34,540 bases of DNA from a virus, in IMG/VR virus record IMGVR_UViG_3300030116_004158, positions 1 through 34,540 of that record; one strand, given 5' to 3'. Position numbers and translations under genes: made by a program. Of the stretch, positions 1-34,540 are shown piece by piece. The notes beneath the pieces are model-generated. The model saw only the letters and a list, made by a program, of their open reading frames with translations, searched no databases and had not been told where the DNA came from. How positions within the stretch are numbered: position 1 is the first letter of the stretch; each line of letters opens with the position of its first letter.

Positions 1-9
1 ACATATAAA

Positions 10-3000
10 ATGTTTAGAATGGCAGAAAAAACATCTGTTAGAGTGTTAGAAGATGTGTCAATTGATGAAGAATATATTACTGTTGATGAAGGAGATTGGT
101 TTGTTGAACCTACTTGGACAAGCGGAAGACCTGATTATTTAGATTATTTATTTAATTCACATGGACATTTTCTTGGTATAGTAAAGAGTAAGCATTCTTC
201 AGTATTAGATGGGGGAGTAAGCGGAGGTAATCCTCACGCAGGTATTTTTGAAGGTAGTGCTGATTTAATGCCTTATGTAGTTAATTTACCAACTGCAACA
301 GGTCAAGCAGGAATAAGTTATCCTAATGTTGCTATATCTAGTACCACAGGTTCAGGTGTAAATGCTACTGTAAATATTACAGAAAGTGGTTCAGGTGCTA
401 TTAGCGGAATTATAATTGCTGATACAGGGAACGGTTATTTTGCTGGTGATATTATTACTATAACTGCTGCTGATTTAGATACTGCTAGTGGTGGTACTGC
501 TACATATAATGGTGATTTAGTTATTAGAATACCTACCAATGTAATTAGATTATATACAAATGCTAATGCTGGAAGTGATGCAAATACTTTAGCAGGTTAT
601 TTTGCTAATACTTTAGCAGTAGCAGGAAATAAAGGTTTTGAATTTAATAGCCATTTAAGAGATATGGAAAGTATAATAAATTTAACAAATTTTGGTTATA
701 ATACAGGTACAAATGGTATAAAAACAACAGTTACAGGTGCATTATGTACAATGTCTACTAATAACCATTTATACTCATTAAGATTTACACATACTCATCC
801 TTATAATGATGTTCAAAAGAATTTTAGTTTTATGACTAATTATTTAGGAGAAGGACAAAAATTTACAACAAAAGAATATTTACCTATGTTAATTCAAGTT
901 TTAGATAGAGCGAATGAAGCATTAACTAGCGCAAACGATACAATTAATGATGTTGATGGCGACCCTGTGAATCCTGCTGTAATATACGATGAAGAAGGAG
1001 AAAGAAGTGCAGGAACATATTCTATATTAGGAGGTTTTACAGATAAAACACAATTAGTTGGTAATGATAATCATATAACTGCATCAGCATATCGCAATTA
1101 CTCTACTAAACATAATATAAATTCTTACGGAATAAGTATTAACAGACCTAGAGTTTATACACCTTTCTTTTTTAATACTTTAAATTTAGAAGTAGGTAGT
1201 GTAGGAGATTCAGGTGCTTCTTGGACAGGTTATCCTGCTATGACCCGTAATTATCATACTAGATTTACACCATTTAGCCAAACACAAACAATAAGTCAAG
1301 ACGATGTTAATTTATTAAATGGGCATAAAGAAGCATGGACAAGTATAATAGGAGGACAAAGAAGCACTACAGGTTTAACTACTGTTACTGCTAATGCTAC
1401 TCCTAGTGGTTCAGCAGACCAACAAATATCTGTTACTTCTGCTGCTGCTTTAGGAACATGTATTGGTAAAGGTGTTGCCGTATGGGATAATAATAATAAA
1501 CCTAGATTCTTAGGATATATTAGTGATGATGACCATAGTGCTAATTGGATTAAAATAGATAAATTAAAAACAAGTGTTGCTGTTGGAGAAACATTGTATA
1601 TTATTGAAGCAGCACCATATAATTATTATCACCCTAGTAGACTTATATCTATGTGTGCTTTAAATCATTTTGTACAATATGGCGCAAATTCATCTCTTAA
1701 TTCAGTTGAATATTTTCCTAATAATGGTTTTGATTTTTATTATGGTGCTGGTGTTGGTCCATTTAGAGGAGGTAAGTTTGTATTACTAAAAAACCTTACA
1801 TTCAAAGGTAGTGAAACTGCTGAATATCAATCAGGTTCTTCTTTTAGAATTGATATTGCTGATGGTTCTACTTATTATGATTATAGTGGTGGTGCTGGTA
1901 TCATAGGTAATTCTGATATGTGTGAAACATTAAAAAATATTGATACAACAGCAACACCATTTAATGTAGCAGGTGGATTAGTATTTAGAGGAGATGACGA
2001 AGAATTCGGTACTATTGACGAAAAAGGTAATACTATATCAAGTAGTGAATTAAAAAATAATAATCAGTTTGGGCACTATGCATTTAAGCCTAGTTTAAGA
2101 ATAGGAACAGGTGGTAGTAGAAGAGAATTAAATACTACTGTTAGTAGTGTAAATGCTGATGGTGAAAGAACTATCACAATTGATTTTTCAGGAAACAATG
2201 CTGGACACAATTCTTGGGTAACCTTTACTCCTAATTTAACTAATTATTATTTAGTTAGTAATGAGATTCTTAATGATGGTGCTACTGATGGTAGTGAAAG
2301 TACAAGTACAAGATTACCAGGATTACATCAAGATTATAAAACAGTTTTTAAAGATTCAGATACTATGAATAGTAATAGTCAAACAATTGGTCAAATAGGA
2401 ACAGAAGATACAGTACCTAGATATATTCACCAAATATTAAAACATGAAGTAAGTTGGAATAATGATGGAACACAAAAGCATATTTTAACTATTGATAATG
2501 CTAATAATATTAGCGACCCTTCTGATGATAGTTATAGAAATAAAGGAGAATATAGATTAATGAAATTTGCTGATGTTTGTACTTATGATTATTCCCCTAA
2601 TGAAATTGCATTATACACAATGACACCTAAGTATACTAAGATGCCTAATAGTAATGAACTATATTCAGATATTATGCATCATAATATAACATCTTCAGTA
2701 TATCAAGGTAATATAGATTTAGTAGGTAATACATCTCCTGCTAGCACTAATGTTAGAGATGGTAAATCTAAAGCACAATCAACAGGTAGAAGTAGACATA
2801 ATGAAGGTTTTAACTCAATGTATGTCTTAATAGACCCTGACCCTGAAAGTAGTGATTATACTTTAATTAGAGATATAAATCAGATGGTTGCTTCCGATAA
2901 AAGATTTAAGATAAATGAACCTATGGAAATGGTAGTAAATGATGGTAATAATAAATATGTAGAAACTGTTTCTTTTACACAAAATGACCATTTAGAAGGT

Positions 3001-4041
3001 AGAGGAACAATGTCTTTAACTTTATCAGAAACAAATGAAACAGTAGGTTTAGTATCTTTTGGTGAAACCTTTACATTAGAGATTCCTGCTGAAATAGATA
3101 TAGATGCAGATACTTGTAAAATTGGAACTACATTTAATATTGGGGAAGAAGTAGATAAAATTATTAATGATTTATTTGAAATTAATAATATTGTGTATAC
3201 AAGTAGTAATGTAACTGAAAAGTATATGTTAGCACCTAATTTAAAAGGTGGCGATTTATATAACACTTTAAAGTTTATAGGTAGATTTAAAGGATTAGAA
3301 CCTAGAGTAATAGGTCAAGATATTTTAATTAAAGAAATTGATGATGCATCTGATATTACAAATATTAATATCAAAGAAGGAGAATCGCAAGTAGTATTAT
3401 CTAAAAGAAACACTTCTACATTTGATGTGTATAATCATATTATTGTTTATGGTGATGGTGTAAAATCAGAAAAAAGAAATAGTGTCAGTATTAAAAATAT
3501 AGGTGTAAAAACTTTAGAAGAAACAGACTTAACATTAAGAACCGTTAAAGAAGTAAATGAAAGAGCATCTGATTTATTAAAATTACATACAGGTGGTACA
3601 CATCAAATAGAATTAAATGTAGGACTACCTGATTTAGAATATTTAGAAGTAGGTAAAATTATTACAATAGATTATCCTTCAGAAAATATACCTGTTGGTA
3701 AATATTTAATATTAGAAATAAACCATTCAATAGGTAAAGCGTTAAACTTAGTAGTAGGATATTTCACTAAAGGTATGGAGTTTAGATTGGCTGAATTAAT
3801 ATCAGCAGGTAAAAAGGTTAACTCTAATTTAAGAGGAGATAGATTAGAAGGTACAGATAATTTCTTTGACTTAGTATCTAATATACAAATTAAGGAAATT
3901 AGAATACAGGTAAAAGAAACTTCTACAACAGTAGGTTCTGAACAATTCCTAGGATTTAGTACACCGTTAGGTTTTAGTAGTAATTTAGGATTCGTAGGAA
4001 CAACAGAAACAACCAATTTAATTTATGAAGAGGAATTATAA
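10..4041 (+). CDS. Giant tail hub / baseplate-like structural protein
   Basis: About 1343 aa. The C-terminal third (residues ~950-1290) reads like a tail hub of the phage gpD / late-control-D type: an NHIIVYGDG strand, a helical stretch with LRTVKEVNERASDLL, then GLPDLEYLEVGKIITIDYP and a closing beta segment (GKYLILEINHS). Residues ~110-175 match the Gly/Ser/Thr-rich module with GNGYFAGDIITITAADL that recurs in marine phage neck and tail proteins. The middle is beta-rich and unrecognised. The stop overlaps the next ATG by one base (TAATG). ATG at 10 or 19 could start it, but no in-frame stop precedes base 10, so the gene may begin outside the window. The hub assignment is inferred from sequence patterns, not a database match; a role in host attachment for the middle part is a guess. 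Confidence 0.55.
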   Translation: MFRMAEKTSVRVLEDVSIDEEYITVDEGDWFVEPTWTSGRPDYLDYLFNSHGHFLGIVKSKHSSVLDGGVSGGNPHAGIFEGSADLMPYVVNLPTATGQAGISYPNVAISSTTGSGVNATVNITESGSGAISGIIIADTGNGYFAGDIITITAADLDTASGGTATYNGDLVIRIPTNVIRLYTNANAGSDANTLAGYFANTLAVAGNKGFEFNSHLRDMESIINLTNFGYNTGTNGIKTTVTGALCTMSTNNHLYSLRFTHTHPYNDVQKNFSFMTNYLGEGQKFTTKEYLPMLIQVLDRANEALTSANDTINDVDGDPVNPAVIYDEEGERSAGTYSILGGFTDKTQLVGNDNHITASAYRNYSTKHNINSYGISINRPRVYTPFFFNTLNLEVGSVGDSGASWTGYPAMTRNYHTRFTPFSQTQTISQDDVNLLNGHKEAWTSIIGGQRSTTGLTTVTANATPSGSADQQISVTSAAALGTCIGKGVAVWDNNNKPRFLGYISDDDHSANWIKIDKLKTSVAVGETLYIIEAAPYNYYHPSRLISMCALNHFVQYGANSSLNSVEYFPNNGFDFYYGAGVGPFRGGKFVLLKNLTFKGSETAEYQSGSSFRIDIADGSTYYDYSGGAGIIGNSDMCETLKNIDTTATPFNVAGGLVFRGDDEEFGTIDEKGNTISSSELKNNNQFGHYAFKPSLRIGTGGSRRELNTTVSSVNADGERTITIDFSGNNAGHNSWVTFTPNLTNYYLVSNEILNDGATDGSESTSTRLPGLHQDYKTVFKDSDTMNSNSQTIGQIGTEDTVPRYIHQILKHEVSWNNDGTQKHILTIDNANNISDPSDDSYRNKGEYRLMKFADVCTYDYSPNEIALYTMTPKYTKMPNSNELYSDIMHHNITSSVYQGNIDLVGNTSPASTNVRDGKSKAQSTGRSRHNEGFNSMYVLIDPDPESSDYTLIRDINQMVASDKRFKINEPMEMVVNDGNNKYVETVSFTQNDHLEGRGTMSLTLSETNETVGLVSFGETFTLEIPAEIDIDADTCKIGTTFNIGEEVDKIINDLFEINNIVYTSSNVTEKYMLAPNLKGGDLYNTLKFIGRFKGLEPRVIGQDILIKEIDDASDITNINIKEGESQVVLSKRNTSTFDVYNHIIVYGDGVKSEKRNSVSIKNIGVKTLEETDLTLRTVKEVNERASDLLKLHTGGTHQIELNVGLPDLEYLEVGKIITIDYPSENIPVGKYLILEINHSIGKALNLVVGYFTKGMEFRLAELISAGKKVNSNLRGDRLEGTDNFFDLVSNIQIKEIRIQVKETSTTVGSEQFLGFSTPLGFSSNLGFVGTTETTNLIYEEEL

Positions 4042-4400
4042 TGACAGTAACAGAAACAGCAAGACAGTTCGTAAGAACAAAATTAAATGATGAATATGTA
4101 AAAATGGATATTGGAGAAGGTGGGGGAAGTACAGATATTAGTATGAATAGTTTATTTGCCTCAATTACTTCAGCAGCCAGCCAACCTTTATTAAGTGCAA
4201 CTAGAAGTGTATCAACAGATAATCAGATAGAGTTTAAGACCACAGTTTCAGGTTCAACTTATGCAGGTTATACAATTAGAGAAGTAGGAATTTTAAATGC
4301 AGGTGGTACAGGAATGTTAACAAGAATACCAATTGACCCAATAGGACCGTTAGAGAATACAAAAACTTATGAAATTGTAGTAATTATGGAGGTAGAATAA
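4041..4400 (+). CDS. Small tail-fibre / collar-associated protein
   Basis: 119 aa. The second half has the pattern of the phage tail-collar fibre family: AGYTIREVGILNAGGTGML followed by a strand ending in YEIVVIMEVE. In that family a conserved I-x-E-x-G-[IL] turn precedes a beta strand. The N-terminus (TARQFVRTKLNDEYVKMDIGEGG) is helical and then glycine-rich. Start: ATG at 4041 shares a base with the upstream stop and sits after GAGGAATTATA. It lies between the hub-like protein and the long fibre, the usual place for an adaptor or fibre-base protein. Confident as a tail protein, less so for the exact role. Confidence 0.55.
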   Translation: MTVTETARQFVRTKLNDEYVKMDIGEGGGSTDISMNSLFASITSAASQPLLSATRSVSTDNQIEFKTTVSGSTYAGYTIREVGILNAGGTGMLTRIPIDPIGPLENTKTYEIVVIMEVE

Positions 4401-4401
4401 A

Positions 4402-6708
4402 ATGGTAACTAACCCAAATCATATTAGTGGATTAAACACAACAGACCAAATTAGAGATAATACAGACCACATACATTCAGGTATTATAAAAGCCTTGAAT
4501 AGTATGGTTGGAGGAAATATGGTTATTGAAGGTTGTAATGTAACTCAAACAACTTCAGGTGCAAGAACTCAATTTGATGTAGCAAATGGGAAATATTTGA
4601 GAGATGGGCAACTTGTTTCTTTTAGTGCTAGTAGCGTTACATTGGCTTCAAATCAAGTTTCAAGCGCAACGGCAAATTATGATTATTACTTATTATTGGT
4701 TTTTACAAGCGGTGGCGGTTTAGCAATTCGTGGAGATAACAGTTTAATTAATGCCACAAGTCCAAAGGTAGCATCCTTTAATCCACACGATACCGTGATT
4801 TGTACTATCAAAATTGCAGGTGCTGACCCCGATAATGCAAGTAGAGAAATACAATTTTTAACTGCTGATAAGCCTAAGAACGCTGTGAGTGTCGCATATA
4901 GCGATGGGGGAACATATACAGAAACACTTTCCCTTATAGGGGGGGTTGGAGGCACAACAATTTCAAATAAGTTAGGCGACCTTACTATTCAAGATGGTTC
5001 AACAGGAGGTATTATTATTGCTGGTGATAAAGTCGGATTAGGTGGTACTTCCCCTAGCAAGGATATTCACATAGAAAGAGATTCGGGAACTGACGAATTA
5101 GTGTTTATCAAAAATACTAGCACAACGGGCAACAAAGGACTATTCATAGAAACTAGAGGTTCTGATACAGACTTGGCATTTGATATTACAACAACAGGAG
5201 GAACTTCAAAAGCGTCAATTGATTCGACAGGTAAAATTGTAAATGCTTCGGATATGGAATTAGGGGGTAATCTACAAGTCGGAGGAAACATAATCAAGGC
5301 TTCTGATGGAGGTTCAACAATTACTATGGACACCAATGATAATGTTACAATTGCAGGAGATTTAACTGTTGCAGGTGGAGATATTTTAGGTCCGACTGAT
5401 GGTGCATTAACTATTAAAGCCGATACTGATATGATATTTAGAATTGATGCTGATAGCGATGGTGCTGAAACTTTTCAATTCCAAACTAATAACGGAAATG
5501 AAGTTATGAGTTTAGATGAAGCAGGTAATTTACAGATTGATGGAGATTTAAATATTTCAGGTGGTAATCTTGTTACAACTGCTGTTACTGCTGATTTAGA
5601 ATTTACTGCCGCTGCTGGATTACAAAGTGCGGCTGACCATTATATTACAAATAATGGTGGTAAATATGAAGGATTTATATATGCTGCTGGATTATTAGCG
5701 GCTGATTCACCAACAGGTTCTGATTTAGGAATGGTAACACATGTAATTGAACCATTGTTAAGTGATGCTACTGCAAACCCCATATCATTTAGAAATGAAG
5801 TAGTGTATTTAGGAACTTCTGTAAAAAATCAAACATTCACACAAGAAATTAAAGAAGCAGGTATTCCTACCCATATTAAATATGATATGCTTGTTGAAGG
5901 TATAAATGCACCTGCACCTATAAATGGTTTAATTGGTGGTGGTGGTTTTGTATGTATAGATAGCCCTGATGTTGCATCAGTTAGTAAGAAAAAAATAACA
6001 TTAGTTAACACTTCAAATGTACCCTGTTATATTTTAACTGCTTCTAGTTCTGGTTCACCTACATATGGTTATCCAGGATTTCATAAAGGTCTAAAAACAA
6101 GAGATTATTTAAGAACAGATATATCACAAAATACTGTTAATTTAAGTAGATGTTTAGAAACTAGTGCTTACAATGGTTATAATAGTCAATCTAATATTTT
6201 TATTCCGACAAATGGAGAAACTGCATATTTATTAAAAGCAGGTTGTTCAGTTACTTTACATGCTATTCAATTAACACAAGAGAGCGACCCTGCTTATCAA
6301 GTACAAGAATTTCAAGGGTTTTTCCCACAAGACCCTAGAGCATATTGGATGGTTAGAAATAGTGCAGAAGGAACAATAACAGGTAAAATTGCACATAATA
6401 CTACTATGCCTTCTATTGTTTTAGGACCAGCACAATCAGGATATTCAATATATGCTAGTTTTCCTCTTGGGCAATTTATTATTTTACCACCTACACCTGC
6501 TATTGGTACACAATATTTCATATATGCTATGCATGATGTTACAGTAATATGTAGAAATGCTGCAAATGGAACTACTGATGCTGGTGGAACAACTGCTACT
6601 GATGTAATTAGAGATAGTGGTGCTGATGTAAATACAAAATCAATGGGTTCAGGAACTATGGCTACCTTTATTTATGGACCTGATAATAAATGGTTAGTAG
6701 TAGGATGA
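4402..6708 (+). CDS. Long tail fibre protein
   Basis: 768 aa. The N-terminal ~170 residues look like an attachment domain. Residues ~180-390 hold repeated beta motifs of the kind GDLTVAGGDI, ITMDTNDNVTIAGDL and GNLQIDGDLNISGG, typical of trimeric fibre shafts in marine tailed viruses. The C-terminal ~380 residues are unrecognised, rich in Tyr, Gly and Ser, and probably bind the receptor. Start: ATG at 4402 follows GGAGGT with 8-base spacing. By eye, bases ~4440-5330 use more TTG leucine, GCG alanine and CGT arginine codons than the rest of the block, hinting at mosaic origin of the shaft. The stop TGA overlaps a potential ATG of the next gene. Confidence 0.7.
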   Translation: MVTNPNHISGLNTTDQIRDNTDHIHSGIIKALNSMVGGNMVIEGCNVTQTTSGARTQFDVANGKYLRDGQLVSFSASSVTLASNQVSSATANYDYYLLLVFTSGGGLAIRGDNSLINATSPKVASFNPHDTVICTIKIAGADPDNASREIQFLTADKPKNAVSVAYSDGGTYTETLSLIGGVGGTTISNKLGDLTIQDGSTGGIIIAGDKVGLGGTSPSKDIHIERDSGTDELVFIKNTSTTGNKGLFIETRGSDTDLAFDITTTGGTSKASIDSTGKIVNASDMELGGNLQVGGNIIKASDGGSTITMDTNDNVTIAGDLTVAGGDILGPTDGALTIKADTDMIFRIDADSDGAETFQFQTNNGNEVMSLDEAGNLQIDGDLNISGGNLVTTAVTADLEFTAAAGLQSAADHYITNNGGKYEGFIYAAGLLAADSPTGSDLGMVTHVIEPLLSDATANPISFRNEVVYLGTSVKNQTFTQEIKEAGIPTHIKYDMLVEGINAPAPINGLIGGGGFVCIDSPDVASVSKKKITLVNTSNVPCYILTASSSGSPTYGYPGFHKGLKTRDYLRTDISQNTVNLSRCLETSAYNGYNSQSNIFIPTNGETAYLLKAGCSVTLHAIQLTQESDPAYQVQEFQGFFPQDPRAYWMVRNSAEGTITGKIAHNTTMPSIVLGPAQSGYSIYASFPLGQFIILPPTPAIGTQYFIYAMHDVTVICRNAANGTTDAGGTTATDVIRDSGADVNTKSMGSGTMATFIYGPDNKWLVVG

Positions 6709-6713
6709 TTAAA

Positions 6714-7475
6714 ATGGATTTAGCAATACAAGGAATGATGCTTATTAAAAAGGGTGTAAAAGCCCGTAAAAAAAGATTAGCAGGTGGAGGAGGAGGAAGT
6801 GCAGGTACTTTTCCAAGTGGTTCAGTACCTCTTGAAATGGGTGTTGTAAGTAGTGAATATGTTGCAGGACTACCTAATCCATTTGATACTCAATCAATTG
6901 CAAGTGTAATGGTTAGAGATAGCACTAAAACAAATGCTAGTGGTGTTGTATCTTTTGCACAATTAACGAATGCAAGTGGAACTAATATTAATTCAAGTTC
7001 TCAGCCTGAATTAACTGTTGCTGATTATATTGCTTCTAATTTAAGAGGTCAACCATTACCTTCTACAAATTTTTCTAATCCTGTTCAAGCAGGCGTTGTT
7101 TATATATCTACAAATTCTTTTACGGAAGATGCAAGACTCGCTTTTAGAGTACATTGTTATAATCAAAATAATTCATTTAATGGGGCTGAACTTATCGTAA
7201 CAGATGTTGTAAATGAGGCTTCTGTTCCTATTTTAAGTAATAATGCATCACCATCATCACCAGCATTGATGACACATAACCCTCCAAGAAGCGGTAATAT
7301 AATACTTGAGTTTGATACAAGGTCATTATCAAGCGAAGCAGAACTTATTTTACAATTTCAAATTAGGGTTTCACCCAAAGTAGGTGGTCCTCAAGAAACA
7401 ACAACGGCAGACCCTTCTGACCCTGCTTCTCTCTATGTAAGTTCATCTTATATCAAAATAGGATTTTTACCATGA
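6714..7475 (+). CDS. Probable virion structural protein, Gly/Ser-rich N-terminus
   Basis: About 253 aa from ATG 6714; ATG 6705, overlapping the fibre stop as ATGA, is the alternative. I prefer 6714 because GGATGAT lies 4 bases upstream, the same geometry as the GGTGAT-type sites elsewhere here. The N-terminus has a short hydrophobic helix (AIQGMMLI), a basic patch (KKGVKARKKR) and an LAGGGGGS linker. The rest is beta-rich and low in charge with many Ser, Thr and Asn, as in viral fibre or coat proteins. It is the last gene of the tail block. No family recognised; the structural role rests on position and composition. Confidence 0.45.
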   Translation: MDLAIQGMMLIKKGVKARKKRLAGGGGGSAGTFPSGSVPLEMGVVSSEYVAGLPNPFDTQSIASVMVRDSTKTNASGVVSFAQLTNASGTNINSSSQPELTVADYIASNLRGQPLPSTNFSNPVQAGVVYISTNSFTEDARLAFRVHCYNQNNSFNGAELIVTDVVNEASVPILSNNASPSSPALMTHNPPRSGNIILEFDTRSLSSEAELILQFQIRVSPKVGGPQETTTADPSDPASLYVSSSYIKIGFLP

Positions 7476-7480
7476 GGATG

Positions 7481-7488
7481 TTTATATA
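7481..7488 (+). promoter_or_regulatory. Archaeal TATA box before the membrane-protein/HNH genes
   Basis: TTTATATA matches the archaeal TATA consensus in a short gap (7476-7524) between the tail block and the small membrane genes. A start point about 25 bases downstream (~7513) would leave a short leader containing the GAGGGA ribosome site before ATG 7525. This suggests the downstream genes can be transcribed separately from the tail operon. Assigned by motif only. Confidence 0.45.
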
Positions 7489-7524
7489 GTTTATTAAATG
7501 TACATAAAATAATGAGGGATTAGT

Positions 7525-7734
7525 ATGAAAGACTTAGATGAAATTTTAAATAAAGACCAAGAAAGTAAAATTAATTGGATGGTTGGAGAAATATATTATC
7601 TTAAACAAGAAATGAAAATTATTAAAACTAATCACTTACACCACATAAATGAAGATATTATTATGTTAAAGAAAAAACTATACCTTATTACAGGGGCTAT
7701 TGTAACATTTTTAACTGGTTTAAATATGATGTGA
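7525..7734 (+). CDS. Holin-like small membrane protein (XhlA-like layout)
   Basis: 69 aa. The first ~48 residues are charged and helical (coiled-coil-like: INEDIIMLKKKLY). A single membrane helix follows (LITGAIVTFLTGLNM) and the protein ends at once. This helix-then-terminal-TM plan resembles the XhlA family of phage lysis accessory proteins, and the position after the tail genes is where tailed viruses keep lysis genes. Start ATG follows GAGGGATTAGT. No lytic enzyme is visible next to it, so a lysis role is inference; it could equally be another viral membrane protein. Confidence 0.4.
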   Translation: MKDLDEILNKDQESKINWMVGEIYYLKQEMKIIKTNHLHHINEDIIMLKKKLYLITGAIVTFLTGLNMM

Positions 7735-7738
7735 GTAT

Positions 7739-7966
7739 ATGGAAAATATATCAATACCTGATGAATTGTGTGTTGAGTTTGGAGATACAAAACAATGCAT
7801 GGAAGGAGAATATCTTTTAGCAGCAGTTATGCTAGAATGTTGTTTCTATTTTATAGCCTTTGTTTTTGGAGTAAAGGTTATTGATTGGTTTAGAAAAATA
7901 TTAAGAGGTGAGAAACATAGCAAGCAGAAAGTACGACCAAGACTACTACAAGAAGAACAAAGATAA
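7739..7966 (+). CDS. Small single-span membrane protein
   Basis: 75 aa. An acidic N-terminus (~residues 1-24, two Cys) precedes one strongly hydrophobic segment (~25-48, LLAAVMLECCFYFIAFVFGV). A basic tail (KILRGEKHSKQKVRPR) would lie on the inner face by the positive-inside rule. ATG at 7739 comes 4 bases after the upstream stop. The last ~19 codons overlap the start of the HNH gene in another frame. Possibly a holin partner of the preceding protein; function not shown by the sequence. Confidence 0.45.
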   Translation: MENISIPDELCVEFGDTKQCMEGEYLLAAVMLECCFYFIAFVFGVKVIDWFRKILRGEKHSKQKVRPRLLQEEQR

Positions 7967-8225
7967 GATACAAAAAAGTAATAAGAAGTATAAATTAAAA
8001 ATCCGTAGGTGGTTTCAAAAATATAAAAAAACATTAGAGTGTAGACAATGTAAAGAGAATCACCCTGCTTGTTTAGAATTTCATCATGTTAGAAAAAATA
8101 AAGATAATGCAGTTTCCAATATGGTAGCGGCAGGTTATTCTAAAGAAAGAATTATGAAAGAGATAAACAAGTGTGTAGTATTATGCGCTAACTGTCATAG
8201 AAAAATTCATCATCCTAAACAATAA
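7908..8225 (+). CDS. HNH endonuclease
   Basis: About 105 aa. A basic N-terminus (KYDQDYYKKNKDKIQKSNKKYK) is common in small HNH proteins. The HNH core then has CRQC, the catalytic-type pair LEFHHVRKNKD, a central helix, and LCANCHRKIHH, so two Cys pairs for structural zinc and HH plus a final H. The start is uncertain: GTG at 7908 opens the frame, and no ATG occurs before the conserved part. It overlaps the membrane-protein gene by 59 bases. Possible roles are homing, packaging-associated nicking or host DNA attack; location next to lysis/tail genes does not decide. Confidence 0.7.
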   Translation: MRNIASRKYDQDYYKKNKDKIQKSNKKYKLKIRRWFQKYKKTLECRQCKENHPACLEFHHVRKNKDNAVSNMVAAGYSKERIMKEINKCVVLCANCHRKIHHPKQ

Positions 8226-8283
8226 AAATACGAAAATTGCAAAATGCTAAAAATTACAAAAAAAGCCGAAAAAAAAATGACCC

Positions 8284-8303
8284 CTCCCCGAATTAACGGG
8301 GAG
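8284..8303. terminator. Hairpin between converging operons, likely bidirectional terminator
   Basis: CTCCCCG and CGGGGAG form a perfect 7-bp GC stem around AATTAA, in an otherwise very AT-rich 109-base gap. The + strand continues into T-rich sequence (TTTATTTAATAATTTTATT), and the - strand runs into TTTTTTTTT and TTTTTTT tracts. It sits exactly where the rightward tail/HNH genes meet the leftward replication array. Hairpin and T-runs are seen directly; termination is inferred. Confidence 0.65.
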
Positions 8304-8334
8304 AAGCCAAATTAATTTATTTAATAATTTTATT

Positions 8335-8940
8335 CTACCATTCAACTTTTACTTCTAACTGCTTGTCGTTTTCTTCATCATAAAACTTTACAATACCATT
8401 ATCTTGTCCATAACGCCACAAATCATAAGTCAACTGTGAATCTTTTAAACAATAGTCTACAACTTCATCATATTCACCTGCTCGCCACTTAGCAACTGAA
8501 TCTACACCTGACATAGATTTACTATCACCTAAAGTACACTTTACTAAATTATCTAAGTGTATTCTTTTACCATGTTCTTTTAATAGGTAAGCACTTGTAT
8601 CAATACATCTATTAGATTTATCTTCTAAATATTTTCTAACAATATAAATATCCATAGAATCTCTAAGCACAGGTAAATCAAATGCATTAATATTATGTCC
8701 TAATAACTTACCGCCCTTTTGAAAATGGTCATCTATATCAAATTTAAATTCTCTTAGAGGTTTTACTTCAACACCTGATTTAACAAAAGAATTATTTACA
8801 GGTTCATCAATATAAACTACTCCTTTATCTCCATCCCATGTTGTGATACAAGCCACCTTAAATAGATGTTGATTTTCCCAACCTCCAATTTCGTGACTTA
8901 AATTCTTTGTTTCAATATCAAAACTTATTACTTTACTCAT
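8335..8940 (-). CDS. DEDDy-type 3'-5' exonuclease (RNase H-like fold)
   Basis: 201 aa. The three exonuclease motifs are present: SFDIET (Exo I, D8 and E10), GHNINAFDLPVL (Exo II, D88) and YCLKDSQLTYDLW (Exo III, Y163 and D167). The spacing fits a stand-alone DnaQ/YprB-like ribonuclease-H-fold exonuclease. Likely jobs are end trimming in recombination or removal of RNA/DNA 3' ends during replication. It is the last gene of the leftward array and overlaps the helicase candidate by 8 bases. ATG at 8940 follows AAAGGTGAAAGAAG. Activity is confident; pathway is inferred. Confidence 0.75.
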   Translation of the reverse strand: MSKVISFDIETKNLSHEIGGWENQHLFKVACITTWDGDKGVVYIDEPVNNSFVKSGVEVKPLREFKFDIDDHFQKGGKLLGHNINAFDLPVLRDSMDIYIVRKYLEDKSNRCIDTSAYLLKEHGKRIHLDNLVKCTLGDSKSMSGVDSVAKWRAGEYDEVVDYCLKDSQLTYDLWRYGQDNGIVKFYDEENDKQLEVKVEW

Positions 8941-10465
8941 CTTCTTTCACCTTTAACTTTACAAATGTTTTACTTGTTCTTACTTCTTCAAACAAATGGC
9001 TGACTGATTGCCAATGTCGGTAGAACTTGTTTCTACCACATTGTTCCTGCTTTCTAAAGGTTTCTATCATTAATCTCTTATCAACCCAACCTGCAATACC
9101 ATTTACTTTCACCTTTGGACTTGTAGAATTATATGCCGCAATATACATCTTTTCATTATTTTTATCAGCCAATCTCTTAGGTCTTTTCTTTAGTTTATCT
9201 GTAAACCAACCTGTAATAGAATCAAAAGATTCATCAGTCAATTGACGACCTTGATTAATATGCTTTGCTGTAATAACTTTACTTCTTTCTGCTATTGCAC
9301 AAAGACCTGCGGCAATACATATGTTATTAATCATGTTCATTAAGAAAGTATTTAGTGCTTCATAGATATTATCATCAAAGTTATTCATATACTTTCTCAT
9401 TCCTTTCCAAACAGTTTTCAATCTTTTTTGTGCGTCATCACTAAACATTACTACTTTTCTTGGGTCGCCATCTTCTTCTTCTAATCTTTGTTCAACCCAT
9501 CTATATGTATTGTATAACATTTCAGCAAACTCTTCTTGATAAGGTGCCGCACCATCTTCTCCTTCTATAATTTCACCAATCATATCAATGTAATCTTCTT
9601 CCATTTTTTGTTTTAATGATTCAGGAACTTCTCTAACATATAACCACATTCTTTGAAAAACACCCTTAGTTAGAATAACCTTTTCTAATCCTTCAGGTGG
9701 TAATGTTGTTGCCCATAATGAACGCTGAGAATCTACTACTAAATCACGACCCCATTCAGTTAGTCTTTTTCTAATCAAATGTGAATCAGAATCTAACCTA
9801 TTCATAAACTTTTGAAAGAGCATAACTGTTTCTTGCTTATGTTGTGATTCCTTAAAAATACCTGAATGCTCAAACTCATCAAAAGCAATAATACCACTAC
9901 CATACAAACTACCATAAATAGTCATATCAATTAATTCTGGTATATCATAATCTTCATCATTTCTTGCATCTGCTCTACTATAATCAGGGTTAGGTGTATT
10001 AATTTTCATAGTACCTAACAATGCTTGGTCTGTAAAACTATCAGGATTATTAAGAGTAAATTCCTTAACACCTGTTAATGGTAATGATGGTTCATCTCTT
10101 GTTGTAGGATGATTGTTAATCAAATTAAATGTTCTTTTCCAAACAGGAGAAAGAAAATCAAACATTGTTGTCTTTCCACTTCTTGCTGTTTGAATCCAAC
10201 AATAATGTATTCTAGGGTCAAGTGATAATCTACCAATTGGTATTCTCACCATATCCTTTAACATCTGTCCTAAAGTAACATAGTAACTCATTACTGCTGG
10301 ATATTCATTATACAAAGAAAACTCACCAACAACATCACGCCATCTTAAAGCGTCTTTTGGTAATTCAGTTTTCTTAGACCTAACTACTGTTAGACTATCA
10401 CCTTCATTCATTTTTGCTAATGCATCATACATATCCCATTCATCTATATCTAAATCTTCTGCCAT
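8933..10465 (-). CDS. P-loop ATPase, probable replicative helicase
   Basis: 510 aa. Residues ~92-99 (QTARSGKT) fit Walker A except that the first small residue is Gln. Residues 191-199 (GIIAFDEFE) give Walker B with DE. A later stretch (ATTLPPEG, then GVFQRMWLYVREVP) is where sensor and arginine-finger elements occur in MCM-like and DUF3987-like ATPases. The C-terminal ~70 residues look like a winged helix (NGIAGWVDKRLMIETFRK). Its neighbours are the primase and ERCC4 nuclease, supporting a DNA-unwinding role. TAGATG places its start directly on the upstream stop. It could instead be another viral motor; the family is not certain. Confidence 0.5.
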   Translation of the reverse strand: MAEDLDIDEWDMYDALAKMNEGDSLTVVRSKKTELPKDALRWRDVVGEFSLYNEYPAVMSYYVTLGQMLKDMVRIPIGRLSLDPRIHYCWIQTARSGKTTMFDFLSPVWKRTFNLINNHPTTRDEPSLPLTGVKEFTLNNPDSFTDQALLGTMKINTPNPDYSRADARNDEDYDIPELIDMTIYGSLYGSGIIAFDEFEHSGIFKESQHKQETVMLFQKFMNRLDSDSHLIRKRLTEWGRDLVVDSQRSLWATTLPPEGLEKVILTKGVFQRMWLYVREVPESLKQKMEEDYIDMIGEIIEGEDGAAPYQEEFAEMLYNTYRWVEQRLEEEDGDPRKVVMFSDDAQKRLKTVWKGMRKYMNNFDDNIYEALNTFLMNMINNICIAAGLCAIAERSKVITAKHINQGRQLTDESFDSITGWFTDKLKKRPKRLADKNNEKMYIAAYNSTSPKVKVNGIAGWVDKRLMIETFRKQEQCGRNKFYRHWQSVSHLFEEVRTSKTFVKLKVKEDE

Positions 10466-11143
10466 CTAATATCTCACCTCTTCTTCTGAATTTAATGCCT
10501 TTAAAATACTATTTGCTGTAACTTTACCAACGCCTTTATGTTTAGTTATATCTTCAACACTACTCATTGATATTTCAGCAATACTTCCAAAGGTCTTTAA
10601 TAGGGCTTTTGCTTTTTCAACTGAAACGCCCTGTATCTCAGTTAATACATCTACTCGTACATCATCTGTTTTTATTTTCTTTGGTAATTCTTTATGTATA
10701 ATTAATTCTTTATCTATATGTTTTGTTGTTGCTGCTATTATATGTGCGGCTGTTCTATAACTATCTACCCATACAGGTTTTACATCTGTATGTAAAGCAA
10801 TAGAAGCAAGTGCACCTACAAACATTTTCTTTAATTTATTTCTCCATGCTACTGTATTGTGTTTTGTTCTCTTTAAATATGATACTGCGTAATCTAAATC
10901 TCCGTATATTAATATTATATTTTTATTATATGTTCTATCCATGTTATCTAATTGATTAAATATTCTATTGTTTCTTACTGATTGTAAAAAATCTGCTGAA
11001 GTTTTTGCTTCAATACAACAATCCCCTACAATATAATCTCCTATTTCTAACCATACCTTTTCGTAATCTATATTTTCTCTTTTACATATTTCTATTAAAT
11101 GTCTTGATAATTGTGAATCTTCTCTACTATCTATTGTTATCAT
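10466..11143 (-). CDS. ERCC4 (XPF/Hef-type) structure-specific nuclease with HhH pair
   Basis: 225 aa from ATG 11143. The N-terminal domain has TIDSRED, then GDYIVGDCCIEAKTSADF, corresponding to the GDx(n)ERKx3D signature of XPF/Mus81/Hef nucleases; the Arg of ERK is replaced by Ala (EAK, residues 45-47). Residues ~160-222 form two helix-hairpin-helix motifs (EIQGVSVEKAKALL and HKGVGKVTANSIL). The family cuts branched DNA at forks and flaps. The start is chosen because GGAGGT lies 7 bases upstream and the ATG overlaps the primase stop (ATGA); a longer frame upstream has no such site. Probably resolves replication or recombination intermediates. Confidence 0.8.
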   Translation of the reverse strand: MITIDSREDSQLSRHLIEICKRENIDYEKVWLEIGDYIVGDCCIEAKTSADFLQSVRNNRIFNQLDNMDRTYNKNIILIYGDLDYAVSYLKRTKHNTVAWRNKLKKMFVGALASIALHTDVKPVWVDSYRTAAHIIAATTKHIDKELIIHKELPKKIKTDDVRVDVLTEIQGVSVEKAKALLKTFGSIAEISMSSVEDITKHKGVGKVTANSILKALNSEEEVRY

Positions 11144-12174
11144 TGTGAATACCTCCAACATTTACCTACACATAGACCCTCATTGATTAATGTATCACAA
11201 CTTGGCGACATATACCTACCATCAACAATAAACCTTACATGACCTTTTGTTTTGTTTGCATTGTAATCTATCCATGTATCTTCATTAGATGCTATGGTTT
11301 GTATCTCCTTTTCTATTTCATTCTTAATAGTCGTCAATACATTACCATTTACTTCTCTAGGTTTACAATTAAGACCATGTTCTAATACTGCCATCTCAGA
11401 TAATATTTCGTTATACCATTGAACAAGTAAAACTCTTGCTCTATGATTAGGGTTTTCAGCCATAACTGCATTTTTTAAACAAGGAAGTATAGGTAAATTT
11501 CCAGGTGAATCTACTGATTCAATTTCAATCTCTACTGCTTCCATACTTTTTACATCAGGCCAATCTATTAACTTATTACCATATACAACAGGTTCAATAT
11601 TTCGTATGCCCTGTTTAGATAATTTAATTATTGAAGGTAGACCTCTATGTAAATCTTCTGATGTAATAGGTATACACCATGTACTAGCACCTAAATGATA
11701 TGTGTTTTGTATTCTTCTAAGACGACTAGTATTGATAACTACTTTATCTAAATACTTGCTACCTTTAACTACATCGTGACAGATATTAAAGAATGCTTTT
11801 ATGTTCCTAATAGATGTAACCTTACCATATGCAAATATATGAAAACCTCTACCTGAAAAAGCAATAGTATGTTTGTAGTCTTTATCTACTAACCAATTGT
11901 GCATAGTTAATACATCTTGATATAATTCGGGTAATGATTCATTATCTCCATGAGCATCAAAGTCCAAAAAGATACGGTCAAGAATAACTGAATATTCAAG
12001 ACCACGATTAGGCGTAAAGAACTCATAGTCGTATACAGAAGTAAAAAGATTCATCTTACCATTATAGGTTTTAATAAAATCATTATATTCTTCTTTATTA
12101 TTTACTACTATTCTTGACGCTTCTCTTGCATTACTTCTTAGGCTTCCCGCCCACATTTCTCTCGGAAATCTCAT
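11140..12174 (-). CDS. Archaeo-eukaryotic primase, PriS catalytic domain fused to PriL C-terminal domain
   Basis: 344 aa from ATG 12174, set by AAGGAG 8 bases upstream. The catalytic AEP domain shows FLDFDAHGD (residues ~69-77, metal-binding Asp pair), FSGRGFHIFAYG (~106-117, the sGxGxH motif) and RLRRIQNTYHLGAS with the third conserved patch. Residues ~230-340 match the iron-sulphur domain of the large primase subunit: PCLKNAV, NHRARVLLVQWY, then SPSCDTLINEGLCVGKC. Cys 232, 326, 335 and 339 are candidate 4Fe-4S ligands. Cellular archaea keep these parts on two proteins, so a single-chain primase is proposed. The first 44 bases overlap a 46-aa reading frame. Confidence 0.8.
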   Translation of the reverse strand: MRFPREMWAGSLRSNAREASRIVVNNKEEYNDFIKTYNGKMNLFTSVYDYEFFTPNRGLEYSVILDRIFLDFDAHGDNESLPELYQDVLTMHNWLVDKDYKHTIAFSGRGFHIFAYGKVTSIRNIKAFFNICHDVVKGSKYLDKVVINTSRLRRIQNTYHLGASTWCIPITSEDLHRGLPSIIKLSKQGIRNIEPVVYGNKLIDWPDVKSMEAVEIEIESVDSPGNLPILPCLKNAVMAENPNHRARVLLVQWYNEILSEMAVLEHGLNCKPREVNGNVLTTIKNEIEKEIQTIASNEDTWIDYNANKTKGHVRFIVDGRYMSPSCDTLINEGLCVGKCWRYSQ

Positions 12175-12271
12175 TTCTATCACTCCTTCTAAAAATATGT
12201 ATTGAACAATAAAGGTTTTCAGGATTAGTTAATTGTGCTTTACATCCTACAACCTTACATCTTCTTTTCAT
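12131..12271 (-). CDS. 46-aa zinc-finger miniprotein overlapping the primase start
   Basis: A short frame starting at ATG 12271 in an ATGA overlap with the preceding gene, after GGGAATGAT. It has CKVVGC near the N-terminus and LYCSIH about 12 residues later, a C-x4-C / C-x2-H zinc-finger pattern. A basic tail follows, which runs 44 bases into the primase gene in another frame before TAA. The C-x4-C arrangement is like that of the 38-aa protein at 18066-18182. It fills an otherwise empty 84-base gap. Whether the overlap part is translated is not shown. Confidence 0.5.
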   Translation of the reverse strand: MKRRCKVVGCKAQLTNPENLYCSIHIFRRSDRNEISERNVGGKPKK

Positions 12272-12729
12272 ATCATTCCCAACTCTTTCTTATCTTTATC
12301 ATCTAATTGTTTTGTGTCTTGTCTAATTCTTTCTTTTAAGGTTGTTATTTTATCCTCTTGTGTGGGTTCTTTTTCTTGAACCACTTCTTTAACCACTTTA
12401 GGCTTAGTATTGTTGTTATCATTAAAACTCACCTTTGCTTCTTTTAGATATTGATTAACAATAAAGGAAACCATATCACTTAATTCTTCTCTAAGAACTA
12501 TTGAAATTATTTCTCCTACAGTTATAATTTCGTTAGACATAGCACTATATTCAGTATCTCTTACAATAAGATATTTAGTTTCAGAATCCATTGAATCAAT
12601 TAATTCTTGTACAATACTATCAACAGTTTTATCCATATTTAGTACATCGTTTAAACTCCAATCTCTTGATAAAACTGTATCTTCAATAATACCACTTTTA
12701 AGAAAACCATCATAACTAGAACCAGTCAT
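12268..12729 (-). CDS. Unknown acidic protein downstream of the Cas4-like nuclease
   Basis: 153 aa from ATG 12729; AGGAGG 8 bases upstream decides this start over a longer frame that would run through the end of the upstream gene. The body is helical and acidic (DMSDMVSF-like amphipathic helices around IISIVLREELSDMVSFIVNQYL). The last ~45 residues are Lys/Glu-rich and probably disordered (KPKVVKEVVQEKEPTQEDK). It overlaps the Cas4-like gene by 14 bases, so the two are probably co-translated. I recognise no family. Confidence 0.5.
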   Translation of the reverse strand: MTGSSYDGFLKSGIIEDTVLSRDWSLNDVLNMDKTVDSIVQELIDSMDSETKYLIVRDTEYSAMSNEIITVGEIISIVLREELSDMVSFIVNQYLKEAKVSFNDNNNTKPKVVKEVVQEKEPTQEDKITTLKERIRQDTKQLDDKDKKELGMI

Positions 12730-13579
12730 GTTGACTTCCTCCTGATGCTGCTTCACAATGGTCATAATGTCCACAATGAACACACTTCTTATAATAATAA
12801 GCGGCAGGGAACTCATTTTCGTTATATGCATTAATTAGTTTATCCATTGAATTAAGAACAGCCGTGGTTGACCTCTTTTGTACTTCTTCAGCATAAATGT
12901 AATTACTTGCAGGGAAATACCAGCCCCAATGTGTAATAGGAATATCAGGGTCTAAACCTGCTTCTCTAATACTATCAGGGTCTGCATTCTCAAATAACAA
13001 TTTATAGAAAGCCATCTCTTTACGCATATTAGTTTTCTTAGTATCTTTCCATGCACCTGTCTTTAATTCCATAGGAATGTACCCACCATCTTCATAAAAG
13101 ATACGGTCAATAATACCTTGTAGATGAACAGTTACACCATCTTCAGTAGTAAAAGAAGCATTAACTTTCACTTCATTACCAATAGGAATAAAGTTATCAA
13201 GTGTATCTTCTTCAATACATTCTAAGAATCTTTCAGTATTATATGCCGTCATAGCACGATAAATATCTTCATAGTCATCTTCGGGTGCTTCAGGGTAAAT
13301 ACTTCTAAAATGCTTTTGTAATTTCATAGGCTCATCTTTGTATTCTAATGCTTCTTCAACATTAACCATCTTCCAAAAATCTTCTTCAGCGTTATGGATA
13401 ATTGTACCCTTTAGCATAGCAGGGCTAGTCTTTTGTTTAATATCATCAAGATACCCATATTTGTAGTTAATAGGACAGAATTGAAAACTACCTAATGATG
13501 ATTTAGTAATCTTCAAAATAGGTCCATCTTCTTCTTCAGGATTCCATTTGTATGTATATTCTCCATTTTCTTCTCTCAT
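12716..13579 (-). CDS. Cas4-like PD-(D/E)XK nuclease with Fe-S cysteines
   Basis: 287 aa from ATG 13579 (AAGGTG 6 bases upstream; a GTG 15 bases earlier is less likely). Visible motifs are GTIIHNAEE (H62), GIIDRIF (D158) and MELKTG (E171, K173), the RecB/Cas4 nuclease core. One Cys near the N-terminus (FCPINYKYGY, C35) and three at the C-terminus (KKCVHCGHYDHCEA, C266, C269, C275) match the 4Fe-4S ligands of Cas4/AddB-type enzymes. The protein ends in DWF. There are no CRISPR genes nearby, so the likely role is end resection in viral replication and recombination with the Sak4-like ATPase. Confidence 0.8.
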   Translation of the reverse strand: MREENGEYTYKWNPEEEDGPILKITKSSLGSFQFCPINYKYGYLDDIKQKTSPAMLKGTIIHNAEEDFWKMVNVEEALEYKDEPMKLQKHFRSIYPEAPEDDYEDIYRAMTAYNTERFLECIEEDTLDNFIPIGNEVKVNASFTTEDGVTVHLQGIIDRIFYEDGGYIPMELKTGAWKDTKKTNMRKEMAFYKLLFENADPDSIREAGLDPDIPITHWGWYFPASNYIYAEEVQKRSTTAVLNSMDKLINAYNENEFPAAYYYKKCVHCGHYDHCEAASGGSQHDWF

Positions 13580-13590
13580 TCTAAACACCT

Positions 13591-14076
13591 TCACGAAGTT
13601 TGGGTCTGGTTTTCTTTCAAGTTTTTTAATTCGTCTATTAGTAGACTTGCCCCCTTTCTTGTTAAGTTTTCGGGAACTTCTCCACCTAATTTTCTAATAT
13701 AATTTAATTGTCTTTCTGTTGGTTCTGCATCAGCATTTTCTTCTGACACTCTTGTTTTACCTTCCATATTCTTTCTTAATAAAGAAGCAGTAGTTAAATC
13801 GTGACAACGCTGACATAATTCTACTACATTTGCTCTTGAAGATATTAGATGGTCTAAACCTTCTTGACGACATTTATGTTGAGAAATAATATGATGCCAT
13901 TCGGTATAACCTTCAGCACCACATATTTCACATGAGTTTTGTTTAACCCATAATGCCTGCTCTTGTTTTTCTAATTCTTGAATCTCTTGTTCTAATTGAT
14001 TATATTCAATTTCCAACACATTCATTCTTGCTCTTTTTTGTTCTATTTCTCTTGTCTTACTGTTTTCTCTTAACAT
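13591..14076 (-). CDS. HNH endonuclease with coiled coil and a C-terminal helical module
   Basis: 161 aa from ATG 14076. Three parts are visible: a charged coiled coil (~residues 5-45), an HNH core (CEICGAEGYTEWHHIISQHK, then LCQRCHDL) and a C-terminal module with RQLNYIRKLGGEVPENLTRK. A near copy of that module ends the 398-aa protein at 31783-32979. The gene begins just 2 bases past the PolB stop with GGTGGT as ribosome site, and ends 11 bases before the Cas4-like gene. The conserved Cys pairs and HH suggest an active nuclease. Being next to the polymerase it might be a homing-type element, but it lies in good operon register. Confidence 0.7.
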   Translation of the reverse strand: MLRENSKTREIEQKRARMNVLEIEYNQLEQEIQELEKQEQALWVKQNSCEICGAEGYTEWHHIISQHKCRQEGLDHLISSRANVVELCQRCHDLTTASLLRKNMEGKTRVSEENADAEPTERQLNYIRKLGGEVPENLTRKGASLLIDELKNLKENQTQTS

Positions 14077-14078
14077 AT

Positions 14079-16478
14079 TTACCACCACTCACTTAAACTT
14101 AATTGTTTACCTGTTTGTGAAATTTCATTTAGATTCCAATCCAAACTATCATAGATTAGATTTACTTTCTTCACGATTTCTGACTCAGCAATTCTTTCCC
14201 AATTAATAGGAAAGTTATCAATTACTTCATCAATTTTTTTACAAGCGATGTAATCAACATCTCTTATTCTACCTTCAAATTCATATCTTCTTGGATAACC
14301 TTTGATAAGTTTATTATTTACTGTATAGAAGTAATAACTATCACCTACTTCTATTTCACCAATACCCTGTTCATTGTAGAACAAAACACCTGCTACTCCA
14401 CCAGCAATTGATTTATATTCTTCTAAAGGAGTTCTAAGTCTACTTCTCTTAATAACTTCTTTAAAGTCAACATCTCCTTTTATTATTTCTTTGTATAACT
14501 TTCTAGCATAATCAGTTACTTCTTCTTCTGATTTAGATGAAGCAACCATTTGTAAAACTGTCTTTTGAAAAGTCTTTGCTACTTTTGTTTCATTACTCTT
14601 TTTCATTTCAAATCCCATTACAAAGAATTCATCGTCAATGTATTCACCATCTTTCCAAGATAGATACCCACAATAACGATTCTTTTTCTTAGATAGGAAA
14701 AATGTCTTAGCGTATTTTTCAAACTCTAACTCAACACATTCATTGAATACTTCATTTCTAATATATTGATTTAGTAATAGACATAATGCTTCAGCATCAG
14801 CAACATCTTTTACTTGGACAAAGATAGAATCTGTATGTCCGTAAATAACTTTGTAGCCTAATTCTATTGCTTTGAATGCTACACTTCTCATGGCTTCTCT
14901 TGCACTTGCAGTAATAGATTGAGCCATTTCCATATCGCCCCAACCATAACCATCTTTTGCTAATACACCATAGAAAGCGTTAACTGCTCTTTTAGTAGCC
15001 ATTTGTGCTGAATCCCATTTTCTATATTCCTCATCTGTCTTAGCATTTTTTCTATTTGCTTTGTATTCATCTCGCAACTTCATCATACTAAGAACGGCTT
15101 TAGGTAAAATACCTAAATCTTCTTTACTATAACAAACACTAGGCGTTCCTTTATCCCAATCTCTTAGATTCTTCGGAACGGTAAAATCAACTTCATAGCC
15201 TTGCGTTCTTTTTGTTTCCCATGATATATTTCTTGAAGCCATCATACTAGGATAAAGTGATTTAAAATCAAAAACAGCAATATCTCTATGCAAACCAAAT
15301 GTATTTTCTTTAACAGGGTCCATAACGAATGCCGCTTCAAAAGGAATCTTATTTCCTTTAACTCCTGTTGGTGCTTTCCAATTAGCATGACGCATAAAAT
15401 ATGCCGCCCCCATTTGTGAATTATGAAACACACAATCAAAAGGACAAATCATCAGCCTTTGAAGTGCTAAATCATTTTCTGTAATGTTCATAAGTTCGTC
15501 AATCTTTACCATAAGTTCTACATCTACTCGGTTATATTCAAGAAATACTTCGGTATCTTCTAACCATGAGCGTTGGAAAAACTCATCATCATCAAACTTA
15601 GCATTTGACTTTTCTTTACCAATATCTTCACCTAATAATCTTCTTGAACAATAGTCTAAAGACAAAGAAGGTAGTGTTCCTTTCTGACTATCAATCCATA
15701 ATCGTTCAAATCTACTCATTAAACAATAAGTAATCCTACCTTTGATTGGTTGTGAGTAATTGTTGTAGTTAACATTATTGACTTTATTATGAGTTACCCC
15801 TTTTACTTCATTGTAAGGACTTAATCTTCTAGGATTAATGTCATTTTTTACTAGTCTTTTAATAATTGTAGGAATATCAAAACCTAAAATATACCAACCA
15901 ATAATCATATCAGGGTCTTTATCTTCAACAAACTCTACAAAAGCCTTTAGCATTTCTTCTTCATCTTCATAAACTAAAATATTATCATACTGTGGAAGTG
16001 GTTCTCTTGGAAACCATGTCATTACATTATATTCTTTATCATATGAATCGTAAAAACAAAGGGCATTTATTGCCCCATTATATCTACCGCCTACTTGAGT
16101 TTCAATATCAAGAAACCATTTGCGTAAATCATACTCAACAATATCTTCCATTTCATCATTAGTATATTTTCTAGCCATAGAAATATCTGCTTCATATGTA
16201 GTATCCCAATTTTCTCTTGCTTTATACAAATCACCCATTGTTTCAAAATAAACTTTTACTAAAGGTTTACCTGATAGTGATTCCCATTCACCAAAAGTAT
16301 AAGTTGGTCTAATTCTATTGACTCCAAATCTTGTATTACTCTCTATTACTTGAGGCATTTCATCTCCTCTTTCAATAAAGAAATAAGGTCTGTATGTTGT
16401 AGACACCTCTTCTTGTCTAACACCATCTTTATTTCTCCATCTTTTGTGTATATTATTATTCGCTTCTACTATAATCAT
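14079..16478 (-). CDS. Family B DNA polymerase with proofreading domain and C-terminal PIP box
   Basis: 799 aa, complete. Exo I FLDIET (122-127), Exo II GWYILGFD (194-201; the usual Asn is Tyr) and Exo III YNRVD (315-319) keep the acidic residues needed for 3'-5' proofreading. Polymerase motif A DFKSLYPSM (404-412) and motif B KRAVNAFYG (496-504) are standard. Motif C reads YGHTDS (546-551) instead of YGDTDS. KKNRYCGY follows in the thumb region. The last eight residues, QLSLSEWW, fit the PIP box that tethers PolB to PCNA, and a PCNA-like gene lies 2.7 kb upstream in the same array. ATG at 16478 follows GAGGTGAT. No intein is present. Confidence 0.95.
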   Translation of the reverse strand: MIIVEANNNIHKRWRNKDGVRQEEVSTTYRPYFFIERGDEMPQVIESNTRFGVNRIRPTYTFGEWESLSGKPLVKVYFETMGDLYKARENWDTTYEADISMARKYTNDEMEDIVEYDLRKWFLDIETQVGGRYNGAINALCFYDSYDKEYNVMTWFPREPLPQYDNILVYEDEEEMLKAFVEFVEDKDPDMIIGWYILGFDIPTIIKRLVKNDINPRRLSPYNEVKGVTHNKVNNVNYNNYSQPIKGRITYCLMSRFERLWIDSQKGTLPSLSLDYCSRRLLGEDIGKEKSNAKFDDDEFFQRSWLEDTEVFLEYNRVDVELMVKIDELMNITENDLALQRLMICPFDCVFHNSQMGAAYFMRHANWKAPTGVKGNKIPFEAAFVMDPVKENTFGLHRDIAVFDFKSLYPSMMASRNISWETKRTQGYEVDFTVPKNLRDWDKGTPSVCYSKEDLGILPKAVLSMMKLRDEYKANRKNAKTDEEYRKWDSAQMATKRAVNAFYGVLAKDGYGWGDMEMAQSITASAREAMRSVAFKAIELGYKVIYGHTDSIFVQVKDVADAEALCLLLNQYIRNEVFNECVELEFEKYAKTFFLSKKKNRYCGYLSWKDGEYIDDEFFVMGFEMKKSNETKVAKTFQKTVLQMVASSKSEEEVTDYARKLYKEIIKGDVDFKEVIKRSRLRTPLEEYKSIAGGVAGVLFYNEQGIGEIEVGDSYYFYTVNNKLIKGYPRRYEFEGRIRDVDYIACKKIDEVIDNFPINWERIAESEIVKKVNLIYDSLDWNLNEISQTGKQLSLSEWW

Positions 16479-16487
16479 TTAATCACC

Positions 16488-17498
16488 TCAATACAAACCA
16501 TGTGGTTTTGCTTCTAATTGTCCTGCTTGTGTAACTCTAACAAACTCTACTTTATGTTTAAATTCATTTAAATTGAGTGCACCAACATAAGACATACTGC
16601 TTCTGATACCATCATTAATATCATCTACAATACGCTTTACTTTTCCTTTGTATGGTAAAATCTTTGAATTACCTTCTACATGATTAGTTTCTCCTCTTGC
16701 TAATTTTGAATCAATTGATGCTGAACCTTGATATTTTTTGTATAATTGTTCATTAGGCCAAAGACCGCTTTTGTTTATTGTTCCAGGAGTTTCTTTTGTT
16801 CCTGCAAATAAAGAACCAATCATTACTAAATCAGCACCAAGACCTAATGCCTTAGCAACATCACCTGTTGTTTTACAACCACCATCAGATATAATTGGAA
16901 TATCTACTGTTTCTATACATTGTTGTAAAGCATTAACTTGAGGAATACCAACACCTGCTCTAATTCTTGTTTCACACATAGAACCATTACCAATACCTAC
17001 TCTTAATGAATTAACTCCCCAACCTTCTAAATCATACGCTGCTTCAGCAGTACAAATATTACCTGCTAAAATATGCATATCTTCATCAATATCTTGAATA
17101 TAATTAACAGTATCTTTAACCATTTTATGATGACCATGTGCTACATCAATACACATAACATTAAGATTAGTCCAAGATAATAATTGGTCTATTCTATGTT
17201 TTGCTTTTTCACCAACACCTACTGCTACACCATATGGTATTTGTTCTGCTTCTAATGATAGAAAATCTTGCATTTGATTTTCTACTTTATCAAATCTATG
17301 AATAATACCTAATCCTCCTAATTGACCTAATCTTTTAGCCATTTCAAAACCGCATACTGTGTCCATAGGTGAAGCAATTAATGGTTGTGTTAATTCCATA
17401 CCTGCATAATTTATTTCAGTATTACAATTTTGTCTTGATGTAATTTCTGAATACTTAGGTATAATACTTATATCATCAAATGTTAATTGTTCTCTCAT
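16488..17498 (-). CDS. IMP dehydrogenase / GMP reductase family enzyme
   Basis: 336 aa TIM-barrel without CBS domains. Key parts: [12 protein letters not shown] near the N-terminus, the phosphate and catalytic loop [20 protein letters not shown] with the nucleophile C175, [21 protein letters not shown], and [17 protein letters not shown] near the end. The flap lacks the usual Arg-Tyr pair of IMPDH, and the [11 protein letters not shown] stretch and FVRVTQ end look closer to GMP reductase, while [10 protein letters not shown] is IMPDH-like. So either GMP synthesis (IMP to XMP) or GMP to IMP recycling is possible. It is 9 bases from PolB, implying nucleotide supply for replication. Start ATG follows GGGAGAGAATAAT. 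Confidence 0.85.
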
Positions 17499-17499
17499 A

Positions 17500-17742
17500 T
17501 TATTCTCTCCCTAATACTTGGTTCTTTGTAATTTTTAAATCACCTAACACCCATCTTAATCCGTAAATTACACCTTCTAATGCTTTGTAATTTCTCATAT
17601 GGTATACTCGGTGTTGTCTATCCCCTTTTCTCATATTCATATAATGTTTATTTTGTTCTTGTTCTGCTTCATATAACATTTGTTCAATATCATCCCAACT
17701 TCTATTATAAGAAAAGTGTTCACTATCTCTTGTTTCATTCAT
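17500..17742 (-). CDS. Unknown small charged protein
   Basis: 80 aa. The N-terminal half is acidic and helical (SWDDIEQMLYEAEQEQNKHY), the centre is basic (RKGDRQHRVYHMRNYK), and a short hydrophobic patch (LEGVIYGLRWVLGDL) follows. No cysteines and no known motif. It begins within the end of the 32-aa gene upstream (7-base overlap region ATGAATGA) after AGAGGGG, and stops one base before the IMPDH-like gene. It belongs to the cluster of tiny genes between PCNA and the IMPDH-like enzyme. Confidence 0.5.
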   Translation of the reverse strand: MNETRDSEHFSYNRSWDDIEQMLYEAEQEQNKHYMNMRKGDRQHRVYHMRNYKALEGVIYGLRWVLGDLKITKNQVLGRE

Positions 17743-17833
17743 GTTTTTCCCCTCTTAGTTTTTTTAAAACTTGTTGGATTTTATTTTTCCAAACTTGTTT
17801 TTCTTCTTTGCTCATTTCATTTATATATTTCAT
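17735..17833 (-). CDS. 32-aa basic miniprotein
   Basis: A 32-residue frame, highly charged and helical (MSKEEKQVWKNKIQQVLKKL), filling the gap between two longer genes. ATG at 17833 overlaps the upstream stop as ATGA and is preceded by GAGGAAGAAGA, the ribosome site used repeatedly in this array. Its TGA overlaps the next ATG. The tight overlap on both sides is the main evidence that it is real; no function can be read. Confidence 0.5.
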   Translation of the reverse strand: MKYINEMSKEEKQVWKNKIQQVLKKLRGEKHE

Positions 17834-18069
17834 TCTTCTTCCTCCTCATCGGGTACACATAGATTAACAATAAATTCTGTTTGAACATCTTGAATGTCAT
17901 AATTATTTTTTATGTTTTGTAAAAAGGTATCTAATGAATCATGTAAATATTTTACAAACTCATCATCATCTAATTTACCGTAATCTTGTTCACAAATAGG
18001 AAATTCTATATTCTTGTAACCTCCTACTTTACTTTTAATTACATAATAAAAAGATGTAAAGATATTCAT
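17830..18069 (-). CDS. Unknown acidic protein ending in a five-Glu tail
   Basis: 79 aa. The N-terminus is aromatic and mildly hydrophobic (MNIFTSFYYVIKSKVGGYK), the middle acidic (YGKLDDDEFVKYLHDSLDTF), and the end reads VNLCVPDEEEEE. The C-terminal Glu run is the same DNA that forms the ribosome site for the next gene. Starts in an ATGA overlap with the 38-aa gene. No family recognised. Confidence 0.5.
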   Translation of the reverse strand: MNIFTSFYYVIKSKVGGYKNIEFPICEQDYGKLDDDEFVKYLHDSLDTFLQNIKNNYDIQDVQTEFIVNLCVPDEEEEE

Positions 18070-18182
18070 TCTTCTTCCTCCTTTATTTGTTTTAGCGGTC
18101 TAATACCTTGTATACAAGGCAAACATTTTCTAAAGCCCCTATGGGCTAGATTCATACAATCTTTTACAACACATATTCTCAT
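18066..18182 (-). CDS. 38-aa zinc-binding miniprotein with Glu tail
   Basis: Short frame with CVVKDC near the start and KCLPC in the middle, a C-x4-C / C-x2-C zinc-knuckle arrangement, then a basic stretch and IKEEEE at the end. ATG at 18182 has GGAG nine bases upstream; the in-frame ATG at 18191 touches the GGAG directly and is less likely. TGA overlaps the next ATG. Its opening resembles the 46-aa protein at 12131-12271. Function unknown; DNA, RNA or protein binding is possible. Confidence 0.5.
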   Translation of the reverse strand: MRICVVKDCMNLAHRGFRKCLPCIQGIRPLKQIKEEEE

Positions 18183-18183
18183 T

Positions 18184-18429
18184 TCATTCATCTCCATTCA
18201 TTACATTTATCATTTTTTTCCATTCTTCAAATGTATAGGTTTCTTTATTACTAGGTGACCTATACTTACCTAGACTTAATTCTAAAAATGCTTCAGTCAT
18301 TCCACATTTAGAACATATTTCTGTTTCATTATTATACCTAGATAAAGCACCAGGATATTTACCCTTATGTTTTTCATTAGGTATTGCCCCTCCACAAATA
18401 GGACAATTATCTGTTATCTCCGCTTCCAT
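18184..18429 (-). CDS. Zinc-ribbon protein
   Basis: 81 aa from ATG 18429, where GAGG lies 8 bases upstream inside the end of the mazG-like gene. Two CxxC knuckles, CPICGG (C9, C12) and ICSKCG (C39, C42), are spaced as in a classic zinc ribbon. A helical tail follows (YTFEEWKKMINVM). It overlaps the upstream gene by 23 bases, which suggests coupled translation. Similar ribbons occur in transcription-related and DNA-binding proteins, but nothing here points to one role. Confidence 0.6.
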   Translation of the reverse strand: MEAEITDNCPICGGAIPNEKHKGKYPGALSRYNNETEICSKCGMTEAFLELSLGKYRSPSNKETYTFEEWKKMINVMNGDE

Positions 18430-18730
18430 GTATAACGCCTCTTTCACTTCTAGATTTCAACTTGAGTACATTATTTTCTGCTATTTCTTCAAGAGTTAAA
18501 CCAAATTCATTTGCACAATTAGCAATATACCACAATACATCACCTAGTTCATTCATAATATCTATTTGACAATCTTCAATTGATTTATTATCTCTAATCA
18601 TCTTTTTTACTTTTTCAGCAACCTCTCCTGCTTCACCTGTTAAACCAAGTGCTGTATAATACAAACCTAGTTCTTTAGGATAAAGAGCAGTAGATAATGC
18701 TAATTCCTGATATTCATTCATTGTAGTCAT
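18407..18730 (-). CDS. MazG-like nucleotide pyrophosphohydrolase
   Basis: 107 aa. The all-alpha NTP-pyrophosphatase signature is present: GLTGEAGEVAEKVKK (E33, E36, E39) followed after ~25 residues by NELGDVLWYIANCA (E61, D64), which together bind Mg2+. It would hydrolyse (d)NTPs to monophosphates. Small MazG enzymes are common in marine viruses, where they are thought to clean nucleotide pools or alter ppGpp signalling. The length suits the single-domain form. ATG at 18730 is in an ATGA overlap after GGAGGAAGAAGA. Confidence 0.85.
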   Translation of the reverse strand: MTTMNEYQELALSTALYPKELGLYYTALGLTGEAGEVAEKVKKMIRDNKSIEDCQIDIMNELGDVLWYIANCANEFGLTLEEIAENNVLKLKSRSERGVIHGSGDNR

Positions 18731-18945
18731 TCTTCTTCCTCCTCTTTATTCATAGCCTTTTGTAGATATTGTGTAATATCTGCAATTAGATTAATCTGTC
18801 CTAAATGATAAGAAATTCTTTCTTCAACAGTCATTTCACTATTTGTTCTTTCTTTCATATATCCTTCTAAGTCATCATAACCTGCTTCTTTTAAAGCAAG
18901 TTGTAATTCACTTGTTGCTGGTCCTAAATAATTTAATAAATTCAT
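18727..18945 (-). CDS. Unknown helical protein ending in a five-Glu tail
   Basis: 72 aa, helical (PATSELQLALKEAGYDDLEG, then ISYHLGQINLIADITQYLQK), ending NKEEEEE. No cysteines. The tail codons double as the ribosome site of the MazG-like gene and the stop overlaps its ATG. The start is in an ATGA overlap with the upstream gene. Possibly a partner of its neighbours; no family recognised. Confidence 0.5.
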   Translation of the reverse strand: MNLLNYLGPATSELQLALKEAGYDDLEGYMKERTNSEMTVEERISYHLGQINLIADITQYLQKAMNKEEEEE

Positions 18946-19148
18946 TCTTCTTCATCTCCTTCTTTATTTTTCTTTTGTTCTTTTTCGTGCTTACAAATTG
19001 GGCAATCATCAATATATTCTTTACACCAACCATTATCATGTAATATTTTTGCTGCTTCCATATTAATCAGTTGTTGAAAGTATTGTTGCATTTGTAATAT
19101 TAATCCTAATACTTCTTCAATTGGTTTCTTTTCTATTTCTTCTGTCAT
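18942..19148 (-). CDS. Unknown small protein with a CPICKH knuckle
   Basis: 68 aa from ATG 19148 (AGGTG 6 bases upstream; a GTG 9 bases earlier opens the frame). A long amphipathic helix (VLGLILQMQQYFQQLINMEAAK) precedes WCKEYIDDCPICKH, a possible zinc site of three Cys and one His. The end is EGDEEE. It follows the PCNA-like gene by 5 bases. No function assigned. Confidence 0.5.
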   Translation of the reverse strand: MTEEIEKKPIEEVLGLILQMQQYFQQLINMEAAKILHDNGWCKEYIDDCPICKHEKEQKKNKEGDEEE

Positions 19149-19153
19149 TTTAT

Positions 19154-19909
19154 TCACCTTTGTATTCTTGGTGCTCTTAGCATAGCAAATCCACCACTAA
19201 TTACTGATAATGGTGCATCGTCATTAAAAGATAATACTGTTGTAGCACTATCTAAATGCTTATAGAATGGGGCACTAACATCCATTGTTGCTTCTATTCC
19301 TAAATGTTCTACGGGTTCTATTTCTACTATTACTTCTTCAGTTTCTTTAGAAGAACTAACTTTAAGAACTTCACCATTAAAATCCAATTGAAAAATTGAA
19401 TTTCCAACGGCTTCACAAGATTTCATAGCCTCTTGTAATTCTTTAGTTGAAACTTTGATTCTTGTATTGAGAGTTGTTTTTGGAGTAATAGCAATTCCTT
19501 TTTCCATGTCACGATTAACATTATAGTTTTGACTTGTTCTTAGAATAGCATCATTACTTTCATGTCGTTCTAAAATAGGAATCTTAGCGGTCATACCATT
19601 TACATTAACTTTGAGAACATTATCATCTAAAGCGATAGTAGTAATACCATCTTTGAGATACTTTAGAAGAATATCTGAATCAATAGCAATTCTACCTGAT
19701 TCAGTATTATATTCATTATCAATATTAATTTTCTTTTGAACATATGTATAGTTATCACCATTATATAAATAACATTCATCACCAATACTAATTACAATAT
19801 TAGATGCTAATGACATATTCTTATTAGTCAACCCACTATTCCATTTACCTTTCAATAAAACACTTTCTATATCTTTCTTAAATTCTTTTCCATCTATTCT
19901 AAATTTCAT
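19154..19909 (-). CDS. PCNA-like sliding clamp
   Basis: 251 aa from ATG 19909, 4 bases after GGTGAT. The length is right for an archaeal PCNA (about 245-250 aa). Features fitting the fold are KFRIDGKEFKKDIESVL at the start, an inter-domain stretch after IPILER, KVSTKELQEAMKSCEAVG opening the second domain, and the end VLSFNDDAPLSVISGGFAMLRAPRI, resembling the archaeal C-terminal strand that finishes in LLAPRI. Sequence identity is low, so the call leans on these patterns plus context: an RFC small subunit and PIP-box proteins lie in the same array. It would encircle DNA and hold PolB and other partners. Confidence 0.75.
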   Translation of the reverse strand: MKFRIDGKEFKKDIESVLLKGKWNSGLTNKNMSLASNIVISIGDECYLYNGDNYTYVQKKINIDNEYNTESGRIAIDSDILLKYLKDGITTIALDDNVLKVNVNGMTAKIPILERHESNDAILRTSQNYNVNRDMEKGIAITPKTTLNTRIKVSTKELQEAMKSCEAVGNSIFQLDFNGEVLKVSSSKETEEVIVEIEPVEHLGIEATMDVSAPFYKHLDSATTVLSFNDDAPLSVISGGFAMLRAPRIQR

Positions 19910-19929
19910 TTCTATCACCATTAAAAATA

Positions 19930-19999
19930 TTGGGGAAACAACAAGGGCGGAGGAAGAAACCCTATCCTACTGTTGTTTTTTAATTGGACAAAACCCCAA
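19930..19999. other. Nested inverted repeats before the PCNA gene
   Basis: Three nested arms are visible: TTGGGG (19930-19935) with CCCCAA (19994-19999), AAACAACA (19936-19943) with TGTTGTTT (19971-19978), and AGGG (19944-19947) with CCCT (19960-19963). The loop on the + strand holds GGCGGAGGAAG. This is the main non-coding stretch between leftward genes (19910-20044) and is richer in G/C than its surroundings. It could be a structured leader of the PCNA message, an antisense RNA or an origin-like element. Folding is by eye. Confidence 0.5.
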
Positions 20000-20007
20000 C
20001 TATCATC

Positions 20008-20041
20008 GGTTGTGTAGGCTAATTATTTAGCCTGTATAACC
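20008..20041. other. 15-bp hairpin, fully paired only as + strand RNA
   Basis: The core AGGCTAATTATTTAGCCT is a perfect 7-bp stem with a 4-base loop. The flanks GGTTGTGT and GTATAACC extend it to 15 bp if G:U pairs are allowed on the + strand. On the - strand three of those positions become mismatches. It lies 3 bases past the Sak4-like gene's stop. It could end transcription of the upstream leftward genes, or be part of a + strand RNA. Confidence 0.5.
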
Positions 20042-20044
20042 AAT

Positions 20045-20959
20045 TTAAAGAGTACCAATCTTTAATTCCTCTAATCCATTCCAAGTAATATTTCCACCAT
20101 CACTTTCCATTAATGTAAATACTTGACCTACATTTTCTGAGTTAGTTTTTGATTTCTTTACTTTGGCAGTTAGTTTCAAACTCTTTCCTCTTTCTTCTAC
20201 ATTACACTCAATATGCTGATAAAGTTTTGCAGTAGTAGACTTTTCCCAATCGGGCTTTGTTCCTACAATATCAAAACCATCATGCACTTCTTTCATATGA
20301 GTAATAAAGAACTTATGACAGTTTAACTGACAAGCAGCCTTAAACAATCTTTTGTATTCTTCATTTCTTGCAAACCATTGTGTCGGTACCATTTTTACTT
20401 TATCTGCTGCTCTTGGGTCTTTACCTTTAATATGATTTAAACGAGCAATCATGTTAGTAGTATCTAACCATGAATCAAGTCCATCAAAAATAATTGCTTT
20501 AACAGCCTTTACTTCAACTTCTTCACCATCATATTCAATCTTACCTGTTGTAATTGCTTCATTAACCATAGCAATAAAGTATCTACTCATATCAGATGTT
20601 GCTAAATAATCAACAGTCATATCATCATTATATACATAAGGATTAAAAATAACTACTTTTTCATCTGCACTCCAATGTTGTCTCCAAGTTGGTTCAGCAC
20701 CTTCATCATAATCTAATACAAAAATCCAATGTGTATCTTTTTCATCATCTGTACGACAATCTAATGCTACACCTGTTTTACCTGTTCCTGGATTTCCACT
20801 AATACCACAAATCATATATGCTGATTCCTGTTCTAATAGATTCTTTCTTTGTTGCATGGCTCTTAGTTTTGCTTGTTTAAAAGCACTAATTCCATCTTCA
20901 TTCTTTGCTTGTGTTAATACTGCACCAGCCGCATTTCCTTTCTTATTTCCTATTCCCAT
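20045..20959 (-). CDS. RecA/RadA-superfamily ATPase, Sak4-like
   Basis: 304 aa from ATG 20959 (GGAG nine bases upstream). Walker A is GNPGTGKT (55-62), Walker B is AIIFDGLDSW (155-164), and the intervening VLDYDEGAEP and NPYVYND stretches resemble the phage AAA_24/Sak4 family, shortened RecA relatives used for single-strand annealing or strand exchange. A Lys/Gln-rich N-terminal helix precedes the core, and the end LKIGTL is short. Location between the OB-fold protein and PCNA fits replication-linked recombination. A RadA recombinase proper is less likely because the N-terminal HhH domain is absent. Confidence 0.65.
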   Translation of the reverse strand: MGIGNKKGNAAGAVLTQAKNEDGISAFKQAKLRAMQQRKNLLEQESAYMICGISGNPGTGKTGVALDCRTDDEKDTHWIFVLDYDEGAEPTWRQHWSADEKVVIFNPYVYNDDMTVDYLATSDMSRYFIAMVNEAITTGKIEYDGEEVEVKAVKAIIFDGLDSWLDTTNMIARLNHIKGKDPRAADKVKMVPTQWFARNEEYKRLFKAACQLNCHKFFITHMKEVHDGFDIVGTKPDWEKSTTAKLYQHIECNVEERGKSLKLTAKVKKSKTNSENVGQVFTLMESDGGNITWNGLEELKIGTL

Positions 20960-20960
20960 T

Positions 20961-21182
20961 TCATTCATCTCCAATCAATTCTTTATATTGTTCTTTTACT
21001 TCTTCAAATTGTGTTTCAAACACTTGTCTAGTAAACATTTTACCAGACTTCATATGTATTCTAATTGAATACATATCTTGCTCACTAATGACTTCATCAT
21101 CAGCAATCTTTTTCCATTCAATTGTTTCTACTTCATCTAAGTCTAAACAAATCTGATTCATTCTAATATATCTTCCTTTCAT
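20961..21182 (-). CDS. Unknown small protein before the Sak4-like ATPase
   Basis: 73 aa from ATG 21182 (AAAGGTG 6 bases upstream, geometry identical to the OB-fold gene). A short beta-rich stretch (YIRMNQICLDLDEVETIEW) and an alternating strand (MYSIRIHMKSGKMFTRQVF) precede a helical acidic end (FEEVKEQYKELIGDE). The pattern suggests a small alpha/beta domain. Its stop lies just before the next ATG. No family recognised. Confidence 0.5.
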   Translation of the reverse strand: MKGRYIRMNQICLDLDEVETIEWKKIADDEVISEQDMYSIRIHMKSGKMFTRQVFETQFEEVKEQYKELIGDE

Positions 21183-21200
21183 TTTTTTCACCTTTATTTG

Positions 21201-21260
21201 GTATAGGCTTCGCACCTACATGACCGTCATTAACGCCTACGATTACACATCATAAATATA
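21201..21260 (-). promoter_or_regulatory. Candidate internal promoter and structured leader
   Basis: A 78-base gap (21183-21260) ahead of the 73-aa gene. On the - strand TATATTTAT (21252-21260) can serve as a TATA box; a start ~25 bases on would leave a leader of about 45-50 bases. That leader holds an 11-base palindrome ATGACCGTCAT (21220-21230) inside weaker arms TAGGC/GCCTA (21204-21208, 21235-21239). Possible operator or RNA hairpin; by eye only. Confidence 0.35.
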
Positions 21261-21416
21261 TCAATTCATTTCCGCTAGTCTATCAGATAATAGCAATAAG
21301 GCTGATGCCCACAATCCAACAAAGATACCTAAGTTTTCATCATGTAAAGCATAAATACCAATACTACCTAAAATAGATACTAGACTACTATAAAATCCTA
21401 TTTTCTTATAATTCAT
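21261..21416 (-). CDS. 51-aa membrane protein with two spans
   Basis: Short frame with two hydrophobic segments: IGFYSSLVSILGSIGIYAL (~6-24) and LGIFVGLWASALLLL (~29-43), joined by HDEN. It begins MNYKK and ends SDRLAEMN. ATG at 21416 follows GGTGAT, which lies across the OB-fold gene's stop. It is one of two small membrane proteins inside the replication array, so it might anchor replication proteins to the membrane; that is speculation. Confidence 0.55.
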   Translation of the reverse strand: MNYKKIGFYSSLVSILGSIGIYALHDENLGIFVGLWASALLLLSDRLAEMN

Positions 21417-21421
21417 TATAA

Positions 21422-22663
21422 TCACCAATAGTTAATTTCTTCATCTGTTGCTACTGCTTCTTGTGGTGCGCCTAATGCTACTCTTGGTAGAATACCATAA
21501 ACATTTAGAGAAACAGGGTTATATTCATCTTCAAGATAATTACCATCTTCATCTTTCTTTTGTGTTTGGTTTGTACGACCAACAATAATTACATCACTAC
21601 CTACACCAAAATCAATATCAATGTTAGAAGGAATCCAACAAGGGGTTGAATCAGGTAAATCATCTTCATCAAAACCATAGTTTGCATCAGCAGGTTCAAT
21701 CCATAATACACAGTTTCCTGTCTTTTCATTTCTGTTTAGATTCATGCTACTAACAATTCCATCTGTAATACATAGTTTCATTCCTGGATTTTGTGCTTGA
21801 GTAGTATGGAAATCTTCAATTTCAATTAGGTCTGCAACCCAATCACCCATACATTCACCAACTAAATCTTCCATAGAAAGAGAACTTGTATCAACATACA
21901 AATCAGATTCAGGGTCTAAGTTCTTATTGTATTGTAGAGAACCAAGTGTTCTTCCCTTAATTCCATAAGCAGCATTTCTATCTTCATTAAACAAAGCATT
22001 CAAGTGTAGCCACTCAAAGCAATCAACATTAAATGATTTTGCTGCTTCATTCTTTAGTCCAAGAGTCCAATATTGATAATCTCCTGAATCAGTCTTTGCA
22101 ATAAGATGTGCTCTCAATCTAAATTCTTCAGCAGGTAGAGGCTTTCCATAACGAGGGTTTTTATCTCCACTCATAAATGCCTTAATATTATCAATAGGAA
22201 CAATCCACTTATCTTCATCTACTTCAATTGCAGAATTGGGTAATTGTGGAATATTCTTTGTTTCAACTTCACCATCAATAACTTGACTCTTTTCATATCC
22301 ACCATCAACAAGTACAACTTCAGCACATCGTTCTTCATTAAATGGAGTATTAGGATTACTTCGGTAATCACTCAATAGAGTTTTTCTTCGCCATTCTTGA
22401 ACATCTCTTGCAGGTTCAGCACCAACAATAAATCCAAAAGCATCATTACCAAAACTACTTCTTTGTGTTGAAGAAGAAGCACCCTTCAAACTACCTCTAA
22501 CAAAATTACGAGTCAAGGTCAATGCTACCATAGCCTGTCTATCGTTATCTGTATCAAGATTATTTGAAGAAGCAATCTCATTATATTTCTCCATCATTTC
22601 TTCATTTGTTTTTCCTAACTTTGTCGCTAGTCCATTCAATTCATTTTCAATTCTTTCATTCAT
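21422..22663 (-). CDS. Candidate RPA-like single-stranded DNA-binding protein
   Basis: 413 aa from ATG 22663; AAAGGTG sits 6 bases upstream and the longer Lys/Glu-rich extension reads through the leader. Residues ~300-400 look like an OB fold of RPA type: LCITDGIVSSMNLNRNEKTG, VLWIEPA, then GVGSDVIIVGRTNQTQ and SLNVYGILP. An upstream region (~150-230) may hold a second OB fold. The tail is acidic (EEINYW), as in many SSBs that recruit partners. Context is strong: it lies between RFC and the Sak4-like ATPase. The fold assignment is moderate; I see no zinc finger. Confidence 0.5.
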   Translation of the reverse strand: MNERIENELNGLATKLGKTNEEMMEKYNEIASSNNLDTDNDRQAMVALTLTRNFVRGSLKGASSSTQRSSFGNDAFGFIVGAEPARDVQEWRRKTLLSDYRSNPNTPFNEERCAEVVLVDGGYEKSQVIDGEVETKNIPQLPNSAIEVDEDKWIVPIDNIKAFMSGDKNPRYGKPLPAEEFRLRAHLIAKTDSGDYQYWTLGLKNEAAKSFNVDCFEWLHLNALFNEDRNAAYGIKGRTLGSLQYNKNLDPESDLYVDTSSLSMEDLVGECMGDWVADLIEIEDFHTTQAQNPGMKLCITDGIVSSMNLNRNEKTGNCVLWIEPADANYGFDEDDLPDSTPCWIPSNIDIDFGVGSDVIIVGRTNQTQKKDEDGNYLEDEYNPVSLNVYGILPRVALGAPQEAVATDEEINYW

Positions 22664-22703
22664 TTTTTTCACCTTTTCTTTTTCTTTTTCTTTTGTTTTT
22701 GTT

Positions 22704-23609
22704 CTACATAAATTGTGAAGCAAACCAAGACACTAAAATCTTCGGTGTCATATTACGGCTTCTCCATTCCATTTCTCCAATATGCGCTAGGCTCTTAAAC
22801 ATATCTTGTCTATTTAATTCCATATCTAATACACATTGATGAAGATTATTACATATTTCTTTTACACTTCGCCCAAGAAAAACTTCTTGTAAAAGTAAAT
22901 CATGGGCTTTTCCTGCATTCCCTGAATGTAGGTATTTTAAAATCTCATTATAATTATTCATAAACTCCTTAGTTTTTTCTTTAAGACTAGTATTACTAAA
23001 TGCACTTGCTTGTAATTCATTAATTGCTCTACGCATATCACCATTAAGTGTTTCACAGAAACTAACTACTTCTTCTCTAAGTGCTACTACTTGTTCTTCA
23101 TTACATATATCCCATAACATATCAGTCATATCTTCTACATTAAGAGGAGTAAATAGATAATTAGCACATCTACTTCTAATAGGATATTCAACCATATGTT
23201 CATCATTACAAGTAATAATAAATCTAACATTGGTTGCTCTTTCCATTGTTCTCTTTAATGCTCTTTGAGAATCTTTAGTCATACCATCTAATTCATCTAA
23301 CAACATAACCTTAAATGGAACATCACTAGTAGATTTTAGATTAGCAAATGTACTAATAGTTTCTCTAATAGTATCTAACTTTCTATCTTGACTTGCATTA
23401 ATTTCTTTAAAGTCTGTATCAAAGTTTTCACCTAAGAATTGTTTAGCAAGAATTAAACCTGCTGTTGTTTTACCTGTACCACCCATTCCATAGATTAATA
23501 CATTTGGCATATCATTTCTTTCAATCCAATACTTAGCATCATCAACAAACTTTCTTTGTCCTCTAATATCTTCTAACCTTTGTGGTCTATACTTTTCTGT
23601 CCAATTCAT
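22704..23609 (-). CDS. Replication factor C small subunit (clamp loader ATPase)
   Basis: 301 aa. NWTEKYRPQRLEDIRGQ (RFC box II) opens the protein. Walker A is GMGGTGKTT (41-49), Walker B LLDELDGMT (103-111, DELD rather than DEAD), sensor 1 IITCND and the SRC motif RSRCANY (145-151) follow. The rest matches the helical lid and a collar domain. It is slightly shorter than cellular RFC-S (~320 aa). It loads the PCNA-like ring. The start overlaps the 31-aa gene (ATGA) after GAGGAAGAAGA. A partner large subunit might be the P-loop protein at 24335-25174. Confidence 0.93.
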   Translation of the reverse strand: MNWTEKYRPQRLEDIRGQRKFVDDAKYWIERNDMPNVLIYGMGGTGKTTAGLILAKQFLGENFDTDFKEINASQDRKLDTIRETISTFANLKSTSDVPFKVMLLDELDGMTKDSQRALKRTMERATNVRFIITCNDEHMVEYPIRSRCANYLFTPLNVEDMTDMLWDICNEEQVVALREEVVSFCETLNGDMRRAINELQASAFSNTSLKEKTKEFMNNYNEILKYLHSGNAGKAHDLLLQEVFLGRSVKEICNNLHQCVLDMELNRQDMFKSLAHIGEMEWRSRNMTPKILVSWFASQFM

Positions 23610-23701
23610 TCTTCTTCCTCTCCTATATATCCTAATCCTTTACATTCAGGACATGGCATTTCAATAGCCACACCTGAACCATTACATGATTCACAAATCA
23701 T
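23606..23701 (-). CDS. 31-aa DnaJ-type zinc-finger miniprotein
   Basis: A tiny frame carrying both halves of a DnaJ-like zinc finger: CESCNGSG and CPECKGLG (CxxCxGxG twice, 9 residues apart), ending IGEEEE. ATG at 23701 overlaps the stop of the 42-aa gene, and its TGA overlaps the RFC ATG. No J domain is present. It resembles the zinc parts of the 119-aa and 129-aa proteins nearby. Such a bare finger could bind unfolded protein or a partner; no role is proven. Confidence 0.6.
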   Translation of the reverse strand: MICESCNGSGVAIEMPCPECKGLGYIGEEEE

Positions 23702-23826
23702 AGTAATACCAACCCAATCATAATAACAGTAGCAATATTTACTGCTGTTACAATTAATAGTATTCTATTTCCTCGTTCTATATTATCATTTAATTTATCT
23801 AATAATTCATTCGTCTTTTCCATCAT
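23698..23826 (-). CDS. 42-aa single-span membrane protein
   Basis: Frame with a charged N-terminal helix (NELLDKLNDNIERGNR) followed by one membrane helix (ILLIVTAVNIATVIMIGLVLL) ending the protein. This helix-plus-terminal-TM plan is like the holin-like protein at 7525-7734. Two Met codons start it (23826, 23823) after GTGAT; it overlaps the upstream gene by 20 bases and the next gene by ATGA. Confidence 0.5.
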   Translation of the reverse strand: MMEKTNELLDKLNDNIERGNRILLIVTAVNIATVIMIGLVLL

Positions 23827-24166
23827 TTTCAATCACTTCTTTCTTATTACAATCTTCACATGGTTTTGAATTTTTATAACCTGAACCATCACAGGTTGTA
23901 CATATATTTATCTTTTGATAAGTATTACCTTTTTTACTTCTACTAACAACATAATTAGAATTAGTAGAACAGTAATGCGATACTTTACCTTTATGAGGAA
24001 CATATGCTAAACTAGATGTTCTTTCCTGATTTTCAATATAAGTTATAATAGCATCAACAACTTGATGTGTACTTCTTTCAACACCGTCATTCATTATTTT
24101 ATCTATATATCTTTCAGCAAATGTTTTCTTAAATGTTCTATCTTTTCCATTATATCGTCTAGCCAT
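23807..24166 (-). CDS. Basic protein with C-terminal DnaJ-type zinc finger
   Basis: 119 aa. The N-terminal ~75 residues are basic and helical, possibly a winged-helix-like domain (DGVERSTHQVVDAIITYIEN then KGKVSHYCSTNSNYVV). The C-terminal ~30 residues carry ICTTCDGSGYKNSKPCEDC, a CxxCxGxG plus CxxC finger. GGGTGATATA precedes ATG 24166. The basic charge and finger suggest nucleic-acid binding. It sits four genes downstream of the ligase, among RFC-associated small genes. No family recognised. Confidence 0.55.
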   Translation of the reverse strand: MARRYNGKDRTFKKTFAERYIDKIMNDGVERSTHQVVDAIITYIENQERTSSLAYVPHKGKVSHYCSTNSNYVVSRSKKGNTYQKINICTTCDGSGYKNSKPCEDCNKKEVIENDGKDE

Positions 24167-24170
24167 TATA

Positions 24171-24335
24171 TCACCCCATCTCTACATATCTCATCGCTTC
24201 TTGTGGATTCATATCATTTTCATAAAAATCACGCCAAACTCTAAAACCTGCTTTATTTTTAATATCTTTATCTATATGTCCTAACCAAGTAGAATAGGCT
24301 ACACCCATTCCTTTTCTAATATTTCTCATCTTCAT
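24171..24335 (-). CDS. 54-aa unknown basic protein
   Basis: Short frame MKMRNIRKGMGV... with a Trp/Tyr-rich middle (AYSTWLGHIDKDIKNKAGF), then VWRDFYENDMNPQEAMRYVE. ATG at 24335 overlaps the preceding stop by one base (TAATG) and lies 5 bases after GGTGAT. The TGA is 4 bases before the next start. Both ends in register with neighbours support it as a real gene; function unknown. Confidence 0.55.
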   Translation of the reverse strand: MKMRNIRKGMGVAYSTWLGHIDKDIKNKAGFRVWRDFYENDMNPQEAMRYVEMG

Positions 24336-25174
24336 TAGAAATCACCTAAACCTTTTTGTTTGCTAACTGTTATTCTTTGTTTCTTTGGTTTCTTTAAATT
24401 GAGTATCTTACATTCATCTGAATTTAATTTCTTAGTAGCCCATTTTGAATACTCATTGTTTTGTAGTAAAGATTTTACCAAATAACTATCTTTTGTTTTA
24501 AGATTTAATTTACTCATTATTTTAGGCACAGGGCTATATGTATATCTTTTAGCAAATTGTGGTCTACCGCTATGAAAACCTGATAATGAATATGTTAGTA
24601 TTTCATAAAAATAATCAATAGACCATTTCCTCATTATACTATCAACAAAAGTAATATGATTAACATCTACATTAGGTGCTACCCAAGATAAAATTTGCAT
24701 ATCGCTTGGTTTATTGTGTTTCAAAAGTCTAAGTACATAATCTCTTTCCTTATTTTTTAGAATCTCCATATTTAAATCAAAAATTGATTTGTCTATTTCT
24801 TTAATAGATTCAGAATTAGGTGCTAATTCTTTTATCTTATTCTGTCTATAATCTTTACGACCTAATCTTTTTCTAGTACACATATTCATTATAGTTTTAG
24901 GAACATCTTTTTCATTTAAAGAAGTTAATACTACATTTTTATTAATTAAAATTAAATCTAATATTTTATCTTTATCAGGTTTATAATGTACATCTTCTAT
25001 AATTACACCATGATGACGAGGATAAGAATATACATCTTCTATATCTATATCATTTGCTTGGTATCTAACATATGGTCTATTACCCATTAGTTCAATAGCC
25101 TTAGTAGTTTTACCACTACCATATCCTCCTACAAGTATAGGTGTTTTTTCTTTAGTCTTTGTTTTGCTCAACAT
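24335..25174 (-). CDS. P-loop ATPase with terminal PIP box; possible degenerate clamp-loader large subunit
   Basis: 279 aa. Walker A is GGYGSGKT (16-23). A Walker B-like strand reads GVIIEDVH (56-63) with ED in place of DE. A sensor-1-like strand VVLTSLNEKDVPKTIMNMC (~81-99) resembles the RFC pattern in which TxNe is followed by IPxxIxxxC. The remaining ~170 residues are helical. The last residues, QKGLGDF, match the start of a PIP box, which archaeal RFC-L also carries at its C-terminus. Near the RFC-S gene, this makes a reduced RFC-L attractive. It could also be another viral AAA+ or packaging-type ATPase. Confidence 0.45.
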   Translation of the reverse strand: MLSKTKTKEKTPILVGGYGSGKTTKAIELMGNRPYVRYQANDIDIEDVYSYPRHHGVIIEDVHYKPDKDKILDLILINKNVVLTSLNEKDVPKTIMNMCTRKRLGRKDYRQNKIKELAPNSESIKEIDKSIFDLNMEILKNKERDYVLRLLKHNKPSDMQILSWVAPNVDVNHITFVDSIMRKWSIDYFYEILTYSLSGFHSGRPQFAKRYTYSPVPKIMSKLNLKTKDSYLVKSLLQNNEYSKWATKKLNSDECKILNLKKPKKQRITVSKQKGLGDF

Positions 25175-25565
25175 CTTTAATCATCTCAATCAATCTTTCC
25201 ATTCCATTATCTTCTAAGTGTAATTTCTCATTTAGATATTCTGTAACAATATCAAACTTAGTCCAATCACTATGAGAACATGGTACATTCTTAGGCATTA
25301 AAGTTCTAATTAAATCAACAGAACCCTTTTGTCCTACAATTAATACAGGTTTATCTCTATTGACTCCTTCGCTATCTCTAAGTATACAACTTATTTCTAA
25401 TTGTTCAAACCTTCTTTGTAAGGCTATTAGAAAATCTCTTTTAGCCCTAAACATTATTCTAACTCTAACTGTATAGCCCGATTTACTTCTTTCACTATTG
25501 TATATAGTTACTTCAGGTCTAGCAACAGTAAGTAGTATTCCTTCTAATTGTTCTTTAGTAAACAT
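25152..25565 (-). CDS. Unknown alpha/beta protein
   Basis: 137 aa. The layout is helix, paired strands (TIYNSERSKSGYTVRVRIMF), helix (DFLIALQRRFEQLEIS), strand, KPVLIVGQKGSVDLIRTLM, then a helical acidic tail. This resembles half of a LAGLIDADG-type DNA-binding fold, but the signature helix is absent, so it may be a fold relative without cleavage activity. It overlaps the P-loop gene by 23 bases. ATG at 25565 follows GTGAT. Function unknown. Confidence 0.45.
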   Translation of the reverse strand: MFTKEQLEGILLTVARPEVTIYNSERSKSGYTVRVRIMFRAKRDFLIALQRRFEQLEISCILRDSEGVNRDKPVLIVGQKGSVDLIRTLMPKNVPCSHSDWTKFDIVTEYLNEKLHLEDNGMERLIEMIKDVEQNKD

Positions 25566-25569
25566 AATA

Positions 25570-25725
25570 TCACTTCTTGCATATATGCTGATACATAGCC
25601 TCTAAATAATCATCATTACTATTTCTTAGAATCATTCTAATAATATCAGCCTTACTGTATTTATCTAACTCTACAACCAATGCTTCATTTCTAGCCTCTA
25701 CATATTCATCATACATATGACTCAT
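25570..25725 (-). CDS. 51-aa helical miniprotein
   Basis: Frame MSHMYDEYVEARNEALV... predicted helical throughout, with KYSKADIIRMILRNSNDDYLEAMY in the middle and a CKK end. It fills the gap between two longer genes: ATG 25725 overlaps the upstream stop as ATGA and the TGA provides part of the next ribosome site. The upstream end GEEE serves as its ribosome-binding stretch (GGTGAAGAAGA). No function known. Confidence 0.55.
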   Translation of the reverse strand: MSHMYDEYVEARNEALVVELDKYSKADIIRMILRNSNDDYLEAMYQHICKK

Positions 25726-25994
25726 TCTTCTTCACCGAAATCATCTAATGTTTGTTGTCCTTTATCTTGTAATTCAAGAGGTAGTGGTTCGTTTAATTTA
25801 TCAACACAGGCTTCAAACAAATGTTGAGGCAATACACCTTCAATACGATAAACCATTAGTTTACCTACACATCTCAAATGGTAATATGATTCTTCACCAT
25901 TTGGTAATGTTTGTATTAGTCCTTCTTCTGTACCATTAAACTCTTGACGACAATAATGACATATCTTTCCTTGTTCTATCTTTTTTATATTCAT
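25722..25994 (-). CDS. Zinc-binding protein with PIP-like C-terminus
   Basis: 90 aa. ICHYCRQEFNGTEEG and a later YYHLRC form a zinc site (CxxC ... HxxC). The tail GQQTLDDFGEEE contains QQTLDDF, which fits the first seven positions of a PIP box (Q-x-x-L-x-x-F), so it may ride on the viral PCNA. It starts in an ATGA overlap with the ligase gene and ends in the Glu run used as ribosome site for the 51-aa gene. The PIP-like match lacks the second aromatic. Confidence 0.55.
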   Translation of the reverse strand: MNIKKIEQGKICHYCRQEFNGTEEGLIQTLPNGEESYYHLRCVGKLMVYRIEGVLPQHLFEACVDKLNEPLPLELQDKGQQTLDDFGEEE

Positions 25995-27478
25995 TGTTTC
26001 ACTTCCTTTAATTGTGTTGGTTCGCTTTTATCATCACGATATTTAACAAAGCGAGGGAATCTCAAACCATATTCACCATTTTCATTTTGTGTTAGCATAT
26101 CTCCTTTAACTTCAATAATCATATTATTATCTCCTTTATTATCATAAATATCCTTTAAGAAATCTAAATCTTCATCAGTAAAACCTGAACCTACAAGACC
26201 TAAACTAACTAATTCATCACCATCTTTTAATGCAATATGATAAGCACCATATGTTCCTGCTCTTTTACCTGCACCTGCATTAGCACCTGTTACAATACAA
26301 TCTACATCTACAAGTGGTGGTTTATATTTCTCCCAACCTTTACTTCTTTTACCAAATTCATATGAAAGATTAGGGTCTTTAATAATAACACCTTCAAATC
26401 CAGCCTCAATTGCTTCAGTATAAAACTCAAGCATTTCTTCTTCATTTTGAATTTCTGTTGTTTTTGCTACAATAGAATCATCAAAGTGCATTTCTAATGT
26501 TTGTAGTCTTGTATCTAAGTTATCATCAAATACAGGTTGTCCACCATACATTAAACAATCAAACAACTTAATAGTTACAGGATTACGATAAATAACATCA
26601 TCTGTTTTACCATGAATCCTACTCATTATATTCTTAAACTCAGCAGGGTTTCCATTTGTATCAACAGGATATATTTCACCGTCAACAATCCAATCAACAG
26701 GGTCTGCATTTTCTTTAATTAGAGGAATCAAATCATTTTCAAACTTAGATGTAATATCATCACCTTTACGATTAAAGATTTTAATACCATCTTCATTCTG
26801 ATGTACTTGTGCTCTAATACCATCATACTTATAATCACACCATCTACGACCATGTGAATAATTACCTGTTTTAGCCAACATAGGTTTCATATAATTACCA
26901 GCAACAGGAACATAATCTACACTACCTGTTGAAATAACTTGATGAATAACATCATCTAAAGATAGGAAATGAGAAGCCTTCTTAATTTCAGCCGCTTTTA
27001 ATCCATATGATTTAGACAACATTTTCTTTACTGCTGTTTCACCACAACCATGACGAGTTTCTTTTAATACAAATGCAGTTAACCACTTTCTACCTAATGG
27101 TGAAAGACGAGGCAATAATTCAAAGTATTGTTCATATGTTGTTTCCCATGAATCTGTATACAAAGCACCATAAACATCTTGAACATAAACAGGATTACCT
27201 TCAGGTGAACCAACCATAATATCATACAATGCTTCTGATAGACCACCATAAGTTTGACTTAGTGTAGTAATATCTTCTTCTTCCATATCCAATACATTAG
27301 TTAGTCTACTAATAAGACCGCTTTCACCTGAACCATTATTAGGATATGATTTAGTCCACATCTTGAAAGCCATTTCTTCTTGTCCTTCAAAATTAGTTCT
27401 ATCAACAACATTAACCATTTGTGTTGGTGTCATTTCTAAAAACTGTTCATTCATTCTTGCATATTCTTCAAAATTCAT
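25991..27478 (-). CDS. ATP-dependent DNA ligase
   Basis: 495 aa. All nucleotidyltransferase motifs are visible: KYDGIR (217-222, Lys is the AMP acceptor), DGEIY (motif III, 266-270), EGVIIKD (motif IV, 362-368), WEKYKPP (motif V, 382-388) and RFPRFVKYRDDK near the end (motif VI). The N-terminal ~190 residues match the helical DNA-binding domain of archaeal LigI-type enzymes, though shorter than in cells (~560-600 aa overall). It would join Okazaki fragments. The start overlaps the upstream gene by ATGA after GAAGAAGA. Confidence 0.93.
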   Translation of the reverse strand: MNFEEYARMNEQFLEMTPTQMVNVVDRTNFEGQEEMAFKMWTKSYPNNGSGESGLISRLTNVLDMEEEDITTLSQTYGGLSEALYDIMVGSPEGNPVYVQDVYGALYTDSWETTYEQYFELLPRLSPLGRKWLTAFVLKETRHGCGETAVKKMLSKSYGLKAAEIKKASHFLSLDDVIHQVISTGSVDYVPVAGNYMKPMLAKTGNYSHGRRWCDYKYDGIRAQVHQNEDGIKIFNRKGDDITSKFENDLIPLIKENADPVDWIVDGEIYPVDTNGNPAEFKNIMSRIHGKTDDVIYRNPVTIKLFDCLMYGGQPVFDDNLDTRLQTLEMHFDDSIVAKTTEIQNEEEMLEFYTEAIEAGFEGVIIKDPNLSYEFGKRSKGWEKYKPPLVDVDCIVTGANAGAGKRAGTYGAYHIALKDGDELVSLGLVGSGFTDEDLDFLKDIYDNKGDNNMIIEVKGDMLTQNENGEYGLRFPRFVKYRDDKSEPTQLKEVKQ

Positions 27479-27642
27479 TCTTCTTCACTCTCCATTAATT
27501 CTTTCCATTCTTCACTATATTTCCAAGGTTTTTCCATTAAATATAATATTTGTTCTACATCTAATCCTTGTGTTTCATGTAGATGTCTAGCCAATGCTAA
27601 AATATTATAATGATATTCAAACCATTTTACATTATTCGTCAT
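27475..27642 (-). CDS. 55-aa unknown acidic protein
   Basis: Starts at ATG 27642, inside the end of the histone-fold candidate gene; GGAG lies ten bases upstream. It is helical (HYNILALARHLHETQGLDVEQILYLM) and ends MESEEE. Its stop overlaps the ligase ATG. The His/Leu-rich helix shows no metal motif that I recognise. Possibly a regulator or simply a translational coupler between its neighbours. Confidence 0.45.
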   Translation of the reverse strand: MTNNVKWFEYHYNILALARHLHETQGLDVEQILYLMEKPWKYSEEWKELMESEEE

Positions 27643-27904
27643 TATTCCACTCTCCAAATTCTTCTTCATCTTGTTCTTCTTCTTCTTTCATCTTATCCTG
27701 AAAGTTTACAAATGCTAATTTAACATGAGCCTTAGATAGTCTTGTATTACTATCATCACCACCTGCTTCTATTTCACATAATACTGCAAACTCATTCATA
27801 ATTTGTTCAATCCTAGTTTGAAATTCCATTACAGCACTCATAGGTAATTGTCTATTTGGTGCAATATCTTCAAACACTCTTTTTATTTCTCTTATACTAA
27901 CCAT
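27632..27904 (-). CDS. Histone-fold candidate with acidic tail
   Basis: 90 aa. Residues 1-70 can be laid on an archaeal histone: helix 1 VSIREIKRVFEDIAP, loop 1 NRQLPMSAV (with Arg at the place of the conserved loop Arg), long helix 2 EFQTRIEQIMNEFAVLCEIEA, loop 2 TRLSKAHV (like the R-x-T-x-K-x-E pattern of histones), helix 3 KLAFVNFQDKM. The last ~20 residues are very acidic (KEEEEQDEEEFGEWNNDE), unlike archaeal histones, and could mimic DNA or act as a chaperone tail. GGAGATGGAAAA precedes the ATG. Fold assignment is by pattern only. Confidence 0.5.
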   Translation of the reverse strand: MVSIREIKRVFEDIAPNRQLPMSAVMEFQTRIEQIMNEFAVLCEIEAGGDDSNTRLSKAHVKLAFVNFQDKMKEEEEQDEEEFGEWNNDE

Positions 27905-28281
27905 TTTTCCATCTCCTTTTCATTAAAAAAATATTTTGGATTTCCATTTTTTAAGGGATGTGCAATCCAAACACTCCCACTTAGAGAATCAACTCTAACT
28001 ATTTCATAATCTTTAGTTACTTTAACTGTATTAACTTCAGGTGTTTTACCATATAATCTAGTAATTTCTGTTGATACTTTATCCATGTTATCCATTATGT
28101 ATTTAATAACTAAAGGTTCTTGAACTTCAACATAACCTTCTCTTTCCATTTCATATTCTCCTGTATTATTACAAACATTACATTTACTACCATTACAAAT
28201 AGGACATTCTATTAATAGTGGTCCAATTACAGGAAATCTTATTCTTCTGAATCGTCTAACTCTATCATCTGAATCTTGCAT
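27892..28281 (-). CDS. Zinc-finger protein with a YEIVRV module
   Basis: 129 aa. A basic start (RVRRFRRIRFPV) precedes ECPICNGSKCNVCNNTG, a DnaJ-like finger of four Cys. The central ~40 residues are helical. The end (YEIVRVDSLSGSVWIAHPLKNG) resembles a segment in the 76-aa protein at 33250-33480. It overlaps the JAMM gene by 43 bases and the histone-fold gene by 13, so translation is probably coupled. AAGGAAC precedes ATG 28281. Nucleic-acid binding is likely but not proven. Confidence 0.5.
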   Translation of the reverse strand: MQDSDDRVRRFRRIRFPVIGPLLIECPICNGSKCNVCNNTGEYEMEREGYVEVQEPLVIKYIMDNMDKVSTEITRLYGKTPEVNTVKVTKDYEIVRVDSLSGSVWIAHPLKNGNPKYFFNEKEMEKWLV

Positions 28282-28703
28282 AATTGTTCCTTCCCATTTA
28301 GTTTATACCATTTCATTTTTTCATGGTCACCAAGAACAATTGCTGAATCTAAGATAGGTTTTTGAGTATTAATTGTAAACCAATCTGTTCCACTAAAATA
28401 TGCTTGACCAAACGGATGTGTATGAATCCAACACTTAAGAGGGATTTTCATACCTTTAACTGATTCATCTTTATAATCAACAAAACTTCTAGTTCCTTTA
28501 CCAATAAACAAATTATCATCTCTATCTACAATAACAGAAACTTCTTTCTCGTTTAGTAAATCATGTGATACATGCCAAATAACATTATGAAAGTGTTCAC
28601 TTTCAAAGTTATTATTCTGTTCTCTAAACGATTGTTTAATATTGTCTTTCATGTGTTCCCACAATTGCGGGTCTATTTCTTCATTTTTTACTTCTTCATT
28701 CAT
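28239..28703 (-). CDS. JAMM/MPN-family metalloprotease (deubiquitinase-like)
   Basis: 154 aa from ATG 28703 (GGAGATGAAAAA upstream). The zinc motif HTHPFGQAYFSGTD (H94, H96, S104, D107) is the H-x-H-P-x(n)-S-x-x-D core of JAB1/MPN+ proteases, and an upstream Glu in NEKEVSVIVD (~E52/E54) could be the catalytic glutamate. The family cleaves ubiquitin-like proteins from targets or processes their C-termini. An E1-like gene lies 0.7 kb upstream in the same operon. No tail-assembly or NlpC domain is attached, unlike the phage lambda gpK type. Confidence 0.8.
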   Translation of the reverse strand: MNEEVKNEEIDPQLWEHMKDNIKQSFREQNNNFESEHFHNVIWHVSHDLLNEKEVSVIVDRDDNLFIGKGTRSFVDYKDESVKGMKIPLKCWIHTHPFGQAYFSGTDWFTINTQKPILDSAIVLGDHEKMKWYKLNGKEQLCKIQMIELDDSEE

Positions 28704-28743
28704 TTTTTCATCTCCTAATTCGTATGTTATTCCATATAGGTAA

Positions 28744-29292
28744 TCAGTATCCAACTTTCATCACCTTCATCATAAATTGTGGTATATCTCTACCTGTCCA
28801 TTTAGACCTTTTACCATCTCTACTCATTCTTTTTTGTTTATTATAATATAATCTGTAAGCATCTATACTATCTTCCATTTTGTAAACCATCGGCATAGCC
28901 TGATATGGTTGTTCAAACCCATTATCTTCTAACAACTTTGGTGGGTTCTTTAGTATTTCTCTTAATTTTGTATCTGATTTATGTACTTTATTATAACGAT
29001 ATGTATATTCATCACATAGTTCACAAAATAATTTATACAACCAATTGTAGTGTTGTGTAGATTTTCTAGCCCATATAGCAGAAGGGTGTTGTATGTGAGT
29101 TTCTTTGTATAACTTATGTCTAAGTTCTTCATTTTCATATACAACCCAACCATCATCATCAAGATACCTATCTACAACATGATGTGTAGTACACAATAAC
29201 TGTGCATATTCTAAAATCATTTTAACACAATGTCTATCTGTGTGCATTTGAGCACATTTCTTTTGGTCATGGTCTAAATAAAATATATTCAT
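28744..29292 (-). CDS. Conserved viral protein of unknown function (MNIFYLD family)
   Basis: 182 aa. MNIFYLDHDQKKCAQMHTD followed by RHCVKMILEYAQLLCTTHH, then HPSAIWARKSTQHYNWLYKL and a Tyr-rich C-terminus with YRLYYNKQKR, is a pattern I know from many marine phage and bacterial proteins with no assigned function. The conserved His, Asp and Lys at the N-terminus could form a catalytic site. It sits between the 34-aa gene and the JAMM protease. ATG 29292 overlaps the upstream TGA after AAGGAGATGAAGAA. Confidence 0.6.
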   Translation of the reverse strand: MNIFYLDHDQKKCAQMHTDRHCVKMILEYAQLLCTTHHVVDRYLDDDGWVVYENEELRHKLYKETHIQHPSAIWARKSTQHYNWLYKLFCELCDEYTYRYNKVHKSDTKLREILKNPPKLLEDNGFEQPYQAMPMVYKMEDSIDAYRLYYNKQKRMSRDGKRSKWTGRDIPQFMMKVMKVGY

Positions 29293-29393
29293 TTCTTCAT
29301 CTCCTTATATTTTTCATATGCTTTGTATACACTATTATACATAGAGGTATGAGTATTTCTAAACCATTCAACAAATTGTTCATCATCACTCAT
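29289..29393 (-). CDS. 34-aa helical miniprotein between E1-like and MNIFYLD genes
   Basis: Short frame MSDDEQFVEWFRNTHTSMY... ending YKEMKK, with an acidic start and a basic end. ATG 29393 lies 4 bases after GGGTGAT, which overlaps the E1-like stop. TGA overlaps the next ATG. It lacks the C-terminal Gly-Gly of ubiquitin-like modifiers. Real by gene spacing; function unknown. Confidence 0.5.
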   Translation of the reverse strand: MSDDEQFVEWFRNTHTSMYNSVYKAYEKYKEMKK

Positions 29394-29398
29394 TTAAA

Positions 29399-29950
29399 TC
29401 ACCCATTGATTCTAAAGTGCTTTTGTACTTCTTCACCATTAAACCAACGCTGAATCCATTGAGCACCATAACCTGCAATACATACTTGCATAAAATGTAC
29501 ACCTTCAGCATCTTGTTCCCAAGAATCACCTTGACAACTAAATGAACCATCAGGTCCACTAGTAAATGTAGCATATAATTTAGGGTCTTCTAAATGTGAA
29601 ATCATAGCAGCATTTCTACCTTGTGCTCTTAAGTCTAACCATTTAACATTTGAATTATACATAGTGCGTCTAATATCTAAATTATCAGCACAACATACAA
29701 CTAAATCATAGCCCTTCAATTGTTGAGGAGTTAATACAGGGTATGGTTGTGCATCAATATTACAATGTTTAGCCATAGCATTTACTTTCTTATCATCAAT
29801 ATCATCTTCTGTAAAGTTTTGATATGTTAGATTCTTTTCTTCTACAATATCAGGGTCATATACAGTTAACTTGTATAACTTCGTTCTATTCAATTGAGGA
29901 ATTAGAAAACTTCCAATTCCACCTGCGCCTATTATCATTACTTTTCTCAT
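29399..29950 (-). CDS. E1/ThiF-like adenylyltransferase, minimal form
   Basis: 183 aa. The ATP-binding loop is IIGAGGIGSF (GxGGxG, residues 8-13), followed by YDPDIVEEKNL (D34, N40), YQNFTEDDIDDKK (K54; the usual Arg-Gln is Tyr-Gln) and DLVVCCADNLDIRR, matching the MoeB/ThiF/UbaA core. C139 in SFSCQGDSW is a candidate catalytic Cys. There is no C-terminal rhodanese or zinc domain and it is much shorter than host E1s (~250 aa). It would adenylate a ubiquitin-like or sulphur-carrier C-terminus. ATG 29950 is preceded by AGGTGAGATAGAA, which follows the TFB gene. Confidence 0.8.
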   Translation of the reverse strand: MRKVMIIGAGGIGSFLIPQLNRTKLYKLTVYDPDIVEEKNLTYQNFTEDDIDDKKVNAMAKHCNIDAQPYPVLTPQQLKGYDLVVCCADNLDIRRTMYNSNVKWLDLRAQGRNAAMISHLEDPKLYATFTSGPDGSFSCQGDSWEQDAEGVHFMQVCIAGYGAQWIQRWFNGEEVQKHFRING

Positions 29951-29952
29951 TT

Positions 29953-30573
29953 CTATCTCACCTTTTTCAAGTTTCTTTTTAGTGCTGGTAAACTAATACC
30001 AAATAATTTACAAGTTTCTTTTTGTGTTAGGTCGCTACATTCATAAAATATAGCACTTGCTAGACCTCTTGTTAATGTGTATGGTAAATTTTGCACCATT
30101 TCCTTTACCTCGTCAACATTAATATCTACTTCATTATAATAAGGTTGTAAATCTTCTAAATCAAATATACCACTTTTACTATAATGTCTATTAATTATTT
30201 TAATTAATCTATTTACTCTTGTAATACTTGCACCTAAGAACCTACAATACTCTTTAAGATATACTAATTGTTTTAAATCTTTAAGAGTAAAGTAAGTTAT
30301 AGCACAGTATCTTTCACTTAATGTATATGTACTAAACTTTCCTGAGAATAATATAGTATTATAATTTTCAAGAATATCTTTTTTGTATTTACTTATACTA
30401 AATTCACTCAATAATAAATCTAATATTGGTTGTTCAGACTTCTGCACAGCGGCTGTACCTTCATTTAAAACAAAAATTCTATTTGCTTGAATCATTCCAC
30501 ATACATTACACACGGCTAGATTAATCGTATTATCCATATGTAAACTCTTTGAATTACAATTAAGGCATGGCAT
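29953..30573 (-). CDS. Virus-encoded TFB/TFIIB-like transcription factor
   Basis: About 206 aa from ATG 30573, which overlaps the previous gene. The N-terminal zinc ribbon is MPCLNCNSK then AVCNVCGMI (C3, C6, C22, C25), as in TFB. It is followed by two weak cyclin-like repeats; the second (TRGLASAIFYECSDLTQKE, then CKLFGISLPALKRNLKKV) has the TFIIB pattern in which a Leu-rich helix precedes a helix-turn-helix for the BRE. It is shorter than cellular TFB (~300 aa). It could steer RNA polymerase to viral promoters. Divergent zinc-ribbon transcription activators are an alternative. Confidence 0.65.
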   Translation of the reverse strand: MPCLNCNSKSLHMDNTINLAVCNVCGMIQANRIFVLNEGTAAVQKSEQPILDLLLSEFSISKYKKDILENYNTILFSGKFSTYTLSERYCAITYFTLKDLKQLVYLKEYCRFLGASITRVNRLIKIINRHYSKSGIFDLEDLQPYYNEVDINVDEVKEMVQNLPYTLTRGLASAIFYECSDLTQKETCKLFGISLPALKRNLKKVR

Positions 30574-31777
30574 CCCAATCCAACCTAATTTCTGTTTGTC
30601 CTTTTGTATGGTCAGGAATATATCTACCAACTGTTGATACTAACTTAATTAACATAGGGTCATTCATACAAGCAAATGCTCTAGCCGCAAATTGGTCACC
30701 AACTGAAGCACCACTTGAAAGATTATCAATACAAATTGGTCCACTCCATTTATAACCATACTCATCATTATCAATTGTTGGTTCAGCAATAGCAGGAATT
30801 ACATTATCATTGGTAGTAGTTCTTGTTAATACATATGTAGATACATCTTGAATACCACGCTTTGATTGATTATCAATAATCATCCAATCCGCTAATTTAC
30901 CTCTAACATACATAGCCAACACTTCTTTACCATCACTCTTAACAAAAGTACCTTTCTTAATTACATCATAATCTCTTACCATGTTTTCAAACAATTCCAT
31001 CGCTCGCTTCTCAACAATATCTTGCTTACGGTTTTGTTTAAGATATTCTTTCATAATTTTAGTTTGAGCATCTGTTGGTTTATTACCTGTTGTCTTCTCA
31101 AATAATTCTTCACATGAAATCATATACCACTTACCTTTCTTATGCCCATTAAGATATGTATTAACAAATGTGTTTAAATCTTTCAAACCCATTTCTCCCC
31201 ATACTCCACTACTAATCTCTACTGCAAAATTAGTTGGTGCAATTTGCATTACATTCATTCTACAATTATGTTCTGTAACTTTACCTTCTTCTCTTTGAAA
31301 GAATTTGTAGGGCACTCTATTTTCCATAACATATGTAATATTTTCAGGCATATCAATACATCTTTGCATATAATCATCTAATGCTTCATCTGCTTCTTCT
31401 CCATCACCTGTAATATAACAAGAACGGAAAATAGTTCTTGCTAATGCTTTTACAAGAATATCAAGATTTGCATATACACCATTAAGATTATACCTAACAC
31501 CATCTTTACGCAATACTGCTAGAAAACCACAGTTACCAATTCTTAGTAATGCGGATTTCTTTGGACTATTTCTAACATGGTCTACTACTCTTAATTGTTG
31601 TTTAATAGCATTAGTAAATCCTTCAATTGTTGGTTCTTTAGATGAGGCTATATTACCTCTTCTTGCATAAATATCAATTACTCTATCTCTTACAAATATC
31701 TTAGATGTAACAGTTGTACTAATAATTGAATTTCTATCATCACTTGCATGTCTTACTCTAAATTCTACTTTTCCCAT
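30560..31777 (-). CDS. Large protein of unknown function
   Basis: 405 aa from ATG 31777 (AGGTG 6 bases upstream, same geometry as the gene after PCNA). Mixed alpha/beta, with no membrane segment or Cys cluster. Noted stretches: GKVEFRVRHASDD at the start, IGNCGFLAVLRKDGVRY, a Lys-rich helix (TKIMKEYLKQNRKQD), and near the end ARAFACMNDPMLIKLVSTVG. It is followed directly by TFB, overlapping by 14 bases, so a shared control is likely. I do not recognise a family; virion or early host-takeover roles both fit. Confidence 0.5.
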   Translation of the reverse strand: MGKVEFRVRHASDDRNSIISTTVTSKIFVRDRVIDIYARRGNIASSKEPTIEGFTNAIKQQLRVVDHVRNSPKKSALLRIGNCGFLAVLRKDGVRYNLNGVYANLDILVKALARTIFRSCYITGDGEEADEALDDYMQRCIDMPENITYVMENRVPYKFFQREEGKVTEHNCRMNVMQIAPTNFAVEISSGVWGEMGLKDLNTFVNTYLNGHKKGKWYMISCEELFEKTTGNKPTDAQTKIMKEYLKQNRKQDIVEKRAMELFENMVRDYDVIKKGTFVKSDGKEVLAMYVRGKLADWMIIDNQSKRGIQDVSTYVLTRTTTNDNVIPAIAEPTIDNDEYGYKWSGPICIDNLSSGASVGDQFAARAFACMNDPMLIKLVSTVGRYIPDHTKGQTEIRLDWDAMP

Positions 31778-31782
31778 TTTAT

Positions 31783-32979
31783 TCACCTATTCTTTAATAA
31801 TTCTCCTATCATTTCACTTGCTTCACTCTTAGTTAGACCATCAGGTACTTCGCCTCCAAGTCGCTTAATATATCTTACTTGTTTATCTGTCGCTTCAACT
31901 TCATTAGTAGATGTTGGGTCTATAATATTTAGCAAGGCATTTAATTGTTTTTCACTAAGTTCTCTTCTATTTACAATACGATTTCTCATATCATTTAAGA
32001 ATTTATTTTCCCAAGAATTTTTACCCATATCAATTGTAAATGCGGGTATATCATAATACCTACATGCTTCCATTAAAGCCTCATCATCATATTCTTGACC
32101 TGTTTCTTCTCTAATTTGATTTGCCTTTTCTCTAAGTGCTTGTCTTCTAGCCTCTAGTTCAGCCTGTTGTTTTGTTTTTTCTTCTTCTACAATAGCAATT
32201 CTTTCTGCTCTTTCTGCATCTTTTCTATCTAATTCTTCGTTAAACTTTTCCATGCGAGCATATAACAATTGTACATCTTTCCATAATTGTTCATTAGGAT
32301 AACCTCTAGTTTCTATTTGTCGTCTTGGGTTATCAGGGTGATTCCAACGCCAAACAACAGAAGCCATTTTACCTAATGAACCTACCTTTGTTTTAGCGAT
32401 AGCCCAATGCTTCTCATATCTTTTTGTTTCATGGTCATAATAATTACCCTTTGACCTAACATTAATTCTCAAATCTAATTCCTTAACTTCATTGAAAAAC
32501 TCTTCCCAATCATCACCATATTCAGACCACCACCATTCAGCCTTCATTGTTTTAACTGATTCTTTAATCCATTCAATGATTCTTTCTTCAGTAATTGCAT
32601 CTGCTGGTATTCCTTTAATTTCTTTCAAATGTCTAATAATCATCCAATTAGCAATATGTTCTGAACCTAATATTTCTAAATTACCATTTTCAGTATTTTC
32701 AATTTCAAAATGCCATGCAATAGCATGACCACAAATACATTCTTTAGGATGTGCATTTTGATGATGTTCAGGTAATCTATAAGCAGGTGCATGCATTGGT
32801 ATATACCATACATTACCTGTTGTTCTCCATTCATGTTTAGCAATATCCCAATCATCACTAACTGATTCTTCAGTTAATCTTTTAATTAAAGATATATTAA
32901 ATGCACCACTTCTTTTTACATTAATTTCATCAGGTCTATCACCATCAATATAATGTGTCATATTAATAAAATCATCCAT
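31783..32979 (-). CDS. CxCGH protein with coiled coil and a C-terminal helical module
   Basis: 398 aa from ATG 32979. Residues ~80-105 contain ECICGHAIAWHFEIEN and GSEHIANWM, a pattern seen in uncharacterised phage proteins (CxCGH ... iGs.Ci..f) that may bind a metal. Residues ~240-310 are a charged coiled coil (KDAERAERIAIVEEEKTK). The last ~35 residues (KQVRYIKRLGGEVPDGLTKS) match the C-terminal module of the HNH protein at 13591-14076. It is 5 bases before the 405-aa unknown. No function is assigned. Confidence 0.5.
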   Translation of the reverse strand: MDDFINMTHYIDGDRPDEINVKRSGAFNISLIKRLTEESVSDDWDIAKHEWRTTGNVWYIPMHAPAYRLPEHHQNAHPKECICGHAIAWHFEIENTENGNLEILGSEHIANWMIIRHLKEIKGIPADAITEERIIEWIKESVKTMKAEWWWSEYGDDWEEFFNEVKELDLRINVRSKGNYYDHETKRYEKHWAIAKTKVGSLGKMASVVWRWNHPDNPRRQIETRGYPNEQLWKDVQLLYARMEKFNEELDRKDAERAERIAIVEEEKTKQQAELEARRQALREKANQIREETGQEYDDEALMEACRYYDIPAFTIDMGKNSWENKFLNDMRNRIVNRRELSEKQLNALLNIIDPTSTNEVEATDKQVRYIKRLGGEVPDGLTKSEASEMIGELLKNR

Positions 32980-32980
32980 T

Positions 32981-33244
32981 TTAATCCCAATCCTCATCAT
33001 CCATATCAGCATATGCTAGTTGTTCTTCTAAATAACCATTACAAAGTTGATTTAGTTTTTCTGCTAGGCTATTACAAATTCCAGGAATTGTACTTCTATG
33101 TAGACTTAGCCAAATCTTATGATATGTATTAATTACAATAACACAAGAGGCTTTATCATTTTCATTACTCTTAAAAATAAGAGCAGGTAATCCTTCATCA
33201 TCAATCAATCTAAATTCTATTTCTTTTTGTTTTTTCATTTGCAT
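32981..33244 (-). CDS. Unknown small protein
   Basis: 87 aa from ATG 33244 (GGAGTGATTGAA upstream). An alternating beta segment (EIEFRLIDDEGLPALIFKSN and ASCVIVINTYHKIWLSL) precedes a helical part and an acidic end (YADMDDEDWD). It is the second gene after the putative operon promoter, so it would be among the first expressed. It overlaps nothing upstream by more than a few bases. No family recognised. Confidence 0.5.
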   Translation of the reverse strand: MQMKKQKEIEFRLIDDEGLPALIFKSNENDKASCVIVINTYHKIWLSLHRSTIPGICNSLAEKLNQLCNGYLEEQLAYADMDDEDWD

Positions 33245-33249
33245 TTCAA

Positions 33250-33480
33250 TCACTCCATACTTATCAAATATTCTAGTGGGCTTTTCTTTAATGTCTGTTT
33301 GGACAGCAATATATGTGGAAACTTTTCCAACAATAGTGGAATAACTACATTATAGTCAATCCCACTATCATAACTTTTAGTCCAAACACTACCATTAGAT
33401 TTAAGGCTAGTAACCCTAACTACTTCGTATTTTTCTTCATTCATATTTTCTTCTTTTTCATAATCCTTGCTTTCGCTCAT
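33250..33480 (-). CDS. First gene after the operon promoter, YEVVRV module protein
   Basis: 76 aa from ATG 33480, chosen because GTGATAGA precedes it. The Glu-rich start (SKDYEKEENMNEEK) leads to YEVVRVTSLKSNGSVWTKSY, closely like the end of the 129-aa zinc-finger protein at 27892-28281. The rest is helical (NVVIPLLLEKFPHILLSK). It is the leading gene of the leftward array, about 50 bases downstream of a TATA box. Function unknown. Confidence 0.5.
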   Translation of the reverse strand: MSESKDYEKEENMNEEKYEVVRVTSLKSNGSVWTKSYDSGIDYNVVIPLLLEKFPHILLSKQTLKKSPLEYLISME

Positions 33481-33532
33481 TCTATCACTTCTTCTTTTTT
33501 GCACTTTTTGAAAAAACCTGACTTTTATCAGA

Positions 33533-33541
33533 TTTATATAA
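33533..33541 (-). promoter_or_regulatory. TATA box of the leftward replication operon
   Basis: On the - strand the sequence reads CTTATATAA within CCTTATATAAATC, a good archaeal TATA element, in the 97-base gap between the RNR and the first gene. A start point ~25 bases downstream (~33510) would leave a ~30-base leader with GTGATAGA before ATG 33480. CTGA and TCAG flank a short element downstream of it. Motif-based only. Confidence 0.55.
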
Positions 33542-33562
33542 GGTCGTGCTACCCTTTATTTA

Positions 33563-33581
33563 CTAATACAAATTGTATTAG
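33563..33581. promoter_or_regulatory. 19-base palindrome upstream of the TATA box
   Basis: CTAATACAAATTGTATTAG has 9-bp perfect arms around a single central base. It overlaps the RNR stop codon and lies ~22 bases upstream of the TATA box of the leftward operon. It may be the binding site of a dimeric regulator of that operon, or an RNA hairpin ending the RNR transcript. The - strand following it is not strongly T-rich, which favours an operator slightly. Confidence 0.5.
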
Positions 33582-34540
33582 ATTTCACATGTTCCACCTG
33601 CACAGGCTATTTCACCTTGTAGGTTGGTTTCATCTGTTAGTTCAATTACATTTGTTAGGTCTATGTTAGTCAAACTATCCCATAATTTGTCATACACATC
33701 ACCTGTAATGCTCTCAAATGGTGCTTGCTTATATGAACCACCATCATAAGGTAAAACGCTCAAACCGTTGTAATATTTTCTATTATCCCACATCCATTTT
33801 GCTACATCATTCCATTCATTATCTCTAATTGAAACAGTAGCACTAACATTATGTGTATTCATACCTTGAGTATGTCCTTTGTTTACCCAATTAGTAGCAA
33901 CCCACTTAACACGCTCTAGTAAATCAATAGCAGTTTCATCTCTTGTTATTGCTCCTTTAGGTGCTACTTGTGGTAATGAAATTACTGCGGTATCATGTGG
34001 TCTAAATACACAATCTTCAATTAAATTACTATGATTTTGTGATAAATAATTATAGATTGCTTCGTTCTTTCCTACTCTAATTCTTCTAATGTAATATTTA
34101 TCATGCCATGCATGAATACCACTACTAGTTCCTAATACACAAGATGTAGTTCCAGCAGGTTTTACACAAGTAATTCTAGCCGCAGGTTTAACACCAATTT
34201 CTTTTGCAATTAATTGATTAACATCTTTTGCAATTTGAGCCGCTTCTTCTAAATCTAATTCAGGTAATTTATTAGATGCAATACCTGTCATAGATACACC
34301 AAGTAAAGCATCCTTTTCTGTTGTTGTTTTCCAAACTTCTCTTAAGTAATGAAAATCAGTATATCCTGCTTGTAATGTTCCTAATAATGTAGCAGCAGCA
34401 ACTCTTGAATTTAAATCATCTTGACTTTCAATATTACTTACATTAATTTCTGTTAGATTACAAAATTGATTTGGTCTAAGTGCAATTTCACAACATGGGT
34501 TAGTTCCCCAATCTTTATCATTACTAAAGTATATTCCAGG
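33578..34540 (-). CDS. nrdJ: Class II (adenosylcobalamin-dependent) ribonucleotide reductase, 3' part
   Basis: The last 320 codons, read open to the window edge; the N-terminus is outside. TNPCCEIALRPNQFCNL carries the N-x-C-x-E active-site triad. Then come KPAGTTSCVLGTSSGIHAWH, YYIRRIRVGKNE, NTHNVSATVSIRD and LSVLPYDGG, all typical of the monomeric B12 enzyme (RTPR type). The C-terminus CAGGTC supplies the redox Cys pair that is re-reduced by thioredoxin. It makes deoxynucleotides and needs cobalamin, which may reflect the host. It ends at the palindrome before the next operon. Confidence 0.93.
   Translation of the reverse strand, partial: PGIYFSNDKDWGTNPCCEIALRPNQFCNLTEINVSNIESQDDLNSRVAAATLLGTLQAGYTDFHYLREVWKTTTEKDALLGVSMTGIASNKLPELDLEEAAQIAKDVNQLIAKEIGVKPAARITCVKPAGTTSCVLGTSSGIHAWHDKYYIRRIRVGKNEAIYNYLSQNHSNLIEDCVFRPHDTAVISLPQVAPKGAITRDETAIDLLERVKWVATNWVNKGHTQGMNTHNVSATVSIRDNEWNDVAKWMWDNRKYYNGLSVLPYDGGSYKQAPFESITGDVYDKLWDSLTNIDLTNVIELTDETNLQGEIACAGGTCEI

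Follow-up and report, generated by a model that had tools for sequence, protein, structure and literature searches.

E1-like and JAMM genes in the viral fragment

The window, i.e., the whole stretch of 34,540 bases analyzed here, is an IMG/VR virus record that covers an incomplete fragment of the genome. Its minus strand carries a gene for an E1-like (ThiF/MoeB-fold) adenylating enzyme of 183 amino acids (positions 29399 to 29950; called from PF00899, alignment, and PDB profile matches) and a gene for a JAMM/MPN+ metalloprotease of 154 amino acids (28239 to 28754, with the probable start ATG at 28703; called from motif, profile, and AF2/Foldseek). An earlier note on this DNA, made from the letters alone, had linked the two in a leftward operon with two genes between them. 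The linkage stands, but there is only one gene in between (28744 to 29292, minus strand), which belongs to phrog_624 ("DNA binding protein") and has weak similarity to a pyrimidine-dimer glycosylase. As the position of this gene varies among relatives, it probably lies outside the module. Two genes upstream of E1 lies a conserved protein, p408 (30560 to 31786, minus strand), and the window ends inside a ribonucleotide reductase (RNR) gene (33578 to 34540, minus strand; phrog_367), whose open frame runs to the edge of the contig. The window also encodes a member of the IMP dehydrogenase/GMP reductase family (16488 to 17498; PF00478, E = 1e-86).

The ThiF model PF00899 matches the E1-like protein with 55.8 bits (E = 4.8e-15), exceeding the curated cutoff. 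In an alignment of 56 sequences, the invariant positions are G8, G10, G11, and G13 (GxGGIG), D32, D34, N40, Tyr43, Q44, K55, D89, and C139, which together give a Rossmann adenylation domain with the GxGGxG motif and the D/N/Q/K/D residues of the ATP site. The gene named in the earlier note is therefore real, as are its GxGGxG, D34, and N40, while the invariant lysine is K55 and not K54. Canonical E1s use the Arg of an NLxRQ motif at the ATP site. Here, that position is Tyr43 in 56/56 sequences (NLxYQ), so the Tyr-Gln in place of Arg-Gln that had been noticed in the window is a property of the family. The CxxC...CxxC zinc site of MoeB, UbaA, and ThiF is absent from the 56 aligned sequences, and the only invariant cysteine in this region is Cys139. 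The invariant Tyr and the missing zinc pairs suggest that the chemistry of the enzyme may differ. A profile of the family matched a ThiF-type E1 (9egc), UBA5, Cap2, MoeB, and MccB in the PDB. We assign the class from sequence, and on this basis the protein is a member of the E1 superfamily that falls outside the canonical MoeB/UbaA pattern.

The E1 had also been described as truncated to the adenylation core. This view did not survive the comparison, as nearly all relatives are 179 to 213 amino acids long; the family-wide length, together with purifying selection (see below), also rules out a decayed or truncated copy. When distant E1s from archaeal MAG and phage contigs were added to the alignment, the Tyr and the cysteine of an SCQ motif were still invariant. 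Distant relatives with both motifs occur on two Methanoperedens contigs (L157 and L158) and in a Pacearchaeota sequence (L156), with no magrovirus-type ubiquitin-like protein or JAMM in the vicinity of these three.

Taken alone, the window JAMM scores 17.2 bits against Prok-JAB, under the cutoff of 25. A profile built from 68 sequences matches AMSH-family JAMM proteases (E = 1.4e-5), Sst2, and, more weakly, Rpn11. The zinc active site (E...HxH-x7-SxxD) is formed by E54, H94, H96, S104, and D107, all of which are invariant in the 68 relatives, bearing out the JAMM gene that was first recognized from its HTHP...SxxD motif. The AF2 model has a pLDDT of 88.4 and a pTM of 0.84. Its best Foldseek match in the PDB is the archaeal Rpn11-ubiquitin complex 6fnn (probability, 0.98; TM, 0.39), and other top matches include BubCD and Sst2, with low TM values. 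The C-terminal half of the protein is divergent, although its acidic end (often GEEE) is conserved, with at least two acidic residues among the last four in 66/68 sequences.

A small, predicted beta-grasp protein is encoded upstream of RNR

We clustered the genes of 12 near-complete relatives (90 to 99 kb) and the window, which gave 13 gene sets, and then screened the clusters for a conserved GG near the C terminus. The screen yielded a family of 67-amino-acid proteins that end in PAIVGG and a few variable residues. In the near-complete relatives, this ubiquitin-like protein (Ubl) measures 64 to 77 amino acids, and the invariant GG is followed by 0 to 9 variable residues. When 20 long relatives had been searched with the ThiS model of Pfam, there was a single subthreshold match, in a frame interrupted by stops. 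A profile of the new family, by comparison, found the Ubl in 12/12 near-complete relatives and in many shorter loci. Searches of whole records detected it in 13/13 long records with a complete upstream region and in 19/20 further records, the one exception being a truncated record.

All 76 distinct Ubls carry [VIL]GG at the C terminus, natively or after processing: the GG is followed by 0 (n = 6), 1 (n = 20), 2 (n = 49), or 7 (n = 1) residues. Three additional Ubls from relatives of the window have tails of 4, 8, and 9 residues. An AF2 model based on 31 sequences (pLDDT, 85.7) has the topology bb-a-bb-(a)-b, which is the order of ubiquitin, with strands at residues 2 to 7 and 10 to 15, a helix at 18 to 27, strands at 31 to 35 and 38 to 40, a short helix, a strand at 55 to 60, and a flexible GG tail. 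Among the best 50 Foldseek matches in the PDB, nearly all are ubiquitin, NEDD8, or SUMO, mostly at probabilities of 0.8 to 0.98 and with modest scores (best E = 0.007; TM, 0.4 to 0.5). Among viral structures, most of the best matches are to Ubl proteins, namely, domains from giant viruses, a V-UBI from a baculovirus, and proteins of phages. According to the model, then, the small protein has a beta-grasp fold. At the sequence level, the nearest family is ThiS, which weakly matches 6 of the 31 members (best E = 0.0044); the match to SAMP1 is marginal (E = 0.063), and a sequence search for a related solved structure found none. The Ubl is poor in lysine (0.84 observed versus 5.1 expected per protein). 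Sulphur carriers such as ThiS are likewise lysine-poor, so the depletion does not discriminate between conjugation and sulphur carriage, and we set it aside as evidence for conjugation.

The relatives have the Ubl gene on the upstream side of RNR, and its strand is that of E1 and JAMM. The absence of this gene from the window is explained by the contig ending inside RNR. In the nearest relative (G023), whose E1 (16501 to 17046, minus strand) is 82% identical to that of the window, the Ubl (25297 to 25494, minus strand) is 8.3 kb upstream of E1. With this spacing, the Ubl of the window is expected near 38.2 kb, ∼3.7 kb past position 34540. Apart from the C terminus of RNR and one open reading frame of 46 amino acids, no open reading frame of the window has a GG tail, and none matches the Ubl profile. 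The earlier note had seen no ubiquitin-like protein and had proposed a search for a GG-terminated beta-grasp protein in the rest of the genome. The first observation is correct for the window but not for the virus, as the search succeeded in the relatives. The lack of a modifier is hence not a feature of the virus. Of the two options raised at the time (an action on host SAMPs or sulphur carriers, or a modifier encoded elsewhere), the second was borne out, with the modifier gene located in the genome of the virus itself, beyond RNR and outside the contig.

Conservation of the three genes in magrovirus-like viruses

In viral contigs, an initial search returned E1 at 77 loci and JAMM at 13. Where the sequence extends far enough downstream of E1, JAMM is almost always present as well, in the same order. 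E1 and JAMM are present in all 13 gene sets; in the 12/12 near-complete relatives, the pair was thus neither absent nor unlinked, in agreement with the pairing first noticed in the window. We count 130 loci that combine Ubl, E1, and JAMM, and in every one of them the genes are on one strand and in the order Ubl-E1-JAMM. Some contigs contribute more than one of these loci, having been retrieved through different searches, so the number of distinct viruses is smaller. Within the family, the Ubl is present in 74/74 E1 loci that have at least 7.2 kb of upstream sequence. The four E1 loci without a Ubl (L157 to L160) are distant cellular or MAG homologs. With 130 loci in a fixed order and 74/74 E1 loci with a Ubl, we reject chance adjacency of the genes, although in a compact viral genome the linkage could partly reflect general synteny. 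The dN/dS values are 0.24 for Ubl, 0.27 for E1, and 0.48 for JAMM, indicating that all three genes are under purifying selection, JAMM the least.

The viruses have genes of tailed viruses (SU10-type MCP, S78 prohead protease, terminase, and tail tube) and an archaeal-type replisome (PolB, the small subunit of an RFC-like clamp loader, ATP-dependent ligase, a primase-like gene, and an ERCC4 nuclease). A TFB-like gene was called weakly (PF08271; E = 0.037). Among the PolB matches listed, the top-scoring one is to halovirus HCTV-5. The gene content agrees with that of Magrovirales (tailed, 90 to 100 kb, PolB to terminase) as compared via PMC10768690, a group of viruses attributed to Poseidoniales (PMC10768690, PMC10160649). 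The viruses therefore fit Magrovirales by gene content, and we refer to them as magrovirus-like, with a tentative family rank. They make up a large oceanic virus family with a probable archaeal host. The best reading of the distribution is that the Ubl-E1-JAMM module is core to magrovirus-like viruses.

A zinc finger family with a C-terminal GG

Across the 13 gene sets, a C-terminal GG is the rule in only two small families, the Ubl and a C2H2-like zinc finger of 72 to 80 amino acids. Genes for the latter are located in the E1-JAMM interval or a short way past JAMM (e.g., L041:7081-7320, L062, and L089), and 49 of the 58 distinct members of this family end in GG plus 0 to 3 residues, usually one (GGI, GGA, GGV, or GGP). 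No homolog was found in the window. The zinc finger may serve as another modifier, or instead as a substrate or adaptor. That one E1/JAMM pair serves both the beta-grasp Ubl and this structurally unrelated protein, with the zinc finger itself being a processed and conjugated modifier, strikes us as unlikely.

Related gene sets in other phages

Two unrelated phage contigs have the three genes side by side. On L248, a viral contig of 169 kb, the Ubl (5216 to 5458; ending in AVAGGC) is followed by JAMM (5504 to 6013; Prok-JAB, 41 bits; motifs PGECCG and HTHP) and E1 (about 5980 to 6591; ThiF, 57 bits). The magrovirus-type Ubl model detects this Ubl with an E value of 2.6e-6. L155 has a compact Ubl-JAMM-E1 set in the same order as L248, and its Ubl ends in AIMGG. 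Judging by its gene content (sigma-70 and PolA), L155 derives from a phage, although it is listed under a Methanomassiliicoccaceae MAG. Gene content likewise makes it probable that L152 to L154, the matches in Maricaulis and Altibacter, are viral sequences that ended up in bacterial MAGs through binning. The JAMM gene of L155 has an in-frame TAA at position 3659 within an otherwise intact operon, reflecting a frame break, recoding, or an assembly error. A single-sequence search of IMG/VR for relatives of the L155 E1 found none.

In both contigs, the Ubl is preceded by a homologous protein of ∼690 amino acids (L155:1194-3296 and L248:3158-5212). The p408 protein, which forms one cluster in 12/12 near-complete relatives and the window, aligns weakly with this protein in hhalign (E = 3.4e-4; probability, 38%), and of the 11 conserved proteins compared, no other matches it noticeably. 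By sequence, p408 is a possible fourth component of the module, which we note as a lead only.

In crAss001 (L242; 6256 to 7500 and 7503 to 8654), a protein with a JAMM motif (HSHxxMxxFFSGTD) is encoded directly upstream of a ThiF/E1 protein, and L241 and L243 are arranged likewise. These crAss-like genes, gp76 (ThiF) and gp77 (metalloprotease), resemble the magrovirus-like family in the adjacency of E1-like and JAMM-motif genes but differ in that the proteins are larger, the sequences are distant, and the E1 motif is NxSGQ. The match of gp77 to the JAMM profile has a probability of 86%. No recognizable Ubl was found near the crAss-like loci, and comparisons of gp78 and gp75 with the Ubl and p408 gave no signal.

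Proposed function of the module

The presence of the three genes, their conservation and fixed order, the catalytic residues, and the predicted folds of the Ubl and JAMM lead us to consider it probable that the viruses encode a complete minimal SAMP-like module for reversible protein modification, consisting of a modifier, an activating enzyme, and a protease. We infer four steps, namely, tail trimming, activation, conjugation, and deconjugation. The Ubl would be made as a precursor in which GG is followed by a short tail, and where a tail is present, JAMM would trim it and expose the GG. E1 would then adenylate the C-terminal glycine with ATP, perhaps handing the Ubl over to the invariant Cys139. 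The modifier may be joined to lysines on proteins of the virus or the host with no dedicated E2 or E3, as in archaeal SAMPylation, and JAMM could also act as the eraser that takes it off. JAMM is kept in viruses whose Ubl is tailless. This points to a further role in addition to trimming and makes a cycle of trimming, activation, attachment, and erasure the most economical reading. No E3 was identified among the viral genes; a search for the E2 domain UQ_con gave no match in the viral records, but the control likewise matched nowhere, so an E2 may be present all the same.

A module for sulphur transfer, in which E1 turns a ThiS-like Ubl into a thiocarboxylate for the thiolation of tRNA or a metabolite during infection and JAMM trims the precursor, is the main rival. 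It would account for the proximity of the Ubl to ThiS, and ThiS/MoaD-JAB-E1 sulphur operons are known in bacteria (PMC1779556). We nevertheless regard it as doubtful, as 14 to 19 records contain no viral rhodanese, Aminotran_5 (cysteine desulfurase family), PAPS reductase, or PP-loop thiolase, while the controls matched, and as the active site of JAMM is retained where the Ubl has nothing to trim; the sulphur could still come from host enzymes. It is also quite unlikely that the module serves counterdefense by rivaling or reversing SAMP-type tagging of viral proteins by the host, with JAMM mainly a deSAMPylase and the viral Ubl and E1 a decoy or self-label. The universal and syntenic presence of the three genes in the family resembles a core function and not a patchy antidefense gene, and the virus supplies its own modifier. 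Such a role would nonetheless fit the rapid evolution of JAMM, the fastest of the three genes, and PMC12660748 reads the many putative deSAMPylases on archaeal Borg elements likewise and cites the tagging of phage parts with Ubls by bacteria. Least probable by far, in our view, is noncanonical E1 chemistry (e.g., MccB-like formation of a nucleotidyl-peptide) on GG-tailed proteins, with JAMM as a processing or inactivating peptidase. The invariant Arg-to-Tyr change, the presence of MccB among the PDB profile matches of E1, and the two distinct GG-tailed families beside one E1 are compatible with it, but a small beta-grasp protein with an AMSH/Rpn11-like JAMM is the usual modifier pair. We favor the reversible modifier module, and the analogy to SAMP, UbaA, and JAMM enzymes drawn in the earlier note holds in the sense of "works like."

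Comparison with known systems

Ubiquitin-like tagging in prokaryotes has so far been best known from host metabolism or antiphage defense. Here, abundant marine viruses have a modifier, an activating enzyme, and a protease among their core genes, in a stripped-down form with no recognized E2 or E3. If proteins are conjugated, this would be a tagging system owned by the virus, which might serve to rework the viral replisome or the proteasome of the host, and it would offer a very small experimental model for the working and origin of the ubiquitin system.

Archaeal SAMPylation (SAMP1 to SAMP3, UbaA, and HvJAMM1 in Haloferax volcanii) is alike in having a small beta-grasp protein with a GG terminus, a single E1, and a JAMM protease; it works without a dedicated E2 or E3, and none was recognized in the viruses. 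The present system differs in being viral, in the short and putatively cleavable tail of most Ubls, in the linkage of the genes within a replication operon, and in its E1 of about 183 to 210 amino acids with NLxYQ for NLxRQ and without CxxC zinc pairs. The bacterial Bil/Bub and type II CBASS (Cap2/Cap3) systems share E1 relatives (by profile), a JAB protease, and a GG-tailed substrate, but in the viral module no cGAS and no E2 domain were recognized, and the carrier is the virus and not the defending cell. In lambda-type phage tail assembly, TAPI/TAPK likewise pair a Ub-like domain encoded by the phage with a peptidase of the JAB type (PMC1779556); they have no E1 and sit among tail genes, whereas the module described here includes an E1 and is set among replication genes. 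Borgs, which are archaeal mobile elements, encode JAMM proteases, and a SAMP occurs in the Lilac Borg; the available part of that report (PMC12660748) assigns the E1 to the Methanoperedens host and describes no fixed Ubl-E1-JAMM operon. Operons of Ubl, E1, and JAB also occur in bacteria (PMC1779556). In openly readable papers, we found no previous case of a virus-encoded core Ubl-E1-JAMM set across a large family. Each enzyme class is already known, and the new part is the family-wide, core viral set of Ubl, E1, and JAMM.

Follow-up and report, generated by a model that had tools for sequence, protein, structure and literature searches.

A reader-less TFB-like factor encoded within an apparent ubiquitin-like module of a virus with presumed Poseidoniales hosts

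Results

The TFB-like gene and its neighbours

The window, i.e. the whole stretch of DNA analysed, is an IMG/VR virus record of 34,540 bases in itself. ORF analysis, structure modelling and profiles identified a gene for a reader-less TFB-like factor at 29953..30573 on the (-) strand, with an ATG start codon at 30573-30571, a stop codon at 29953-29955 and a product of 206 aa. An earlier sequence-only reading had given the same coordinates and length; it had also described an upstream gene of 405 aa with an overlapping start, which was confirmed. This gene (30560..31786, (-)) encodes 405 aa from the ATG at 31777 or 408 aa from a GTG, and it overlaps the TFB-like gene by 14 nt at 30560-30573. 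An E1-like (ThiF) gene (29399..29950, (-); ThiF 4.8e-15, PADLOC E1-E2 models) begins 2 nt past the TFB stop codon, and a JAB/JAMM-like protease with the motif HxHP...SxxD is encoded at 28239..28754, (-), where the Prok-JAB match stayed below the cut-off. Between the E1-like and JAB-like genes, a 182-aa protein (28744-29292, (-)) matched phrog_624 'DNA binding protein' with 1.1e-52 and, weakly, Pyr_excise. A 90-aa product at 27632-27904 gave a histone-like impression only; Pfam gave no support and the designation was rejected. The window furthermore encodes PolB, a clamp loader and an ATP-dependent ligase, as Magrovirales/Aoguangviridae do, and an IMP dehydrogenase/GMP reductase domain protein (16488-17498, (-); Pfam IMPDH 1e-86).

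The E1-like neighbour was used to gather 34 loci, 27 of which have the TFB gene immediately before the E1-like one in the direction of transcription. An ORF at this position matched a two-sequence TFB profile in 26 loci; the 27th is L021, where one in-frame stop interrupts the TFB gene (L021:3699-4589), representing either a sequencing error or a real split. Two of the remaining seven loci are cut at the locus edge (L018, L037), and the other five (L033, L034, L036, L038, L039) stem from distant phages, with E1 matches of 29-32% identity only. Of 20 virus records, all selected for carrying an E1-like or a TFB gene, 19 gave a TFB profile match. The window protein is 71% identical to its relative in L001 (one scan). 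Three sequence pairs had dN/dS ratios of 0.21, 0.17 and 0.20, and the pair formed by the window and L005 had 0.54; the family evolves under purifying selection. The L001 relative, the profile matches and these ratios mark the ORF as no mere chance reading frame. Neither the TFB-like protein nor the 408-aa protein had a tblastn match among 50,697 phage records.

Predicted fold of the TFB-like protein

An AlphaFold2 model built on 13 aligned sequences reached a mean pLDDT of 79.7 and a pTM of 0.56; it consists of a two-stranded ribbon and ten helices arranged as 2 x 5. The zinc ribbon (CxxC-x15-CxxC, residues 3-25; 30499..30567, (-)), already noticed in the sequence-only reading, showed weak Zn_Ribbon_TF matches, and its cysteines 3, 6, 22 and 25 are kept in all 13 distinct short homologues; it is predicted to dock on RNA polymerase. 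Alignment and spacing place a short linker, modelled with low confidence, at residues 26-47 (30433..30498, (-)) instead of a B-reader and B-linker; pLDDT fell below 50 at residues 34-46. A first cyclin repeat of five helices followed at residues 48-131 (30181..30432, (-); model and VIA comparison) and a second one, likewise of five helices, at residues 139-205 (29959..30159, (-)), the latter assigned mainly from the model, a predicted and not a solved structure, and from profile alignment. The earlier reading had named the second repeat; the model contains the first as well. The C-terminal HTH of repeat 2 was modelled as helices 184-191 and 195-205. By alignment, residues 195-205 (29959..29991, (-)) form a candidate BRE-recognition helix, which is basic and unlike that of the host.

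A Foldseek search of the PDB with this model gave a best E of 1e-4 and ten matches at or below 1e-3. Ranks 1-33 are entries which we take to be TFIIB, Brf or TFB. Global TM did not exceed about 0.4 and rmsd was large, which probably reflects a different placement of the domains. In the VIA comparison, archaeal TFB 1d3u_B ranked first (Z 13.2, 94 residues aligned, rmsd 2.5, over the first repeat); rows 1-29 were likewise TFIIB, Brf or TFB, with coverage mainly of the first repeat. Cyclins and Orc6 came next at Z 10-11; hence, it is the ranking and not Z alone that carries the argument for TFB. Matches in a viral fold library included giant-virus TFIIBs and, at rank 10, the 'putative transcription initiation factor B' of the rudivirus SSRV1.

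Sequence and profile comparisons

Single-sequence searches with the window protein produced no Pfam or NCBIfam match above curated cut-offs. HTH_24 (17.2 bits) and Sigma70_r4_2 outranked Zn_Ribbon_TF (13.1 bits), all being sub-threshold. A match to a generic zinc-ribbon/HTH family, which the sequence-only reading had named as the outcome speaking against a TFB, was obtained with single-sequence Pfam only, and fold and profile tests reversed that outcome; an HTH or sigma-like identity was dropped after these tests.

PF00382 detected the TFB gene in 6 of 20 records, more divergent relatives only. Among ten proteins scanned, Zn_Ribbon_TF scored above the cut-off in two long forms, those of L024 and L027, and the TFIIB repeat was slightly below the cut-off in long forms. 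The TFIIB model PRK00423 matched four of five long proteins with 5e-11 to 1.3e-7 and the fifth with 0.0015. An alignment of seven long forms plus the L020 protein matched the archaeal TFB chains 1d3u_B/1ais_B with 3.3e-15, and the profiles of short and long viral forms matched each other with 3.8e-31. At the level of sequence, the long syntenic homologues are recognisable TFBs. Fold, profile-profile comparison and synteny support TFB homology of the window protein and bear out the TFB-like identity proposed before. In PHROG, phrog_20431, listed as of unknown function, matched six of the eight proteins in the alignment of long TFBs (L024:7129-8001 and further genes of this class; best end-to-end match 1.4e-10); probably, this is a viral TFB family.

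Length classes, B-reader and recognition helix

The viral TFBs fall into two length classes, one of about 206-231 aa from ATG (13 distinct proteins including that of the window) and one of 292-317 aa, which is carried by more divergent viruses. Six relatives with the short form were found on contigs of 69.7-96.0 kb, as compared to 34.5 kb for the window record and 90-100 kb for Magrovirales/Aoguangviridae genomes. The distance from the fourth ribbon cysteine to a landmark in repeat 1 (helix 3) is 61-64 residues in 12 of the 13 short forms and 77 in that of L020. Seven long viral forms have 97-110 residues here, and 17/17 host sequences have 129-131. The alignment gap of the short proteins falls over the B-reader and B-linker and, by alignment and spacing, both elements are absent from 13/13 short forms. 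Most long viral TFBs retain GS-I and RLR-like pieces in this region, as judged from an alignment that is weakest for L022; a regex for motifs of the reader type caught three of the seven long forms.

The recognition helix reads GVTEVTIRNRYKELIQ in host TFBs, identical in 11/11, and is close to [GN]ISEVTLRGLLKI in 6/6 host TFB paralogues. The short viral proteins have a helix of the type G[IV]S[LI]P[AR]LKR in 12 of 13 cases, with L020 divergent, and this helix is unlike all 17 host sequences. In a tree the short viral TFBs formed one group (100/98), although the tree has an arbitrary root and long branches that meet, and the placement of viral relative to host sequences is unsure. Their grouping is consistent with a single loss of reader and linker inside the viral TFBs. 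The window ORF encodes a genuine TFB homologue, conserved and carried by a virus, which lacks one defining feature of canonical TFB, the reader/linker.

Comparison with TFBs of the presumed host

The host presumably belongs to Poseidoniales. A 16S probe pattern retrieved 67 stretches, mostly titled Poseidoniales, Poseidoniaceae, marine group II or Euryarchaeota; a GroEL query for host genomes gave no match. TFIIB was found above the cut-off in 12/12 presumed-host genomes searched, mostly as two paralogues each. Profiles of short viral and host TFBs matched with 6.7e-9 (local), aligned from the ribbon through the recognition helix; as controls, the reversed profile gave 0.12, and none of 30 column shuffles went below 0.1. 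When 145 genomes of the host order were searched with the short viral profile, 13 contained a match, and all six matches inspected were the second host TFB paralogue. With open frames of 330-370 aa, none of the 13 was a reader-less cellular TFB. No viral TBP was detected in 20 virus records, hence host TBP would be needed.

Promoter sequences

The sequence-only reading had pointed to clear TATA boxes. The window contains 12 copies of the motif TTTAWATA, below the chance expectation of 20.3, and 98 of 100 shuffles contained at least as many, so this part of the reading is not supported. A motif search upstream of genes, weak in itself and based on crude gene calling, revealed no clear viral TATA/BRE motif. 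Upon inspection, GGTGAT-like leaders were seen near start codons in the upstream regions. The viral TFB could plausibly redirect the host RNA polymerase towards viral promoters; since TTTAWATA is not enriched and no BRE/TATA motif emerged, it is the anatomy of the protein and not the promoters that argues for this.

An apparent ubiquitin-like module around the TFB gene

The gene order 408-aa gene, TFB, E1-like and JAB-like was present in 24/24 loci examined, which include near-identical ones (L014/L015/L016 and L027/L028); other ORFs are sometimes interposed. The metal motif of the JAB-like protein is kept in 31/31 homologue ORFs. A model of the 408-aa protein resembled E2/UEV folds in its C-terminal part (residues about 251-400) with VIA Z up to 5.5, below the safe level of the tool; nearly all VIA rows listed were E2/UEV, and the best Foldseek E was 0.35. 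Cys349 is invariant (19/19) inside a GPICID-like motif, GP[IF]C[IV]D, and may be the active site. The Pfam E2 family gave no match in 19 members of the family. On the strength of the model, the 408-aa protein appears weakly E2-like.

Furthermore, 23 locus ORFs (e.g. L001:2322-2525), including duplicates from one contig, encode a conserved small protein of roughly 66-80 residues ending in VGG plus a short tail. One of four gave a weak ThiS match (0.072). The gene lies upstream of an RNR gene, past the right end of the window, and its product is a candidate ubiquitin-like modifier. Together with the E2-like 408-aa protein, the E1-like protein and the JAB around the TFB, it looks like a virus-coded ubiquitin-like module. 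We found no published account of such a module around a TFB in the open-access papers searched.

In L021, two genes whose translations look like GroES and GroEL on visual inspection are located just downstream of E1/JAB (L021:6186-8020). Marine group II viruses are reported to carry chaperonin genes (PMC5332604).

Discussion

In TFB, the B-reader and B-linker are viewed as the working tip, serving start-site choice and DNA opening. The window protein is a reader-less TFB-like factor and a derived variant of the TFB mapped in Aoguangviridae, to which it is presumably orthologous. The reading we favour, held with a little more than even confidence, is that of a reduced virus-borne TFB recruiting the host polymerase to viral promoters by means of its changed recognition helix. 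Its ancestor would have been a full-length viral TFB, with the reader and linker lost in the lineage of the window. The zinc ribbon would dock on host RNA polymerase, the two cyclin repeats would engage host TBP together with promoter DNA, and the changed helix would pick viral promoters, where the host polymerase would then be recruited. According to PMC7289017, the B-reader and B-linker of canonical TFB act after recruitment. As these elements are lost, strand opening and start-site selection would have to be provided by host TFE, by the polymerase or by DNA of very high AT content, and the viral TFB may not support initiation alone.

The same loss could make the protein a competitor, which has a docking ribbon and a promoter-binding core, does not open DNA and ties up polymerase or TBP, shutting off host initiation. 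We regard this as the less probable course, albeit one to be taken seriously. Besides the absence of reader and linker from 13/13 short forms, it is favoured by two precedents: TFB3 of Sulfolobus, which lacks the B-finger, abolishes binding of TFB1 to polymerase in vitro (PMC2246294), and the viral protein RIP blocks polymerase, partly through mimicry of the B-linker (PMC9501531). However, a pure competitor would need the ribbon only, whereas the window protein retains its two cyclin repeats and a conserved recognition helix, a helix which TFB3 has lost. Somewhat more doubtful is a helper that acts with host TFB at viral promoters in a TFB3-like manner, the host factor supplying reader and linker. 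TFB3 appears to activate in trans with canonical TFB (PMC7289017), and the viral form misses the same part; but it keeps the promoter-binding helix, unlike TFB3, and a complex of two TFBs on one promoter is not established. That an unrelated zinc-ribbon/HTH regulator merely resembles TFB is very improbable: the best single-sequence Pfam matches, HTH_24 and others, are weak and below cut-off, and PDB sequence matches are scattered, but fold, profile, synteny with the recognisable long TFBs and the host TFB paralogues found in the search of 145 genomes speak against it.

The constant place of the TFB among E2-like, E1-like and JAB genes suggests a ubiquitin-like system linked to transcription takeover. 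Such a takeover might have two parts, the module tagging and removing a host initiation factor such as TBP or TFB and the reader-less TFB steering the freed polymerase to viral promoters; we consider this a long shot. Archaea degrade TBP2 via a ubiquitin-like tag (PMC4895103). As a natural, selected, virus-specific TFB, the short form would be a clean tool for determining which steps need reader and linker. It also bears on a question raised for viral TFBs in PMC9501531, namely whether viruses of archaea change promoter usage by means of a basal factor that they encode themselves.

Viral TFB is already a known kind of protein, given those of Aoguangviridae and rudiviruses; the open-access papers searched contain no description of a reader-less form. 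For Aoguangviridae, the ICTV profile maps a TFB gene on the 92-kb genome of a Poseidoniales virus (PMC10768690). This magrovirus (YSH_150918, ON649702) shares with the window the TFB gene, the G+C content (31.5%) and the replication gene set. The map names its TFB without sequence, length or domain detail; hence, orthology with the window protein is inferred. TFBs of SSRV1 and other Italian rudiviruses are known as well, and PMC9501531 treats their role as an open question. Like the window protein, the SSRV1 TFB is a virus-borne TFB of an archaeal virus; it belongs to another virus group, and the matched protein has 270 residues as compared to 206 aa here.

Among cellular proteins, the Poseidoniales host TFB and its paralogue align with the viral form from ribbon to recognition helix, but the host protein has about 130 residues from the ribbon to helix 3 of repeat 1, as compared to 61-64 in 12 of 13 short viral forms, and a different recognition helix. 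The nearest functional comparison is TFB3 of Sulfolobus, a TFB paralogue without B-finger that keeps the zinc ribbon (PMC2246294). TFB3 cannot substitute for canonical TFB and appears to activate transcription alongside it (PMC7289017). Both TFB3 and the window protein are devoid of the B-finger; TFB3 is cellular, UV-induced and lacks the C-terminal HTH, whereas the window protein keeps this HTH and both cyclin repeats.
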